Assembly (NCBI RefSeq): GCF_036323495.1
Contig: NZ_AP028947.1
Span: forward strand, 744,001 to 808,000
Origin: Limnobacter thiooxidans
GTDB lineage: Bacteria > Pseudomonadota > Gammaproteobacteria > Burkholderiales > Burkholderiaceae_B
DNA: 64,000 nucleotides
Direction: 5' to 3'
Part shown: positions 1 to 64,000 of the stretch, one piece after another
Layout of the letters: each line of letters opens with the position of its first letter
Numbering within the stretch: the first letter of the stretch is position 1
Notes under the pieces: model-generated
Told to the model about the DNA's origin: nothing
What the model saw: only the letters and a program-made list of their open reading frames with translations
The model's database searches: none
Program-made: the position numbers and the translations under genes

Positions 1-31
1 TGTGGTTCGATCCCAATGCGTGTATTGTCCG

Positions 32-889
32 ATGAACAAAGCAAAGTCCCTATTCATTGTCTTTTTTTTGCTGTTAATCAATCTCAGCCTGTTGCATGTG
101 GCCACTCTCAGTTGGCATAGCCCCTTGGGTGCAGGTTGGATGGGTGTCTTTGTGCTGGCTTTGCCCAATTTCTACCTGTTTGTCTGGATGTTCATGGGTC
201 GACGGGCACGAACCTCCCGTAACCTGCACCTCTTGATGGCCACGAACCTGATGGGCATTGCACTGGTGTTAACCGACCCCGCCATGGAAGCCAATCCTTG
301 GCCGCTCGTCCTTGGCAACCTGATTTTCTTCAGCAGCATTGCCTACATTTTCTGGTATTCGCACTTGGGCGAGCGCAACAATGTCCAGTTGAAAGAGGGT
401 GAAAAGCTACCGGCGTTCGAGCTGAAAACGCTGGAAGGTACCCGTTTTTCCAGCGAGCAGCTCAAGGGAGCAGCCTGGCTTCTGATTTTCTACAGGGGCA
501 ACTGGTGCCCTTTGTGCATGACCCAAATTCGCGAAGTGGCTGGCCGCTACATTGAGCTTGACCGCTTGGGTGTGAAGGTTGCACTCATCAGCCCGCAGCC
601 TGAAACCAAAACCCAAGACCTGGCCAAGCGCTTTAAGGTGCCCATGGCCTTTTTTGTGGATGTCGATTTCAAGACCAGCAAAAAGCTGAATCTCGTTGCC
701 GATAATGGCGTTCCATTTGGCTTGAAGTGGTTCGGGCATGGCGAACACACCGTGTTGCCCACCGTGTTGATCATCAACAAACACGGGCGCATTGTGTATT
801 CAGATCAAACCTCCAACTACCGGGTTCGTCCTGAACCCGATCAGTTTCTCGAGGTGGCTCGTCAGAAGTTGGCCGTGACTGAAGCCTGA
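32..889 (+). CDS. Membrane-anchored peroxiredoxin/thioredoxin-fold (AhpC/TSA-like) protein
   Basis: The N-terminal 110 residues hold about four hydrophobic segments, so the protein is probably anchored in the inner membrane. The C-terminal half (about residues 120-285) is an AhpC/TSA-type thioredoxin fold with the motif FYRGNWCPLCMTQ, whose CxxC-type cysteines fit a thiol peroxidase or disulfide reductase. I take the ATG at 32. A GTG in the same frame at position 2, or a start before the window, would only add an unconvincing leader. The gene ends 29 bp before the convergent TRAP gene. The substrate is unknown; the fold is clear, the role (thiol redox or peroxide defence) is inferred. Confidence 0.75.
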   Translation: MNKAKSLFIVFFLLLINLSLLHVATLSWHSPLGAGWMGVFVLALPNFYLFVWMFMGRRARTSRNLHLLMATNLMGIALVLTDPAMEANPWPLVLGNLIFFSSIAYIFWYSHLGERNNVQLKEGEKLPAFELKTLEGTRFSSEQLKGAAWLLIFYRGNWCPLCMTQIREVAGRYIELDRLGVKVALISPQPETKTQDLAKRFKVPMAFFVDVDFKTSKKLNLVADNGVPFGLKWFGHGEHTVLPTVLIINKHGRIVYSDQTSNYRVRPEPDQFLEVARQKLAVTEA

Positions 890-917
890 TTCAATCCATG
901 ACCTATTGGGGCGACGC

Positions 918-1946
918 TCAACGCAATTCCATGGCTGCCGATGCTGCAGCCTGGGTGGCAGCTGCCTTGCGGATGCTATTGATCAGGTCTTTGCTGATAC
1001 GGCTTTCCATGCGGCGGTGGACAGGTTCAAATGCCTTTCTCCAAAGTTCTAATTCCACCGCACTTAATGTGTGCACCTGCGTGTTTTTAAACTGTTTCAC
1101 TTTGACCAAGGCCATCGCATTCAGTTTTTCTGCTTCGTCGTCATTCTTGCGGGTTGCGTCCACAATACATCGCTCAAGGGTCAGCCGAAGGTCTGCGGGC
1201 AGGCTGTTCCAGAACTTGCGGTTCACAATGACGGCGTAGCCCAGGTAGCCATGGTTGGTCACAGCCACATACTTCTGTACCTCGTGCATGTTTTTGGAAT
1301 AGAGGTTGGAGGGAGGATTTTCCGTGCCGTCCACAAGGCCGGTTTCTAGCGCGGTGTAGACATCCGAAAACGCCAGGGGCAGAGGCGTGGCACCAAGCGC
1401 CTCCATTTGGGCCTCCAGTACCCGGGAGGGTTGTATCCGCATGCGCTTGCCTTTCAAATCCTCGGGTAGCCTGATGGGAGAATTTGAGCTCATTACCTTG
1501 AAACCATTGTCCCAGTAGGCCAGACCCAAAATACCCCGGTCTTCAAGCTGGGACAGCAACTCGCGACCAATTGCACCTTGAGTCACTGTTTTCAGCACCT
1601 GGCGGTTCGGAAATATGTACGGCAGATCGAACACTTCGAAATCGCGCAAACCCAACTGACCAAACTTTGCGAGGGAGGGCGCCAGCATCTGTACTGCACC
1701 AAGCTGCAAGGCTTCCAGTTCTTCCCGGTCTTTGTACAGTGAGGAGTTGGGATAAACCTGAACCTTGACCCTTCCACGTGTCCGCTCTTCGGCCAGTCGC
1801 TTGAATTCCAGTGCTGCAAGGCCCTTTGGGGTGTTTTCATCCACCACATGGCTGAATTTGATGAGGATGGGTGGCGCAGCAATTGCAGGCTGCAAAGTCA
1901 TCACTGCAAATCCAAGTAATAGCGCAAAGACTGACGGAACGTTCAT
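918..1946 (-). CDS. TRAP transporter solute-binding protein, DctP family
   Basis: This is a periplasmic binding protein of the DctP type that delivers organic acids to TRAP carriers. It starts at the ATG at 1946, which gives a good Sec signal peptide (SVFALLLGFAVMTLQPAIA); an earlier in-frame codon at 1994 would spoil it. The family pattern is visible: FSHVVDENTPKG after the signal, then LPEDLKGKRMRIQPS, and LETGLVDGTENPPSN, the region that contacts the ligand carboxylate. No dctQ or dctM membrane subunit is near. It is divergent from a sensor kinase/regulator pair, so it may act with a distant transporter or as the ligand-sensing partner of that kinase (inference). Confidence 0.88.
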   Translation of the reverse strand: MNVPSVFALLLGFAVMTLQPAIAAPPILIKFSHVVDENTPKGLAALEFKRLAEERTRGRVKVQVYPNSSLYKDREELEALQLGAVQMLAPSLAKFGQLGLRDFEVFDLPYIFPNRQVLKTVTQGAIGRELLSQLEDRGILGLAYWDNGFKVMSSNSPIRLPEDLKGKRMRIQPSRVLEAQMEALGATPLPLAFSDVYTALETGLVDGTENPPSNLYSKNMHEVQKYVAVTNHGYLGYAVIVNRKFWNSLPADLRLTLERCIVDATRKNDDEAEKLNAMALVKVKQFKNTQVHTLSAVELELWRKAFEPVHRRMESRISKDLINSIRKAAATQAAASAAMELR

Positions 1947-2034
1947 AGAGTGGGCAGGTTCTGTGTATTCATCGAAATTTGCAGAGTAAGACAAGCAACA
2001 CCATTGTGGGTTTCCACATCCACTGAAAACTTCC

Positions 2035-4050
2035 GTGGTTTCGTGGCACTATCCTGCGATGCAAGTATTCGCCCCACACGAGCCCAATCTCAAGAAAATC
2101 AAGCGCAGACAGGCTGTGCGTTTCGGCGTACCTGTACTCGTCTTTTCCCTGTTGATGGCTCTGTTGGTGGCGGCAGTGTACTACGCCCAGCAAGACGAGC
2201 GTGACGAAAACCAGGCAAAGCTGATTGCAGACGCGCTTTGGGCTCGCCAAAACATCCAGTTCCAGGTGGGTGGGTTAATCAATTCGCTTGAAGCGCTCAC
2301 GAACGACCCAGTGCTTTATCCCTCCAGCCGCATGGCATCCAGCCTCAATCAACTGGGGCGCAGCTCTGGCGAATTGGTGGCCGTATTTCGCGGTCGAGAA
2401 TTGTCACCCTTGGTCAATATTGAAGAAGCATTTGACGAGTACGATCTCGAAGCGGTTCGTCAGCTGATTTCCGGTGCGGCTCTTCAAAGGGTGGATTCTA
2501 GTCTGGACGGCTTGGTCGGGCCGTTTCTGTTTCGGGGCCGAAACTACGTGGTTAACGTCAGCATTGGTCAGCGTGGCAATGCAGTAACCGCGAGTCTTAT
2601 CGACCTGGACTTGATGCTGGAGCGTGAATTGCCTTGGTGGTTCGCCCAGGACAACCAGGTGGAGCTGCTCGATGCAAGCGGGGCTACGCTTTCACGCCTG
2701 ATCAAGGCCAGCCCCGGGGCGGGTGTGTACATGCACACCACCTCGCTGGAACTCGGTGGGCTTCAATTTCAACTCAGGGTCAACAGCATTCAGGAAGGAC
2801 CCCGTTTGTTCAATTACGGCATCACTGGCGCTTTGGCCTTCTTGCTGTTGCTTTTGTTGCTCAGTTTCGTGATGCTGTGGCGCGATTCCCGGCGCCGTCT
2901 CGAAATCGAGGCGCGTCTGGAAGAAGAAAAGCTGTTCCGGCAGTCCATGCAGGACTCCATGGCTGTGGGGTTGCGGGTCTGGGATCTCGAAGGGGTTATC
3001 CGTTACGTCAACCCGGCCTTTTGTAACATGGTGGGGTACAAACCAGACGAGTTGATCGGTGTGCCCCAGCCCTTGCCCTATTGGCCCCGTAAAAGTACTG
3101 AAGAATACAAGCGCCTTGTGGCAGACGTCATTTCCGGCAATGCTCCACCCGAAGGTTTTGAAACGGTATATCAGCACAAAAATGGCAAGTTGATTGATGT
3201 GCTGATTGTGGAGGCCCCACTGAAAGATGTCCGCGGCAGCCACACCGGCTGGATGAGTTCCGTGATTGACATCACGGACCGCAAGCGTTCGGAATCACTG
3301 ATTGCAGAACAAAGGGAAAAGCTGCAGTCGGCTTCACGGTTTGCACTGGTGGGCGAAGTGGCCTCCAACATTGCCCATGAATTGAATCAGCCGCTTGCAA
3401 CCATGGTGTCTTACGCGCAGGCCGGCATGAATCTGAGCCAGCGGGGGGGCAATGTGGAAACCTATGCCCAGTTGTTTGAGAAGTTGCGGGATCAAGCCCA
3501 GCGTGCCGGGCGCGTGGTGGGTTCGGTGCAGAACCTTGTCCGGAAACGTCGGCCCACCCGGGAGAATGTGCGGGTCTCTGATCTCATTGACTCCATTCGG
3601 TTCATGGTCAATTCCACGGCCATGTTGCACCAGGTGCGCTTGCACTTTGACATCGGCACGCCCAATTTTGATTTGTACATTGACCGCATCATGGTCGAGC
3701 AGGCTTTGGTGAATCTGGTCAAGAACGCTTCAGAGGCCTTCACTGCTTCGCAGCGCATTCGCAATGTCTGGATCAAGACCCGATTGCTGGACCACTCTTT
3801 CGAGTTTTCAGTGCGTGACGACGGCCCCGGTTTAAGCCTCAACAACGCGGAAAAAATGTTTGAAGCCCTGGTGTCTACAAAACCCGATGGCTTGGGCCTG
3901 GGGTTAAGTCTTTGCCGATCCGTGGCCGAGTCACATGGCGGGCGTTTGAAAGCAGAGGCTGTGCCCACCGGGGGTACCTGCTTTACAATGGACCTGCCGA
4001 TGGCAATCAAAGAATCCATGGATGGGGAGCAGTCAGTTGGAGCAAGCTAA
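2035..4050 (+). CDS. Membrane sensor histidine kinase with periplasmic sensor and PAS domain
   Basis: Two membrane segments (about residues 33-50 and 262-283) flank a periplasmic sensor of about 210 residues. A PAS domain with a PAC-like end (VIDITDRKRSESL) follows, then the HisKA H-box AHELNQPLATMVSYAQ with the phosphorylated His at residue 448, and an HATPase with the N-box NLVKNASEAF and G-boxes DDGPGLS and GLGLGLSLCR. The layout resembles the DctB/FixL kinases. The start is GTG at 2035 or ATG at 2059; neither has a clear ribosome site. It overlaps the regulator gene by 29 bp, so the two are surely co-translated. The signal is unknown; the divergent TRAP binding protein suggests an organic acid (inference). 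Confidence 0.9.
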   Translation: MVSWHYPAMQVFAPHEPNLKKIKRRQAVRFGVPVLVFSLLMALLVAAVYYAQQDERDENQAKLIADALWARQNIQFQVGGLINSLEALTNDPVLYPSSRMASSLNQLGRSSGELVAVFRGRELSPLVNIEEAFDEYDLEAVRQLISGAALQRVDSSLDGLVGPFLFRGRNYVVNVSIGQRGNAVTASLIDLDLMLERELPWWFAQDNQVELLDASGATLSRLIKASPGAGVYMHTTSLELGGLQFQLRVNSIQEGPRLFNYGITGALAFLLLLLLLSFVMLWRDSRRRLEIEARLEEEKLFRQSMQDSMAVGLRVWDLEGVIRYVNPAFCNMVGYKPDELIGVPQPLPYWPRKSTEEYKRLVADVISGNAPPEGFETVYQHKNGKLIDVLIVEAPLKDVRGSHTGWMSSVIDITDRKRSESLIAEQREKLQSASRFALVGEVASNIAHELNQPLATMVSYAQAGMNLSQRGGNVETYAQLFEKLRDQAQRAGRVVGSVQNLVRKRRPTRENVRVSDLIDSIRFMVNSTAMLHQVRLHFDIGTPNFDLYIDRIMVEQALVNLVKNASEAFTASQRIRNVWIKTRLLDHSFEFSVRDDGPGLSLNNAEKMFEALVSTKPDGLGLGLSLCRSVAESHGGRLKAEAVPTGGTCFTMDLPMAIKESMDGEQSVGAS

Positions 4051-4705
4051 GAACGTGCAAGTGTTGCTGTTGGATGACGACGATGACCTTCGCGAAGGCA
4101 TGAAGTGGATGTTTGAAACCATGGACCTGCCCATGGAAGGTTTCGCAAGTTTCGAGCAGTTTCGCGTGCGTCTTGATGAATACGTCAACAGCACAGCCGA
4201 ATTGTGTTTGCTGCTGGATCTGCGCATGCCCGACATGTCGGGGCTTGAGGTTTTTGCCTGGTTAAAGCGTTCAGGCTACAGCCTTGACCGCCTGCCCGTG
4301 ATTTTCCTGACCGGGCATGGCGACATTTCCACAGCCGTGGAGGCTGTCAAAAACGGCGCATTTGATTTTTACGAAAAACCCACCACCGACCAACGGCTTG
4401 TTGAGCGGGTCAAGCAGGCTTTGCAAAAGTCCGGGGAGTTTCTCGCCAATCTGGAAGTGCTCAAACAATGGTCGGAACGAATCGACCGCTTGTCACCCCG
4501 CGAAAGGGAAGTCATGTTCCTGGTGGCCAAGGGCAAGCTGAACAAGGTCATCGCTTCCGAGCTGGATATCTCGATGCGTACAGTGGAAGTTCACCGTGCC
4601 AATGTATTTGAAAAACTCAAAGTTCGTTCAGCGGCTGAACTGGCAACCCTCTTGAGCCGCTTGAGCGACCGGCTTGGTTTCGACCAGTTGGCCGGGCTCG
4701 AATAA
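4022..4705 (+). CDS. FixJ/NarL-type response regulator
   Basis: The receiver domain has the acidic pocket (LLLDDDDDLRE) and the phospho-acceptor Asp at residue 66 in LLDLRMPDMSG, followed by the conserved Thr/Lys region (IFLTGHGD, FYEKP). A C-terminal LuxR-type helix-turn-helix follows (LSPREREVMFLVAKGKLNKVIASELDISMRTVEVHRANV). The receiver is of the FixJ/TodT kind. It overlaps the end of the kinase gene and is its cognate regulator. The ATG at 4022 is used; a GTG at 4055 would also keep the whole domain. The divergent TRAP gene is the nearest plausible target, but no operator was identified. Confidence 0.9.
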   Translation: MGSSQLEQAKNVQVLLLDDDDDLREGMKWMFETMDLPMEGFASFEQFRVRLDEYVNSTAELCLLLDLRMPDMSGLEVFAWLKRSGYSLDRLPVIFLTGHGDISTAVEAVKNGAFDFYEKPTTDQRLVERVKQALQKSGEFLANLEVLKQWSERIDRLSPREREVMFLVAKGKLNKVIASELDISMRTVEVHRANVFEKLKVRSAAELATLLSRLSDRLGFDQLAGLE

Positions 4706-4710
4706 GCAAT

Positions 4711-6108
4711 TCACTTTTTTTCCACAGCTGGCGTTGAATCAGCGGCTGCGTCTTTCGGTGAATCTATCACCGTTTGTGCCGGTGCCGGTGTTTCGTTGGC
4801 TGCGAAGTTCACCTTGATCTGATTGGCCAGCAAGTGATAAATCGACGCGGGCAAAATCCGCTTGCTGACCTGGGTGGAAATTGCTGATACAAAAATCAGG
4901 GGCATCACCAGGTCATGGTTGTCCACCATCTCCAGCACAATAACAAATGCAGTAATGGGGCAGTGTGTGACTGCGGATAATACGCCCACCATGGCGAGCA
5001 ACATCAGGGGTGCTGTTTCGCTGTTGGTCAGGTTGGCAAAAAAGTGTCCAAAGCCGGCTCCAATTGACAGGGTGGGCGAGAACACCCCCCCCGGTGCACC
5101 ACTGGCGAACGAGATCACGGTAGCCGCCATTTTGGTCAGCCAGAACATGGGTGACAAATCCTGACTGTCCTGTAGCGCAGCTTTCGTTTCTTCGTAACCG
5201 GCCCCAAATACCTCTGCTCCGAATACCAGTGCCATGGCGGAAAGTGTCAGCCCGCAACATGCCGCGAACCGATATGGGTACTTGCTTCGAAGCGCACCCA
5301 GCCTGCTTTTACTGGAAACCAGGATCAGCATGCTGCGGCCATACAGTCCACCGACGATGCCTGTCAGTATGGCCAGCGAGAAGATGGTGAACCACTCTTC
5401 GCCCCAGTCTATGGTGGCATTCGAGTATCCAAAGTACGAGTAATTTCCCTGCAGGATCAGCGCCACCAAGCCAGCCAGAACAATCGCCATCAGCAGAGCC
5501 GAGGTGTGCCGCATGGTTTTTCTGCGGCCAAGTTCTTCAAAGGCAAACATCAACCCGCCCAAAGGCGTGTTGAACGCTGCCGCTACACCCGCGGCCCCGC
5601 CGGCAATGATCAGCGAACGCGTGTCAAACAATTTGGCAATGCCGGGAAACCTGCCTGTGTAGGCCATCAATGCAGCGCCAATTTGCACGGTGGGGCCTTC
5701 ACGCCCGGCCGCCGCACCGGCTGCAATCACAAAGGGTGTCACCAGCAGTTTTCCGAAAAATGCACGGGGCCCCAGCAAATGCTGTATCAGTCTGGGCTTG
5801 GGGTGTTTAGTCACCTTGATGGCCTGCGGTATGCCGCTGCCGCCAGCTCCCCAGAAATAAGTATTGACCAACCACAATGCAGCAGGCAACACGATGGGCG
5901 GCAAGGCCAGCGCAATCCACATGTGTTCGGCAAACAGTTCCTTGTTCCATTCCCCGGCGAAATCCGACATCCAGGCGAAACCCACCGCCAGAAAGCCCAC
6001 CAGCAGGGAGAAGGCATAAATGACGGACACGATCATGCCCCGGTCTGCCATGAACCGGGATAGGCGGGCGCTTTGTGCGATCCACTTGCTTTTGGAATTG
6101 AACGGCAC
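4711..6108 (-). CDS. ClC-family chloride channel/transporter
   Basis: A 465-residue membrane protein with the three ClC signatures: GSGIP (residues 90-94), GREGPTVQIG with the gating glutamate E137, and GAPGGVFSPTLSIG. The pair E191/E192 in FAFEELGRR matches the inner proton-path glutamate of Cl-/H+ exchangers, so exchange rather than channel activity is likely. There is no C-terminal CBS pair. The start is a GTG at 6108 with only a distant AGGA, so the N-terminus is uncertain. The stop lies 5 bp from the convergent regulator gene. Possible roles are acid resistance or ion homeostasis. Confidence 0.9.
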   Translation of the reverse strand: MPFNSKSKWIAQSARLSRFMADRGMIVSVIYAFSLLVGFLAVGFAWMSDFAGEWNKELFAEHMWIALALPPIVLPAALWLVNTYFWGAGGSGIPQAIKVTKHPKPRLIQHLLGPRAFFGKLLVTPFVIAAGAAAGREGPTVQIGAALMAYTGRFPGIAKLFDTRSLIIAGGAAGVAAAFNTPLGGLMFAFEELGRRKTMRHTSALLMAIVLAGLVALILQGNYSYFGYSNATIDWGEEWFTIFSLAILTGIVGGLYGRSMLILVSSKSRLGALRSKYPYRFAACCGLTLSAMALVFGAEVFGAGYEETKAALQDSQDLSPMFWLTKMAATVISFASGAPGGVFSPTLSIGAGFGHFFANLTNSETAPLMLLAMVGVLSAVTHCPITAFVIVLEMVDNHDLVMPLIFVSAISTQVSKRILPASIYHLLANQIKVNFAANETPAPAQTVIDSPKDAAADSTPAVEKK

Positions 6109-6170
6109 TGTGGAAGGAGGTCCTGGATTTGGGGTTAATTGGAATTACATACAAATTGTCGCATAAAAAC

Positions 6171-6204
6171 AAAAAACCCTCAGTCATTCAACTGAGGGTT
6201 TTTT
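6171..6204 (-). terminator. Rho-independent terminator after the RNA helicase gene
   Basis: A perfect 10-bp stem (AACCCTCAGT / ACTGAGGGTT) with the loop CATTCA is flanked by an A-run on the left and a T-run on the right, so it can act on either strand. Its position after the helicase stop makes the minus strand the useful direction. It also insulates the ClC gene downstream. Confidence 0.85.
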
Positions 6205-6235
6205 GTTTGGAGTTTCCTCCAGCTTGCTTTTTAAA

Positions 6236-6250
6236 GTGCAGTTACTGCAC
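6236..6250 (-). terminator. Upstream hairpin between helicase stop and main terminator
   Basis: A short perfect hairpin, GTGCAG-TTA-CTGCAC, lies 14 bp after the helicase stop codon and is followed on the minus strand by TTTAAAAAG. It could be a weak first terminator or a 3'-end stabiliser placed before the strong terminator at 6171-6204. Confidence 0.45.
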
Positions 6251-6263
6251 CTTAAGTCGGCAA

Positions 6264-8162
6264 TTAGTCTGCGCGACGACGGCTGAAACCACCGCGGTCA
6301 CCCATGTTGCGGGCAGCCTGTTCCTTGCGGGCACCGGAAGCATGCTCACGCTTGGGACCTGCAGGTGCAGCACCTTCGGCGCGGAAAGCTGGGCGTGCAC
6401 GCTCTTCTGAACGTGGGAAGCTTGGGCGTTCTGCATCGCGGTTCCACTTCTTGGGCGCATCGGAATTGCCGGCAAAACCTGCTGGCTTGCGATCACCAAA
6501 CGACTTGCGTTCGCCGAATGATGGCTTGTCACCAAATGACTTGCGCTCGCCGAAGGGCTTGCGGTCACCAAATGAAGGCTTGTCGCCGAAAGGTTTGCGG
6601 TCGCCGAAAGGCTTGCGGTCACCGAAGCTGCGCTCTTCGCCTTGAACAAACGGCTTGCGGTCGCCAAAGCTGCGCTCTTCGCGGGCCTCGAAGGGTTTGC
6701 GGTCACCAAAAGAGGGCTTGTCGCCATACGATTTGCGTTCGCCAAAAGCTGGGCGGTCGCCGTAGGACTTGCGCTCACCAAAGGCAGGCTTGTCGCCGTA
6801 GGATTTGCGCTCGCCGAAGCTGCGCTCTTCACGGCCTTCGAAGGGCTTGCGGTCACCGAAAGAAGGCTTGTCGCCGTACGATTTGCGCTCGCCGCCACCA
6901 AAGCTGCGACCTTCTGAACGGCCACCGCCGTTGCCGGCATAGCCGCCACCACTTGGACGGCCACGACCGCCACCACTTGGCTTGCCGCCACGTGGGGCCT
7001 GTGTGAAGTTGCCGCGTGGCTCGAGGCCTTCGACCTGCTCTTCAGGAATGCGGGAATTGATGAAACGCTCGATACCGCGAACACTCACGATGTCGCAGGC
7101 TTCAGCCAGGGTAACAGCCACGCCAGTGCGGCCAGCACGGCCAGTACGGCCAATGCGGTGCACATAGTCTTCCGACTTCATGGGCATACCGTAGTTGATC
7201 ACGTGTGAAATCGCGGGCACATCCAGGCCACGGGCTGCAACATCGGTTGCAACCAGTACCTTGATGTCGCCTTTGCGAACGCTGGCCAAACGGCGGTTAC
7301 GCACAACTTGTGGCATGCCACCGTGCAGGGCGCAGGCACGTACGCCTTCGTCGGCCAGGTCACGGGCCAGGTTTTCAGCATCAATCTGTGTGCTGGTGAA
7401 AACCACGGCTTGTACCATGTCTGGGTGTTCCAGCCAGTGGTTCAGCAGCTTGCGCTTGTGGCCACGGTTGTCAGCCCACATCAGTTTTTGAGCGATGTCG
7501 GTGTTGGCTTCGTTCTGAGCCGCCATTTCAATGCGCTTGGGGTTGTTCATGATGTTTTCAGCCAAACCGATAATGCGCTTGGCAAAGGTGGCAGAGAACA
7601 TCAGGGTTTGAATGCGGTTGCCGCAAAGCTGGTCGATGGCTTCCAGGTCTTCAGAGAAGCCCAGGTCAAGCATGCGGTCTGCTTCGTCAACAATCAGGGT
7701 GGTCACAGTGCTCAGGTTCAACTTGCCTTGCTGGGCCAAGTCGAGCAGGCGGCCCGGTGTGCCTACAACAATGCGTGCACCGCGCAGGCTGGCCATTTGC
7801 TTGCCGTAGGGCATGCCGCCAACCACGGTTGCAACGCGAACACCCTTGGTGAATTTCACCAGGTTGATCGCATCCTGGCTAACCTGTTGGGCCAATTCAC
7901 GGGTAGGGCACAGTACCAGGCATTCGGGGCCGGCCATTGCTTCCATGGGGCTTTGTTCGCCAACCATCATGCGGTGCATGACAGGCAGCAGGAAGCCAAA
8001 AGTTTTGCCGCTACCGGTCTGACTGGAAACCATAAGGTCGCCGCCGTCTTTGCCCAGTGGCACGACTTCTTGTTGTACGAGTGTAGGGGCAGTAATGTTC
8101 AAAGCATTCAGGGCTTGCAGCAAAGGCGCGGCAAGACCCATGTCATCAAATGACATAGACAT
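6264..8162 (-). CDS. rhlE: DEAD-box ATP-dependent RNA helicase, RhlE type
   Basis: An RNA helicase of 632 residues beginning MSMSFDDMGLAAPLLQAL, typical of RhlE. Visible motifs are SQTGSGKT (Walker A), PTRELA, VGTPGRLLD, VDEADRMLD (DEAD), SATFA, and HRIGRTGRAGRTG (motif VI). After about residue 400 comes a low-complexity tail, first Gly/Arg-rich and then a long array of FGDRKPFG/FGERKSYGDKP-type units. Such tails bind RNA and help target the enzyme. The ATG at 8162 matches the family start; the frame stays open upstream but that part is not protein-like. Typical roles are ribosome assembly, mRNA decay and cold growth. Confidence 0.93.
   Translation of the reverse strand: MSMSFDDMGLAAPLLQALNALNITAPTLVQQEVVPLGKDGGDLMVSSQTGSGKTFGFLLPVMHRMMVGEQSPMEAMAGPECLVLCPTRELAQQVSQDAINLVKFTKGVRVATVVGGMPYGKQMASLRGARIVVGTPGRLLDLAQQGKLNLSTVTTLIVDEADRMLDLGFSEDLEAIDQLCGNRIQTLMFSATFAKRIIGLAENIMNNPKRIEMAAQNEANTDIAQKLMWADNRGHKRKLLNHWLEHPDMVQAVVFTSTQIDAENLARDLADEGVRACALHGGMPQVVRNRRLASVRKGDIKVLVATDVAARGLDVPAISHVINYGMPMKSEDYVHRIGRTGRAGRTGVAVTLAEACDIVSVRGIERFINSRIPEEQVEGLEPRGNFTQAPRGGKPSGGGRGRPSGGGYAGNGGGRSEGRSFGGGERKSYGDKPSFGDRKPFEGREERSFGERKSYGDKPAFGERKSYGDRPAFGERKSYGDKPSFGDRKPFEAREERSFGDRKPFVQGEERSFGDRKPFGDRKPFGDKPSFGDRKPFGERKSFGDKPSFGERKSFGDRKPAGFAGNSDAPKKWNRDAERPSFPRSEERARPAFRAEGAAPAGPKREHASGARKEQAARNMGDRGGFSRRRAD
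6475..6910 (-). repeat. Coding tandem repeats in the helicase tail
   Basis: This part of the gene encodes about fifteen degenerate units built from F-G-[DE]-R-K-[SP]-[YF] and GDKP[SA]F, with three longer [EV]xxEERSFG spacers. At DNA level the units recur every 12-39 bp as variants of TTGCGGTCGCCGAA and CTTGCGCTCGCCGAA. The array is prone to slippage, so unit number should vary between strains. It also creates long spurious open frames on both strands. Confidence 0.85.
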
Positions 8163-8548
8163 GATAAAAGTTCCAATTCGATGTGGACTTAAAAATTCAT
8201 CGACGAACAGAAATAAGACGACGCGGCTGGGAACTAGTTGTTCCGGATGGTCGCAAGAGAACTGGCGGCGATGGGCAAAGCACAGCTTCAAAAGCTTGTG
8301 CCAACAAAGGCAACCCAACGCGGTCCAATGGTGAGAATCGTAAAACGACCCGTTGATTTGCAATCTGGAGCGAAGTCTACTTGTTTTGGGTGCAATGCAC
8401 AAGAAAAGATTGGAGTTAAAACCACAATTAGAAGAAAAACACCAACGTACCCATTAATGCCTATCAATATTTCCCGAATCCGGACGTTATCACCTGCAGA
8501 GGTAGTCGATTTTTCGAAATGCATCTGCATTTCTGTCAGGACCGGAAT
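8163..8548. other. 386-bp divergent intergenic region (helicase / lipoprotein)
   Basis: This region holds the promoters of two divergent genes. Apart from the palindrome at 8516-8533, I see no gene here. The helicase side is long enough for an extended 5' leader, which is common for cold-inducible RNA helicases, but no cold-shock box could be proven. Short open frames in the stretch lack ribosome sites. Confidence 0.5.
8516..8533. promoter_or_regulatory. Perfect 8-2-8 palindrome upstream of the lipoprotein gene
   Basis: GAAATGCA-TC-TGCATTTC is a perfect inverted repeat ending 15 bp before the lipoprotein ATG and just before its ribosome site (AGGA at 8539-8542). It could be a dimeric repressor site or an RNA hairpin next to the start. 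The 10-mer GAAATGCATC also occurs, reversed, in front of the copper-radical oxidase gene at 45363-45372. Confidence 0.4.
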
Positions 8549-9136
8549 ATGAAAAAACTGAAGATATTGATGGTGGCCGGCGCGGCGACTATGTTGAGTT
8601 CGTGCGATCTGTCCCAGATTCCAGGGCTCGACGGCAAATTGTCGATTGAGGACAGCAAAGCTGTGGGTGCCGCTTGCCGACATTCGGGCAGGGCACTTGA
8701 AGATTGTTTTCTCATGAATCCAAAAACGCACCCGGCAGGGGTTTTTGACGGCTGGCGTGACATGAATGACTACATGCTGGCCAATGAAATCGAGGTGGTA
8801 AAACCTGAGGTTCGTAATTCAGCGTACAAGCAGGATGAACCTTCAGGCAAGGAGGATGCGGGGCATTCATCTGCTCCGGCAGTAGGGGTGCCGGCCGGAT
8901 CCCCGCCTGGGTCGTCGGCTGAATCGGCTCCGCCAGTTGCAGGACGACAACGCTGGACGCCAAAAGGAGTCTCCGAGCCTTCAGCCCAAGCCCCCTCAGA
9001 ATCAACGCAGGCTCCAGCCAAGGATGCCGCGGAGCTTACTCCTGAGAAAGAAAAACCAGCCAGTGCAAATGCACCCGCAACCGAGGCGCCCCCCCGACCT
9101 TGGGAACGCAAGAAAGACCCCAAGAAACACACCTGA
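8549..9136 (+). CDS. Predicted outer-membrane lipoprotein, function unknown
   Basis: The product starts MKKLKILMVAGAATMLSSC: a short signal with the lipobox LSSC, so Cys19 should be lipidated. The residue after Cys is Asp, which in enterobacteria is an inner-membrane retention signal; whether this holds here is unknown. A small Cys-containing domain (AACRHSGRALEDCFLMNPK, HPAGVFDGWRDMNDYM) spans about residues 40-85. The rest is Pro/Ala/Ser/Glu-rich and probably disordered. I do not recognise the family. The ATG at 8549 is chosen for the lipobox and the AGGA site. Confidence 0.7.
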   Translation: MKKLKILMVAGAATMLSSCDLSQIPGLDGKLSIEDSKAVGAACRHSGRALEDCFLMNPKTHPAGVFDGWRDMNDYMLANEIEVVKPEVRNSAYKQDEPSGKEDAGHSSAPAVGVPAGSPPGSSAESAPPVAGRQRWTPKGVSEPSAQAPSESTQAPAKDAAELTPEKEKPASANAPATEAPPRPWERKKDPKKHT

Positions 9137-9211
9137 CGTGATCTTGCCGCGCCCATCGAGGGGCGCGGATGCTATCCTGAACAGCTCCCTTGGACTTTCA
9201 GGATCTTCAGC

Positions 9212-10711
9212 GTGCACCTCAAGGTTTGCCGGTTTTATCCCCAATTTTCTTCCAGCTTGATGCCCGCAGTGTTGTTGCCTGCCGTGTTGTGTGTGGCTTC
9301 GTTGTTCTTCAGCCAAGCCGGATCGGCTACTGAGCTTGAACCCACCGTTAGAATTTTTCCCTCATCAGTCACCCAGGCATTTGTCAAGAAAGGCATAGCC
9401 AGTGCAGATTTCACCGCTTATGCCCTGCCTGTTGCACCGTATGCGCACCGCAAGCCGCAAGCTTACGCGCATGGTTCGAGTCGCCTCGTCAACCCGGCGT
9501 CTGTGGCCAAGGTGTTTACCACGGGCCTCGCCTTGCAAAGGCTGGAATCCACCTACCGCTTCAAAACGGGCTTTCACGCACAGGCAGAACCCGTCGATGG
9601 CGTGCTTAACGGCCCCTTGTACATCAAGGGCAGCGGAGATCCGGCCTTTCAGACTGCTGATTTGTGGATTTCCTTGCGTCAATTGAGAAGCATGGGAGTC
9701 GATGTGATCAACGGCCCTGTGGTTTTTGACGACTCGGCCTTCGCCGAGCAGGTGCCCAGTCTGGGATTGGCCGAAGAAGATTCTTTTGATGATGCACCTC
9801 ACCGGGCCTATCATGCCCAGCCCGATGCGCTGTTGCTCAACTATGGTGCGATGTCTATTGATCTGAAGATCAATGAAAATACAGTGATTGTGGTGCCTGA
9901 AGAAGCACCGAAGGACTGGGCTTTTGTTTCCGACATTGTTTTGACTCAAGGCGCTTGTGGTGCATGGAAAAACGGCATGAGCGTGGAATTTACCCGCGCC
10001 AAGCAGAACGTGATTGTGACTGTAAAGGGTAATTACCCCCGTCGTTGTGGTCTTTCCCGCTTGCCCATACGAATTCCTCCCCAAGACTGGCTCTGGGAGT
10101 CCTGGGTGAAAGAAATCTGGCTTCAGTTGGGTGGGAAATTTGCCGGGCCGCAAGGCGGGCAGGTGATTAAAGGTATTTCCCCAACCAACACGATTGCTTT
10201 GTACACCCACTTTGGAAAACCCCTCAGCGAGTTGATTCGGCAAATCAACAAATGGTCGAGCAATGTGATGGCGAGGCACCTTGAGCTGGCGGTGGCGGGT
10301 ACCCCGGAGGCATTCAACCGGCAAATGCTGGACTGGTTGAAATCACAGGGTATTGGGGTGAATGACTGGTTCTTCGAAAATGGGTCTGGTTTATCCCGCA
10401 CCACCCGCATCGACGCCAAGGGCTTGGCTGAGTTCCTGGCCAACATGGCAAACCGGGCAGACTTCCCCGATTTCCTTGCCAGTTTTCCGCGTGCTGGTGC
10501 CGACGGCACACTGCAGCGTCGGGTGGGTGGGGTGGAAGGTTTTGCCTATCTGAAAACCGGAAGTTTGAATGGGGTTCGTTCCTTGGGTGGCTACCTTCGC
10601 GACACGCAGGGCCAATTGTGGGCGGTGGGGGTTTTGGTGGAAAGCCCAAAGGCCAACGAAAGTTGGCCGCCCATGGAAAGTCTGCTTGAGTTTTTGTACA
10701 GACCGGAGTGA
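9212..10711 (+). CDS. dacB: D-alanyl-D-alanine carboxypeptidase/endopeptidase, PBP4 (S13) family
   Basis: A periplasmic low-molecular-weight penicillin-binding protein that cleaves D-Ala-D-Ala and peptide cross-links in peptidoglycan. The three active-site motifs are present: SVAK (Ser97, Lys100) in NPASVAKVFTT, SSN in KWSSNVMARH, and KTG in YLKTGSLNGV. The long insert between motifs one and two (KGSGDPAFQTADLW..., VVFDDSAF) is typical of family S13. A signal peptide precedes GSATELEP. The GTG at 9212 has CAGGA about 10 bp upstream; the ATG at 9260 has none. It precedes the small envelope genes at 10815-11946. Confidence 0.9.
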   Translation: MHLKVCRFYPQFSSSLMPAVLLPAVLCVASLFFSQAGSATELEPTVRIFPSSVTQAFVKKGIASADFTAYALPVAPYAHRKPQAYAHGSSRLVNPASVAKVFTTGLALQRLESTYRFKTGFHAQAEPVDGVLNGPLYIKGSGDPAFQTADLWISLRQLRSMGVDVINGPVVFDDSAFAEQVPSLGLAEEDSFDDAPHRAYHAQPDALLLNYGAMSIDLKINENTVIVVPEEAPKDWAFVSDIVLTQGACGAWKNGMSVEFTRAKQNVIVTVKGNYPRRCGLSRLPIRIPPQDWLWESWVKEIWLQLGGKFAGPQGGQVIKGISPTNTIALYTHFGKPLSELIRQINKWSSNVMARHLELAVAGTPEAFNRQMLDWLKSQGIGVNDWFFENGSGLSRTTRIDAKGLAEFLANMANRADFPDFLASFPRAGADGTLQRRVGGVEGFAYLKTGSLNGVRSLGGYLRDTQGQLWAVGVLVESPKANESWPPMESLLEFLYRPE

Positions 10712-10814
10712 ATCGGGTTAAAAAAACAGGTCTTGCCTGCAAGCCTTGTGCAAGCAAGGTTTTCCTTTGTTAGACTGATTTATTGATGCCAATAACCTGA
10801 ACGGAGCTAAGAAT

Positions 10815-11114
10815 ATGGACAACAACAAAGACAAGCTGTTTAGCGACATGAAAATCGTATTGAGTGACGCGGAAGATTTGTTGAAAGCTGCTGCTTCATC
10901 GTCAGGGGAGCGCGCTGTAGAGCTGCGTGAAAAAGCGCTGATCAGTTTGCGTCGTGCCAAGGAAGTCATGCAGGACGCCCAATCCGCCGTGCTCGAAAAA
11001 GGCAAGGCAGCCGCTCGCGCCACTGACGATTATGTTCATGATCATCCCTGGAAAGCTGTGGGCATTGCCGCAGCCGTCGGTTTTGTGTTGGGCTTGATCA
11101 TCAACCGTCGATAA
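10815..11114 (+). CDS. DUF883 (YqjD/ElaB-like) membrane-anchored protein
   Basis: A 99-residue protein: a long charged helix (residues 1-70) with coiled-coil character, then HPWKAVGIAAAVGFVLGLIINRR, a C-terminal membrane anchor with glycine spacing typical of DUF883. In E. coli, YqjD/ElaB/YgaM bind ribosomes in stationary phase and fix them at the inner membrane. Here the gene begins a trio with a YqjE-like and a YqjK-like gene. The ribosome site GGAGC lies before the ATG at 10815. Confidence 0.88.
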   Translation: MDNNKDKLFSDMKIVLSDAEDLLKAAASSSGERAVELREKALISLRRAKEVMQDAQSAVLEKGKAAARATDDYVHDHPWKAVGIAAAVGFVLGLIINRR

Positions 11115-11125
11115 CAAGGCGCAAG

Positions 11126-11539
11126 GTGTTGAATTCCAATGCAAGGGCCGCACTAAAGCGGGTGGTTTCAAGCTTGTTAGGCATGGGGCAAACCCGCCTT
11201 GAACTGGCGGGCGTTGAGCTGGCTCAGGCGCGTCAATCGGCTGTGCGTACAGTGTTGTGGTCATTGCTGACCGCACTGGCCTTGTCATTTGCGTCCGTGT
11301 TTTTGTGCATATTGGTCATAGCCCTGTCTTGGGAATCTTACCGATTCACCGCCATCGCAGCCTGTGCCGCGTTCTATCTGGTTTTGGGTTCCTACTTTTA
11401 TGTGAAGCTCAAAGACACTTTGTCTGCACAGCCTCCACTGTTCGAGGCCACTCTGGCTGAATTGGGCCGGGATCGGCAAGCGATATTGGATAGCCTGGCG
11501 GAAGACACAGAAGCAGAGACAAGCCGGGGACCACGATGA
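11126..11539 (+). CDS. YqjE-like (holin superfamily III) membrane protein
   Basis: A 137-residue protein with an N-terminal amphipathic helix and two membrane segments (about residues 45-65 and 75-95) forming a helical hairpin. This is the layout of YqjE/phage holin family III proteins, though no phage genes are near. The start is GTG at 11126, 11 bp after the DUF883 gene, with an AAGG just upstream. The stop overlaps the next start (ATGA). The trio resembles E. coli yqjDEK. The function is unknown. Confidence 0.75.
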   Translation: MLNSNARAALKRVVSSLLGMGQTRLELAGVELAQARQSAVRTVLWSLLTALALSFASVFLCILVIALSWESYRFTAIAACAAFYLVLGSYFYVKLKDTLSAQPPLFEATLAELGRDRQAILDSLAEDTEAETSRGPR

Positions 11540-11946
11540 GCAAAAAGTTTGATGCCCTGGAGGCTCGCAAAGAACTCCTGATGATGAAAGCCGAACTTGA
11601 ACGCATGGAATTTGGCGGGCAGGTTGATGCGCTCAGGAAAGAGTTCGCCTGGATCAATACATTCAAACAGCTTGCCAACTGGATTGGGCGTTTCAATTCC
11701 CGTGCATTGTCACCCGTGGCCAGCTTGGGCGGGCCAGTCTGGCAGGAGCGTTTGAGAAGACATCCATTGTTGGGTATGTTGGCTTCAACAGCTTTGCTAC
11801 GGTTCAGCAAGCCACTTTCAAAATTGGCCATGCGGGCGGGTGTGGGTGCAGCTGTTTTGGCGGCAGGGGTATTCTGGTTTCAAACGAAAAGCCCTTGGGC
11901 TTCCCGTTCGCAAATCAGACACTCTACCGACCACTTTTCCGACTAA
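11536..11946 (+). CDS. YqjK-like small membrane protein
   Basis: A 136-residue protein. Residues 1-35 form a charged helix (ARKELLMMKAELERMEF), the middle is basic, and about residues 98-117 (RAGVGAAVLAAGVFWF) form one C-terminal membrane segment. It shares an ATGA overlap with the preceding gene. It matches the third gene of the yqjDEK arrangement by position and type rather than by strong motifs. The stop lies 15 bp from the convergent ubiD stop. Confidence 0.6.
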   Translation: MSKKFDALEARKELLMMKAELERMEFGGQVDALRKEFAWINTFKQLANWIGRFNSRALSPVASLGGPVWQERLRRHPLLGMLASTALLRFSKPLSKLAMRAGVGAAVLAAGVFWFQTKSPWASRSQIRHSTDHFSD

Positions 11947-11961
11947 AGTTCAGCCTCCAAG

Positions 11962-13545
11962 CTACAAACCGAGTCGGGTCATCAGTTCTCGGACCCGCTC
12001 ATCCAGATTCGGGTCTGGCTGAATACTGCGACCCCACTCCCTTGTTGTTTCGCCTGGCCATTTGTTGGTGGCGTCCAATCCCATTTTTCCACCCAAACCA
12101 CTGACCGGGCTTGCAAAGTCAAGGTAATCAATCGGGGTGTTTTCAATCAACACGGTATCCCGTACCGGGTCCATTCGGGTCGTGATGGCCCAAATCACTT
12201 CCTTCCAGTCCCGCGCATTCACATCGTCATCTACCACCACGATGAACTTGGTGTACATGAACTGACGCAAGAAGCTCCATGCACCCATCATCACGCGCTT
12301 GGCATGGCCTGCATAAGCCTTTTTCATGGAAATGACCGCCATGCGGTAACTGCAGCCTTCGGGCGGCAGGTAAAAGTCCACGATTTCCGGAAACTGCTTT
12401 TGCAGGATTGGGACGAACACTTCGTTCAGTGCCACACCCAGCACTGCGGGCTCATCGGGCGGTTTGCCCGTGTAGGTGGAGTGATAAATTGCATCATCAC
12501 GCAGCGTAATTCGGTCCACCGTAAACACCGGAAACCAGTCTTGCTCGTTGTAATAACCAGTGTGGTCACCGTAAGGGCCTTCCAGCGCACAATCCCAGCC
12601 CTTCAAATACTCAGGCACGGGTGGTGGTTCACGCAATATTGTTACCCCGGCTCGAAGTTCTGGCACTTGGCCATCGGTTCGGCCTTTTCGGGCCGCTACC
12701 GCGATGGGGTGGTCATAGGGGTAGATATGACCTTCCAGTACCATTTCTGCTTCAGCGGGTACTTGAAGATCATTGCCTTTACAGGCGATCAGTTCGGTAC
12801 GGCTACCGCGCAGCAGGCCAGCAAACTGGTATTCAGACAAGGTGTCGGGTACCGGGGTAACAGCCCCCAGAATGGTTGCTGGGTCTGCACCCAGTGCCAC
12901 GGAAATAGGGAAGGGCTGCCCAGGGTATTTCAGGGCGTGGTCCCGAAAGTCGAGCGCACCCCCCCGGTGGGCAAGCCAGCGCATGATGAGGCGGTTTTTG
13001 CCGACCTGCTGTTGCCTGTAAATGCCCAGGTTCTGGCGTTTGCGATTGGGGCCTTTGGTGATTACCAGTCCCCAGGTAAGCAAGGGCGCCGCATCGTCGG
13101 GCCAGCAGGTCCAGATTGGAATCTGGTTCAAGTCGACGTCCGGGCCTTCGATGGTGTTCTCTTGACAAGGCGCCTTGCTGACCACCTTGGGGGCCATCGA
13201 TAGCACCTGCTTCACCAATGGCAATTTGTCCATGGCATCGCGCAGGCCCTTAGGGGGTTCCGGTTCCTTCAGGTAGGCTAAAGTGCGACCGATTTCCCGC
13301 AACGCTTCGGTATTGCTGGCGCCCATGCCCATGGCCACGCGCCTGGGTGTCCCGAAAAGATTGCCCAACACCCGGTGTTTGTAACCCGCGGGCGCATCGA
13401 ACAACAAGGCTGGGCCTTGTGCACGCAGCACCTTGTCGCACAAGTGGGTCATTTCGAGAACTGGGCTTACGGATTCCGGTACGCGCTGAAGTTCACCTTC
13501 TTTGTAAAGTAAATCAATGAAGTCTCGAAGGTTTTTATATCGCAT
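11962..13545 (-). CDS. ubiD: UbiD-type decarboxylase (3-octaprenyl-4-hydroxybenzoate carboxy-lyase)
   Basis: A 527-residue enzyme of the UbiD family, which uses prenylated FMN made by UbiX to decarboxylate the polyprenyl-hydroxybenzoate intermediate of ubiquinone synthesis. It begins [22 protein letters not shown]. Family blocks are [40 protein letters not shown] and the catalytic E-R-E area ([14 protein letters not shown]). The length equals that of E. coli UbiD. The ATG at 13545 is preferred over an upstream in-frame codon at 13575. The gene stands alone and convergent to the yqjK-like gene; ubiX is not in this window. Confidence 0.93.
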
Positions 13546-13966
13546 TGTGAAAAATATCGACCTGTTGTCGTCCAAAAGGAACAGTTGACAAGAAACTACA
13601 ACCCACCTTTAAAGCGTTTCCAGATGCGCCTTGACCGGGCACTGGGCTTGGCAATGTGGGGTCAGTCCATGTTTTGGGTAGAAAGACTCTACCAGATTTT
13701 GGATTGACCACCGAACACGTTGACCCTAGAATCCGCTCAGCTTTGTGACAGGCATCAAGCAGGTCACACAAACGCAGTTGGAGGGTGAAACTTAAGGGAA
13801 CTTAAGCAAACCTAACTTCATCTTAAGAGTGTTTTGACCATGCAGTGCCAGTTTTACAGGGTGGTTAAAGCAGAACGTTCTGCCTCACGGACAAAATGGA
13901 GGCAGATGCACCGCTGAGTCAAACAATGCAGGGTTAAGCCTGCGTTTGCGTAGCAGAGGAGGTTGC
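13546..13966. other. 421-bp divergent intergenic region (ubiD / lytic transglycosylase)
   Basis: No gene was found. The half next to the transglycosylase gene holds three CTTAAG hexamers (13791, 13801, 13822) and the 14-bp palindrome GCAGAACGTTCTGC (13870-13883). The half next to ubiD shows TTGAC-type hexamers but no convincing paired -10. The size and the dyads suggest a regulated transglycosylase promoter. Confidence 0.5.
13870..13883. promoter_or_regulatory. Perfect 14-bp palindrome upstream of the transglycosylase gene
   Basis: GCAGAACGTTCTGC is a perfect dyad 84 bp before the ATG at 13967. It differs from the LexA consensus (CTGT-N8-ACAG). It could be an operator or part of the leader. 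No factor is assigned. Confidence 0.35.
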
Positions 13967-14815
13967 ATGAAGCAGTACGAAACCGTTCTGAGCGTTAATG
14001 GCCAGCAGGCTGAACCTCAGAGTTTTATCCAGTCATTCAAAAACGCGGTCTCAGGTCTAGGTGTAGCGACATCAGTTCTGGTCGCAGGCGCAGTGGCAAT
14101 TTTGTTGTCCAATGCCGAGCTTCGCAGTCAGGTCTTTTTTTCGGCGCCTGTGCAAGCTGTTTTTGCCACCGAAATCGACTTGCTCAGTACTGGTCTTGCT
14201 ACCAGTGATGCCAGCGCCGAGGCACCGGTCAACTCAGGTTCAAAAAACCTGATTCCGGTGAAATTCAACTCAATTGATGTCAGCAAACCGCTAACACCGG
14301 GGCAACGTCAAATTACCTCATACTTGGCCAAACGTTACAGCGTTTCACCTGAGGCAGTCGAGTCCATTGTTCGACTGGCCTACAAGGTGGGCAAGGAAGA
14401 GAAAGTTGAACCCACACTTATCCTGGCCATTGTTGGCGTTGAGTCTTCTTACAATCCGTTTGCAGCCAGTCCTGTGGGTGCGCGCGGTCTGATGCAGATC
14501 ATGCCCAAAATTCACAAGGACAAGTTTGAGGCCCTGTCGCCCGGCGACTGGTCCCCATTGAACCCCGAGATGAACATGCGTGTGGGTGCGAAAATCATTC
14601 GCGAATACACACGTCGGACGGGATCCGTGAATGCAGGTTTGCGCTGGTATGTGGGTGCGGCTGTACACGGCAATGACGGTGGATATCCCGACAAGGTGCT
14701 GGGCTTGAAGTCCAGGATTGACTCAGTCTATCAGCAAGGCCATTTGGTGGCTTCGCGACCCAAGGCCGAGAAAGTGACTGCTGTCACTGTCGTCAGTCCT
14801 GATTCCGAAGGTTAA
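13967..14815 (+). CDS. Lytic transglycosylase (SLT domain), membrane-anchored
   Basis: A 282-residue protein with one N-terminal membrane segment (about residues 30-50) and a C-terminal SLT domain of the Slt70/MltC-like GH23 class. The catalytic Glu lies in VGVESSYNPFAASPVGARGLMQIMP, and the later motif AGLRWYVGAAV corresponds to the substrate-binding end. It cuts glycan strands to anhydromuropeptides, the substrate source for anmK elsewhere in this window. A strong AGGAGG at 13956-13961 fixes the start at 13967 rather than the in-frame TTG at 13946. Confidence 0.88.
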   Translation: MKQYETVLSVNGQQAEPQSFIQSFKNAVSGLGVATSVLVAGAVAILLSNAELRSQVFFSAPVQAVFATEIDLLSTGLATSDASAEAPVNSGSKNLIPVKFNSIDVSKPLTPGQRQITSYLAKRYSVSPEAVESIVRLAYKVGKEEKVEPTLILAIVGVESSYNPFAASPVGARGLMQIMPKIHKDKFEALSPGDWSPLNPEMNMRVGAKIIREYTRRTGSVNAGLRWYVGAAVHGNDGGYPDKVLGLKSRIDSVYQQGHLVASRPKAEKVTAVTVVSPDSEG

Positions 14816-14844
14816 TTGGTTGCCGGCCAGGTCTGTAAATCAAG

Positions 14845-14865
14845 TCTGCAAATTAAGTTTGCAGA
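14845..14865. terminator. Hairpin between convergent genes
   Basis: TCTGCAAA-TTAAG-TTTGCAGA is a perfect 8-bp stem lying directly between the transglycosylase and aminotransferase stops. It is followed by TTAAGTTTG rather than a clean U-tract, so it may be a weak bidirectional terminator. Confidence 0.5.
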
Positions 14866-16035
14866 TTAAGTTTGTGAATTGAACCGGCGAATTCTTTCCA
14901 CGGCAAGCTCAAGGTTCTCCATCGAGTTGGCGTAAGAAAATCGCATCATGGTTGTTCCCCGGTGTTCTGAGAAATCTTTGCCGGGTACCGCACACACCAA
15001 TGCCTTTTCCAGAAGCTCTTTGCAATAACGCTCGCTGTCAAAGGGTGCTTTGGCATAGATGTAAAAGGCGGAATCGGGTGTGGATTGAATTTCGATGCCT
15101 GCCAGGGGCAGGGATTGCATCATGAAGTCACGCCTGGCCTTGAATATTTGCCGACGTTGTTCGCAAATTTTCAGGGTGTCATCTTGAAAGCAGGCCAGCG
15201 CAGCCCATTGGGCAGGTGTATTCGGGCAAATGCTGAGGTTTTGCGCCAAGCGCTCAATGGCTGGAGCCAATGCATCGGGTACAACCATCCAGCCCAGCCG
15301 AAGACCAGTCATTCCAAAATATTTTGAAAAGCTGTTGATCACCACCAGTGGCCACTGTGCACATGGTGCGCCCGTGATTTGTAACACGCTTTGCGCCGTG
15401 TTGTCGTAACACAGGGATTGGTAGATTTCGTCAACGATAGTGAATCCATCCCGATGCGCGACCTCTTGCACAATTTCCTTCATGTCGGAGCTACTTAATT
15501 GTGTGCCCGTGGGGTTGTTCGGCGAGGCCAGCAGCACGCCAGCGGTTTGGGGCTTCCAATTCTGATTTAATTCATCCCAACTGGGTTGAAAGTTGTTTTC
15601 TTCCCGGGTTTGTACAAAGCGGGGAATGCCGCCGGCCATTTGCACGAATGTTTTGTTGCACGGGTATCCGGGGTCGGCCAGCATGACTTCCTGGCCCGGA
15701 TTAATCAATGCGAGGCAGGCGTACATCAATGCGGTGGACGCACCCGAGGTAATCACAATTTGCCGGGCCGGTACCGTAACCTGAAAGGCGGTGCGATAGT
15801 AAGTACTGATGGCCTCGCGAAGTTCTGGCAGGCCGAGTGCGGCTGTGTAACGGGTCTTGTTGTCGGCAACAGCCTTTATCAACGCTTGTTGCACGGGCTC
15901 TGGCATTGGGAAATCGGGTTCCCCAATGGACAGATGAATCACCGGTTTGCCCTGCGCTTCCAGTGCGTTAGCGTGCTTGACCAATTCCATGACATGGAAG
16001 GGTTGGACCAAGTTGCTGAGATCAGACTGCTTCAA
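14866..16035 (-). CDS. Class I/II PLP-dependent aminotransferase
   Basis: A 389-residue fold-type I aminotransferase. Visible features are the N-terminal IHLSIGEPDFPMP, the PLP-ring region SPNNPTGTQ, the Asp-x-x-Tyr pair in VDEIYQSL, and the Schiff-base Lys in NSFSKYFGMTGLRLGW. The pattern fits the aspartate/alanine-type subgroup I; the amino donor cannot be told from the sequence alone. It is divergent from maeB, and both touch pyruvate/C4 metabolism, but no link is shown. The start MKQSDLSNLVQPF fits relatives. Confidence 0.88.
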   Translation of the reverse strand: MKQSDLSNLVQPFHVMELVKHANALEAQGKPVIHLSIGEPDFPMPEPVQQALIKAVADNKTRYTAALGLPELREAISTYYRTAFQVTVPARQIVITSGASTALMYACLALINPGQEVMLADPGYPCNKTFVQMAGGIPRFVQTREENNFQPSWDELNQNWKPQTAGVLLASPNNPTGTQLSSSDMKEIVQEVAHRDGFTIVDEIYQSLCYDNTAQSVLQITGAPCAQWPLVVINSFSKYFGMTGLRLGWMVVPDALAPAIERLAQNLSICPNTPAQWAALACFQDDTLKICEQRRQIFKARRDFMMQSLPLAGIEIQSTPDSAFYIYAKAPFDSERYCKELLEKALVCAVPGKDFSEHRGTTMMRFSYANSMENLELAVERIRRFNSQT

Positions 16036-16093
16036 TTCATCACCCTAGTTAGTGAGAGGGGGCAACAAGTTCACCGATTTGTGGAAACCCCTA

Positions 16094-16122
16094 GCGACAG
16101 CCTTACTGGCTGAGCCTATAAT
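16094..16122 (+). promoter_or_regulatory. Likely sigma70 promoter of maeB
   Basis: A consensus -10 TATAAT (16117-16122) sits 17 bp after GCGACA (16094-16099), which matches the -35 consensus at four of six positions. It lies 37 bp before the maeB start, leaving a short leader with the ribosome site AAAGAGAAG. Confidence 0.6.
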
Positions 16123-16158
16123 TTTCGGTTCTGTTGTTCACCTCAAAGAGAAGATTAT

Positions 16159-18474
16159 ATGGCTCAACCAATGGATCAGCGCTTCAGGCAGGCCGCCCTT
16201 GAATATCACGAATTTCCAAAGCCTGGGAAATTGCAGATTTCGGCGACAAAAAGCCTAGTCAACCAGCGCGATCTGGCCCTGGCCTATTCCCCGGGTGTGG
16301 CGGCAGCTTGTGAAGAAATTGAAGCCGACCCCTCTACGGCAGTACGTTACACCGCCAAAGCGAACCTGGTCGGTGTGGTCACCAATGGTACGGCTGTGCT
16401 GGGCCTTGGAAACATAGGCCCATTGGCCGCCAAGCCTGTGATGGAAGGCAAAGCCGTCCTGTTCAAGAAGTTTGCGGGTATTGATGTGTTCGACATTGAA
16501 ATCAATGAGAACGATCCCGACAAGCTGATTGAAATCATTGCCTCGCTTGAGCCGACCTTCGGTGGCATCAATCTGGAGGACATCAAGGCTCCTGACTGTT
16601 TCAAGGTCGAGCGGGCCTTGCGTGGCCGTATGAACATTCCTGTGTTTCACGATGATCAGCACGGTACCGCCATTGTGGTGGGTGCAGCCATCCTGAACGG
16701 TCTGGAAGTGATCGGCAAAAAGCTCAATGAGGTGAAGTTTGTGGTGTCGGGCGCGGGCGCTGCGGCATTGGCTTGCCTTGAACTGCTGGTGGAATTGGGC
16801 TTGCCCCGCGAGCACGTGTGGGTGACTGACATTGATGGCGTGGTTTACAAGGGCCGCCCGGTCAATATGGACCCGGACAAGGACCTGTTTGCACAGGATA
16901 CCACTGCCCGCACATTGGCCGATGTCATCAAGGATGCAGATGTATTTTTGGGCCTGTCTGCCGGTGGCGTACTGAAACAGGACATGGTGCGTGCCATGGG
17001 CCCCAAACCCCTGATCCTGGCACTGGCCAACCCAACCCCTGAAATTCTTCCCGAGTTGGTGAAGGAAGTACGTGACGACGTCATCATGTGTACCGGGCGC
17101 ACGGATTACCCGAACCAGGTGAACAACGTGCTGTGTTTCCCCTTCATTTTCAGGGGTGCGCTGGATGTGGGTGCCACAACCATTACCAAGGAAATGGAAA
17201 TCGCAGCAGTTCGTGCAGTGGCTGAACTGGCCCGCAAGGAGCAGTCTGATGTCGTGGCTTCAGCCTACCGCACCCAGAATTTGAGTTTTGGCCCTGAATA
17301 TCTGATTCCAAAGCCGTTTGACCCACGCCTGATTGTGCACATTGCCCCTGCTGTGGCCAAAGCTGCAATGGAAAGCGGTGTGGCCACGCGGCCTATCGCG
17401 GATCTGGAAGCTTACAAAGATCAGCTGCAACAATTTGTGTACCACTCAGGTACTTTCATGAAGCCGATTTTCGCGGTGGCCAAGCGCTGTGTAGCTGAAA
17501 CCCCTCAAACCTCGCGCATCGTGTTTGCCGAGGGTGAGGACGAGCGCGTAATGCGCGCAGTGCAGGTGGTGGTCGATGAAGGCGTGGCCAAACCCATCAT
17601 GATCGGACGCCCTGCTGTTATTGAACGCAGGCTGGAGCGTTTTGGTTTGCGCATCAAGCCCGGCGTTGATTTCGAGTTGATCAACCCGGAATACGATGAA
17701 CGCTACAAAGACTACTGGCGCACTTATCACGACCTTACCAAGCGCAAAGGCGTGACTGAAGCTTATGCCAAAATTGAAATGCGTCGCCGCAATACCTTGA
17801 TTGGCTCCATGCTGATCCACAAGGGCAATGCAGACGGCATGATTTGCGGCACATTCGGTACCCATTCCCTGCATTTGCATTACGTGAACCAGGTGCTTGG
17901 CCTGCGTGCGGGATGCAACACTTATGGTGCAATGAATGGTTTGATGTTGCCCAATCGCCAAGTGTTTTTGGTGGACACGCATGTGAACTACGACCCCACA
18001 GCCGAGCAGGTCGCTGAAATTACCTTGATGGCTGCGGAAGAAATGCTGCGTCTGGGTGTGCAGCCCAAAGCAGCCTTGCTGTCGCATTCAAATTTTGGTT
18101 CAAGCAATCAACCTTCAGCTGTGAAAATGCGAGAGGCCTTGCAAATTCTTCGTGACATTGCACCCTGGCTTGAAGTGGATGGTGAAATGCACGGCGACTG
18201 CGCAATCGATGAGGCGGTGCGCAACACCATCTTCTCGGGCTCCACCCTGACAGGCGAGGCCAACCTGCTGGTTTGCCCCAACATTGATGCAGCCAATATT
18301 TCTTACAACCTGTTGAAATCAGCGGCTGGCAATGGCATTGCAGTAGGGCCGATTTTGTTGGGTTCGGACAAGCCTGTCCACATTCTTACGGCTTCTGCCA
18401 CCGTACGGCGTATTGTCAACATGGCTGCACTGGCCGTGCTGGATGCCAACTCAGAGCGGGTCAGTTCAATTTAA
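16159..18474 (+). CDS. maeB: NADP-dependent malic enzyme with phosphotransacetylase-like domain
   Basis: A 771-residue MaeB-type enzyme that decarboxylates malate to pyruvate and makes NADPH. The N-terminal malic domain (about 1-430) shows [16 protein letters not shown], the catalytic region [14 protein letters not shown], the metal site [11 protein letters not shown] and the nucleotide-binding [16 protein letters not shown]. The C-terminal half (about 435-771) is a phosphate acetyl/butyryltransferase-like domain ([29 protein letters not shown] end). In E. coli MaeB this domain is regulatory, not catalytic. A strong terminator follows the stop. Confidence 0.95.
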
Positions 18475-18498
18475 ACCTCTGTGTTAAAGCAAAAAATG

Positions 18499-18522
18499 GG
18501 CGTGCAAGGCACGCCTTTTTTT
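18499..18522 (+). terminator. Rho-independent terminator of maeB
   Basis: GGCGTGC-AAG-GCACGCC followed by seven T residues, starting 24 bp after the maeB stop. A classic intrinsic terminator. Confidence 0.92.
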
Positions 18523-18559
18523 GTTTTTGGTTTTGTGGTTTGTGTCGCACACTGATTTC

Positions 18560-19762
18560 ATGAGCGATCCAAACCCATTTCAAATTGAAGAAGACGAAGA
18601 CATCACTGGCTTGGTGTTGTCGGGCGGTGGAGCACGTGCTGCCTATCAAGTCGGGGTGCTTCATCAGCTGGCCAAGTGGTTTGAGCAGGAAAACAAGCGC
18701 GAATTCGATTTCCCCTTCAAAATTTTGTGCGGTACATCCGCAGGGGCGATCAATGCTGCAGCACTGGCCTGTGCTGGGCGCAACTTTTACCAGTCCACCG
18801 AACGCATGATGAGGGTTTGGGAAAACTTCAGTTCCGACCAGGTATTCAGATCGGATTCACTGGGCATCATTCGAACAGGCGCACGCTGGCTTTCCGCCCT
18901 GTCGATTGGCTGGATGTTGCGCAAGCGCCCCAAGTGTTTGCTCGACAACTCGCCTTTGTCCCATTTGTTGAACCAACTGCTGCATTTCAGGCGATTGGAT
19001 GAAGCCCTTGAAAACGGCACCATTCACGCTTTGGCTGTGACTGCGTCCAGCTACAGCTCGGGTCGAAGTGTGACGTTCTTCCAAACCCAAAAAGTGATTG
19101 AGTCCTGGGCCAGAACGCAGCGCGTTGCTTTACCTGATCGTATTACTGTGGAACATCTGCTGGCGTCGGCTGCCATTCCCTTTGTATTTCCTTCAATCAA
19201 GTTGGACATTGAAGGAAAAATGGAATACTTCGGTGATGGCTCCATTCGCCAATTGGCACCCATCAGCCCGGCGATTCACCTGGGGGCCAACAGGGTCATG
19301 GTGATCGGGTCGAGTCAATCCGAGAAAGATCACACTGCTGCCATCGAAATGCAGAATGCTTACCCAAGCTTGGCGCAAATTGCAGGGCACGCCATGGCCT
19401 CCATATTTTTGGATAGTTTGTCCATTGATATTGAACGTTTGAGCCGGGTGAACAAAACACTGGGCTTGTTGCCACCGGAAATGGCAACCCGTACCACGCT
19501 CAAGCCGATTGAGTTGCTGGTGATTTCACCCTCAGAGCGTATTGATGAAATCGCGGCGCAGCACACGCAAGACTTGCCACGCCCCGTGCGCACATTGATG
19601 TCGGCCCTGGGTGCGACCGAGGCAAGCGGTTCATCACTGGCCAGTTATTTGCTGTTCGAAGCCAACTACACCCGCGAGTTGATTCGCATGGGAATTGCCG
19701 ACACCATCGCCAAGCGCGAAGAGGTCTACGCGTTCTTTCATTTGGGAAAGTCTGGCGGCTAA
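18560..19762 (+). CDS. Patatin-like phospholipase/esterase
   Basis: A 400-residue patatin-fold lipase. It has the oxyanion-hole motif SGGGARAAYQVGVL (residues 21-34), the nucleophile elbow GTSAG with Ser60, and the dyad aspartate in GDGSIRQLAP. This is the bacterial RssA/YlbK-like patatin group with a C-terminal extension of about 100 residues. No signal peptide is seen, so it may act in the cytoplasm or on the inner membrane. The ATG at 18560 fits the family start; the upstream in-frame part overlaps the maeB terminator and is not coding-like. Confidence 0.9.
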   Translation: MSDPNPFQIEEDEDITGLVLSGGGARAAYQVGVLHQLAKWFEQENKREFDFPFKILCGTSAGAINAAALACAGRNFYQSTERMMRVWENFSSDQVFRSDSLGIIRTGARWLSALSIGWMLRKRPKCLLDNSPLSHLLNQLLHFRRLDEALENGTIHALAVTASSYSSGRSVTFFQTQKVIESWARTQRVALPDRITVEHLLASAAIPFVFPSIKLDIEGKMEYFGDGSIRQLAPISPAIHLGANRVMVIGSSQSEKDHTAAIEMQNAYPSLAQIAGHAMASIFLDSLSIDIERLSRVNKTLGLLPPEMATRTTLKPIELLVISPSERIDEIAAQHTQDLPRPVRTLMSALGATEASGSSLASYLLFEANYTRELIRMGIADTIAKREEVYAFFHLGKSGG

Positions 19763-19822
19763 CTTGATTGCCCAGCCAAGTTACAATGGGTTCTTCCAAG
19801 GTAGTTCGGGCGCACTTCTTCC

Positions 19823-21622
19823 ATGTCTTCATCAATTGTATCTGCAGCCTGGCATGCCAGAATGACCCAGGCCGATGGGCCTGAAGGTTTGTGCATTGCT
19901 AGCGGGTTGCCGGCCAAGATCATCACCACTTTTGATCTCCACGATGTGCCTTCCAGGATTGAACAAGCCCATGCATTGGCCTTGCAGGGCATGGCAGTTG
20001 TGGGTGGGTTGACGTATGAAGCTGCCCCGGCATTTGACAAGTCACTGGCAGTTCAGTCCGGTTCAGGGTTCCCATTGCTTGAGTTTCAGGCATTCAATGC
20101 GGATCAAATTTCACTTTTGCCATTTAACCAACTGCAAGGTTTGTCTTCAAACGTGGCTTGTAACCCCTGGTGTGATGAGCAAACCCATGTGGAGTATGTT
20201 GAATCGTTCGAGAAGGTTCGCAAGGCAATAGAAGCGGGCGAGTTTTACCAGATCAACCTGACTACTCGTTTGAAAGCGAAAAGCGGACAGATCGATGCAT
20301 GGCAGTTGTTTCAACATTTGTATCTGACCCAGCCCGCGCCACAAAGCGTGTTTCTGCGGGGCAGTGCATTCAATGTGATCAGCCTGTCGCCTGAGCTGTT
20401 TTTTCACTGGGATGGGAAGTCGTTGACCACGGCCCCTATGAAAGGTACACGTCAGCCACTTGCAGGCAGTTTTGACGTGTTAAGTGACAGTGAAAAAGAC
20501 CGTGCAGAAAATGTGATGATTGTGGATTTGCTGCGCAACGACATGGCCAAGGTTTGTCAGCCACGGTCTGTCCAGGTGCGGTCACTGTTTGATGTGATGC
20601 ATTTACCCACTGTAGACCAAATGACATCCAGCATTGCCGGGCAAACCTTGCCGGGTACTGGTTTGAAGGACGTGTTTGCCGCATTGTTTCCCTGTGGCAG
20701 CGTAACGGGTGCGCCAAAATCACAGGCGATGATGCGAATTGCGCAATGGGAAAAGGCACCGCGCCGGTTTTATTGCGGAGCTTTGGGCCTGCTCAGCCCT
20801 GGTGGTGCTGCCCATTTCAATGTGCCAATTCGAACAGTAATCGAGCACAGGGGCGAGCTGGAATATGGTGTCGGCAGCGGAATTACCTGGTACTCCACGC
20901 TTGTTGATGAGAAAAAGGAATGGTGGCAAAAGACAGTTTTTCTTCGGGAATCGACCGCAGATTTTCGCGTACTCGAAACCTTGCGACTGGAAAACGGCCA
21001 ATGGCACAATCTGGACGCGCACTTGCAGCGCATGTCGAACACCGCCAACTATTTTTCATACGTGTGGGATGAACACACTGTTCGACAGGCTTTGATGTCG
21101 GCTGCCCAAGCCAATCGAGCCGGGCTGTACCGCGCGCGTTGCTTGTTGAGCGCAACCGGCGGGTTTGAATTGGAGTTGCATGCTTTTGAGCAAGCGAACA
21201 AACCGGTGCAGTTACGCTTGGCATCAAAGCCGATGGACGCTTCGCCGGAATTTTTGCTGCATAAAACCACCCATCGGCCGGAATACGACGCTTTTCAACG
21301 CGAGGCAGGCAACTCTTTTGATGTTGTGCTGTTCAACGCGCAAGGCAACCTGACGGAGACCTGTCGTTGCAACATTGTTCTTAAAATGAACGGTGAGCTG
21401 CTGACGTCACAAATTTCTGAAAGTACAGGGACTTATTTGTTGCCCGGGGTGTTTCGCGAACAACTTTTAAGAGAAAATGCCATTCGGCAGGCCACGTTGA
21501 ATGTGGCGGATTTGCAGCGTGCAGAGGAAGTCTGGTTGATCAATAGCCTGCGCGGCTGGGTTCCGGTGTCAACGATAGTGAGAAGTGACGGCAAGCTGAT
21601 TTTTTCAAACAATACACAATAA
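19823..21622 (+). CDS. pabB: Aminodeoxychorismate synthase PabB fused to PabC-like lyase
   Basis: A 599-residue two-domain folate enzyme. The N-terminal chorismate-binding domain (about 1-360) shows YQINLTTRL, the PabB-type catalytic Lys in APMKGTRQP, IVDLLRNDMAKVC, GSVTGAPKSQAMMRI and the C-terminal YCGALGLLSPGG, YGVGSGITW. The rest is a class IV PLP aminotransferase fold (LNAQGNLTETCRCNIV, TYLLPGVFREQLL), the ADC lyase part that releases 4-aminobenzoate. Such PabB-PabC fusions are common in proteobacteria. The glutaminase subunit PabA is not here. The ribosome site is weak. Confidence 0.92.
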   Translation: MSSSIVSAAWHARMTQADGPEGLCIASGLPAKIITTFDLHDVPSRIEQAHALALQGMAVVGGLTYEAAPAFDKSLAVQSGSGFPLLEFQAFNADQISLLPFNQLQGLSSNVACNPWCDEQTHVEYVESFEKVRKAIEAGEFYQINLTTRLKAKSGQIDAWQLFQHLYLTQPAPQSVFLRGSAFNVISLSPELFFHWDGKSLTTAPMKGTRQPLAGSFDVLSDSEKDRAENVMIVDLLRNDMAKVCQPRSVQVRSLFDVMHLPTVDQMTSSIAGQTLPGTGLKDVFAALFPCGSVTGAPKSQAMMRIAQWEKAPRRFYCGALGLLSPGGAAHFNVPIRTVIEHRGELEYGVGSGITWYSTLVDEKKEWWQKTVFLRESTADFRVLETLRLENGQWHNLDAHLQRMSNTANYFSYVWDEHTVRQALMSAAQANRAGLYRARCLLSATGGFELELHAFEQANKPVQLRLASKPMDASPEFLLHKTTHRPEYDAFQREAGNSFDVVLFNAQGNLTETCRCNIVLKMNGELLTSQISESTGTYLLPGVFREQLLRENAIRQATLNVADLQRAEEVWLINSLRGWVPVSTIVRSDGKLIFSNNTQ

Positions 21623-21644
21623 ACAAAAATCCAAGGGACTTGAC

Positions 21645-22904
21645 ATGAACCCGACCACCATTGAAATCATCGGCGCAAGCCTGTTCGCCATTGCGGTGAT
21701 CCACACGTTTTCAACCAAGTATTTTGAGCGGCTCGCCCACACCCACCCCAATCATTCCGGGCTTTGGCATTTGCTGGGTGAAGTCGAAGCGGTGTTTGGT
21801 TTCTGGGCCATGGTACTAGTGGTGTTCATGTTTTTCGTGGTCGGCAAAGACAGCGCGATTGATTACGTGGACACGCGCAATTACACCGAACCCCTTTTCG
21901 TATTCGCCATCATGGTGATTGCGGCCAGCAAACCGATCCTGGTGCTGGCTGGTCGAATTGTGCGTGTGGTTGCATCGGTCATACCGATTGACCGGCAGGT
22001 GGCGTACTTTTTCACCACCTTGTCGATTGTGCCTTTGCTGGGTTCATTCATTACCGAACCCGCAGCCATGACCCTGGCCGCATTTCTGTTGCGCGACCGG
22101 TTTTATTCACAGGGCATCAGCAACAAACTGATGTACGGTACCTTGGGCGTGTTGTTTGTGAACATTTCCATTGGTGGCACGTTAACACCTTTTGCCGCAC
22201 CACCTGTGTTGATGGTGGCCGCCAAGTGGGGGTTTGACATGCAGTTCATGCTGACCACCTTTGGCTGGCGCGCAGCCACAGCCGTGTTTGTGAATGCGGC
22301 GGTGCTCACATTCCTGTTTTCCAAGGAATTGACCGCGATGAAAAAGCCTTCGGAAAATGGCCCCAAGGAAGACATGCCATTCTGGGTGATCGGCACGCAC
22401 TTATTGTTTTTGGTTGCCGTGGTAGTGTTTGCGCATCACCCCGCCGTGTTCATGGGGCTGTTTTTGTTTTTCCTGGGCTACACCACTGCGTACAGTCGCT
22501 ATCAGGACAAGTTGATTCTAAAGGAAGGTTTGATGGTTGCCTTTTTCCTGGCCGGCTTGGTGGTGCTTGGCGGGATGCAGGCCTGGTGGTTACAGGACGT
22601 GTTGAAGGAAATGAGTCCCACTGCGTTGTACTATGGTGCAACTGCGCTGACGGCGATTACGGACAATGCAGCCCTGACTTATCTGGGCTCTCTGGTGGAG
22701 GGCGTGGACGACCAGTTCAAGTATGCACTGGTGGCTGGTGCTGTGACTGGCGGTGGCTTGACCGTGATTGCGAATGCACCCAACCCGGCTGGTTTCGCAA
22801 TTTTGCAAAGGTATTTTAATGACGGGGCCATCAACCCGGGCAAGCTGTTTATCGCTGCCTTGGGCCCAACGCTGGTGGCTGTTGTGGCTTTCCAGTTTTT
22901 GTAA
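21645..22904 (+). CDS. Putative Na+/H+ antiporter (PF07399-type)
   Basis: A 419-residue membrane protein with about eleven hydrophobic segments. It matches the putative Na+/H+ antiporter family (Na_H_antiport_2) in its polar membrane motifs: SFITEPAAMTLAAFLLRDRF, SIGGTLTPFAAPPVLMVAAKW, and the C-terminal repeat-like TAITDNAALTYLGSL, NAPNPAGFAIL. The two half-sites of acidic/Asn residues suggest an internal duplication typical of ion transporters. The ion is inferred from the family name only. It is the first gene of a tightly packed run with mgtE. Confidence 0.8.
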   Translation: MNPTTIEIIGASLFAIAVIHTFSTKYFERLAHTHPNHSGLWHLLGEVEAVFGFWAMVLVVFMFFVVGKDSAIDYVDTRNYTEPLFVFAIMVIAASKPILVLAGRIVRVVASVIPIDRQVAYFFTTLSIVPLLGSFITEPAAMTLAAFLLRDRFYSQGISNKLMYGTLGVLFVNISIGGTLTPFAAPPVLMVAAKWGFDMQFMLTTFGWRAATAVFVNAAVLTFLFSKELTAMKKPSENGPKEDMPFWVIGTHLLFLVAVVVFAHHPAVFMGLFLFFLGYTTAYSRYQDKLILKEGLMVAFFLAGLVVLGGMQAWWLQDVLKEMSPTALYYGATALTAITDNAALTYLGSLVEGVDDQFKYALVAGAVTGGGLTVIANAPNPAGFAILQRYFNDGAINPGKLFIAALGPTLVAVVAFQFL

Positions 22905-22925
22905 TTTGCCTTCAGGACAATTGGT

Positions 22926-24422
22926 TTGAACGAACAAGACGTCAATTTCAATAATCAGGAGCCAGCCATCGAGCTGCCTCATGATCTTGACGATGCACAG
23001 CGGGCGTTGGCCGAAGTGCAGGCCTTGTTGCGTAAACAGAAAGTCATTGAAAGCGTCGTTCATAACCATCAAAACACAGTCAACCCCGAGCGGCAAAGTT
23101 TGGTCGAGGAGTTGGTGCATCGCCAGCACCTCACCGAACTGGGCAACAAGCTGTACCTGCTTCACCCGGCTGACGTGGCCTACGTGCTGGAAAGCTTGCC
23201 GCAGGAAGAGCGGATGCTGGTGTGGGGTTTGGTGCGGTCTGATCGCGACGGCGACATTCTGCTTGAGCTCAGCGATGCGGTCCGTGAAACCCTCATCAAA
23301 TCGATGGACAGCGAAGAGCTGTTCGCTGCCACCGAGTCGCTGGATGCCGATGAAATTGCGGAGCTGGCGCCGGATCTGCCACGCGACGTGGTGGAGAAGC
23401 TGGCCAGTAGCCTAAGCCTGGAAGAGCGCGAACAGCTGCGCGCAGCCATGAGCTACCCCGAAGACACCGTGGGCGCACGCATGGATTTCGACATGGTGAC
23501 CATCCGTGACGATGTGTCCCTGGAAGTGGTATTACGCTACCTGCGCCGATTTGATGAATTGCCCGATCAGACTGACCAAGTGTTTGTGGTTGACCGTCTT
23601 GATCACTTCAAGGGCAGCCTGCCGCTGGACCGTTTGTTGGTGAATGAGCCGGAAACGCTGGTGAGCGAAGTCATGAGCCGGGAAGTGCTGATGCTTTCGG
23701 CACTGGACGATGCCTACGAGGCCGCCCAGGCGTTTGAGCGTTATGACCTGGTGTCTGCCCCGGTGCTCGACCCGTCCGGCAAGCTGATCGGGCGGCTCAC
23801 GGTGAATGAAGTGGTCGATGTGATCCGCGAAGAAAGCGAGGCTGACCTGCTTTCCAGTGCCGGTTTGCGTGAAGAGGAAGATTTGTTCGCCTCGGTGTGG
23901 GAGTCGGCCAAAAACCGTTGGTTGTGGCTGGGTCTGAATTTGTGCACGGCGTTTTTTGCCAGCCGTGTGATCGACACCTTTGAAGGCACGATTGCCAAGG
24001 TCGTAGCCTTGGCTACCCTGATGCCGATTGTGGCGGGTATTGCAGGCAATTCCGGCAACCAGACCATGACATTGATGATTCGCTCTCTGGCCTTGGGACA
24101 GGTGACGGCCGCCAACTTCAAGTTGCTGTTGAAAAAGGAATTGGCCATTGCCGGCCTGAATGGGTTGGTGTGGGGAAGTTTGGCCGGGCTTGCAGCTTTC
24201 GGCTTGTACTTTGGCTCGCCCAATGCTGTCATGCTGGGCCTGCTCATGACCCTGGCCGTGATGTTGAATCTGCTGGTGGGTTCGCTGGTGGGGGTCATGG
24301 TGCCTTTGGGCCTGGAAAAAATGGGGCGCGACCCGGCGATGGGTTCTTCGGTGTTGTTGACCTTCACCACCGATAGCATGGGGTTCTTCATTTTCCTGGG
24401 GCTTGCCTCCCTGTTTTTCTAA
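22926..24422 (+). CDS. mgtE: MgtE-type magnesium transporter
   Basis: A 498-residue Mg2+ channel. The MgtE N-domain (about 60-175; LHPADVAYVLESLP...ERMLVWGL, DEIAELAPDLP, YPEDTVGARMD), two CBS domains (about 180-305; VSEVMSREVLMLS) and a five-helix membrane domain (about 325-498) are all visible. The pore region carries GIAGNSGNQTMTLMIRSLALGQV. The start is a TTG at 22926 preceded by AGGAC; no in-frame ATG lies near. Regulation is likely by Mg2+ binding to the cytosolic domains. No Mg2+ riboswitch is recognisable in the 21-bp gap. Confidence 0.94.
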   Translation: MNEQDVNFNNQEPAIELPHDLDDAQRALAEVQALLRKQKVIESVVHNHQNTVNPERQSLVEELVHRQHLTELGNKLYLLHPADVAYVLESLPQEERMLVWGLVRSDRDGDILLELSDAVRETLIKSMDSEELFAATESLDADEIAELAPDLPRDVVEKLASSLSLEEREQLRAAMSYPEDTVGARMDFDMVTIRDDVSLEVVLRYLRRFDELPDQTDQVFVVDRLDHFKGSLPLDRLLVNEPETLVSEVMSREVLMLSALDDAYEAAQAFERYDLVSAPVLDPSGKLIGRLTVNEVVDVIREESEADLLSSAGLREEEDLFASVWESAKNRWLWLGLNLCTAFFASRVIDTFEGTIAKVVALATLMPIVAGIAGNSGNQTMTLMIRSLALGQVTAANFKLLLKKELAIAGLNGLVWGSLAGLAAFGLYFGSPNAVMLGLLMTLAVMLNLLVGSLVGVMVPLGLEKMGRDPAMGSSVLLTFTTDSMGFFIFLGLASLFF

Positions 24423-24425
24423 AAC

Positions 24426-25808
24426 ATGCATTTGATGCAGCAGCCGTCCGTTTCCATTGTCGTACCCGTTTACAACGAGGTTCCGAACCAGCACGATGAT
24501 TCCTTTCGAGTGCGGATTCAAGGTTTGCTGGCCTTGCTTCGCCCATGTGATGAGTTGGTGCTGGTAGACGGCGGGTCAATCGATTTCAGTTGGCCAACCA
24601 TTAAGGCATTGGCATCCCATCCTCAAGTTTCAGCAATTCAAAGTGAAAAAGGCCGGGCGCGGCAAATGAATGCAGGCGCGGCGAAAGCACATGGCGATGT
24701 GCTGCTGTTCCTGCATGCAGACACTGTATTGAAAATTGAGGCCTGGCAGGAATTCATTCAAAAGCTGGGTGCGAACGGCAATGCTGCATTTTGGGGACGT
24801 TTCGATGTGCGCATCAGCGGCGAGAGCAAGTGGCTTCCCATGGTGGCCTGGTTCATGAACCAGCGATCGCGTTTGAGCAAAATTGGTACGGGTGACCAGG
24901 GCTTGTTTCTTGGGCGTGACCTGTTTGAACGCGTGGGCGGCTTTCCTGAACAACCCCTGATGGAAGACATTGAGCTGTGCAAGCGCTTGAAGCGCATTGC
25001 ACCCCGACAGTTTGTGCCCATCCGCAAACCGTTGGTGACCTCTGGCCGACGCTGGGATGTGCACGGTGCTTGGAAAACCATTGTGCTGATGTGGCGGTTT
25101 CGTTATCAATATTGGCGAGGTGTTTCTGCACAAGAACTGGCCAGGCAATATGCCGACACGCGAGAAAAGCGGTCCTTGACTGTGGCTGTGTTTGCCAAGT
25201 ACCCACAAGCAGGTCGGGTCAAGACCCGTTTGGAGCCATTGTTAGGCGCTGATCAGTGCGCCGAATTTGCCCGCTACCTGCTGTTGAGTACTCTGGACAA
25301 ACTGCATGGTGTGAATGTCGTGTTGTGGACCGATGGCGGCACCGATGCGGAATGGGACGCTTTGCTTGAAGGGAGTCAATTTTCCGGGCCCGTTCAGCGC
25401 CATATTCAACCGACCGGGCATTTGGGCTTACGCATGGAATGCGCGGTGCAAACACATTTGAAAGAATCCCGCGTGGTGGTGTTGCTGGGGCCTGATGCGG
25501 TGCAGTTCAGCAAGACTGATCTTCAGCAACTGGAGCGTGCCGCGCAAACCCACAGCATGGCTTTTGTTCCCGCGCTGGATGGGGGTTACGTGGCCCTGGC
25601 CTGCACCCGGTGCGTGCCCGCAGTATTTTCAGAAACCATTCGCTGGGGTACGGCCAGTGTGGCGGAACAGACCAAAGCCGCTTTGCACATGCAGTGCATT
25701 TCTGCACAATGGTTTCAAGCCCAGATGGACATTGATGAGCCCGATGATTTGAAAGCCGCAATACAACATGGGTTTGTGCCCGAAGATTGGGCCACGCACT
25801 ATTCTTGA
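24426..25808 (+). CDS. Glycosyltransferase 2 domain fused to DUF2064 domain
   Basis: Two domains in one chain. Residues 1-230 are a family 2 glycosyltransferase (SIVVPVYNE, ELVLVDGGSIDFS, GRARQMNAGA, LFLHADT, GDQGLFLGRDLFERVGGFP). Residues 245-455 are DUF2064/TIGR04282, a nucleotidyltransferase-like fold (VAVFAKYPQAGRVKTRLEPLLG, VVLLGPDAVQFS, PALDGGYVALA, DIDEPDDLKAA). In other bacteria these are adjacent genes; here they are fused. It starts 3 bp after mgtE; ATG at 24426 or 24435 are equally good. The acceptor is unknown; a surface or lipid-linked sugar is likely. Confidence 0.85.
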   Translation: MHLMQQPSVSIVVPVYNEVPNQHDDSFRVRIQGLLALLRPCDELVLVDGGSIDFSWPTIKALASHPQVSAIQSEKGRARQMNAGAAKAHGDVLLFLHADTVLKIEAWQEFIQKLGANGNAAFWGRFDVRISGESKWLPMVAWFMNQRSRLSKIGTGDQGLFLGRDLFERVGGFPEQPLMEDIELCKRLKRIAPRQFVPIRKPLVTSGRRWDVHGAWKTIVLMWRFRYQYWRGVSAQELARQYADTREKRSLTVAVFAKYPQAGRVKTRLEPLLGADQCAEFARYLLLSTLDKLHGVNVVLWTDGGTDAEWDALLEGSQFSGPVQRHIQPTGHLGLRMECAVQTHLKESRVVVLLGPDAVQFSKTDLQQLERAAQTHSMAFVPALDGGYVALACTRCVPAVFSETIRWGTASVAEQTKAALHMQCISAQWFQAQMDIDEPDDLKAAIQHGFVPEDWATHYS

Positions 25809-25817
25809 GGAGCCGGC

Positions 25818-26558
25818 ATGTTTTTATTGAATACCCCGATTAAAAGTGTACTGACAGTGTTTGCCGTTTTTGGTTTTGGCTTGGGTGTTGCCCATGCGGC
25901 AGAAGCTTTGGCCCCTTGGCCCACCGACCCGGCCGCGAACATGCCTGCGGCCTGGAAACCCCAGTACCACCCGGATATTGCAGCCCACACCCAATTCAAA
26001 TTCATCAGGCAAGGCGACAAAACCCTGCTGCAAGCGGATGCAGACAGCGCCTACGGCACGCTGGTCCACGCCTTTTCCAAGCCAGTTGAATTGAAAGTCC
26101 TCGGTTGGGAATGGCAAGTGTTGACCCACCCCGCGAAGGCAAACTTGCAAACCAAGGCAGGTGATGACGCTGGGGCCAAGTTGTGTGCCTTTGTGCAAAT
26201 TGACGAATCCCGTTTGGGTTTGGGCACGCGTTTGGCATTGGCCGCGGCCCGAACTGTGTCCGGTGAGCGGCTGCCTGCCGCAACCCTGTGCTATGTGTGG
26301 GGCGCACCCGGTGAGAAGGTAGGCCAGGTGTTTGACAACCCTTACACAGAACGGGTGAAAAATATCGTGGTTCGCGACACAGCCACGGCCAGCGAACTGA
26401 TCGCCGAGAACCGGGATTTGCAAGCCGACGCGCGCAAGGCCTTTGGCAAGGAGTTGCCCGAAGGGCCGGTGAAGTTCACCGGAATTGCGCTGGGTGCCGA
26501 TTCAGACAACACCAAATCCAAGGCGAGGGCGTTGTTTGGTAAAGTCAGTGCCAAATGA
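25818..26558 (+). CDS. DUF3047 exported protein
   Basis: A 246-residue protein with a signal peptide ending around AHAAEA, so it is probably periplasmic. The body matches DUF3047: LKVLGWEWQVL, KAGDDAGAKLCAFVQID, LPAATLCYVWG and FDNPYTERVKNIVVRD are the recurring blocks. No activity is known for the family. It follows the GT2 fusion by 9 bp and is likely the last gene of that run. It is convergent with ribE. Confidence 0.8.
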   Translation: MFLLNTPIKSVLTVFAVFGFGLGVAHAAEALAPWPTDPAANMPAAWKPQYHPDIAAHTQFKFIRQGDKTLLQADADSAYGTLVHAFSKPVELKVLGWEWQVLTHPAKANLQTKAGDDAGAKLCAFVQIDESRLGLGTRLALAAARTVSGERLPAATLCYVWGAPGEKVGQVFDNPYTERVKNIVVRDTATASELIAENRDLQADARKAFGKELPEGPVKFTGIALGADSDNTKSKARALFGKVSAK

Positions 26559-26580
26559 ATAACAAGTCAGTGTCGAGTTG

Positions 26581-27207
26581 TTACTGACTCAAATTCATGG
26601 TCTTCACAATGCGCTCGCAGTAGCGGGCGATCTGATCGATTTCCAGGTTCACAGGGCTTCCCGCTTTCAAATGTTTCAGCGTGGTCATTTGAACAGTGTG
26701 CGGAATCAGGTTGATGTGAATGTCGCATTCACCGCTTGCGTGGTCATCAACCTTGTTCACCGTCAGGCTGACGCCATTGACAGTCACTGAGCCTTTGTAG
26801 GCAAAAAAAGCGGCCAGCATTTGGGGTGCGCGAATTTGCAGGTGCCAGCTTTCGCCGACGGGCTCGAATTCGACCACGCTGCCTAGCCCGTCCACGTGCC
26901 CGCTGACCAGGTGGCCACCCACGCGATCAGACAGCCGCATCGCTTTTTCCAGATTCACCTCGCCGGGCTGGCTTAGGCCCACAGTTTTTGACAGGCTTTC
27001 ATGCGACACATCCACATGAAAAGTGTGGTTGCCCATGGCCACCACGGTCATGCAGGCGCCTTGAATGGCAATGCTGTCGCCCAGTTTGACATCCGAGAAA
27101 TCAAGGGTGGGGGCATGCACGGCGAGGCGAACACCCGCATAGGCGGAGTTCTGAAGGGGTTCTACGGATTCAATCTTGCCGATGGATTCAATGATGCCAG
27201 TGAACAT
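26581..27207 (-). CDS. ribE: Riboflavin synthase, alpha subunit
   Basis: A 208-residue enzyme that dismutates two 6,7-dimethyl-8-ribityllumazine into riboflavin. It starts MFTGIIESIGKI, the family hallmark. It has two tandem barrel halves, each with a ligand motif: GDSIAIQGACMTV and, after VGGHLVSGHVDG, GSVTVNGVSLTV. The C-terminal trimerisation helix ends the chain. The ATG at 27207 is the family start; the longer in-frame version overlaps ribD. It is co-oriented with ribD 8 bp upstream. Confidence 0.96.
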   Translation of the reverse strand: MFTGIIESIGKIESVEPLQNSAYAGVRLAVHAPTLDFSDVKLGDSIAIQGACMTVVAMGNHTFHVDVSHESLSKTVGLSQPGEVNLEKAMRLSDRVGGHLVSGHVDGLGSVVEFEPVGESWHLQIRAPQMLAAFFAYKGSVTVNGVSLTVNKVDDHASGECDIHINLIPHTVQMTTLKHLKAGSPVNLEIDQIARYCERIVKTMNLSQ

Positions 27208-27215
27208 GTGTGCTA

Positions 27216-28349
27216 CTACTCCTGATTGTTGCGGACCCACACAATGAGCAGGTCTCGTCCTTTTTGTTCAAATGAATGGATTGCCCAGTCAAGGGTGGCC
27301 GGCAAAGTTTCTTGTTCAGGCAGACGAAACAGGCCAAGGCCTGCACCGAGGAAGCGGGGGGCCACGTACTGCACAACTTCATCCACCAGCCCGGCTTGCA
27401 TGAATGATCCGTTTAGGCCAAAACCTGCTTCAAGGTGCAGTTCATTGATGCCGCGCCGCGCCAACTCCTGCAGCAGGCGGAGCAGGTCTGTTTTTACCTT
27501 GCCAGCATGCAGGCCTGCCGCGACCGGCGCAACATTGAGCGCCTCGATGTTGGCTGCATTGGGGTGGGTGCTCAGCCAAGCCGGCAATTGTGGCTCTGTG
27601 TGCGCAATCAGCACCCGACCTGTTTGCAGCAACAGCGCATCGGGTGAAATTTCCAGTTTGCTGTCCACAATCACTTTCAGTGGTTGGCGGTCTGTCTCTA
27701 TGCCACGCACATTCAGTTGCGGGTTGTCTGCCTTTACCGTGCCGATACCACTGAGCACCGCGCAGGCTTGGGCGCGCAGGTGATGTCCGTCCAGCCGTGC
27801 TTCGGGGCCAGTGATCCATTGGCTTGTGCTGTTGTTCAGCGCGGTGACGCCATCCGCACTGCTGGCTACTTTCAGGCGTACCCAAGGGCGCTTGCGCTCC
27901 ATGCGGCTGAAAAAGCCGCGGTTGATCCAGCGTGCCTGTTCAACCAGCACACCTTGTACCGTTTCAATTCCTGCGGCCCTCAGTATCGCCATGCCTTTGC
28001 CTGCAACCAAAGGGTTGGGGTCGAGTACTGCGGCCACCACGCGGGCGACGCCGGTTGCCACCAGGGCCTCGGCACACGGTCCGGTGCGGCCATGGTGGGC
28101 ACAGGGCTCCAAGGTGACATAGGCCGTGCTGCCCTGAAGCGACACGCCTTGTGCACGGGCTTGGGCAATGGCTTGCACCTCGGCATGGCCCTCACCGGCA
28201 CGAACATGGAAGCCTTCTGCAATGGCAACACCATCGCGCACAAACACGCAACCCACACGCGGATTGGGTGTGGTGCTGTACTGGCCTTTCCAGGCCAGGT
28301 TCAATGCATGGCGCATCCAGTGTTCATCGTTGGGGTGTGGAGTACCCAT
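27216..28349 (-). CDS. ribD: Bifunctional riboflavin deaminase/reductase
   Basis: A 377-residue RibD. The deaminase domain carries the zinc site HAE (55-57) in GEGHAEVQAI and PC-x8-C (Cys83, Cys92) in EPCAHHGRTGPC. The reductase domain follows with KVASSADGVTAL, SQWITGPEAR and the end region EAGFGLNGSFMQAGLVDE. It makes the pyrimidine precursor of riboflavin. The ATG at 28349 starts 4 bp after the nrdR stop; an upstream GTG-type extension would overlap nrdR. No FMN riboswitch precedes it. Confidence 0.95.
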   Translation of the reverse strand: MGTPHPNDEHWMRHALNLAWKGQYSTTPNPRVGCVFVRDGVAIAEGFHVRAGEGHAEVQAIAQARAQGVSLQGSTAYVTLEPCAHHGRTGPCAEALVATGVARVVAAVLDPNPLVAGKGMAILRAAGIETVQGVLVEQARWINRGFFSRMERKRPWVRLKVASSADGVTALNNSTSQWITGPEARLDGHHLRAQACAVLSGIGTVKADNPQLNVRGIETDRQPLKVIVDSKLEISPDALLLQTGRVLIAHTEPQLPAWLSTHPNAANIEALNVAPVAAGLHAGKVKTDLLRLLQELARRGINELHLEAGFGLNGSFMQAGLVDEVVQYVAPRFLGAGLGLFRLPEQETLPATLDWAIHSFEQKGRDLLIVWVRNNQE

Positions 28350-28353
28350 GGTC

Positions 28354-28863
28354 TCAAGCGCCTTTTTTGGCGGTGCTGGCTTTGGGCTTGGTGTGACCTT
28401 TGGCATTTTCCGCAGGTGCAGTCAGGTGGGCAATTTCTTCGGAAAAGCTTTGCAAGTCTTCAAAGCTTTTGTAAACCGATGCAAAACGAATGTATGCCAC
28501 GGTATCGAGTTGCTTGAGTTGTTGCATCACCAGTTCGCCGAGGAACTTGGTGCTGACTTCGCGGACCGCACTGATCAGCAGTTTTTCTTCGATGCTGGAC
28601 AGGGCTTCGTCAATGGCCTCTGCCGGAACAGGCCGCTTGCGCAGAGCCAACATCAGGCTTCCACGCAATTTGTCTTTGGAGTAATCGACCCGTGAGCCGT
28701 CTTTTTTGACAATGGCGGGCAGAAACAGTTCTGCCCGCTCATAGGTAGTGAACCGTTTGCCGCAACTGCCGCATTGCCGACGGCGGCGAATCGCGTCTCC
28801 TTCTTCAGAAGTACGCGAATCGACCACTTGGGTATCGGCGTTGCTGCAGAACGGGCATTTCAT
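28354..28863 (-). CDS. nrdR: Transcriptional repressor NrdR
   Basis: A 169-residue regulator of ribonucleotide reductase genes that senses ATP/dATP. The N-terminal zinc ribbon uses C3, C6, C31 and C34 ([16 protein letters not shown]), followed by the ATP-cone domain (VVKKDGSR-type start in [16 protein letters not shown]). The C-terminal tail is Lys/Ala-rich and longer than in E. coli. The position between glyA and ribD is the common betaproteobacterial order. No NrdR box is apparent in front of the genes here, as expected. Confidence 0.96.
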
Positions 28864-28881
28864 AACGCCGCGTTTCCTGAC

Positions 28882-30126
<1,245 letters not shown>

Positions 30127-30179
30127 AACGATTTCCGGAAAGGATTGGGTTCAAGACAAGCCCGTTATTCTAATTGATT

Positions 30180-30905
30180 TCAAGCGATTCGACCATCGAC
30201 TTCGTCCATGTTTTGGCCCGAGGCGTCAAGGTTCAAATGCCCCGTCCAGGCCCAGACCGGGATGTTCCAAACACCCTGAGAATCAAGCTCTATCACGTTC
30301 AGCGCACAATTGGGCAATTGCCAGCTCCGCTGCTTTTGGAGGGGTTCCCCTAGGCAATGCCGGTAAATACAATCGAGTACACCGCCATGGGCCACCAGCA
30401 GAACTGTTTCGCCATGCCTTTCGTGCGCAATTTGTTCAAAAGCTGCTGTTACTCGATGATAAAACCCGGCAAGGCTTTCACCTCCGGCAAGAGATGCTTC
30501 GGGTGTGCGTTCACGAAGGCCCCGGTATTCCGCGGGGCTTTTGGCCTGCATTTCATCGGCAGTCAGGCCTGACAAATGTCCGTAATGACGCTCTCTGAAG
30601 CTGGCGTTCAGCTCAATGGGGGGTATCTTCTCGCCATGGATGGCCTTGGCAGTGGTGTGGGCCCGGTTCAGGTCGCTGCTGACGCAGTGCTGGTAAAGGG
30701 CAGTGTTCGCCAACTCCAATTGGTCGAAGTAGCGCCTGATGTGTGCTGCCTGGCGTAAGCCATGTGCGTTCAATGCGATGTCCGTGTGGCCCTGAAACCG
30801 TTTTTCGCGGTTCCAGTCTGTCTCGCCATGGCGCACCAAAATAAAGCGGGTGCTCACCGGTTTTTTACCGACAACTGCACCAAAATCAAGGGCTTGGGTG
30901 TTCAA
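30180..30905 (-). CDS. Histidine phosphatase family protein (phosphoglycerate mutase-like)
   Basis: A 241-residue member of the histidine phosphatase superfamily: phospho-histidine motif [23 protein letters not shown], Arg/Glu partner region [21 protein letters not shown], and the second catalytic His in [15 protein letters not shown]. It is of the cofactor-independent GpmB/CobC-like class; the substrate is unclear. The start is probably the TTG at 30905, whose bases overlap the tyrS stop (TTGA), with AAGGTG nine bases upstream; a GTG at 30857 is the alternative. It is translationally coupled to tyrS. Confidence 0.85.
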
Positions 30906-32173
30906 TTCAGGTGCACCTTGGCAAAGCGGCGTTTGCCGACCTGGATCACGTAACTGCCTTTCCCCAGACGAATTGCCTTGTCAGAGACCTTTTCGCCCTC
31001 AATTTTGACACCGCCCTGCTGGATGTTGCGGTTGGCGTCGCTGCTGCTGTCGCACAGGCCCGCAGCTTTCAGTACCCATGCCACGCCGGCATCGGCTTCA
31101 CCGGCAGGCAAATCCAGATTCACTTCGGGCAGGTCGTCGGGTAAGGCCCCTTGTTTGAAGCGGGCTTCGAACTCGGCCAATGCCTCGCTTGCGGCCTGCT
31201 GGTCATGGAAACGTGCTACCAGTTCCTGCGCCAAGGCCACCTTGGCGTTGCGCGGGTTCTCGCCGTTGGCGCAGGCTGCTTTCAAGGCCTCAATTTCAGC
31301 AGTGGATTTAAAGCTGAGCAGGGTGTACCAGTTCCACATCAATTCATCGGAAATGGACATGACCTTGCCGAACATATTGGAAGGCGTTTCTGTAACGCCC
31401 ACGTAGTTGTTCTTGGACTTGGACATTTTGTCCACCCCATCCGTGCCCACCAGCAGTGGCATGGTGAGCACGCACTGCTGGGCCTGACCATGTTGTTTTT
31501 GCAATTCACGACCAACCAGCAAGTTGAACTTCTGGTCTGTGCCGCCAATTTCCAGGTCGGATTTAAGTGCGACTGAGTCGTAGCCCTGCATCAAGGGGTA
31601 CAGAAATTCATGAATGGCAATGGGCACGCCGCCCTGGTAGCGCTTTGTAAAGTCTTCCCTTTCCAGCATCCTGGCCACTGTGTAGCTGGATGCCAGTTTG
31701 ATCATGCCGTCTGCACCCAAAGGCATGCACCATTCACTGTTGAAACGGATTTCGGTTTTCTCGGCATCCAGAATTTTTACGGCTTGCTGGTGATAGGTTT
31801 TTGCATTGTCCTGAATTTGTTCGCGTGTCAGGGGGGGGCGGGTGCTGTTCCGGCCCGATGGATCGCCGATCATCGACGTGAAGTCACCGATCAGGAAAAT
31901 GACCTGGTGGCCCAAATCTTGCAACTGACGCAGCTTGTTGAGCACGACTGTGTGGCCCAAATGAATATCAGGGGCTGTGGGGTCGAGGCCCAGTTTGATA
32001 CGAAGGGGTTTGCCACTTGTTTCGCTTTGAACCAGCTTTTTGATCCATTCCGATTCAATCAGCAGTTCTTCAAACCCGCGTTTGGTTACGGCCAGAGCGT
32101 GTTTAACAGATTCTGACAAATTGTCAGTAATGTCAGTATTAATCGGTGTGCTTCTATCAGGTGACTGGTTCAT
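30902..32173 (-). CDS. tyrS: Tyrosyl-tRNA synthetase, TyrZ-like subtype
   Basis: A 423-residue class I synthetase. The ATP motif is HLGH (71-74) and the second signature is KMSKS ([11 protein letters not shown]), the combination of the TyrZ-like clade rather than KFGKT of E. coli TyrS. A C-terminal S4 RNA-binding domain ends [15 protein letters not shown]. The ATG at 32173 has GGA upstream; the frame stays open to 32251 without a good start. It is divergent from the M23 peptidase gene, a frequent order in this group. Confidence 0.95.
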
Positions 32174-32252
32174 ATTGCAATCCTTTGTTACACTCTGGCT
32201 GGTCGTAGTGTTGTATTTTTGAAAATAGTGCTGATTGTGGGCGATCGGCAAC

Positions 32253-32264
32253 GTGAAATTTCAC
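32253..32264. promoter_or_regulatory. 12-bp palindrome upstream of the M23 peptidase gene
   Basis: GTGAAATTTCAC is a perfect dyad ending 17 bp before the peptidase ATG, in the 108-bp gap shared with tyrS. It could be an operator or a leader hairpin. No factor can be named. Confidence 0.35.
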
Positions 32265-32281
32265 ACCTTTAAAACTAAAAC

Positions 32282-33691
32282 ATGATGCTTCAGAAATTTT
32301 TAGAGCGAGCAATCGCCGCGTGTGGAAAGGGTTTCGATGTTTCCAGACGCCTCGTGCAGTCGGGTCTGCAGTACGCAGACGACGCCTTACCTGAATCACA
32401 CAACCACAGAAAGTGGGTCATTGTAGGGTTTTTTTCTTTCCCTGTTCTCGGCGCAGTGGTTGCAATCGCGGGGTCTGTTCAAAATTCTCCCGTGGATTCT
32501 GCTTTGTCGAATTCCGAAGTGGTCATCGAGGCAGTTGAACTGAATCTGGCCGATCAGGGTATTTTTACCTTCGAGCCGTTGGTTGCCGAAGAGCGCATTC
32601 GTCGTGGCGACACCTTGGTGAGCCTTTTGGATCGCATGGGCGTCAATACCCAGGGTTTGGGTCCCTTCATGGCGCAAGACAAAATTGCAAAAAGCCTTGT
32701 CAACCTGCGTGCAGGGCGTGTGCTGAGCGTTCAACAAGGCGCCGATGGCGATCTGAAGTGGTTGCGCTACAAAAGCGATCTGGATGAAGACAAGCAAGAG
32801 TCAATCCTGATCCAGAAGATGAATGGTCAATTTACCGCCAAACTTGAGTCAGTCAACTTTGAGAAGCAGGTGGTGTTTCGTGCGGGGCAGATTGAATCTT
32901 CCCTGTTTGCAGCGGCAGACAAGGCTGGTTTACCAGACTCCGTGGCCATTCAGTTGACCGAAATTTTTTCCTCTGACATTGACTTCCACCGTGAACTGCG
33001 CAAGGGCGACGAGTTCAAGGTGGTTTATGAGGACATGACTCTGGAAGGGCGCTCAGCCCGTGCCGGGCGTGTGCTGGCGGTTGAGTTTGTCAACAACAAC
33101 AAGCCATACAAAGCGTACTGGTTCAAACCCAATGGCAACCAGTCTGCTGCCTACTATGACGAGGACGGCCGTAGCCTGAAGAAATCATTCTTGCGTTCTC
33201 CTTTGGCCTTTTCCAGAATTTCCTCCGGGTTTACCACGCGCCGCTTCCACCCCATTCAACAACGCTGGAAAGCGCACAATGGCGTCGATTACGCAGCACC
33301 CACAGGCACACCCATCATGGCGACCGCCAGCGGCACTGTGAAGTTTTCTGGTGTGCAGAATGGCTACGGCAACTTCGTGGAAATCCAGCATCACAGTGGC
33401 TACAGCACGGCGTATGCGCACTTGTCCCGTTTCGCAAGTGGTATTCGAGTGGGCCAGAAAGTGCAGCAAGGCGATGTGATTGGGTACGTGGGGGCAACAG
33501 GTTGGGCAACAGGCCCACACCTGCACTACGAGTTCCGCGTGAACCGGGTTCCCAAGAACCCGCTGAGCATTACTGTAGCCCAGTCTGAACCTTTGGATCG
33601 TGCAGCCATTTCCGAATTCAAGCGCGTTCAGCTTGCACTGGATCGCCGCATGGAATTGGCCACAGCACAAAGCGTGGCGCGTGCGCAGTAA
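32282..33691 (+). CDS. M23 (LytM-type) peptidoglycan endopeptidase, membrane-anchored
   Basis: A 469-residue protein with an N-terminal cytoplasmic stretch, one membrane segment (about residues 42-60), an OapA/LysM-like middle region and a C-terminal M23 domain. The zinc ligands are present: HNGVDYAAP (H-x3-D), then AHLSRF and HLHYEFRVN. It is the MepM/ShyA-like kind that cuts peptide cross-links. anmK follows 3 bp later, so wall cutting and amino sugar recycling are linked here. The first of two adjacent ATG codons is used. Confidence 0.92.
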   Translation: MMLQKFLERAIAACGKGFDVSRRLVQSGLQYADDALPESHNHRKWVIVGFFSFPVLGAVVAIAGSVQNSPVDSALSNSEVVIEAVELNLADQGIFTFEPLVAEERIRRGDTLVSLLDRMGVNTQGLGPFMAQDKIAKSLVNLRAGRVLSVQQGADGDLKWLRYKSDLDEDKQESILIQKMNGQFTAKLESVNFEKQVVFRAGQIESSLFAAADKAGLPDSVAIQLTEIFSSDIDFHRELRKGDEFKVVYEDMTLEGRSARAGRVLAVEFVNNNKPYKAYWFKPNGNQSAAYYDEDGRSLKKSFLRSPLAFSRISSGFTTRRFHPIQQRWKAHNGVDYAAPTGTPIMATASGTVKFSGVQNGYGNFVEIQHHSGYSTAYAHLSRFASGIRVGQKVQQGDVIGYVGATGWATGPHLHYEFRVNRVPKNPLSITVAQSEPLDRAAISEFKRVQLALDRRMELATAQSVARAQ

Positions 33692-33694
33692 GCA

Positions 33695-34813
33695 ATGATT
33701 GTTTTTGGCGCAATGTCTGGTACCAGTACTGACGGTGTGGATGTTGCAGCCATACAGATTGATCCCCGGAACGCCGAAATGCGTTTTCTGGGGGTTGCCA
33801 GTCTGGAATTCCCACCTTTGTTGCGGCAAGATTTGCTTGCCCTGCAGCAAATCCCCCCCCGGTTTCCCGACGGCTCTGATCCCCTTTCAATTTTGTTGAC
33901 TGCCCGGCGTGACCTTTCATTGGTGTACGCAGAGGCCTGCAACGACCTACTGGCATTGTTAGGCCTTGAGGCTCGTGATGTTCGTGTTGTTGGCGCCCAT
34001 GGACAAACCCTTCGGCATCGTCCGGATCTGGGATACACCTACCAAATGCTGGACGGTGCGCTGCTGGCTACCCGACTTGGTGTGGATGTGGTTTGTGACC
34101 TGCGATCCAAAGATGTTGCACTGGGTGGGCAGGGGGCGCCGCTGGTGCCCGCTTTTCACCAAGCGTGGCTGAATGCGAAGGGTGTTTTTGGTCGTACAGG
34201 CGTGCTGAATCTGGGTGGATTTTCCAACCTGAGCATACTCAACGGACATGATTCGCCGGTGACTGGTGGCGACTGTGGTCCTGCCAATTGTCTGATGGAC
34301 CTGTGGGCCCAGCGAGCCTTTCGCTTGCCGATGGATGAGGATGGACTTATCGCCTCAAGCGGGCAACCGTCGGAGCCTTTGCTGGACTTGTTTTTGGCAC
34401 ATCCTTTCTTTGCTCAGTCATGGCCCAAAAGCACAGGCCGTGACGATTTCAACGAACAATGGTTTGACGGCTGCCTTGCCGCCCACTCGGGCTTGTCTGA
34501 TGAAGACGTCATGGCAACACTGTTGGCTTTTGCGGTCAAAGTAATCAAGTTGACGCTGCCACAGGACATCGATCAAGTGTACGTATGCGGTGGGGGTGCG
34601 AAAAACTCTGCCCTGATGAATCAACTGCGCTTCGATTGTGCCCCGGTGGAATTCTTGCCAATTGAAAATCTGGGTCTACCTGCGCAGGCGGTTGAAGCCG
34701 CCGCGTTTGCATGGCTGGCCAGTCAGAATATCACCGGGCAACATGGCAATTGTCCAGCCGTAACCGGGGCAGAGCGGTTTGCTGTGCTGGGTGCACTTCA
34801 CCTAGCCCGCTAA
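33695..34813 (+). CDS. anmK: Anhydro-N-acetylmuramic acid kinase
   Basis: A 372-residue sugar kinase that phosphorylates and opens anhydroMurNAc released by lytic transglycosylases. It begins MIVFGAMSGTSTDGVDVAAI (phosphate loop) and shows VVGAHGQTLRHRPD, NLGGFSNLSIL, GGDCGPANCLMDLW and the C-terminal CGGGAKNSALMNQL. It follows the M23 gene by 3 bp in one operon, the usual betaproteobacterial arrangement. A small hairpin (AGCCCG/CGGGCT) spans its stop codon. Confidence 0.95.
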   Translation: MIVFGAMSGTSTDGVDVAAIQIDPRNAEMRFLGVASLEFPPLLRQDLLALQQIPPRFPDGSDPLSILLTARRDLSLVYAEACNDLLALLGLEARDVRVVGAHGQTLRHRPDLGYTYQMLDGALLATRLGVDVVCDLRSKDVALGGQGAPLVPAFHQAWLNAKGVFGRTGVLNLGGFSNLSILNGHDSPVTGGDCGPANCLMDLWAQRAFRLPMDEDGLIASSGQPSEPLLDLFLAHPFFAQSWPKSTGRDDFNEQWFDGCLAAHSGLSDEDVMATLLAFAVKVIKLTLPQDIDQVYVCGGGAKNSALMNQLRFDCAPVEFLPIENLGLPAQAVEAAAFAWLASQNITGQHGNCPAVTGAERFAVLGALHLAR

Positions 34814-34839
34814 CCCGGGCTGGCACCAAATTCCGTGAA

Positions 34840-36642
34840 TCAGATGGACATGGCCGCCTTGGCCTGTGGGGCACTGCTTGCGCCGAATTGTACGGACATG
34901 TGTTCGCCAGCCAAGCCTTTTTCACGGGCTGGGAAAAGCTCAGTGATTACATGGAGCCCCGCGTCCTGCAGATTGGGATTCATTGGAATCCGGATCATTT
35001 CTTTGTAAAACTCAATCTGGGCATTGCTTTCCTGGCTGGCATTGTAAATCAGGATGCAACAGGGCTCGTAATCCAGAAGCGACCCAAGCAGCTTGAGTTG
35101 GTCAATCGCATTCGTTTTCTGGCTCGAATCGCCCGCATACAAGATATAAACAGGGGACATGCCCTTTCTCAAGGCGCTGAGGTAGGCGCGATAAGCACCA
35201 TGCAGGTTGAAGTCAACTCGGTCAAATCCGTTGGTTGGCAGTCTCCGCTGAATTTCAAGCAAATGCTCCGGAGTCATGGCCATGACTTGCACATCAAACA
35301 CGCTTTCCTTGCGGTAGCTTGGAAGTTTCCAGCGCTGGGACACTTCTGCTTCACAAGGCAAAACAACCTCGAAAACAGACCCCGCCAGCCTGCCGTTGAA
35401 GTATCGGTTGCGACACTCGGTCTTGGCCAGGATCTGTTCACTCAAATCTCGCACGATGTTCGAACCATGCCCCCAGCCCTTGTTGTGCAGGGCGACTTTG
35501 TCGTTTTCGATGCCAGAGCCGGTGTCTGCGATCTGAAGGCACAATTTCCCGTTTCGCCTGCGAAGGCCGACCACTACGCCCCCTTTGTCGGTGTATTTGA
35601 TTGCGTTGTCCAAGCCATTTCGGATGATTTTCGACAAGGCTTCCTTGTTGCTGAATACAGTCAACTCGCTGGGTACGTAACGTATTTGCAGCTGTTTGAC
35701 TTCAGCCAACAGTCGGTATTCTTCAATCAAGGGCGCAACAATTTCGTTCAGGGAGACGTTTTGAAGTGCGGTACTGTTGTCTTCCGAGGGGTACCGAATG
35801 GCATTGCCCAACTGGTCAAAAAAATCTTCCAGCATGTTTTTGAGGGCTTTCTGGGCGGTTTGAATGTGCTGGTAGCGTGCTGTCACTTCAGGGTCTTTGG
35901 ATATGGCTTTGCCCACACTGGCAAGAATTCCTAGGGTGCTCAAGGGCTGACGCAAATCGTGGCGAAAATCTTTCAAGACGCGTCGCCCTTTGAATGCAAG
36001 CTTCATGACTTCCTGGTCCACTTTCTGTTGTGCATTCTTTCGTCTTCTGGTTCGTGTTCGTGAAAAGTCCTGAAAACCCATGTGAAATACACAGGTCACC
36101 AGAAGCAGGTTGTAGAAACCATTCACCGAGGAATGAGTGAGCCAACCAGGGGGTAGATCGTAAATATGAAGATGAAAGGCAAAACTGACGAAGCCATAAA
36201 ACAGGCTGAAATAGACTGCCTTGACCAAGGTGATCTTTGGCAGGTTACTGTAGCTTTTCGTGATGGCTAACAGGCACAACGTTTGAAGGGCGATCATGCA
36301 CAGTGAAAAGCCTGGTATCTCCCCTGGCGCACTGGCCAGTGCCGCCAGGCAACCAATTCCGAATGGAAGCAAGGCTGACTTTTCCGCACCTACTTTTCCC
36401 CGCCGGCGCCCCAGAAATGCACAGGCGAAAAACAGGAATGACAGCAGCTTCAGGCCAGCATGTAGTGGCGTGTTCGGCGCAAGTTCGCTGAAGTTCTCAT
36501 GTCCGAATACCAAAAAGCCGAGCAGCAGAATACCAATCACTGCACAGGCATTCTGGCGCTGATTGGGCAGGTGGTTGGCAAAAAATGGGTAAGTTGCAAT
36601 ACCCAATAACATGGCAAGCGCTGTAAATGAGTAGGGCATCAT
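34840..36642 (-). CDS. Membrane histidine kinase with degenerate receiver-like C-terminus
   Basis: About six membrane segments fill residues 5-195 (no periplasmic sensor domain). The H-box FRHDLRQPLSTLGILA has the phospho-His at residue 228, and the HATPase shows NGLDNAIKYTDKGG (N-box), DTGSGIE and GWGHGSNIVRDLSEQI. After this come about 150 residues (VQVMAMTPEHLLEIQRRL...VYILYAGDSS) that look like a receiver fold without a clear phospho-acceptor site. Two ATG codons (36642, 36639) follow a doubtful TTG at 36669. It lies behind a LuxR-type regulator, its likely partner. Confidence 0.82.
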   Translation of the reverse strand: MMPYSFTALAMLLGIATYPFFANHLPNQRQNACAVIGILLLGFLVFGHENFSELAPNTPLHAGLKLLSFLFFACAFLGRRRGKVGAEKSALLPFGIGCLAALASAPGEIPGFSLCMIALQTLCLLAITKSYSNLPKITLVKAVYFSLFYGFVSFAFHLHIYDLPPGWLTHSSVNGFYNLLLVTCVFHMGFQDFSRTRTRRRKNAQQKVDQEVMKLAFKGRRVLKDFRHDLRQPLSTLGILASVGKAISKDPEVTARYQHIQTAQKALKNMLEDFFDQLGNAIRYPSEDNSTALQNVSLNEIVAPLIEEYRLLAEVKQLQIRYVPSELTVFSNKEALSKIIRNGLDNAIKYTDKGGVVVGLRRRNGKLCLQIADTGSGIENDKVALHNKGWGHGSNIVRDLSEQILAKTECRNRYFNGRLAGSVFEVVLPCEAEVSQRWKLPSYRKESVFDVQVMAMTPEHLLEIQRRLPTNGFDRVDFNLHGAYRAYLSALRKGMSPVYILYAGDSSQKTNAIDQLKLLGSLLDYEPCCILIYNASQESNAQIEFYKEMIRIPMNPNLQDAGLHVITELFPAREKGLAGEHMSVQFGASSAPQAKAAMSI

Positions 36643-36686
36643 CTTGTTGTTGTGTGACCCGCTGAACAAGTCAGCGGGTTAGGTCG

Positions 36687-37358
36687 TTAAACCAAAGCCG
36701 CCGCATTCAGGCGGGGAATTTTTCGATACAAACTGACTGCTTGAGTTCTGTTCTTGACATTCATGCGGGTAAAGATTTCACGCAAGTGGGTCTTGATTGT
36801 TTCAGGGGACAGATCAAGTTTCCTTGCAATTTCTTTGTTCGAAAGACCCGACGCAAGGTAGTGCATCACCTGCTGCTGTTTGTGCGTCAGCTGAATTCCG
36901 TTGTTCTGACCCAGACGCCCGGTGATGTGCTCACCGTTGGTTTGGCGATTGGACAGGGCATTGGGTCTCCATTGAACCTGAACACCTGCACGGGTCAATG
37001 CCTCGAGCAATACCGAGGAGGTTTGTTCAAAGCCTTCTGATTTGGACAGTGTCCAGGAGGGGGCCTGTTGGTTGGGCACAATGGAAGCCAGCAGATTGTC
37101 GTCACCACTCATGATCAGCATGGGCAAGTTGGGGTTTAGCTGGCTCAGGGTGTCAATAACCTCCTGACCTTGCGCGTCGGGCAGGCGCAAATCAGTAATG
37201 ATCAGGGCTGGCGAGTTTTTGCTCCACAGGTCCTTGGCGTGGGCGACACTGGCTGCGCACAGGATGTCTGCATTGGTGGCCACAAATTCCACCAAGTCTT
37301 TAATGCCTGTGGCAAAAAGGGGATGATCTTCGATCACCAGAATTTGATTTGACGGCAT
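36687..37358 (-). CDS. NarL/LuxR-family response regulator
   Basis: A 223-residue regulator. The receiver has VIEDHPLFATGI, the acceptor Asp in IITDLRLPDAQGQE and the Lys in TLSKSEGF. The LuxR helix-turn-helix is LTHKQQQVMHYLASGLSNKEIARKLDLSPETIKTHL. It is upstream of and co-oriented with the kinase gene, with a gap of about 44 bp, so both form one operon. Targets are unknown. It may bind its own long upstream region. Confidence 0.9.
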   Translation of the reverse strand: MPSNQILVIEDHPLFATGIKDLVEFVATNADILCAASVAHAKDLWSKNSPALIITDLRLPDAQGQEVIDTLSQLNPNLPMLIMSGDDNLLASIVPNQQAPSWTLSKSEGFEQTSSVLLEALTRAGVQVQWRPNALSNRQTNGEHITGRLGQNNGIQLTHKQQQVMHYLASGLSNKEIARKLDLSPETIKTHLREIFTRMNVKNRTQAVSLYRKIPRLNAAALV

Positions 37359-37678
37359 TGTGTCTCCTCCCGAGGAGTTGCTAGTTTAAAAGGTGTCACC
37401 AGATGTGAGCATATGAACATCTTTATTGGATTAACACTTTTTTCCAACCCTCTTTAGGGGGAGTTAATCGCTTTGAGCTCACCCAGTCAATAGGCATTGT
37501 CCGCAAAAGTTTCCGTTTATGCTCATGTACCTTCGTTCTGTCTGCTCAATTACTCAGATTCCACCAGTCAAATTGACAGGGTTGGGGACGACTCGGTGTC
37601 GACTGCACCGCTTTTCATTACAATAACCCCAAAGAACAGTCGATTGAACGGTGCGAACACAAGGTTCGAGCAGAATAA
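37359..37678. other. 320-bp divergent intergenic region (regulator / FabR-like repressor)
   Basis: No gene is visible. The region is A/T-richer than its neighbours near 37400-37450 and contains an imperfect dyad (AGATGT...ACATCT, 37402-37424 area). A TACAAT hexamer about 60 bp before the repressor start could be a -10, but the matching -35 is poor. It presumably holds both divergent promoters. Confidence 0.45.
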
Positions 37679-38380
37679 ATGAGAGCAAGATTAAGTGGTG
37701 CCTCCAAGCCGGCAGACGAAACCCAAGCCCGGGTTCGCCGCAAGGAACAAACCCGCCAGAACCTGATGCAGGCCGCCCTGACCCTGGTGGGAAATGGCAG
37801 CAGCTTCACTGCGCTTGGCATTCGCGAAATTACGCGTGAAGCCGGTGTGGTGCCAACTGCCTTTTACCGACATTTCAAAACCACGGACGAATTGGGTCTT
37901 GCCCTGGTTGAAGACGGCGGAATTACGTTACGTCGCTTGCTTCGTGAGGCGAGGCAGGCCAGTCTGCCGGGCGAGGACATGATCCGCCATTCGGTCAGTG
38001 TCTTTGTGACTTACCTCAAGCAACACCACCTCGAGTGGCGCTTCATCAGTTCGGAACGTTCTGGCGGATCGCAATTGTTGCGCAATGCCATTCGAAATGA
38101 GATTGCCCATTTCACCAATGAAATGGCCAGTGACCTGCGTTTGCTGAATATTTTCCCTGGCCTGTCTACGCACACTTTGACGCTGATATGCAGCCTGGTC
38201 GTGACACTGATGATGAATTCGGCCACCGATTTTCTGGATGCCCGCGCAGATCAACCCCAGATTGAAAGAGAAATGCTCGACAATTTCGTCAAGCAGATCG
38301 TGATGGTATTTCTGGGGGCCGCACACTGGGAAGAAGAGCCGACCAAGTCGCTGCTCAGTGGCATATCCAAGCCAAAATGA
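37679..38380 (+). CDS. TetR-family regulator, FabR-like
   Basis: A 233-residue repressor. The helix-turn-helix region GIREITREAGVVPTAFYRHFKTTDELGLALVEDGG closely follows the pattern of E. coli FabR, which represses unsaturated fatty acid genes on sensing acyl chains. The ligand domain (about 90-215) is also of the FabR type (LRRLLREARQ). No fab gene is adjacent; the next gene is a HAD-UbiA fusion. An alternative is a general TetR regulator of lipid genes. Its 3' end merges into a 14-bp repeat that carries the next start. Confidence 0.85.
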   Translation: MRARLSGASKPADETQARVRRKEQTRQNLMQAALTLVGNGSSFTALGIREITREAGVVPTAFYRHFKTTDELGLALVEDGGITLRRLLREARQASLPGEDMIRHSVSVFVTYLKQHHLEWRFISSERSGGSQLLRNAIRNEIAHFTNEMASDLRLLNIFPGLSTHTLTLICSLVVTLMMNSATDFLDARADQPQIEREMLDNFVKQIVMVFLGAAHWEEEPTKSLLSGISKPK

Positions 38381-38401
38381 GCAAGCCGAAATGAGCAAGC
38401 C
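38369..38401 (+). repeat. 14-bp tandem repeat at the repressor/UbiA junction
   Basis: AAGCCAAAATGAGC (38369-38382) is followed by AAGCCGAAATGAGC (38383-38396) and a partial third copy AAGCC. The first ATG (38377) overlaps the repressor stop and opens a five-codon frame (M-S-K-P-K) that ends in a TGA overlapping the second ATG (38391), where the UbiA-fusion frame begins. Confidence 0.85.
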
Positions 38402-39803
38402 AATTGTTTACGTCGATCTGGACGGCACGCTGAGTCCATCGGATGTCTTGCTGGAATGCTGTTTGCTCTTGCTCAAGCAAAACATTTTTTATGCATTCCC
38501 CATGCTGTGGTGGGCTTTACAGGGTGCCTGGGTTTTCAAGACCGAAGTCAGCAAACGTGTTGACCCGGTACTGGACCATCTGCCCATTAATCCTGCTGTA
38601 CTCGAGCGTTTGAATCAGTTGAAGTCAGCGGGGCATGTGCTGGTGCTTGCCAGTGCCAGTGTGTATCGCGATGTTCAAAAGGTGGCTGCGCGCCTGGGCC
38701 TCTTTGACCGGATTATCGCCAGTCAGGATTCCAATTTGAAGGGGCTGCGCAAGTTGCAAGCCATTCGGGCAGACAGCCACGGTCAGCCATTTGTGTACTT
38801 TGGTGATTCGGTGGTGGATATTCCGGTTTGGAAGCAGGCTGCCGTGGCTTTTGGCGTCAACACCTCGGCGGGGACACGTGCAAAAGCGGCAGCCGCCGGT
38901 GTGTCTCTGAATCGGATTGATTCAAATCGCGGCGGTTTCAAGGTTTGGTTAAAGGCCATGCGTTTACAGCAGTGGGCCAAAAATGGTTTGCTGTTTTTAC
39001 CCCTGATTGCAGCACATGAATTGAACCCGGTGTTGTGGCTGACCATGCTGTGGGGCTTTGTCGCGTTCGGGTTGGTAGCTTCGGCCACCTACATCTGGAA
39101 TGATTTGATGGATCTGAGTGCGGATCGACAACACCCGCGCAAACGACACAGACCCATGGCCAGCGGCGCCTTGTCGATTGTGAAAGCGTTCCTGTTCATG
39201 AAAGCGCTCGGCTTGTTCGGCTTTGCGCTGGCGTTCTGGGCGGTGGGCTGGCAATTTACCCTGGTTCTTCTGATTTACACCGTGGTTACCCTGCTGTACA
39301 CCTTTGTGTTCAAACGCACGGCGTTTGTTGATGTGCTTCTGCTGGCCCTGTTGTACACGGTTCGGGTCATAGCGGGTGGGGTTGGAACGGGCATTGAGCT
39401 GTCGAGCTGGTTGCTGGCTATTTCGCTGTTCGTGTTTCTAAGTCTCGCTTTGGTCAAGCGCTGTGCGGAGCTTGAGTTTCTCCAACTGGAGGGGACGCAA
39501 CCGCAGGGGCGGGGTTACCGGATGAGCGATCTCAGCTACCTGGTGTCAATGGGCATATCCAGCGGTTTTGTGGCTGTTCTGGTGCTTGCACTTTATGTGG
39601 ACAGCCAGAACGGCAACATGCTGTACAACACGCCCGAATACCTGTGGGGTGTTTGCCCCTTGTTTCTGTACTGGTTGATGCGCATCTGGATACTGACTTC
39701 CCGGAAGGAAATGATTGATGATCCAGTGCACTTTGCCATTCATGATCGCATCAGTTGGGGGTTCGTGATTGCTGTAGCCGTGCTGGTGTTTTTGGCCTCC
39801 TGA
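38391..39803 (+). CDS. HAD phosphatase-UbiA prenyltransferase fusion
   Basis: A 470-residue two-domain membrane protein. Residues 1-170 are a HAD phosphatase (DLDGTLSPSDVLLE with Asp9/Asp11; LVLASASVYRDVQ; YFGDSVVDIPVW). Residues 185-470 are a UbiA-type polyprenyltransferase with eight or nine membrane helices and the Asp-rich motif NDLMDLSADRQHPRKRHRPMASG. The prenyltransferase resembles decaprenyl-phosphate phosphoribosyltransferases. It could attach phosphoribose to polyprenyl phosphate, with the HAD part removing the 5-phosphate (inference). The start at 38391 has the strongest protein fit. Confidence 0.87.
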   Translation: MSKPIVYVDLDGTLSPSDVLLECCLLLLKQNIFYAFPMLWWALQGAWVFKTEVSKRVDPVLDHLPINPAVLERLNQLKSAGHVLVLASASVYRDVQKVAARLGLFDRIIASQDSNLKGLRKLQAIRADSHGQPFVYFGDSVVDIPVWKQAAVAFGVNTSAGTRAKAAAAGVSLNRIDSNRGGFKVWLKAMRLQQWAKNGLLFLPLIAAHELNPVLWLTMLWGFVAFGLVASATYIWNDLMDLSADRQHPRKRHRPMASGALSIVKAFLFMKALGLFGFALAFWAVGWQFTLVLLIYTVVTLLYTFVFKRTAFVDVLLLALLYTVRVIAGGVGTGIELSSWLLAISLFVFLSLALVKRCAELEFLQLEGTQPQGRGYRMSDLSYLVSMGISSGFVAVLVLALYVDSQNGNMLYNTPEYLWGVCPLFLYWLMRIWILTSRKEMIDDPVHFAIHDRISWGFVIAVAVLVFLAS

Positions 39804-39814
39804 ACCGGAATTGC

Positions 39815-41371
39815 ATGATGCAGAACATTCTTTCAATGTCCGCTGACAAGCTGGAATTGCCGCTGAATCAGGCAAAAAAGGTTTTTGTGTGCACCGTGCT
39901 GGTGACTGCGGTCATCAAACTGTGGCTGGCGTGGTTTTTTCCAATGACCGGGGATGAAGCGTTTTTCCACCTGTGGTCGACGGATCTGAATTGGGGGTAT
40001 TACGACCACCCCCCCATGATCGGCTGGTGGCTCTGGGCGCTTGGTCACCTTGGTGATTCGCCAATTGTTGTTCGCAGTCTGACCCTGTTGTTGACCACCG
40101 TCATTGCCCTGGGCATTGTGTTCCTTGCCCGCGACCTGCTGTCCAAGGAACACGAGGCCCGCGCCTGGCTTGCGGGTGCAGTGTATCTCTCGATGCCCGT
40201 GTCGTGGTTTGCTGTGTTTGTTACCACCGACACGCCACTGATTTTCTTCATGGGTTTGGCCATTTTTACCTATACCCGTGCGATTCGGGCTGAATCGGGA
40301 ACTGGCATATTTCTCGCTGGGTGCTTTTTGGGGCTGGCTTTCCTGTCCAAGTATTTTGCGGTGCTGTTGGGCTTTGCCTTTGGTTTTCACTTGCTGTTTC
40401 ACAAGCAACGTTTCAAGTACCTGTTCCTGTTGTTGGCGGGGGTCATGCCTTTTGCCAGTATCAACATTGGATACAACCTGCACAACTGCTGGAACAACAT
40501 CATGTTCAATCTGATCAACCGGCACGAAGACGCCCGGCTGGGTTGGGGGACAGTACTGACCTATCTGGGGATGATGGTCTACTTGATTACTCCATGGGCG
40601 TTGTGGCGTTTGATCAAGGGCGCCCGTATCTGGGGCCGGGAAGGTGCATTGGCTTTTGCACTGTTGGTGCCGCTGACGTTGTTCTTGCTGGTGTCACTTG
40701 AAAAAACAGTGGGCCTGCATTGGGTGCTGGGTTTTTTGCCAGTCGCTTTTGTGTTGCTCGCTTTGTGTACCCCAGGTGCCTGGCTAAAGCGGTTTGTGGG
40801 TTTCAACGCGGTGCTGTCGGTGCCACATCTTGTGGTGTTTGGTTTGCTGATGCATGCAGGCGTGTCTGTATGGCCCAAGAAAGACTTTCAGGAAGATGTC
40901 TTGTTTCACCGGGAAATGCCCGCAATTCTTGCCGAGTTGACGCGCGACATGCCCAGCGACGGCGTGTTGACCACAGTGGCTTATTCCCCTGCTGCCCTGA
41001 TGACCTACCACTATGGTCAGGTGGTACCCGTGTTTGGGCCCGGCAAGTACCACGCCCGAAATGACGACACCTTCGTGGACTGGCGGCAAATGGATGGGAA
41101 ATCGATCCGGATTGTGGCCAAGGCCAAGCCAATAGACCCTGGTTTGTATTCTGCGTATCTGAGCAACACACGTGTGAGCAATGTGGTGGTGCAAGGGGTA
41201 CCCTTTACCATCGTGGATGGCAGTGACTTCAATTACCAGCGATTCCGGGATGTGGTGTTGCGGGAAGCTGTGGACAAGTACTACCAGATCCCAACGATAT
41301 TGCCGGTGCTGGACTGTCCGTTTGCGCGAAAGTACGGGTTTGAGGCGGAATGCCGAATTGCGAAGCCTTGA
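39815..41371 (+). CDS. GT39/ArnT-like polyprenyl-phosphate sugar transferase
   Basis: A 518-residue GT-C membrane protein with about ten helices. The N-terminal catalytic loop FPMTGDEAFFHLWSTDLNWGYYDHPPMIGWW carries the acidic residue and DHPP motif of family 39 (PMT/ArnT). A periplasmic C-terminal domain of about 150 residues follows. It moves a sugar from a polyprenyl phosphate carrier to a periplasmic acceptor. The ATG at 39815 lies 11 bp after the UbiA fusion, which may make its lipid-linked donor (inference). The acceptor is unknown. Confidence 0.85.
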   Translation: MMQNILSMSADKLELPLNQAKKVFVCTVLVTAVIKLWLAWFFPMTGDEAFFHLWSTDLNWGYYDHPPMIGWWLWALGHLGDSPIVVRSLTLLLTTVIALGIVFLARDLLSKEHEARAWLAGAVYLSMPVSWFAVFVTTDTPLIFFMGLAIFTYTRAIRAESGTGIFLAGCFLGLAFLSKYFAVLLGFAFGFHLLFHKQRFKYLFLLLAGVMPFASINIGYNLHNCWNNIMFNLINRHEDARLGWGTVLTYLGMMVYLITPWALWRLIKGARIWGREGALAFALLVPLTLFLLVSLEKTVGLHWVLGFLPVAFVLLALCTPGAWLKRFVGFNAVLSVPHLVVFGLLMHAGVSVWPKKDFQEDVLFHREMPAILAELTRDMPSDGVLTTVAYSPAALMTYHYGQVVPVFGPGKYHARNDDTFVDWRQMDGKSIRIVAKAKPIDPGLYSAYLSNTRVSNVVVQGVPFTIVDGSDFNYQRFRDVVLREAVDKYYQIPTILPVLDCPFARKYGFEAECRIAKP

Positions 41372-41397
41372 AAGGTTTTGTTGCGCAGGCTTTGCTC

Positions 41398-41579
41398 AGT
41401 GTTCGTTTGTTGCTCATCTCGCCTTGGACAAGGCTGATTTCCCGTCTTCATGATTCTGGCTTGGGGAATGCGAAACGCAAAAGCGTCTTCGCATCGATTG
41501 CTAGCGCAATCGCCCCGCGCTGCGAATCAGCCGGGAAGCCTTGCCCTGAATCGGCAAGATGATGCAGCAAACGAACACT
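41398..41579. repeat. Branched palindromic element E1
   Basis: A 182-bp imperfect palindrome in the convergent gap. Pairs from outside in: AGTGTTCGTTTG (41398-41409) with CAAACGAACACT (41568-41579); CATCT with AGATG; AAGGCT with AGCCTT; TTCCCG with CGGGAA; TGATTC with GAATCA; GGGG with CCCC (41463-41466 / 41513-41516). At the apex are two hairpins: one at 41470-41492 (arms GCGAAACGC, loop AAAA, one bulge) and CGATTGC-TAGC-GCAATCG at 41495-41512. No protein is encoded. Confidence 0.75.
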
Positions 41580-41591
41580 TCCCCTAGGCTG

Positions 41592-41695
41592 CGAACTTTC
41601 GCCGGTTAATGGGCTGGTGATCCAATGAAAGCCGCAATCCGCGCTAAGCGAGTCGCGGGCGTAGCCCCTTCACGTTTGCGAAGGCAGTATTGCCC
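41592..41695. repeat. Possible weaker palindromic element between E1 and E2
   Basis: CTGC, TTCGC and GGGCT on the left can pair in order with AGCCC, GCGAA and GCAG on the right, enclosing CCGCG-N10-CGCGG (41639-41658). The pairing is patchy. It may be a decayed member of the same family or chance. Confidence 0.35.
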
Positions 41696-41700
41696 TCGCA

Positions 41701-41839
41701 CCGCCATTCAGAAAGCCTGCCTTTTTTGAATTCACACGCGACGTTCGGCTGCAAGCCGACACTGGGTTCGGCCGTGTGTTTTGCCGAACCCGGTGAGTGA
41801 GTGTGAACTTCAAATAAGGGAAATACAGGCTTTCGGCGG
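41701..41839 (+). repeat. Branched palindromic element E2
   Basis: Outer pairs: CCGCC/GGCGG, GAAAGCCTG (41711-41719)/CAGGCTTTC (41826-41834), and TTTGAATTCACAC with GTGTGAAC-TTCAAA (one bulge). Inside are two hairpins: TCGGCT-GCA-AGCCGA (41745-41759) and GGGTTCGGC-N10-GCCGAACCC (41764-41791; loop CGTGTGTTTT). Positions 41731-41761 match element E3, reversed, at 29 of 31 bases. The orientation sign follows the E2 strand. Confidence 0.85.
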
Positions 41840-41851
41840 AAGAGGGTATGA

Positions 41852-41978
41852 GCCTTTGCAATCGATAGAAAACGTGTGCGCCTTGCAAACGATAGAAAAG
41901 GCATGCGCCTTGCGAACGAACGAAAGGGCATGCGCCAGAGCAGACGAGCAAAAAAGTGCGCCAGCACAGACGGGTCGC
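41852..41978 (+). repeat. Degenerate 27-bp tandem repeats
   Basis: Four full units and one partial unit start at 41852, 41880, 41907, 41934 and 41960, with lengths 28, 27, 27, 26 and 19. Each begins GCC and ends (T)GC, with a purine-rich middle (CGATAGAAAA-like). Units two and three are the most alike. The array touches the stop codon of the next gene. There are no spacers, so it is not a CRISPR array. Confidence 0.75.
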
Positions 41979-41979
41979 T

Positions 41980-42948
41980 TTAAGGTTTCGGCTCTTCGAT
42001 CCGCTGCCACTTCAATTCCCCTTCCAGCAAACTGGTTTTGTCACTACCCTTCAGTTTGACTGGCACGGCCCACTCCCCAGTTTGACTGGCCTTTTTCGGC
42101 TTGGCATCCAGTCTGGGCTCTGCATAGGTGATAGTGCCTGTTTCAGATACTTTTACCCAACCTGAGTCGGCTACCGGTGTATAAAAAAGCTCGGTCTGCT
42201 TGGCCCAAGGGTGCTTGCTGTCCAGCCACACTCCATCTTCACGAAGCTCCAGAAAAGGTTGACCTTTGGTGTCGAGAACCTGAAAGTCACCTTCAGCCGT
42301 GGCCAGTCGGCTCAGCATGAACATGTTACCGCTCAGCCCGGGGACCATGGCGTTCAGCCCTTCCGGTATGTTTTCCGTGCGCAGGTTTGGGCGCCAATAA
42401 CCTGTCATTGGCGTGGGCTCTCGCCGCTCAATTCGAACATTCAACGGTTTGCCGTTGACGCGGAGGCCCAGATTGAAGTGCGCCATTTCTTCATTCAGCA
42501 ATCGCGGGTCATACCAACCATAGCCGGGCTGCTGATCCAGCAGCACCCAGTTGGGTTTGGGCGCTGGTTTTGTCTTGAGTCGGTCGGGAACAGGTCCACC
42601 ACCGGGTTGGCGGGATCGATGCCAGCCTGTTGCGTTAAGGTCAGCAAATAACTTGTTGCCATCGAATCGAAGAAACGCGCGTTTGTCCTCGCCGAGAATC
42701 TCAATTTTCTGCTGGCCGTCTGTTGACATTGCAAATTGGTAGGCAGTGCTTTTAACAACCTGAAGCGAAACTCCTGCGGGTAGTTTGGCCTTGAGGCTAA
42801 CTGCTGGAATTCCCCCTTCGTCGCCATGTTCAGCATGGGCGAGCGCGGGTTCGCTGTAGAAAGGAGCGTAAATTGTGAGGGCTGAGAAGAAAAACGCCAG
42901 GCCGAGGCCTAGCGTTTTCTTCACCCAGTTCGCTTTAACGATGGGCAT
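41980..42948 (-). CDS. Exported protein of unknown function, partner of the copper-radical oxidase
   Basis: A 322-residue protein with a clear signal peptide (LGLGLAFFFSALTIYAPF...ALA) leaving a mature start near HAEHGDEGG, which is rich in His and acidic residues. The body has GWHRSRQPGGGPVPDR, WVLLDQQPGYGWYDPRL, RIERREPTPMTGYWRP and a repeated beta-rich end (DGVWLDSKHPW). I do not recognise the family. It is 18 bp downstream of the oxidase gene and almost surely in its operon, so a role in copper loading, folding or electron transfer for the oxidase is possible (inference). Confidence 0.7.
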   Translation of the reverse strand: MPIVKANWVKKTLGLGLAFFFSALTIYAPFYSEPALAHAEHGDEGGIPAVSLKAKLPAGVSLQVVKSTAYQFAMSTDGQQKIEILGEDKRAFLRFDGNKLFADLNATGWHRSRQPGGGPVPDRLKTKPAPKPNWVLLDQQPGYGWYDPRLLNEEMAHFNLGLRVNGKPLNVRIERREPTPMTGYWRPNLRTENIPEGLNAMVPGLSGNMFMLSRLATAEGDFQVLDTKGQPFLELREDGVWLDSKHPWAKQTELFYTPVADSGWVKVSETGTITYAEPRLDAKPKKASQTGEWAVPVKLKGSDKTSLLEGELKWQRIEEPKP

Positions 42949-42966
42949 TGTTATTCAACTCTCCGT

Positions 42967-45246
42967 TCAAGCACCATGCTTCAACATGAAGCTGACTGAC
43001 TTGGATGGCAGCAGAGAACCATCGGCCTGCTTGGTGCGGGCAAACACCATGTAGGAGCCTTGTGGTAGCACGGCGGCCTGATTCGGGATGTTGAAAGACA
43101 CGTTGTTGCCATTGATGGTCAACTGGGCTTTCGGAATCACCACGGTGCGCTGATCTGCATCGGTCAAGTGGGTTGTCACGGTGTGACGAACCAAGGTGAA
43201 CGAATCAATCTTGCTCATGTCTGTGCCCGGCGCCATCTGCATGGTGACCTGCTGACCTTTCATGAACTGGCGCAACATGGTTTTGCCATCTCCCGCCGGA
43301 GTCGAATTGCCGCCTGAGAAGCCAACCAGGGTTGGACGATTCGGGTTGGTGACGTAGGGTGGTGAATAAATTTCGAACGATGGATCACGTCCGTCATTGG
43401 GTGAAAATCCAAACGCTGCGAGGTTGATGTTTTTCAGGTAGAGGGTTGAAATCGGGGCATGGCCACCAATCAATACCCGACCGTCTTGCATCAGCAAAGC
43501 TGTGTTGTGGTAAGTGCGCGGATTGTTGGCTACAGCCATCTGTGTCCACTTCTTGGTCACCGGGTTGAAGCGTTCGGCCGTTTTGCGCGGGAACTCAATA
43601 CCAGGTGCAACAACACCATCGCGGTCACCACCGCTGAACACCATCACTGAGTCATCAGGCATCAGAACACCTGAACCGTACCACCGTGTCTCATTCAGTG
43701 AGCCGGTCACTTCACTTTCATAGGTGGTGATTTTGTCGCCATCAGTTTTCACCGTGTCGATGCGTGACGATGCAACAGCCACATATCCACCTGGCGATGC
43801 TGCACCGACCAGCGGAAGTACACCGCCCGCCGTCAGGAAACTGGCGTCTTTGTACTGCCCCTGTGCATTGGGGCGCAGCGGCATCATGATGGAGAATGTG
43901 GATCCGCGCATGCCCGCACCCACGACCTTTTGCAACAGCTGTTCAGGGTTGCTGGTGGTCAGTGTACCTAGCAATTTCTGCAAGGCCTGTGGGCTTTTTG
44001 TCGGTACGCTGGTCAATGTCTTTGTCAGTGCGCTCATTGCTGCATTGGGCGCTGTCAACGGGTTCAGGATCTGTGTCAAAGACTCAAGTCCTGCATCGCT
44101 GAATTTCAACGGGAAACCTGCATAAGCCAGATCAGACCAGGTTTGGTTGGCCGGGTTGTAGGTCGCCGAAATGTTCCACAAAGGCTGGTCATAGGACTGG
44201 CCAAAAGGGTTGAATGCCTGTCCACCTGCGTTGTAATACACGTGGCCGTTGGGCAACAGGTGCAGACGGGGGTACAGGGGCAGTGACCGCTGGGCCGCCT
44301 GTCCATTCACAGTCCACTTGTTGGCAACCGGGTCATACGTTTCGGTTTGCACCACATTGCGACCGCTTTGTTCAGGTGCTTGTGGATAAATGGGCTTCAA
44401 CAGCTTGGTCACACCACTGGCCACGAACATTTTGCTGTCAGGCAATGTGATCAGCGCGGGGTACCAACGGCCAAAATTCATGTCAGCCATTTGGCTCCAC
44501 ATGTTGGTGTTGGGGTTGTACACACGGCTATTTTTCAGGCCTTCGAGTTCTGTCAAGCCATAACCGATCAAGTTGCTACCGGGTTCGCTGTAATAGGCGG
44601 TGCCGCCTACAGCCATGATTCGGCCATCTGCCAGCATGGCCACGTCGGCACAGAACAGGGCGCCGTCTGCGCTGTTGGTTTCCTTGTTGGTCAGGCCAAG
44701 TCCGGGCAGCAGTTCGGTAATTTCATATCCGTCTGGGTTCGCACCAGAGTCCACGTCGATTGGACGAGTCCACATGACCTGTTCATTTGCTGGCCTGGTT
44801 GTACTCAAGGTATCAGGAATACGCATGACCCGCGTTTGGTCATTGATGGCCTTTTGTCCAAAGTCGACCAGAATGCTGAATTCGAAGTCCTCAGTGCCTT
44901 CCAGTGCATTGAAATACAGGAAGTCGCCGTTGGGCAGCATGGAAATTGTGCCGGCTGCGGGTTTGCATCGAAGTTTTCCGTTTGGACCAATGCCTTCGCA
45001 CTTGTTGTCAGTGCGGAAGCCTTTCAGGTCTGGATTGTTGTCGTTGGCGACTGAACGTTCATAGACAAATGGTTCGGAGAAAGGCTTGGTGAATGAGCCT
45101 TTTTGACCTTCTGGGGCAACTCCCTTGCTGGAGCTGACCGGGTTGAATTTGGCGCCGATCAGATCATCCAATAGGCCGGCTTGTACGGGCAGTGCAGATC
45201 CCAATCCGATGGCGATTACTGCAGTTAGTTTATTCAGCTTGAACAC
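42967..45246 (-). CDS. Secreted copper-radical oxidase, galactose/glyoxal oxidase-like (AA5)
   Basis: A 759-residue exported protein (signal ending PVQA). Kelch-type blades fill residues 95-620; the end (about 630-759) is the galactose-oxidase E-set domain (DUF1929). All five cofactor residues can be placed: C199 (ALFCADVAML) and Y262 (GRWYPALITL) for the Tyr-Cys crosslink, Y579-H580 (RTYHNTALLMQDGRV), and H693 (THLTDADQR). An Ala/Thr-rich insert at 385-447 is unusual. It would oxidise an alcohol or aldehyde and make H2O2. The GTG start at 45246 has AGGAGG nine bases upstream. Confidence 0.87.
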   Translation of the reverse strand: MFKLNKLTAVIAIGLGSALPVQAGLLDDLIGAKFNPVSSSKGVAPEGQKGSFTKPFSEPFVYERSVANDNNPDLKGFRTDNKCEGIGPNGKLRCKPAAGTISMLPNGDFLYFNALEGTEDFEFSILVDFGQKAINDQTRVMRIPDTLSTTRPANEQVMWTRPIDVDSGANPDGYEITELLPGLGLTNKETNSADGALFCADVAMLADGRIMAVGGTAYYSEPGSNLIGYGLTELEGLKNSRVYNPNTNMWSQMADMNFGRWYPALITLPDSKMFVASGVTKLLKPIYPQAPEQSGRNVVQTETYDPVANKWTVNGQAAQRSLPLYPRLHLLPNGHVYYNAGGQAFNPFGQSYDQPLWNISATYNPANQTWSDLAYAGFPLKFSDAGLESLTQILNPLTAPNAAMSALTKTLTSVPTKSPQALQKLLGTLTTSNPEQLLQKVVGAGMRGSTFSIMMPLRPNAQGQYKDASFLTAGGVLPLVGAASPGGYVAVASSRIDTVKTDGDKITTYESEVTGSLNETRWYGSGVLMPDDSVMVFSGGDRDGVVAPGIEFPRKTAERFNPVTKKWTQMAVANNPRTYHNTALLMQDGRVLIGGHAPISTLYLKNINLAAFGFSPNDGRDPSFEIYSPPYVTNPNRPTLVGFSGGNSTPAGDGKTMLRQFMKGQQVTMQMAPGTDMSKIDSFTLVRHTVTTHLTDADQRTVVIPKAQLTINGNNVSFNIPNQAAVLPQGSYMVFARTKQADGSLLPSKSVSFMLKHGA

Positions 45247-45331
45247 GTGTCATCTCCTCCTGGCAAGCTTTTATGTCGGGAAAGGAGATATGTTGTCACG
45301 GGGTGCCACCAGTCTCCTTTCTTTTTCTTGT

Positions 45332-45372
45332 TAACAGCTGTTACTGTTCAGATGCATTTTTAGATGCATTTC
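45332..45372. promoter_or_regulatory. Palindrome and direct repeats upstream of the oxidase gene
   Basis: TAACAGCTGTTA (45332-45343) is a perfect dyad. Next to it AGATGCATTT occurs twice, at 45350-45359 and 45362-45371, 12 bp apart, on one face of the helix. They lie 86-126 bp before the oxidase start and could be activator or repressor sites. Confidence 0.4.
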
Positions 45373-45497
45373 TCTAAAAAATAATAACCGTGATTATGGT
45401 TTTGTACAATCGTTGTTTTACTATTTTTGTTATGTAATTTGACGAATGAGTGGGGGGAGATGAGGCGCTTTGAACTGAAGTTGGCGGCAGACAAATG

Positions 45498-45531
45498 AAA
45501 AAACCCCTCAGCTTTCACTGAGGGGTTTTTT
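45498..45531 (-). terminator. Rho-independent terminator of tRNA-Met
   Basis: CCCCTCAG-CTTTCA-CTGAGGGG with six A residues on the left and six T on the right, four bases from the tRNA 3' end. It works on the minus strand for the tRNA transcript. Confidence 0.88.
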
Positions 45532-45534
45532 GTT

Positions 45535-45611
<77 letters not shown>

Positions 45612-45621
45612 GAAGACCAAG

Positions 45622-45627
45622 AGTATA
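45622..45627 (-). promoter_or_regulatory. Probable -10 element for tRNA-Met
   Basis: TATACT on the minus strand, 11 bp before the first tRNA base and preceded by GGT. The spacing suits a tRNA start site. No clear -35 was found. Confidence 0.4.
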
Positions 45628-45689
45628 ACCGAGCTTTCTTAAAAAAAGAAGGGGAATTGTCACTCCTTGCGCAGTCTTTGTGTGTTGAA

Positions 45690-46805
45690 TCAAAACATGC
45701 GTTCAACGCGCCAGGTTTGATATTTCAACGCCAGCACTGCACCACCAACAATACTCGCCAAGGCCACGAAGGAGGGCAGTGACAGGGTGCTAACACCGCT
45801 GAGACCCTGGCCCACTGTGCATCCCATTGCGAGTACACCGCCCACGCCCATCAAGACCGCACCAACTGTGTGGTTGGCCGTGTCTTCTACACCTTGGAAA
45901 GTTTCCCAACGAAATGATTTTTCAGTCAGGGAGCTGCCAGCAGCGCCCAGGATGACCCCAAAACAGGCCACAACCCCCACGGTGAGTACACGCGATATAT
46001 CCGAGAAGAACATTAGCCATTCCAGCGTGTAGGCATAGGGCGCTACAAAGCTGAAGCCTTCTGCCCTGTTGGCGTAAGTTCCAAGGTATGCCGCTTCCAG
46101 GGTGTCTGGGTGTTCCGGAATGTAAGCAACCTGAAAAACCACCCACCAGGCGGCTGCCACCGTCAAGCCGACCCCCACACCACCCAGAATAACTTCTTTG
46201 TTCCAGGCCGATTTACTGGCCAATGCCCAGGCCAGCATGATCAAGGGCAGCGCTATGGCGAACACGGCTGTAAGGGATGTAGTGTCTGCAGCGAACAGGC
46301 TTGCCAGCATTTCTGGTAGGTAAGGGCTTGCGCTGAACTCAAACTTAACCGGGTCGAGGAAGTTGGCGCGTAACACACCAAAAACGCCCTTTAACGTCAT
46401 GTAGGCGGTGAGCCCCATGATGACAAATACCATGAGTGCCTTTAAGTTGCCCGCACCCAGTCGAATCAGGGTTTTGCTGCCGCAACCGGATGCTAGAACC
46501 ATGCCCGCGCCGAAAAGCAGCCCGCCAGTAATGCCAGAAAGCCAGGACCACTGCGTGCCAAGGTAAATCGTGTCGTTCAGGTTTGCCTGGCCGGCAATGC
46601 TGAGCGATTGCAGACCCAGGGCCGCCACCGCGATGGCTACAACCCACATGCGCATTCGGTTCCAGTCACCAAAGTTGACTACGTCAGCCACAGCACCCAT
46701 GGTGCAGAAATGGGTTCGATGCGAGACAGCACCGAATGCAAGGCCAACGGCAAAGGTTGCCCAAAGCACAGTGTCTTGAATATGGCTGACGTTGATTTCT
46801 TCCAT
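45690..46805 (-). CDS. YeeE/YedE-family sulfur (thiosulfate) transporter
   Basis: A 371-residue membrane protein with about nine or ten hydrophobic segments. The conserved cysteine motifs that pass thiosulfate through YeeE (TsuA) are present: SHRTHFCTMGAV (C34), LASGCGSKTLIRLGAGNLKA (C108) and the C-terminal AMGCTVGQGLSG. The internal repeat of GxxxASGC/GxxxxMGC reflects the two-fold fold. No TusA-like YeeD gene is beside it. It would import thiosulfate or a related sulfur compound for assimilation or oxidation. The start ATG 46805 is close behind a hairpin. Confidence 0.88.
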   Translation of the reverse strand: MEEINVSHIQDTVLWATFAVGLAFGAVSHRTHFCTMGAVADVVNFGDWNRMRMWVVAIAVAALGLQSLSIAGQANLNDTIYLGTQWSWLSGITGGLLFGAGMVLASGCGSKTLIRLGAGNLKALMVFVIMGLTAYMTLKGVFGVLRANFLDPVKFEFSASPYLPEMLASLFAADTTSLTAVFAIALPLIMLAWALASKSAWNKEVILGGVGVGLTVAAAWWVVFQVAYIPEHPDTLEAAYLGTYANRAEGFSFVAPYAYTLEWLMFFSDISRVLTVGVVACFGVILGAAGSSLTEKSFRWETFQGVEDTANHTVGAVLMGVGGVLAMGCTVGQGLSGVSTLSLPSFVALASIVGGAVLALKYQTWRVERMF

Positions 46806-46809
46806 GACT

Positions 46810-46833
46810 GGGCACCTTTGTTGTGAAGTGCCC
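46810..46833 (-). promoter_or_regulatory. Leader hairpin next to the YeeE start
   Basis: On the minus strand GGGCAC-N12-GTGCCC ends four bases before the ATG. The likely ribosome site AAAGG lies at the end of the loop and in the stem, so the hairpin could limit translation. It is short (6 bp). Confidence 0.35.
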
Positions 46834-46901
46834 GTATTTTAACCACGGTCGCGCGTTTGTGTCCGCAACCAGTGTGTTTTATTTGCGAGGTTTACCGAGG
46901 T

Positions 46902-47651
46902 TCATTTCAAGGCAGCCAAGCGTGTTTTAGCGCTTGCAGCTGCGGGGCTGTCAGGGTATTTGGTGATCAGCTCGTTCAATGTTTTCTTGGCGCCAGGGAT
47001 GCTTTTCAGTTCAAGTTGTGAGCTGGCCATGCTGAGAAGTGCATCGGGTGCGCGCGGGCTGTCGGGGAAGTCTTTGGCCAGATCACGCTGGGTGATCAAT
47101 GCCGTCTTGTAGTCGCTCAGGGCAAACTGGGTACTGCCCAAAAAATAGCGAACCTGTGGCTCAAGCCTGCTTTTTGAATGTTTGGCCAGAAATTGCTGGA
47201 ATTGCGCAGCAGCGTCTTTGTAGTTGCCTGCCTTGAAATGGTCAAGGCCAGCTTGGTAGTCGCTGAATTGTTCGGGGGGTACTGATAATTCTTCACCGTC
47301 AAGCTGTACGGGCTTGGGTTCAAGCTTTTTGATACGCTCGTCAAGGTTGAGGTAAAGCACCTTGTTGTCTTCTTGCAGCTTGCGAATATTGTTGTTGGCA
47401 ACTTCAAGATCGCCACGCAAGCGGGCGATCTCTCGGTCTTTTTCAGTCAGGGTCTGGGCTTGTGAAAGAACCTGACCCTGATTGGCTGACTCCATTCGGG
47501 CGACTCGATCTTCAAGCACCTTGACCTGCTGGCGTAATTCCAGAATGGCCCTGCGAGCTTCCGTGTCATCAAAAATTGCGAAAGCAGAATTTGATGCAAG
47601 GGTGCAAAACAGGGCTGCAGCCCAGGCTGTTTGCTTGAAGTTTAAAGTCAT
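46902..47651 (-). CDS. cpoB: CpoB (YbgF), Tol-Pal associated division coordinator
   Basis: A 249-residue periplasmic protein with a signal peptide (ALFCTLASNSAFA), an N-terminal coiled coil (about 25-100; RRAILELRQQVKVLEDRVARME) that trimerises, and C-terminal TPR repeats (about 125-249; YQAGLDHFKAGNYKDAAAQFQQFL, SRLEPQVRYFLGSTQF). In E. coli it couples PBP1B and LpoB with Tol during constriction. It is the last gene of the tol operon, 18 bp after pal. Confidence 0.94.
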   Translation of the reverse strand: MTLNFKQTAWAAALFCTLASNSAFAIFDDTEARRAILELRQQVKVLEDRVARMESANQGQVLSQAQTLTEKDREIARLRGDLEVANNNIRKLQEDNKVLYLNLDERIKKLEPKPVQLDGEELSVPPEQFSDYQAGLDHFKAGNYKDAAAQFQQFLAKHSKSRLEPQVRYFLGSTQFALSDYKTALITQRDLAKDFPDSPRAPDALLSMASSQLELKSIPGAKKTLNELITKYPDSPAAASAKTRLAALK

Positions 47652-47669
47652 CTCGATGGAAATCCTTGA

Positions 47670-48197
47670 TTACTGGTAAGCGATGTCGGAACGACGGTTT
47701 TCAGCATACGCTGCTTCATTGCTGCCAGTTGCTTTTGGCTTTTCTTTGCCAAAGCTTACTGTTTCGATTTGGGCTTCTTTCACACCCAAAGCCAACATCA
47801 ATGTTTTCACTGCGTCTGCACGGCGCTGGCCCAATGCCAGGTTGTATTCCGCGCCACCACGCTCGTCAGTGTTGCCTTGTACTACAACCTTGCGGTTGGG
47901 GTTGGCAACCAGGTATTTGGCGTGGTTTTGTACCAGTTCACGGTACTCTGACTTGACAGTGTAGCTGTCGTAGTCAAAGTAAACGCTGCGCTTGGCCAGA
48001 ACACCTTGTGGGTCGTTCAGTGGATCTGCATCACCTGGGGTTACGGTGGGAACTGCACGGCCGTCCGTTCCATCGGGTGCTTTGCCAGTTTTTGTTTCCA
48101 CAGCAGGCTTGTCGTTCAAAGGAACGGCAGAGCTACAAGCGGCCAACACGGCCACCATTGCTGAAATCGCCAAGTACTTGACCATTGAGTGTTTCAT
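47670..48197 (-). CDS. pal: Peptidoglycan-associated lipoprotein Pal
   Basis: A 175-residue outer-membrane lipoprotein. The lipobox is LAAC (AVLAACSSAVP). The OmpA-like domain (about 70-175) has VYFDYDSYTVKSEYRELV, QGNTDERGGAEYNLALGQRRADAV with the meso-DAP-binding Asp and Arg, and FGKEKPKATGSNEAAYAENRRSD. It anchors the outer membrane to peptidoglycan and binds TolB. A GGAG ribosome site precedes the ATG at 48197. Confidence 0.97.
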   Translation of the reverse strand: MKHSMVKYLAISAMVAVLAACSSAVPLNDKPAVETKTGKAPDGTDGRAVPTVTPGDADPLNDPQGVLAKRSVYFDYDSYTVKSEYRELVQNHAKYLVANPNRKVVVQGNTDERGGAEYNLALGQRRADAVKTLMLALGVKEAQIETVSFGKEKPKATGSNEAAYAENRRSDIAYQ

Positions 48198-48253
48198 TTC
48201 TATCTCCAGACCTAAAGGTTTTCAGTTTAAAACTAGTTAAAACAAATTCAAAT

Positions 48254-49591
48254 TCAATCGTTTAAAAAAGGGCCCCATGTGGGTTCCGCAATGTCAGCGC
48301 CTGAACTGCTCAAGCTGTACTTGATGCGTCCGTCCTTTGACACCACAGCCAGGGTCCCTTTGCCCCCCGCTTTGGTCGCATACAGAATATAGCGTCCATT
48401 GGGCGAGAAGCTTGGGCTTTCGTCGCGACCCGTATTGGTCAGCAGCATTTCAGTGCCGCCTGCCAAGTCCAGAACCGCTATTTTAAATTGCCCGTCTCGA
48501 CGAGTCACGTATGTCAAAGTTTTGTCATCGGGACTGATCCGAGGGGAGATATTGTATCCACCTTCGAATGTCACGCGTGATGCATCACCGCCATTTGTGC
48601 CCATTCGATAAACTTGGGGGCCGCCTCCGCGATCCGACGTGAAGTAAATGCTTCGACCGTCGTGACTGTAGGCAGGTTCCGTATTGATTCCACTTGTGTT
48701 CGTCAATTTATTAAGACCAGATCCGTCAGAATCCATCGAGAATATTTGGGATCCACCTTCTTTGGTCAACACCACAGCCAACTGTTGGCCATTTGCTGAC
48801 CAGGCCGGCGCGCTGTTGCTACCCTTGAAATTTGCAAGCGCCTTGCGGCGCCCGGTGGCCAATGTGTGTACAAATACCACCGGCTTGCGGGTTTCGAACG
48901 AAACATAAGCAAGTTGTGTACCGTCTGGCGACCAAGCTGGGGAAATAATGGGTTCTTTAGAGGCAAGTGCAACTTGTGGGTTTGCACCGTCAGCATCCGC
49001 AATGATCAGGCGATACCGGCCTGGGGACTTTTCAACATAAGCCAGGCGAGTTGAAAACACACCTTTTTCACCCAAAAGTTTTTCGTAAACGAAATCGGCA
49101 ATTTTGTGGGCATGCAGGCGCAACGCCGATGGTGCAATGACGTAGCTGAATTTGCCAAGGGATTTTTGCTGTGCGGTATCGTGCAGGTTAAACCGCAGAT
49201 CCAACCGGCCGTCGGGCAGTTTTTTGACTGAACCCACGATGAGCGCATCTACGCCGATCGATTTCCACGCACTGGGGTCGATCATGGTTGTTTCATTTAG
49301 CTCAATATTGCTGGTCGTGTTGATGGCCCGAAAAAACCCACTGCGCACCAAATCGCTCTCAATGACTTTTTTGATGTCTTCTGGCAAGCCTTGGTTGCCC
49401 TGAAATGGGGCAGCGGAGAAGGCTATCTGGTTGGTGCCCACACCGGTGATGTCGATTTTCAACTGGGCGTGTGCCTGGTTGGACAAAAGCATGAAAGCGG
49501 TGGTCGCCAGCAGCGCAAAAGCAAGCTGGCGCAGGCGCCCCCGCAGGGCAAAAAAGAGATTTGGATGCATGAATGGTTTTACGTAGTTCAT
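48254..49591 (-). CDS. tolB: Tol-Pal system protein TolB
   Basis: A 445-residue periplasmic protein with a signal peptide ending SNQAHAQ, an N-terminal alpha/beta domain (LKIDITGVGTNQIAFSAAPF) and a six-bladed propeller of WD40-like PD40 units (ISPAWSPDGTQLAYVS, SAPAWSANGQQLAVVL, EPAYSHDGRSIYFTSDRGG, SPSFSPNGRYILYAT). It passes between TolA and Pal. The ATG at 49591 precedes an in-frame ATG at 49570; the signal peptide works from either. Confidence 0.96.
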   Translation of the reverse strand: MNYVKPFMHPNLFFALRGRLRQLAFALLATTAFMLLSNQAHAQLKIDITGVGTNQIAFSAAPFQGNQGLPEDIKKVIESDLVRSGFFRAINTTSNIELNETTMIDPSAWKSIGVDALIVGSVKKLPDGRLDLRFNLHDTAQQKSLGKFSYVIAPSALRLHAHKIADFVYEKLLGEKGVFSTRLAYVEKSPGRYRLIIADADGANPQVALASKEPIISPAWSPDGTQLAYVSFETRKPVVFVHTLATGRRKALANFKGSNSAPAWSANGQQLAVVLTKEGGSQIFSMDSDGSGLNKLTNTSGINTEPAYSHDGRSIYFTSDRGGGPQVYRMGTNGGDASRVTFEGGYNISPRISPDDKTLTYVTRRDGQFKIAVLDLAGGTEMLLTNTGRDESPSFSPNGRYILYATKAGGKGTLAVVSKDGRIKYSLSSSGADIAEPTWGPFLND

Positions 49592-49605
49592 TGTTTCACT
49601 GAAAA

Positions 49606-50511
49606 TTAAACGTCTTTTGGACGGAATGAGAGGACAAGCACAGGCTCCACTGAGCCATCGTCAGCCTTGGGTAAGGGGCTTGAGCGCTGAAGTGCACGTT
49701 CCACAGCGCTGTCCCATGCTGGCAACCCACTGCTTTTTTTCTGAGTGATCGACACAATTTCACCGCTTGGAAGTTGTTTGACTTCAAAAACGGCTTCCGG
49801 GTTTCCGCTGACAGAATCTGCGCCCGGGAACACCAGTTTACTGCGAACATATTGCCGAATTTTGTCGCTGTATTGGGCTTTGTTTCTGCTGCTGCCCGCG
49901 GATGTGCTGCCCGTATTGGGTGCGCCGCCCATAATACGCGCCAATTCTTCCTGCCGAAGTTTTTTGGCCAGTTCAGGGTCAATTTTCGGTTCGGGCTTTG
50001 GCTCTGGCTTTTTGGCCTCTGGCTTTGGTTCGGGCTTCTTCGGCTCAGGTTTCTTGGGCTCAGGTTTCGGTTCGGGCTTTTTGGGCTCTGGCTTGGGCTC
50101 GGGTTTTGGTTTGACTTCCTTTTTGGGAAGTTCGATGTCCGCCTTTGGGGGTTGAACCGGCTTGGGTGGCGGTGGTGTTTCAACCACCGGCTCGGGTTTT
50201 GGTGGTTCAGGCACCGGTTCGGGTTTTGGCTGGGGCACGGCAATCGGTTGATTGGCGGGCAATTCCGACCAGAGCACTGCTTCAAATGCGGCGGGCTTTT
50301 CCGTGTTCCAGTTGAGGCCTACCACGAAAAATGCGACCAAGGCCAAGTGTGCCAGCAGTGAAGCGGTTAAACCGGCTTTTTCACCGGTGTGGTCCACTGG
50401 CGGGTCCAGGCGCGACTGGAGCCCGCTTTCCTTGCTCATTTTGGAAAGCAGGTCCTGGTGGGCTGTGGTGAAGTTCCAGCCCCTGCTGGGCGGTGTCAAT
50501 TCAGAGCTCAT
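49606..50511 (-). CDS. tolA: TolA, energy-transducing Tol protein
   Basis: A 301-residue protein with one membrane segment (about residues 46-65, with the TolQ/R contact type LAHLALVAFFV), a middle of Pro-Lys-Glu repeats (KPEPKPEPKK, residues 90-180) and a C-terminal TonB/TolA domain (about 215-301; KIRQYVRSKLVFPG). The domain is TonB-C-like rather than the longer enterobacterial TolA-III. The rigid KPEP spacer replaces the Ala-rich helix of E. coli TolA. It overlaps tolR by 4 bp. Position inside tolQRAB favours TolA over TonB. Confidence 0.92.
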   Translation of the reverse strand: MSSELTPPSRGWNFTTAHQDLLSKMSKESGLQSRLDPPVDHTGEKAGLTASLLAHLALVAFFVVGLNWNTEKPAAFEAVLWSELPANQPIAVPQPKPEPVPEPPKPEPVVETPPPPKPVQPPKADIELPKKEVKPKPEPKPEPKKPEPKPEPKKPEPKKPEPKPEAKKPEPKPEPKIDPELAKKLRQEELARIMGGAPNTGSTSAGSSRNKAQYSDKIRQYVRSKLVFPGADSVSGNPEAVFEVKQLPSGEIVSITQKKSSGLPAWDSAVERALQRSSPLPKADDGSVEPVLVLSFRPKDV

Positions 50512-50936
50512 TTGCTTTTGGGCTTCACCAACAGGCCGACTTTCTGGATTTGTGCGCTTTGCAGGGCGTCCATGGCGTCCACTACGGACTGGTATTGAAT
50601 TGCTTTTTCGGCAGAAATTACCACCGGCCGATCGGGCTCATCGCCTTGCAGTTTTTTCACTTCCGCAGCCAGATCTGAAAGCGCTACCTCGGTGCTTTTG
50701 TTGGTTTTCATGTCTTTGACGACCAAGTTCCCGACTTGCCGCACTGTGACTTCAATTGGGCGCATTTGCTTTGGCGGGTTGGTGTTCGCCATCGATGGTA
50801 GGTCGATCACCGAGGGTGTGATCATGGGGGCCGTGACCATGAAAATGATCAGTAGCACCAACATCACATCGATGTAGGGCACCACGTTGATCTCGTTCAT
50901 GGCGCGTCTGGATTTGCGTCCAAGTTCGGCTTTCAT
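50508..50936 (-). CDS. tolR: TolR, ExbD-family proton-channel subunit
   Basis: A 142-residue protein with one N-terminal membrane helix that holds the essential Asp (NVVPYIDVMLVLLIIFMVTAPM) and a periplasmic domain (VTVRQVGNLVV, VVISAEKAIQYQSVVDAMDALQSAQIQKVGLLV). It works with TolQ as the motor for TolA. It overlaps tolA by 4 bp and follows tolQ by 19 bp. Confidence 0.97.
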   Translation of the reverse strand: MKAELGRKSRRAMNEINVVPYIDVMLVLLIIFMVTAPMITPSVIDLPSMANTNPPKQMRPIEVTVRQVGNLVVKDMKTNKSTEVALSDLAAEVKKLQGDEPDRPVVISAEKAIQYQSVVDAMDALQSAQIQKVGLLVKPKSK

Positions 50937-50955
50937 TGAATAGACTTCCTGTGGA

Positions 50956-51633
50956 TTAGTGCTGACGCTGCAGAATGTTCAAGAACTCTTCGACGAAAGA
51001 CTCAAACTGTGTGGAAAGGCGGTCTATGTCGTTCGCATAGCGGTTGTACGCCACCACCGCCGGGATGGCTGCGAACAGGCCAATTGCTGTTGCAATCAGC
51101 GCTTCGGCAATACCCGGCGCAACCGAGGCCAGCGTGGCTTGTTGTACATTGGCCAAGCCAACAAAGGCGTGCATGATGCCCCACACCGTGCCAAACAGGC
51201 CGATGTAGGGGCTGACTGATCCGGCAGAAGCCAAAAACGGCAGGTTGCGTTCAAGAATTTCGTTTTCGCGCTGAAAAGCCGCCTTCATGGCGCGGCGGGA
51301 ACCGTCAATGATCAGGGAATAGTCGGTCAAGCCTTTTTTGTCGCGGGCGCGAAGAAATTCGCTCATGCCGGCTTCAAAAATTCGCTCAAGTGGGCCGGCT
51401 TCATTTCGGCGCATTCCCGCACGTTGAAACAGCGTGTTCAAGTCGCCTCCGGACCAGAACTCTTCTTCGAATTTGTCAGCTTGTTGCTTGGTGCGTTTGA
51501 GCACAGCCCATTTCTTGAAAATGGTGGCCCAGGAAGCAAGAGAAATCATGACCAGAATCAGCATGACCAACTGGACAACCAGGCTGGCCTCTGCGATCAG
51601 GGAAATGAACGACATGTCGGTAGAGATATCCAT
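50956..51633 (-). CDS. tolQ: TolQ, ExbB/MotA-family motor subunit
   Basis: A 225-residue inner-membrane protein with three helices and the proton-channel region (SVSPYIGLFGTVWGIMHAFVGL, PGIAEALIATAIGLFAAIPAVVAYNR). It forms the proton channel with TolR. The ATG at 51633 starts MDISTDMSFISLIAEASLVVQ; an in-frame TTG six bases earlier is less likely. ybgC lies 43 bp upstream in the same direction. Confidence 0.96.
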   Translation of the reverse strand: MDISTDMSFISLIAEASLVVQLVMLILVMISLASWATIFKKWAVLKRTKQQADKFEEEFWSGGDLNTLFQRAGMRRNEAGPLERIFEAGMSEFLRARDKKGLTDYSLIIDGSRRAMKAAFQRENEILERNLPFLASAGSVSPYIGLFGTVWGIMHAFVGLANVQQATLASVAPGIAEALIATAIGLFAAIPAVVAYNRYANDIDRLSTQFESFVEEFLNILQRQH

Positions 51634-51676
51634 TAACAATCCGCGGTAAGGAAAATGATTTGTTCCGAGTAACGCA

Positions 51677-52081
51677 CTAAAGCATCAATTGGTTGAGTTG
51701 AGCGAAAACAGCGGGTGGTATTGCACTGGGTTTCAAGGTTTGCGTATTGACACAGCCCACCTTGGTTTTTCCCTCGCAAAGGACCTCGCCATTGCGCGTT
51801 ACTGTTTGCTTGAAGACAGCCGAAACACGCTTAAGTTCAGCAAGTTCCACTGATATTTCAAGTACATCCTCAAGTTTAGCAGACCGCAGGTAGTTCAACT
51901 CTGTCCGGCTGACAACGAAGACCATTTGATGGTCATTCATGAGCGATTTCATGCCGATACTTTCTTGTAGGAACCACTCGCTTCGAGCCCTTTCCATGAA
52001 CTTGAGGTAGTTGCCGTAATACACGATGCCACCAGCATCAGTATCTTCAAAATACACGCGCAGGGAAAACTTGAATGTCAT
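51677..52081 (-). CDS. ybgC: YbgC-type acyl-CoA thioesterase
   Basis: A 134-residue hotdog-fold thioesterase. The active-site pattern VYFEDTDAGGIVYYGNYLKFMERARSEWF includes the catalytic Asp. YbgC proteins act on short-chain or polar acyl-CoA and ACP thioesters and start the tol operon, as here. The ATG at 52081 begins MTFKFSLRVYFED; the longer frame to 52162 adds residues unlike the family and would overlap the divergent promoter. Confidence 0.94.
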   Translation of the reverse strand: MTFKFSLRVYFEDTDAGGIVYYGNYLKFMERARSEWFLQESIGMKSLMNDHQMVFVVSRTELNYLRSAKLEDVLEISVELAELKRVSAVFKQTVTRNGEVLCEGKTKVGCVNTQTLKPSAIPPAVFAQLNQLML

Positions 52082-52214
52082 GACACCACCTAGGTCTAGT
52101 ATGCTAACGGTATTGTAAGCAGGAGAGGAACTGCCCCTCGGGGTTGAAGGGTCCTGCCGCAACCCAATGATTAACCGACTATATCAATTACAAAGAGAAG
52201 CGGAGACTACAGAG

Positions 52215-53711
52215 ATGGCAAAAAATATCCCTTTGCTGGATGCATCCTGGTTGTATGTTGAGTCCAAAGAAGCGCCCATGCATGTGGGCAGCATGGCGAT
52301 TTTCACAGTGCCTGAGGGCGAAACATCCCAGCAGGCCATTGCACGAATTGTTCAAATGCTGCGTGCCTCCGTGGAGTTCGCGCCCCCCTTCAACTATCGC
52401 TTGTCCAGTCCTCGCTTGTTGACTTTGATGCCCAAGTGGATTGAGGCTGACAAGATTGACCTGGATTACCATTTCCGTCACAGCGCCTTGCCAGCACCCG
52501 GCGGAGAGCGCGAGTTGGGTACCTTGATTTCGCGTTTGCACTCTCACCCACTGGACTTCCGCAAACCGCTGTGGGAAATGCACCTGATTGAAGGGTTGTA
52601 TGGCAACCGATTCGCGCTGTACACCAAGATGCACCATTCGCTAATGGATGGTGTGGGCGGTATGCGTCTGATGGAACGAATTTTTGGCAAGTCGGCCAAG
52701 GAAAGCATGGGCTTGCCAGCGCCTTGGTCTGTAGGCACAGTCAGCCGCAAGAAAAAGAGCACCGAGCCGCAACATTTTGCGGACCAGGCCCGTGAGGCCT
52801 GGGAGGCTGCCAAGCTGAGCGGTCAGTCCCTGCCTGCAGCGGGGCGCGCGCTGATGGATTTGGTGCGTGAGGCTGTCAAGCCGACCGACCCGGCCCTGGC
52901 GACTCCGTTCTCAGGCCCCCGTTCGATTGTGAACAGAAGGGTGGGGGGCGCGCGTCGCCTGGCTACCCAGACCTATCCGCTGGAGCGCGTTCGCGCTGTG
53001 GCAGATGCGGCGAAGGTCAGTGTGAATGATATTTTTCTGGCAATTTGCTCTAGTTCAATTCGCCGTTATCTGCTGGAACGGGACGCGCTGCCTGCGGAAT
53101 CGCTGACGGCTGGTTTGCCTGTGTCTGTTCGCCCGGCAGATGACCTGGACGGCGGCAATGCCATCAGTTTCATCATTGCCAACCTGTACACCACCGAGAG
53201 CGATCCCTTGGTGCGGTTGAATGAAATTCACCGTTCCACGCAATTGGCCAAGACCAATTTGCAGGCCATGCCCAAAGAGGCCATCAACAACTACACCATC
53301 ATGCTGATGGCACCGATGATGTTGCAACTGGTTTCAGGGCTGGGTGGTTTGACCCGGCCAATTTTCAACACAGTGATTTCAAACGTGCCTGGCCCGTCCC
53401 AGGACTTGTATTTCTCCGGTTGCAGGTTGGAACAGTTCTACCCGATTTCGCTGATTCCGCATGGGCAGGCTTTGAATATCACTGTGGTGAGTTATTCCGG
53501 GCAGTTCAACGTGGCGTTTACGGGTGACCACGATGCATTGCCATCCATGCAGCGTTTGTCTGTTTACACCGGTGAAGCGCTTGAGGAACTGGAATCGGTG
53601 CTTGGGGTGAAGTGGGAAAGCAAGACTGCCGAGCCCACGGCTGCACCAGTTGCGGCCAAGCCTGCAGCGCGCAAGACTGCAACCCGCAAGACTGCAACCC
53701 GCAAGGCTTGA
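52215..53711 (+). CDS. Wax ester synthase/diacylglycerol acyltransferase (WS/DGAT)
   Basis: A 498-residue enzyme of the WS/DGAT family that joins fatty acyl-CoA with alcohols or diacylglycerol to make storage lipid. The catalytic motif is HHSLMDG (H140, H141, D145). Other blocks are PLLDASWLYVESKEAPMHVG at the start, SRLHSHPLDFRKPLWEMHLIEGL, and NTVISNVPGPSQDLYFSG near the end. The last 20 residues are a basic repeat (ARKTATRKTATRKA). The ATG at 52215 with GGAG upstream is chosen over an in-frame ATG at 52167. Confidence 0.93.
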   Translation: MAKNIPLLDASWLYVESKEAPMHVGSMAIFTVPEGETSQQAIARIVQMLRASVEFAPPFNYRLSSPRLLTLMPKWIEADKIDLDYHFRHSALPAPGGERELGTLISRLHSHPLDFRKPLWEMHLIEGLYGNRFALYTKMHHSLMDGVGGMRLMERIFGKSAKESMGLPAPWSVGTVSRKKKSTEPQHFADQAREAWEAAKLSGQSLPAAGRALMDLVREAVKPTDPALATPFSGPRSIVNRRVGGARRLATQTYPLERVRAVADAAKVSVNDIFLAICSSSIRRYLLERDALPAESLTAGLPVSVRPADDLDGGNAISFIIANLYTTESDPLVRLNEIHRSTQLAKTNLQAMPKEAINNYTIMLMAPMMLQLVSGLGGLTRPIFNTVISNVPGPSQDLYFSGCRLEQFYPISLIPHGQALNITVVSYSGQFNVAFTGDHDALPSMQRLSVYTGEALEELESVLGVKWESKTAEPTAAPVAAKPAARKTATRKTATRKA

Positions 53712-53769
53712 GTCGACTAACGCCGGGTGGTTTTTTGGGCCCACACGGCTTAAAGCCCACTCAGCGCGA

Positions 53770-53932
53770 ACTCCAATCGCTCGCCTGAAAACCTGGTTTT
53801 CCCTTTTTGAAATTCATATTGACTCAACACACTCGACAAAAGAGATGGTCGAGTGTGTTGTCGGCTTGCAGCCGAACGTTGCATGTGAACTTCAAACGGG
53901 CAGGTTTTCTTGAATGGCGAAGCGATTGGAGT
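53770..53932 (-). repeat. Branched palindromic element E3 (copy of E2, inverted)
   Basis: Ends: ACTCCAATCGC (53770-53780)/GCGATTGGAGT (53922-53932), CGCC/GGCG, GAAAACCTG (53787-53795)/CAGGTTTTC (53901-53909), and TTTGAAATTCATAT with ATGTGAACTTCAAA (two mismatches). At the apex are AACACACTCGAC-N10-GTCGAGTGTGTT (53826-53859) and TCGGCT-TGC-AGCCGA (53861-53875). The block 53856-53886 is the reverse complement of E2 41731-41761 at 29 of 31 bases. Confidence 0.85.
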
Positions 53933-54162
53933 CTCGCTGCTGAGTGTGCGCTAAGGTGTCGGTAATTGATCGCACATGTGTGGGCAGCAACTGTGACGGG
54001 GTTGACACTGGCGGTGCGTTGGTCTGCGGGGTGATCGGGCTACATCAGCGCTCAGTTGGCCGTGCTCGTTGAAGAACCGGAGCTGGTGAGGTCTCCATAG
54101 GTGTGGCTTTGAACCCGCTGCCCGCAAGACCAGCCTGCCGGCTTGGCCTCCCCGGCAGTGCG

Positions 54163-54326
54163 CTTGCCTGTTCCGCAAATTCAGGAAAACCGCCCCTTTT
54201 TGACCCAGCCCATTGCGTGTGCCTGGAGGGCACCACAGAGTCCTCGGCCATCTTTTTTGCCGAGGCGCTGTGAGCAGTGGGTGTGTCAAAAAGGGATCAG
54301 CGGTTTTTCGTGCGGGATCGGGCAAG
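54163..54326. repeat. Branched palindromic element E4
   Basis: Paired arms: CTTGCC (54163-54168)/GGCAAG (54321-54326), TTCCGCA/TGCGGGA, AAAACCGC (54186-54193)/GCGGTTTT (54300-54307), CCTTTTTGAC (54195-54204)/GTCAAAAAGG (54285-54294), and CCCATTGC/GCAGTGGG. At the apex are GTGCC-TGGAG-GGCAC (54219-54233) and CCTCGGC-N10-GCCGAGG (54242-54265; loop CATCTTTTTT). The sequence differs from E2/E3, but the architecture is the same. Confidence 0.75.
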
Positions 54327-54327
54327 G

Positions 54328-54394
54328 CACGCTGGGTAGGCCCAAACAGAGGCCAGGTTCAACTCGCGCAACGAGTAAGCCACGCCGGGTAGGC
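54328..54394 (+). repeat. Direct repeat pair beside E4
   Basis: CACGCTGGGTAGGC (54328-54341) recurs as CACGCCGGGTAGGC (54381-54394), 13 of 14 identical, starting 53 bp apart. The stretch 54395-54467 up to ruvB shows nothing else recognisable, nor does 53933-54162 apart from the hairpin CTGCCGG-N10-CCGGCAG at 54135-54158. Confidence 0.6.
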
Positions 54395-54467
54395 TTAAAA
54401 CCCTGCCGGTGTGGCAAACAACTCCGAATAGCCACACTACTCCTTGTAGGCAATTCAATGCGCCGCC

Positions 54468-55523
54468 TTACAGCAAATCACCTTGCTGCAAATTCGCCGC
54501 ATGTGTGCCCGCCAAACTCGCAGGCGCTGTCAGCCCGAAGTGGGCGTAGGTGTTCAGCGTTGCAATCCGCCCCCGTGGGGTACGTTGAATGTAGCCCTGC
54601 TGAATCAGATAGGGCTCTAGCACATCTTCAATGGTGTCTTTTTCTTCACCAATCGCAGCGGCCACGCTTTCAAGGCCAACCGGCCCACCACCAAATTTGT
54701 GGATGATGGTTTCAAGCAGCCTGCGGTCCATGGGGTCAAGGCCCACTTTGTCCACATCCAGCATGGTCAGCGCTGCATCTGCCACCTCCGCGGTAATCAC
54801 ACCATTGGCTTTCACCTGCGCGTAATCACGAACCCGGCGCAGCAGTCGGTTTGCAATGCGAGGGGTGCCGCGTGATCGCCGTGCAATTTCAAGACAACCC
54901 GAGGCCTCGGCTGGCGTGTCCAACAAATTCGCTGAACGGGCCACGATGCGGGACAATTCTTCCGGTGTGTAAAACTCAAGCCGCGACACAATACCAAACC
55001 GGTCGCGAAGCGGGTTGGTCAACATGCCCGCGCGGGTGGTGGCTCCCACCAGGGTGAAAGGCTGCAAGTCGAGCTTGACACTGCGTGCAGCTGGTCCTTC
55101 GCCAATCATGATGTCGATTTGGTAGTCTTCAAGTGCCGGGTACAGAATTTCTTCGACCACCGGGGACAAGCGGTGAATCTCGTCGATAAACAGCACATCG
55201 TTCGCTTCCAGGTTGGTGAGCAAGGCTGCCAGGTCGCCTGGGCGTTCCAGCACGGGGCCAGAGGTTTGGCGCAAGTTCACGCCCATTTCGCGGGCCAGAA
55301 TGTGGGCCAGGGTTGTTTTACCCAAACCAGGCGGGCCGAAAAGCAGCACGTGATCCAGTGCTTCGTTGCGCCCTTTTGCAGCGGCAATGAAAATATCAAG
55401 TTGATCGCGAATTTTTTGCTGCCCCACGTACTCGTCCAGGTGCTTTGGGCGCAATGCGCGTTCAAAAGCTTCTTCAGCGGGTGTGGTTTTGGTCGGGCTG
55501 ATCAGGCGATCGGGTTCAATCAT
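54468..55523 (-). CDS. ruvB: Holliday junction ATPase RuvB
   Basis: A 351-residue AAA+ motor for branch migration. It has [19 protein letters not shown], Walker [17 protein letters not shown], Walker [16 protein letters not shown], the sensor region [10 protein letters not shown] and a C-terminal winged helix ([30 protein letters not shown]). It follows ruvA by 12 bp. The last 15 residues ([15 protein letters not shown]) are an extra tail. It is the last gene of the series before the repeat-filled gap. Confidence 0.97.
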
Positions 55524-55535
55524 GTGGGTTTGCCT

Positions 55536-56126
55536 TTAGCCTTTGGACAGGTTGCGCAAGGCCAGCTTCAGGCCATCGGTGACACTGGTGCCTTCAGGCA
55601 GACCTTTGCAGGCGAGGGTGGCTTCCTTGTCGGAATAGCCGAGGGCACACAGTGCCTGCACAATGTCACTTTGGCTGGCCACCGGTATAGGCATGCCCTC
55701 AGCAATATTGGCTGTACCGCCCAAGGCCACGATCTGGCCTTTCAATTCGAGTAGCAAGCGTTCCGCCGTTTTTTTCCCAATGCCCGGGATTTTCACAAGC
55801 CTGCCTGTTTCCTGGCTTTGTACCGCCAGCAAAAATTCCTGGGTGGAGATGGAGGACAAAATGGCCAGTGCAGTGCGCGGGCCAATACCGGACACCTTGA
55901 TCAGTGTTTTGAACAGATTTTTTTCTGCGGCGTTTTGAAATCCGTACAGGGTGTGCGCGTCTTCCCTAACAACGAGGTGGGTGAGCAGGGTGCACACGGC
56001 ATTGATTTCTGGCAGGTTGAACAGCGTGCTCATCGGCACTTGCAGTTCATACCCCACGCCCTGGACATCAATCAATATCCACGGCGCATTTTTTTCCAGC
56101 AAAGTGCCTTTCAGGCGACCAATCAT
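55536..56126 (-). CDS. ruvA: Holliday junction DNA-binding protein RuvA
   Basis: A 196-residue protein: N-terminal OB fold ([31 protein letters not shown]), two helix-hairpin-helix motifs ([35 protein letters not shown]) and a C-terminal RuvB-contacting domain ([16 protein letters not shown]). It forms tetramers around the junction and recruits RuvB. Confidence 0.97.
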
Positions 56127-56188
56127 TGCAGTTTCTCCACACTGTTCATATTCACAGTAAACTGAATTCGATTATACGACAAGCGACT

Positions 56189-56737
56189 TCATTTCCAGCT
56201 GGTACGGCCCTTTCGGGTGCGGGTTTTGAAAATACTGGTGGGCAGGTCTTTGGCTGCCAATGCGTCAAGCAGTTTGCTGCTTTGTGCATGGGTCAGTGCG
56301 GCGGCCAGTGCGTCTGCGGCATCCGCTGAGGGGTGGGCAGGCAGTTTCAGCAAGCGCTTGACCATTTCCTGCACCTGTTCCTTGTTGGCTTTGCCATGCC
56401 CCACAATGGCCTGCTTGATTTGAAGCGCGGTGTATTCAGTCACAGCCAAACCGCTGTGGGTCAATGCAGTGAGCACTGCGCCACGAGCCTGACCCAAGAG
56501 AAGAGTGGATTGCGGGTTGACGTTCACAAACACTTTTTCAACAACGGCCACTTGGGGTTTGTACAGTTCAGCCAGTTCGCACAGCCCTGAAAAAAGGGTG
56601 TGCAAACGGTCGGGCAGTGAAGCGTCGGAATTGGAGCGGATCACTCCGCTGGCCACGTAGATTTGCTGGCTTTCAACAATGTCAACCACACCATAGCCAG
56701 TGACGCGCAAGCCTGGGTCTATACCGAGGATGCGCAT
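56189..56737 (-). CDS. ruvC: Holliday junction resolvase RuvC
   Basis: A 182-residue RNase H-fold nuclease. The catalytic acidic residues begin with Asp7 in [16 protein letters not shown], then Glu in [14 protein letters not shown], and the C-terminal [18 protein letters not shown]. The ATG at 56737 is the family start; an in-frame ATG two codons earlier is possible. It lies between purH and ruvA. Confidence 0.96.
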
Positions 56738-56764
56738 CACCATGGCAGGCGCTTGATGACCAGT

Positions 56765-58357
56765 TTAGTGGCGGAAATGGCGCACACCGGTCAGCACCAT
56801 GACAATATCCCGCTCATTGGCAGCGGCAATGACCTCGTCATCCCGCATGGAACCGCCAGGCTGGATCACGCAGCTTGCACCGGCATCCACCACTACATCC
56901 AGGCCATCGCGGAAGGGGAAGAAGGCATCAGAGGCTACTGCGCTGTCGGCCAAGGTCAGGCCTGCATTTTGTGCCTTGATGGAGGCGATGCGCGCGGAGT
57001 CTACGCGGCTCATTTGCCCTGCGCCCACACCCATGGTCATGCCGTCTTTGCAAAACACGATGGCGTTGCTTTTCACGAACTTCGCGCAGCGCCAGGCAAA
57101 CATCAAGTCGGCCCATTGCTGTTCAGTGGGTTGGCGCTTGCTGACAATCCTGATTTCACTTTGTTGCACATTGCGCTCATCCGGACTTTGAACCAGCAGA
57201 CCACCGCCCACACGTTTGTAATCGAATTTGTGCATGCCAGCTTCTACTGGAATTTCCAGCAGGCGAACATTCTGTTTTGCAAAGAACACGGCGCGCGCTG
57301 CTTCATCAAATGCAGGCGCAATGACCACTTCAACGAACTGCTTGGCCACGGCTTGGGCAGTGGCTTCGTCCACTGTGCGGTTGAATGCGATGATGCCGCC
57401 GAATGCCGAAGTGGGGTCTGTTTTCAAGGCTTTTAAATAGGCATTCAATGAGCCTTCCGCTACAGCAACGCCGCAGGGGTTGGCATGCTTGATGATCACG
57501 CAGGCCGGGGCATCAAATGTTTTGACACATTCCCAGGCGGCATCGGAGTCAGCGATGTTGTTGAAACTCAATTCCTTGCCTTGCAGCTGGCGGTAGTTGG
57601 CCAGCAGACCTACGGGTGCCTTCGCTTCGCGGTAGAACGCTGCGCTTTGATGCGGGTTTTCGCCGTAACGCATGTCTTGCACCTTGTGGAATTGCATGGA
57701 AAGCACTTCCGGGTATTCAATGCGCGCGGGCGTGTCTTCCAATGCACCTTCAGTACCCTGCAGGCTGGTCAGGAATGCTGCAATGGCGCCGTCGTAGCGC
57801 GCAGTGTGTGCATAGGCCTTGGCCGCCAGGCCGCTGCGGGTTTTCAATGTGGTGGCGCCATCGTTACTCTTGATTTCGTCGATCACTTTGACGTAATCGG
57901 ATGGGTCCACAATGATGGTCACGCCGGTGTAGTTTTTGGCTGATGCGCGCACCATGGCTGGGCCGCCAATGTCGATGTTTTCAATCGCGTCTTCCAGCTT
58001 CACGTTGTCGCCAGCCGTGGCCTGGTCAAAGGGGTACAGGTTCACAGCCACCAGGTCAATTGCTCCGATGCCGTGTTCTTCCATGGCATCCAGGTGGCTT
58101 TGCAGGTCACGCCGAGCCAGAATGCCGCCGTGGATTTTCGGGTGCAAGGTCTTGACCCGGCCATCCATGATTTCCGGAAAACCGGTGTGGCTGCTCACTT
58201 CTTTCACAACCAGGCCTTTCTCGGCCAGCAGCTTGGCGGTACCGCCAGTGGACAGGATTTCAACACCGCGATCAGCCAAGGCTTTGGCCAGTTCGAGAAT
58301 GCCTGTTTTGTCGGACACGCTCAGCAGCGCGCGTTTGATGGTTGGGTTCGATGTCAT
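56765..58357 (-). CDS. purH: Bifunctional AICAR transformylase/IMP cyclohydrolase
   Basis: A 530-residue enzyme for the last two steps of IMP synthesis. The N-terminal cyclohydrolase ([56 protein letters not shown]) and the C-terminal transformylase ([20 protein letters not shown], [44 protein letters not shown]) are complete. It is between fis and ruvC, the usual order. Confidence 0.97.
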
Positions 58358-58380
58358 GGCTTTGGCTGGAAAAGAAAAAA

Positions 58381-58635
58381 TTAAATAAGGCCGTGTTGTT
58401 GCAGCTTTTTGCGCAAGGTGTTGCGGTTGATGCCCAGCATCTGGCTGGCGATGGTTTGGTTCATATTGGCTTTTTCCATGACCACTTCCAGCATGGGGCG
58501 TTCGACCGCAGACAACACCATGTCATAAACAGACTTGGCACACTCGCCTTCCAGGTCGTCGAAGAACTTGTCGAGGTTGCTTCGAATGCACTCAGAAATG
58601 GTGACGGGACTGAGATCGCTGTCATTGGGTTTCAT
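58381..58635 (-). CDS. fis: Fis-family nucleoid/transcription factor
   Basis: An 84-residue protein. The C-terminal helix-turn-helix is [26 protein letters not shown], nearly the same as in Fis and the end of NtrC-type activators. The N-terminal half lacks the full beta-hairpin arms of E. coli Fis, as is common in betaproteobacteria. It overlaps dusB by 4 bp, the same pairing as in E. coli dusB-fis. Confidence 0.93.
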
Positions 58636-59690
58636 GCTGCCAATCTTCTTTTTGGTGTGTGTTGAATTGAGTCGTTTTCTGCGGCGAAGTACTGCTGGCC
58701 ACTTTGTTTCCAGGCCCGAAAAAAATCATCGACAATGCGCAATTGAGCGTCGGTGGTTTGTGCCAGCATCAGTTGGTCGACCACGGCGTTGTTTTTTCCG
58801 GCAGGGCCGCAAAGATACCACTGCAAATGCTTTCTGGCAGTCAGCAGGCCCGTTTTCTCTCCATAAAATTCATGGTGATCGCGCAGGTGATGCATCATCA
58901 CTTCATGCGCCTCTTCCAGCGTGGGTGCTTCAAGTGCCTCACCGGTTTTCAGGTAATGCAGCACTTCCCGGAAAATCCACGGATTGCCTTGGGCGGCCCT
59001 GCCGATCATCAAGCCATCGGCACCCGTGTAATCCAGCACGAACTTTGCCTTTTCAGGCGTGGTGATGTCGCCGTTGGCAATCACTGGAATACTCACAGCC
59101 TGCTTTACCGCCCGGATGGTGTCGTATTCGGCATCGCCAGTGTAGCCGCAGGCCCGTGTGCGGCCATGCAGGGTCAACAGCGAAACACCGATTGATTCTG
59201 CCATTTGCGCAATGTGAATGGCGTTCTTGTGTTCAGGCGACCAGCCTGTGCGGTACTTAAGTGTCAGCGGTACATCCCGCTTTGCGCATTCCGCATGCAC
59301 TGCTTTCAGTATGCTTTCCACCAGGGGCTCGTTCTGCAGAAGCGCGGACCCCGCTGCCACTGCGCACACCTTCTTGGCTGGGCAGCCCATGTTGACGTCG
59401 ATGATTTGCGCGCCACGTTCAATGTTGTAGGCCGCTGCGTGCGCCATCATGTCTGGGTCAGATCCTGCAATTTGTACGGCAATTGGCTTGGTTTCACCGT
59501 AGTGGTTTAGTCGGCGAGTACTTTTGTCTGTTTTCCAAAGTGCCGGGTTGCTCGCGGCCATTTCCGAAACGGCATGCCCCGCCCCCAGCTTTTTGCACAG
59601 CTGGCGGAAGGGGCGATCTGTTACGCCAGCCATGGGGGCCAGGAACAAATTGTTTGGGAGTGTTAAATGGGCGATCTGCACGTTGCACAA
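58632..59690 (-). CDS. dusB: tRNA-dihydrouridine synthase DusB
   Basis: A 352-residue flavoprotein that reduces uridine in the tRNA D-loop. It shows LAPMAGVTDRPFRQL, VQIAGSDPDMMAHAA, the catalytic Cys in DVNMGCPAKKV, KYRTGWSPEHKNA, and IANGDITTPEKAKFVLDYTGADGLMIGRAAQGNPWIF. The start MCNVQIAHLTLPNN is ordinary. It is the first gene of dusB-fis-purH-ruvCAB. Confidence 0.96.
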   Translation of the reverse strand: MCNVQIAHLTLPNNLFLAPMAGVTDRPFRQLCKKLGAGHAVSEMAASNPALWKTDKSTRRLNHYGETKPIAVQIAGSDPDMMAHAAAYNIERGAQIIDVNMGCPAKKVCAVAAGSALLQNEPLVESILKAVHAECAKRDVPLTLKYRTGWSPEHKNAIHIAQMAESIGVSLLTLHGRTRACGYTGDAEYDTIRAVKQAVSIPVIANGDITTPEKAKFVLDYTGADGLMIGRAAQGNPWIFREVLHYLKTGEALEAPTLEEAHEVMMHHLRDHHEFYGEKTGLLTARKHLQWYLCGPAGKNNAVVDQLMLAQTTDAQLRIVDDFFRAWKQSGQQYFAAENDSIQHTPKRRLAA

Positions 59691-59811
59691 AATTTAAGCA
59701 AATTTCGAGCAGCCCATTGTAACGGGCGGGGCTATTTTATTCGACCCTAAATTCTGAAATAAAAGGAAATTTTTTACTTGACTTCTGTTTGTCAAAGTGG
59801 GCTTCAATGCG

Positions 59812-59834
59812 CTGCCCGCTGAGTTGGCGGGCAG
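59812..59834. terminator. Hairpin downstream of gloA
   Basis: CTGCCCGC-N7-GCGGGCAG is a perfect 8-bp GC-rich stem 35 bp after the gloA stop. No U-tract follows on the minus strand, so it may be a factor-dependent terminator or 3'-end hairpin. The rest of 59691-59868 is the dusB promoter region. Confidence 0.45.
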
Positions 59835-59868
59835 GTTCAAACCTTGGTCAAACGGCTGGAAGATTGGC

Positions 59869-60255
59869 TCAGTGACTGGTTTGGATGAGTTCGATTTTGT
59901 AGCCGTCAGGGTCTTCAACAAAGGCGATGACCGTGTTGCCACCCTTTACAGGGCCTGCAGGCCGGGTCACTTTTCCCCCCGCTTGGGTGATCCGTTCACA
60001 CTGCGCCGCTGCGTCACCAACCGCAATCGCAATGTGGCCGTAAGCAGTGCCCAGTTCGTATTGGCTCACGCCATGATTGTAGGTCAGCTCAATGACAGCA
60101 CCGTCCTGTTCTGTACCGTAACCCACGAAGGCCAGCGAGTAACCCTGGTCGGCACGTTCAGTGGTACGAATGACCTTCATTCCCATGACCTGGGTGTAGA
60201 AATCGATTGAGCGTTGCAGGTCGCCCACGCGCAGCATGGTGTGAAGAATTCTCAT
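59869..60255 (-). CDS. gloA: Lactoylglutathione lyase (glyoxalase I)
   Basis: A 128-residue metalloenzyme of the VOC fold that turns the methylglyoxal-glutathione adduct into S-lactoylglutathione. It begins [28 protein letters not shown] (metal His5) and shows [22 protein letters not shown] (Glu and His ligands) and [14 protein letters not shown] (last Glu). The length equals E. coli GloA. It overlaps the YgjP-like gene by 4 bp. Confidence 0.96.
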
Positions 60256-61001
60256 AGTACGGGTACCTCCGAAGGATTCATTTTTGACAGCAATTTGTGG
60301 GGTTCTTTGTAATCGGGCATGAGGCTTTCCACCACAGCCCAGAAGCGGGCACTGTGATTCATTTCAACAAGGTGTGCAAGTTCATGCGCAATCACGTATT
60401 CAATCATGCGGGGCGGGTAGTGCACCAGTCGCCAGTTCAGGCGAACTTCCCGTTTGCTGTTGCAAGAACCCCAGCGTGAATTCGGGCTGGACAGATGAAT
60501 CGAAAAGTCGGGTAGCCGATTGGCATCACCCTGGCGATTTTTCAGTGTCGCGGCCATGTGGACAAACACTTCCCGGGCATGGGTCTTCAGCAGTTTTTCG
60601 ATGGCCTTGTCGCGTTGCAATGGGTTGTCGAAAACCGGCAAGGCAATACTCTTAGTCCAGGGGTTCAACAGGGCTTTGCTGCGGGGGGGCAGGTTTTCCA
60701 GGCAATAGTGCTCGCCGCGAATCGGGATAGGTTTGCCTTCGTCCAGCAGGGACGACAGTTGAACCGTGCGGCTGCTTCGAGTTTCCCATTGCTTGAGCCG
60801 CTGTTGTATCCAGCGGGATTTGGTCTGGATGATGCCCTGTAACTGGTTGAGTGGCAGGCGAAGCGGAGCTGAGATTTGAAGGCCGTTGTCGCCAATCAGA
60901 AACCCCACTGACCTGCGGTTGCTGCGTTTCAGGCTATAGGTGCACACGCCCCATGGCAGTTCAATGCTACAAACTTCCATGGCGGGCGGTGCTGCACCCA
61001 T
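60252..61001 (-). CDS. YgjP-like (DUF45/SprT-like) metallopeptidase
   Basis: A 249-residue protein of the YgjP/WLM group. The zinc motif is [16 protein letters not shown] (HExxH plus a third His), preceded by [23 protein letters not shown], the DUF45 hallmark. The N-terminal half is a beta-rich domain ([25 protein letters not shown]). Substrates are unknown. It sits between plsC (2 bp away) and gloA in the conserved cluster. Confidence 0.9.
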
Positions 61002-61003
61002 AC

Positions 61004-61774
61004 TTATTTGTCGCCTTTGGCAACCAGCGGGGTTTCGGCGCTGGTGTAACGGTTCGGGCTGATCTTGTGCATTTCGCCTTCAATCCAGTCCTCAACTACT
61101 TTCATCAGGCTGTCGGCGTCATGCCCTTCCGGTGAAATCGGCGGGCCAAAGCGCAAAGTGACCGTACCGGCCTTCTTGAAAAAGCCTTTGCGTTTCCAGT
61201 ACTCCCCAGCGTCGTGTGCAACTGGTACCACTGGTGTGCCGGTTGCTACAGCCAGGCGCGTACCGCCGGTTTTGTAGCGGCGTTTGTAGCCAACCGGTAC
61301 TCGCGTGCCTTCGGGGAAAAACATCATCCACGCCCCTTCCTTCATGCGCTGGCCGGCCATGGTCTTGACCTGTTCAAACGCTTCAACCCCGTTTTTCCGA
61401 TCAATAGGCACCATGCGCAACACCCAAAGTGCCCAGCCGAAAAAAGGCACATATTGCAGTTCCTTTTTGTACACCAGGCACAGTTGGCGGGGCAGCAGGT
61501 TGGCCGGAATTCCAAAAGTTTCCCAGGCGGACTGGTGCTTGGCCAGAATGATCGCGCCGGTGTTGGGCAGGTGCTCCATGCCTTCCACGTTGTATTGAAT
61601 GTTGCAAAGCAGCCTGAGCATCTTGATGTTCAGGGCGTTCCACCAGCAGGCAAACACATATCGGTTGCGAATGGAAATAAATGGGGAGACGAGCAACAAC
61701 AGGGTTGCGTGAATGGGGGTGTAGACGACGACGTAAATGAAAAACAGGATAGAACCGATGAAGGATCTCACCAC
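61004..61774 (-). CDS. plsC: 1-acyl-sn-glycerol-3-phosphate acyltransferase
   Basis: A 256-residue membrane enzyme that makes phosphatidic acid. An N-terminal hydrophobic helix is followed by the acyltransferase motifs: KHQSAWETF (H80-x4-E85; Glu in place of the usual Asp, as in many proteobacterial members), VPIDRKNG, and FPEGTRVPVG. VPVAHDAGEYW is the fourth block. The start is one of two tandem GTG codons with AGG upstream. The gene follows gmhB by 22 bp. Confidence 0.93.
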   Translation of the reverse strand: MVRSFIGSILFFIYVVVYTPIHATLLLLVSPFISIRNRYVFACWWNALNIKMLRLLCNIQYNVEGMEHLPNTGAIILAKHQSAWETFGIPANLLPRQLCLVYKKELQYVPFFGWALWVLRMVPIDRKNGVEAFEQVKTMAGQRMKEGAWMMFFPEGTRVPVGYKRRYKTGGTRLAVATGTPVVPVAHDAGEYWKRKGFFKKAGTVTLRFGPPISPEGHDADSLMKVVEDWIEGEMHKISPNRYTSAETPLVAKGDK

Positions 61775-61796
61775 AGGCCTCCGAGAATTTTAGTTT

Positions 61797-62360
61797 TTAT
61801 CGATTGTTTGCAAACGGATCGTCTGGCACCAAGTGCTCAGCAATTGCTGCCAGATTGTCGAACACCAGGGTACCTTTGGGCAACTCCTCTTTTTTAGTCT
61901 CCAGCGTTTTCTTGCCCTTGCCGGTTTTCACCAGAAAGGTTGCACAGCCCTGACTTGCGCCGGCCTGAAGGTCTCGCAGCGAGTCGCCCACGCAAGGCAC
62001 ACCTTCGAGCTTGAAGCCGGTGCGTGCCTGAATTTCCTGGAACAGGCCTGGTTTGGGCTTTCTGCAGTTGCACTTGTCGTCCGGGCCGTGGGGGCAAAAG
62101 AAAATGCCTTCGATGTGCGCGCCTGCTTCATTGGCGAGTTCATGCATTTTCTTGTGCATGGCCGACAAGGTTTCCAGGTCGAACATGCCACGTGAAACGC
62201 CGCTTTGGTTGGTGGCAACGACCACGCGGTAGCCGCCACGGTTCAGCCGGGCAATCGCGTCCATGCTGCCGGCAATCGGGATCCATTCATCCACTGACTT
62301 GATGTATTCATCCGAGTCCTCGTTGATTACACCATCCCGATCCAGCACGATGAGTTTCAT
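61797..62360 (-). CDS. gmhB: D-glycero-beta-D-manno-heptose 1,7-bisphosphate phosphatase
   Basis: A 187-residue HAD phosphatase for the heptose of the lipopolysaccharide core. It has the nucleophile motif LDRDGVINEDSDEYIKS (Asp7, Asp9), VATNQSGVSRG, the zinc loop CPHGPDDKCNCRKPKPG and VGDSLRDLQAGASQGC. It lies between glyS and plsC as in other Burkholderiales. Confidence 0.95.
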   Translation of the reverse strand: MKLIVLDRDGVINEDSDEYIKSVDEWIPIAGSMDAIARLNRGGYRVVVATNQSGVSRGMFDLETLSAMHKKMHELANEAGAHIEGIFFCPHGPDDKCNCRKPKPGLFQEIQARTGFKLEGVPCVGDSLRDLQAGASQGCATFLVKTGKGKKTLETKKEELPKGTLVFDNLAAIAEHLVPDDPFANNR

Positions 62361-62387
62361 GTCTTGCCCTTTGCTCTGTGTCTTTGT

Positions 62388-64000
62388 TTAAGAGGCCAGT
62401 TGGGAAATGTCGGCCACCCGGTTCATCAAACCGTGCATGTGTTTCAACAGTGCCAAGCGGTTGTTTTTCAGCGCTTCATCGTTGTCCATCACCATCACGT
62501 TTTCAAAAAACGCATCCACATTGGCTTTCAATGGTGCAAGCACCAGCAGTGCCTGTTGGTAGTTGCCTTGATCAAAAGCCTGTGTGGCAAGGGGGGCGAC
62601 TTCCCTGACCTGGGCAGCCAATGCTTTCTCGGCATCGACTTGCAACAGGCTTTCATTCACGTCCGAAGAAGCCACGTCGGTTTTCTTCAGGATGTTGGTG
62701 ATCCGCTTGTTGGCTGCAGCCAATGCTTGCGATTCCGGCAGTTGCGAGAAAGCACGCACTGCTTCAAGTCGTTTGGGCAGGTCGGCAAACTGGCTGGGGT
62801 TCTGGCTGAGTACCGATTCCACTTCTGCCGTGGAATAACCCTGGTCTTTCAGGTATCCGCGCAAGCGGTCTTGAATGAAACTGGCAATGCCTTCCACGCT
62901 GGGTTTGAAATCAGGGAATGCGGTGAACAGGCTGCTGGCTTGAGTGAGTGCTTCAATCAAATCCAGCTTGAGATTTTTTTCGATGACCATTCGGATCACG
63001 CCCAGCGCATGGCGGCGCAGGGCGAAGGGGTCTTTGTCGCCTGTGGGTACCAAGCCAATGCTGTAAATACCCACCAGGGTTTCCAGCTTGTCGGCCAGTG
63101 CCGCCGCCAAACCCACGGGGTTGCGGGGCAGGTTGTCGCCCGCAAAGCGGGGGCTGTAATGATCGGCAATAGCTTGAGCTACTTCGGCAGCTTCACCATC
63201 GTGGTGGGCGTAATGCTCGCCCATATTGCCCTGCAGTTCAGGGAACTCGCCCACCATGTCAGTCAGCAGGTCGGCTTTGCACAGCAAGGCAGCACGTTTG
63301 GCTTGCTCAACGTTGGCACCACAGACTGGCGCAAGCGCTGCGGCCAGCTCAACCAGTCGACCATTGCGGTCTTTCTGGGTGCCCAGCTTGTTGTGGTACA
63401 CCACATTGGCCAGGCCAGGCAGACGGCTTTCCAGTGTTTTCTTGCGGTCTTGGTCGAAGAAGAATTTTGCATCGGCCAAACGGGCGCGCAGTACGCGTTC
63501 ATTGCCCGTGGTGATCAGCGCAGGCGTGCTGGTCAGCAGGTTCGACACCAGCAGAAAACGGTTTTTCATCTTGCCGTTCTGGTCGGTAATCGCAAAGTAT
63601 TTCTGGTTGGCTTGCATGGTCAGAATCAGGCATTCCTGGGGTACTTCCAGAAATTCTTTTTCGAAACCTGCTTCATACACCACGGGCCATTCAACCAGCG
63701 CGCACACTTCATCCACAAGGTCCGCGGGTTGGACCACCTTGTCACCAGCGGCTTGAGCGGCCAGTGCCTGTTCGATGGCGGCTTTTCGCTTCTCGAAACT
63801 TGCGATCACCTTGCCTTCGGTTTCCAGCTGCGCTTCATAGGTGTCGGCATGGGCAATGTTCACCACGCCATTGCTCAGGAAGCGATGACCCAATGTGATG
63901 CGGTCGCTTTCCAGGCCCAGTACTTGTGCGGGCACGACCTTGTCGCCATGCAAGCAGGTCAGGCGGTGCGCAGGGCGAACAAAATGCACAGTGCTGCCAT
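62388..64000 (-). CDS. glyS: Glycyl-tRNA synthetase beta subunit (3' part; cut by window end)
   Basis: The frame stays open past the right edge, so the N-terminal part (about a quarter of the protein) is missing. Visible are STVHFVRPAHRLTCLHGDKVVPA near the cut, HRFLSNGVVNIAHADTYE, GFEKEFLEVPQECLILTMQANQKYFAI, the HD-like ADLLTDMVGEFPELQGNMGEHYAHHDGE, LADKLETLVGIYSIGLVPTGDKDPFALRRHALGVIR, and the C-terminal anticodon-binding end FFENVMVMDNDEALKNNRLALL. It works with GlyQ, expected just outside. Confidence 0.96.
   Translation of the reverse strand, partial: GSTVHFVRPAHRLTCLHGDKVVPAQVLGLESDRITLGHRFLSNGVVNIAHADTYEAQLETEGKVIASFEKRKAAIEQALAAQAAGDKVVQPADLVDEVCALVEWPVVYEAGFEKEFLEVPQECLILTMQANQKYFAITDQNGKMKNRFLLVSNLLTSTPALITTGNERVLRARLADAKFFFDQDRKKTLESRLPGLANVVYHNKLGTQKDRNGRLVELAAALAPVCGANVEQAKRAALLCKADLLTDMVGEFPELQGNMGEHYAHHDGEAAEVAQAIADHYSPRFAGDNLPRNPVGLAAALADKLETLVGIYSIGLVPTGDKDPFALRRHALGVIRMVIEKNLKLDLIEALTQASSLFTAFPDFKPSVEGIASFIQDRLRGYLKDQGYSTAEVESVLSQNPSQFADLPKRLEAVRAFSQLPESQALAAANKRITNILKKTDVASSDVNESLLQVDAEKALAAQVREVAPLATQAFDQGNYQQALLVLAPLKANVDAFFENVMVMDNDEALKNNRLALLKHMHGLMNRVADISQLAS

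Follow-up and report, generated by a model that had tools for sequence, protein, structure and literature searches.

A paired, structurally constrained family of large branched palindromes in the genus Limnobacter

The E2 and E3 gaps

The window analysed here is a stretch of 64,000 nucleotides of the Limnobacter thiooxidans genome (contig NZ_AP028947.1, positions 744,001 to 808,000). Two of its convergent intergenic gaps hold large palindromic elements, designated E2 and E3 (Table 1). The E2 gap is bordered by a PMT_2-domain gene on one side and by a gene without a Pfam match on the other. The E3 gap separates a WS/DGAT gene from ruvB.

An earlier note, made from the letters of the window, presented E2 and E3 as two inverted copies of a branched palindrome. 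Direct reading of the sequence located hairpin 1, hairpin 2 and the outer stem of E2 where the note had placed them, and found in E3 the same hairpin 1, an outer stem in which pairing is kept, and a hairpin 2 with a 10-nt loop ending in TTTT. The two are indeed inverted copies (75% over about 143 bases by BLAST), but they are not a lone pair, as many further genome matches were obtained at E < 1e-9. The limits of the elements had been drawn too narrowly: the fold extends past them, and the E3 stem reaches about 53758-53946. In addition, a partner had been overlooked in each gap, where E2 and E3 face their own head-to-head element. Hairpin 2 of E2 is paired, yet hypervariable from copy to copy.

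Folded as single-stranded DNA, the E2 and E3 stretches gave z = -8.9 and z = -11.5, respectively, and in both cases 0 of 200 shuffles were equally stable. The complete E3 gap of 756 nt, folded as RNA, gave z = -13.5 against 20 shuffles. The folds of E2 and E3 are not due to chance. A further convergent gap of the window, 11540-11961, was considered as an element and rejected (z 0.21).

Table 1. Features of the E2 and E3 gaps, in positions of the window
Feature	Position	Strand	Basis
E2 unit: whole convergent gap, 608 bp; D-type (-) and E2 (+) head to head	41372..41979	.	gene calls; MFE -0.46/nt
Genes around the E2 gap	39815-41371; 41980-42948	+; -	own gene finder
D-type partner of E2: outer stem TGTTCGTTTG../..CAAACGAACA and two inner hairpins	41390..41585	-	fold, BLAST
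E2 core, A' type	41702..41838	+	model R1, 132.3 bits; folds
E2 outer stem: 5' arm GAAAGCCTG, 3' arm CAGGCTTTC	41711-41719; 41826-41834	+	sequence; helix 1
E2 hairpin 1: TCGGCT-GCA-AGCCGA	41745..41759	+	sequence; helix 5
E2 hairpin 2: arms GGGTTCGGC and GCCGAACCC, 10-nt T-rich loop CGTGTGTTTT	41764..41791; arms 41764-41772, 41783-41791	+	sequence; helix 6
E2 outer tail: arm motif GGCATGCGCCTTGCAAACGAA in imperfect tandem copies	41839..41936	+	sequence reading
E3 unit: whole convergent gap, WS/DGAT gene to ruvB	53712..54467	.	gene calls, PF03007, PF05496, fold
E3 core, A type	53782..53919	-	model R1, 154 bits; folds
E3 outer stem: GAAAACCTG/CAGGTTTTC		-	sequence reading
E3 hairpin 2	53826..53859; arms 53826-53837, 53848-53859	-	sequence reading
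E3 hairpin 1, identical to E2 hairpin 1	53861..53875	-	sequence reading
B-type partner of E3	54174..54314	+	model R1, 84.9 bits

Size and architecture of the family

BLAST returned at least 40 further matches in the genome for E2 and at least 39 for E3 (E < 1e-9). Of the 46 own-genome copies known at that stage, 42 went into a covariance model, R1. Its search of the L. thiooxidans genome (3,536,915 bp, 3.54 Mb) yielded at least 90 matches, at least 87 of them at E < 1e-5, the other three being the opposite strand of copies among the 87. Further copies are numerous; their absence was one of the outcomes that the earlier note had named as refuting its proposal.

A second kind of element, the D type, occupies 20 distinct places in the loci examined by fold and BLAST, every one head-to-head with an A'-type copy. 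Its plan, an outer stem with two inner hairpins, is that of the R1 types; 19 of the 20 entered the D alignment (A3). R1 misses the D partner of E2 in the window even at E <= 10, and one other D element was matched weakly (20 bits, E 0.019). A D partner accompanies 20 of the 21 E2-class copies; the exception, at 1019123, has another copy 0.6 kb away and points in the same direction as that copy. Three further partners were recovered from wider stretches. The R1 copies, the D elements and these three partners therefore amount to at least 110 elements at 57 intergenic sites. Head-to-head partners are present in 53 of the 57 units (30 detected by R1, 20 D elements and the three further ones), and none was found at 401505, 1019123, 1092262 and 1226415. 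Judged by eye, the two members of a pair usually differ in type.

The elements are non-coding, dispersed, intergenic palindromes of roughly 190-290 nt (by eye, from the folds), and the gaps that their head-to-head pairs fill are mostly 500-750 bp. Each has a core of 137 positions, beyond which the arms extend. A long outer stem, whose 3' arm has a bulge of about 4-5 nt, leads to a junction that carries a short hairpin and a hypervariable one. A bulge of 4-5 nt was recognized in 68 of the 87 copies by a pattern search to which 13 copies gave no match. The outer edges often bear tandem copies of the arm motif.

Several individual loci deserve mention. The outer tails of L079 and L071 are perfect or near-perfect tandem arrays of a roughly 25-bp arm motif beyond two A' elements. 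An A-type copy (L041:1443-1599) has a direct duplication of about 20 bases (TTTGAATTCACATGCAACG) inside its 5' arm, perhaps a frozen intermediate. Genome G015 contains two units about 8 kb apart (L232:2710-3104 and 10683-11117) whose + elements score equally under R1 (112 bits).

Distribution across genomes

Counting the own genome and one weak match in G003, BLAST detected the family in 12 of 16 genomes of the genus. R1 found none in G014, G008 and G009, the latter two being incomplete, one weak match in G002 (E 0.002) and three in G003, one of them at E 0.05. Four of 101 genomes matched in a family-level sample, all from one genus of 43, and two of 300 in an order-level sample, again from one genus of 134. 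No match outside the genus was obtained in these two samples under stricter filters; other sequence types of like shape would have escaped detection. As far as sampled, this paired and structurally constrained repeat family is restricted to the genus. The literature searches made brought up no account of this family.

Constraint on the fold

In the alignment of 42 copies, 95.5% of 1635 cells are paired; the figure for shuffles is 86.1%, and sliding the partner leaves no more than 44.7%. The fit is favoured by a consensus structure derived from the same 42 copies. Both sides have changed in 24 of 39 pairs, and the covariation score is 0.296 versus 0.120 (0 of 500 shuffles). By these figures the stems are not decaying at random; random decay was the other outcome that the earlier note had named as fatal to its proposal.

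Comparison with the close relative G013 shows how changes are distributed. In 24 same-site pairs, drawn from 40 same-site comparisons, 243 of 3885 paired positions differ (0.063) and 221 of 1296 unpaired ones (0.171), i.e., 2.7 times as often in the unpaired set, which includes ends and loops. The 192 one-sided changes comprise 36 from Watson-Crick to G.U, 39 from G.U to Watson-Crick, 112 from Watson-Crick to mismatch and 5 from G.U to mismatch. Both sides changed in 24 cases (15 to Watson-Crick, 2 to G.U and 7 to mismatch), where 7.6 are expected if the sides are independent. There is considerable tolerance of mismatch, because the 112 one-sided changes from Watson-Crick to mismatch are far above the 15 double changes to Watson-Crick.

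The mismatches also carry information about the strand. With G.U pairing off, single mismatches in the core are G.T and A.C in a ratio of 37:6 in the own genome and 21:6 in relatives, or 111:49 and 107:30 with flanks included, and the counts hardly change when the other strand is folded. When pair-states are counted once per group, and only for pairs predicted from both strands, 64 are G.T and 29 A.C (p = 0.0004 if independent, which these states are not fully), and the excess has the same direction in 5 of 5 groups. As evidence to the contrary, with G.U pairing allowed and the reverse strand folded, the ratio is reversed in the own copies (10:16 and 9:18) but not in relatives (38:32). Since G.T mismatches exceed A.C on one strand, the fold of that strand seems favoured. 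This strand reads outward from the spacer and is the antisense strand of the nearest gene. These data indicate that the fold of one strand is preferred, which would match either folded RNA or folded single-stranded DNA of that strand. Together with the lower frequency of differences at paired positions, the strand bias supports the suggestion that the kept pairing reflects either selection for a branched fold or a mechanism that works through it.

Pairing might also be kept by the mechanics of palindromes alone, with snap-back (self-templated) repair and slippage matching the arms and no selection on function. Such processes would account for the tandem arm repeats at the edges, for chimeric and internally deleted forms seen at the E3 site in relatives, and for the diversity of hairpin 2, for which a crude finder detected a perfect stem of at least 8 bp in 54 of the 87 copies, with 44 distinct sequences of the 5' stem strand. 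Self-templating should, however, erase the bulge that 68 copies retain in the 3' arm. The strand asymmetry of the mismatches and the many one-sided intermediates also speak against it, making this a clearly improbable explanation.

Genomic setting and transcription signals

Alternatively, the elements may act as RNA, in that they could provide the genes directed into the gap with 3' ends, with terminators that work in both directions or with structures that stabilise the mRNA. According to our gene finder, the 57 units are flanked by 36 convergent, 20 codirectional and 1 divergent gene pairs, and at least one gene points into the gap in 56 of them, as such a role would lead one to expect. An excess of G.T would be tolerated in an RNA fold, and short T-runs come after GC-rich stems. 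One promoter-like site was detected in the E2 gap (41425-41454, + strand, within the D element), where 0.1 are expected. Against a function as RNA, the nearest gene has the favoured strand as its antisense strand; in convergent pairs, the read-through transcript of the far gene would carry it. No promoter-like site was found in the E3 gap, and no outward promoter excess precedes the 87 cores (mean of a home-made score 4.50 outward, 4.51 inward and 4.60 shuffled). A terminator scan detected 0 against 1.2 expected in the E3 gap and 1 against 1.4 in the E2 gap; it was limited to loops of 3-8, and a giant branched stem therefore falls outside it. An ordinary terminator-like hairpin with a T-run was seen by eye just outside the D element in 6 of 19 A'+D units. 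Rfam gave no match to the elements; a tRNA is the only match of the window above gathering score, and the best one for 53700-54000 is at chance level (E 9.3). Overall, an RNA function appears possible but somewhat unlikely. Dedicated small RNAs from the spacer were rejected for want of an outward promoter excess, despite the single promoter-like site in the E2 gap.

Conserved sites and rewritten sequence

The sites of the units are mostly shared between species. In nine other genomes of the genus, 70 of the 74 best-scoring element loci have at least one flanking gene in common with a unit of the own genome and 63 have both, some of these loci lying at one site, above all in G005. For all 20 further loci of G013, which were picked for their resemblance to E3, the best match is an own site.

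The sequences at these sites behave differently from the sites. The closeness of orthologous copies was judged by rank among the 87 own copies, because best-paralog figures favour paralogs, of which more are compared. For 48 loci of G004, G015, G005 and G001, the orthologous own copy ranks first among the 87 only 4 times, and mean identities are 0.77-0.81; the 48 come from 60 loci, the rest being unmapped or second loci at the same site. For G013 the orthologous own copy ranks first 19 times out of 40, after one of 41 model matches, the reverse strand of a listed copy, had been dropped. Same-site identity falls below 0.80 in 7 of these 40, in one case for want of an own partner; at site 1226415 the own partner lies outside the compared set. 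Site 166929 exemplifies the replacement of a single element: the + element of G013 has 95% identity with a different own locus and 78% with its own site, and the partner of the replaced element remains orthologous (0.89, rank 1). Copies have thus overwritten one another at orthologous sites. Moreover, inner modules and outer arms occur in several combinations. Given these recombinations of arms and modules and the replacement of single elements, some of the apparent compensation amounts to the replacement of entire modules. The compensatory changes described in the earlier note hold as kept pairing, but in part they represent swaps of whole inner modules, and one-sided changes are frequent.

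The gene to the left of E3 was found in 13 relatives (named Limnobacter and MAG contigs) at 78-99% identity, and the adjoining site varies among them. A full pair is present in L021 and L027, an A-type element in L022 and in L025, whose contig ends there, and a B-type element only in L032. L028 holds a chimera of both members and L026 a deletion remnant. Short gaps of 48-65 bp occur in three of the 13 loci (L023, L024 and L030), two of which may retain tail remnants as judged by eye, and L029, L031 and L033 have no gap or other genes. In the chimera (L028:11634-11773, from the MAG of Limnobacter sp. CACIAM 66H1), the pair has collapsed so that an A arm lies on the left and a B arm on the right.

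New copies might instead enter the same gaps repeatedly, perhaps by insertion into older copies, without homologous conversion. The different sequence types that the same sites hold in different species would agree with such hot spots, as would the terminator-like hairpins adjoining 6 of the 19 A'+D units. Re-insertion is nevertheless very doubtful in view of single elements replaced beside a partner that is still orthologous, the shuffling of arms and inner modules, and a target duplication of the unit that was not seen. No site was observed that is cleanly empty of an entire unit and reveals a target duplication, and transposition of the units is therefore putative. The sites common to several species argue against much present mobility.

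Comparison with known systems

Integron attC sites fold in a strand-specific manner and have bulges and a variable tip; their attachment boxes are the complementary motifs RYYYAAC and GTTRRRY. The elements resemble them as folded, strand-asymmetric, bulged hairpins with a variable tip, and the own genome has an intact integron integrase. Its chromosomal integron (L281:4000-9912) contains this integrase, attC-like sites (GCCTAACG..CGTTAGGC) and small cassette genes. A search similar to that applied to the elements recovered the attC-like sites next to the integrase, but among the 87 copies a box pair occurs in 1 and complementary boxes in 0. Unlike attC, the elements also lie outside arrays and in genomes without an integrase over the cut-off, as is the case for 14 of the 16 genus genomes, including 9 of the 11 rich in elements (G002, G012 and G013 retain pieces). 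That the elements are attC sites or relatives of these is scarcely credible, and the candidate was rejected. IntI itself is listed among the proteins that act on folded single strands (PMC8266576).

Bacterial REPs and REPINs are portrayed in one account as intergenic, palindromic and present in many copies in a genome, with inverted doublets forming the unit and REPs measuring about 20-60 bp (PMC3116915). Another describes a bulged hairpin allowing strand-specific recognition, a GTAG motif and a TnpA_REP gene (PMC8266576). The elements are likewise inverted doublets, as the head-to-head arrangement of 53 of 57 units shows. In contrast to REPs, they are branched, their core and arms far exceed 20-60 bp, and the partner is of a different type. 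The family PF01797 (Y1_Tnp, RAYT) had 0 matches in the own genome, and 5 of 14 controls were matched. The elements are REPIN-like in arrangement, and outside the REPIN family by enzyme and size. Spread driven by a reverse transcriptase was also rejected: the family is unmatched in 11 of the 16 genus genomes, including the own genome, and 5 of 16 have one.

Small MITE-like repeats, e.g., ERIC/IRU, YPAL/RU-2, Correia/NEMIS, RUP and RPE, are characterized in a survey as dispersed, gene-less and palindromic or with inverted repeats, in units under 200 bp mostly with terminal repeats and target duplications; YPAL, of about 168 bp, contains inverted repeats, and its targets lie within or beside dyad symmetry (PMC2229807). 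The likeness lies in the non-coding, dispersed, palindromic and intergenic nature of the Limnobacter elements. These differ in forming head-to-head pairs that fill gaps of mostly 500-750 bp, and in having common sites with overwritten sequence as the rule.

Gene cassettes between elements

At three sites of the own genome, a gene pair lies between the two elements of a unit. These long-spaced units (L164:2348-3299, L163:1726-2888 and L043:314-1044) hold an amidase-type gene and a small partner, and an autonomous element with a transposase in the long spacers was rejected on this ground. The first cassette encodes a Peptidase_C92 protein (E 1.2e-7) and a 204-aa protein without a family, the second an NlpC/P60 protein (E 4e-16) and a 163-aa protein without a family, and the third a weak CHAP-like fragment (E 0.16) with a DUF3828 protein (E 7e-13). 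The pairs may resemble effector/immunity pairs.

Judged by element spacing, the first pair is absent in G013 and G004. The second is missing in G013, relative to which the own copy has a 1089-bp insert flanked by a 5-bp direct repeat, and by spacing also in G015 and G001; G004 keeps both genes and G011 at least the partner. At the third site, no gene was called in the gap of G001 and G004. Presence and absence could have arisen by insertion or by deletion. The cargo cases were kept at three because a further long-spaced example, in G005, consists of two separate gaps with an ordinary-looking gene of 417 aa between them, and a general cargo reading was rejected on the same evidence. It is a speculative and quite improbable extension that some 57 fixed, genus-wide chromosomal platforms, in each of which two unlike folded single-strand hairpins face one another, swap modules via a putative fold-reading enzyme and gain or lose cassettes of an amidase and a secreted partner between the hairpins.

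Origin and significance

The explanation tentatively preferred, with a likelihood approaching even, is a non-autonomous palindrome family that is REPIN-like but far larger, was spread by a putative factor, now occupies fixed sites and is homogenised by recombination under a strand-specific constraint on the fold. The spread of the pairs, by the route proposed for REPINs, would date to an ancestor of most of the genus and would have depended on a putative factor recognising the folded single strand of one orientation. They would since have remained at fixed 3'-intergenic sites, where recombination between copies may homogenise the elements by exchanging inner modules, and variants lacking the strand-specific fold would be lost.

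REP-type repeats are short and tied to a transposase, while in Limnobacter very large branched palindromes hold their position across species. Since each genome rewrites their sequence and preserves the fold, the concerted evolution of a structured repeat becomes directly measurable in bacteria. The survival of the fold raises the question of what reads it. If the cassette pattern is true, the pairs would also mark exchange points for pairs of amidase and partner genes.
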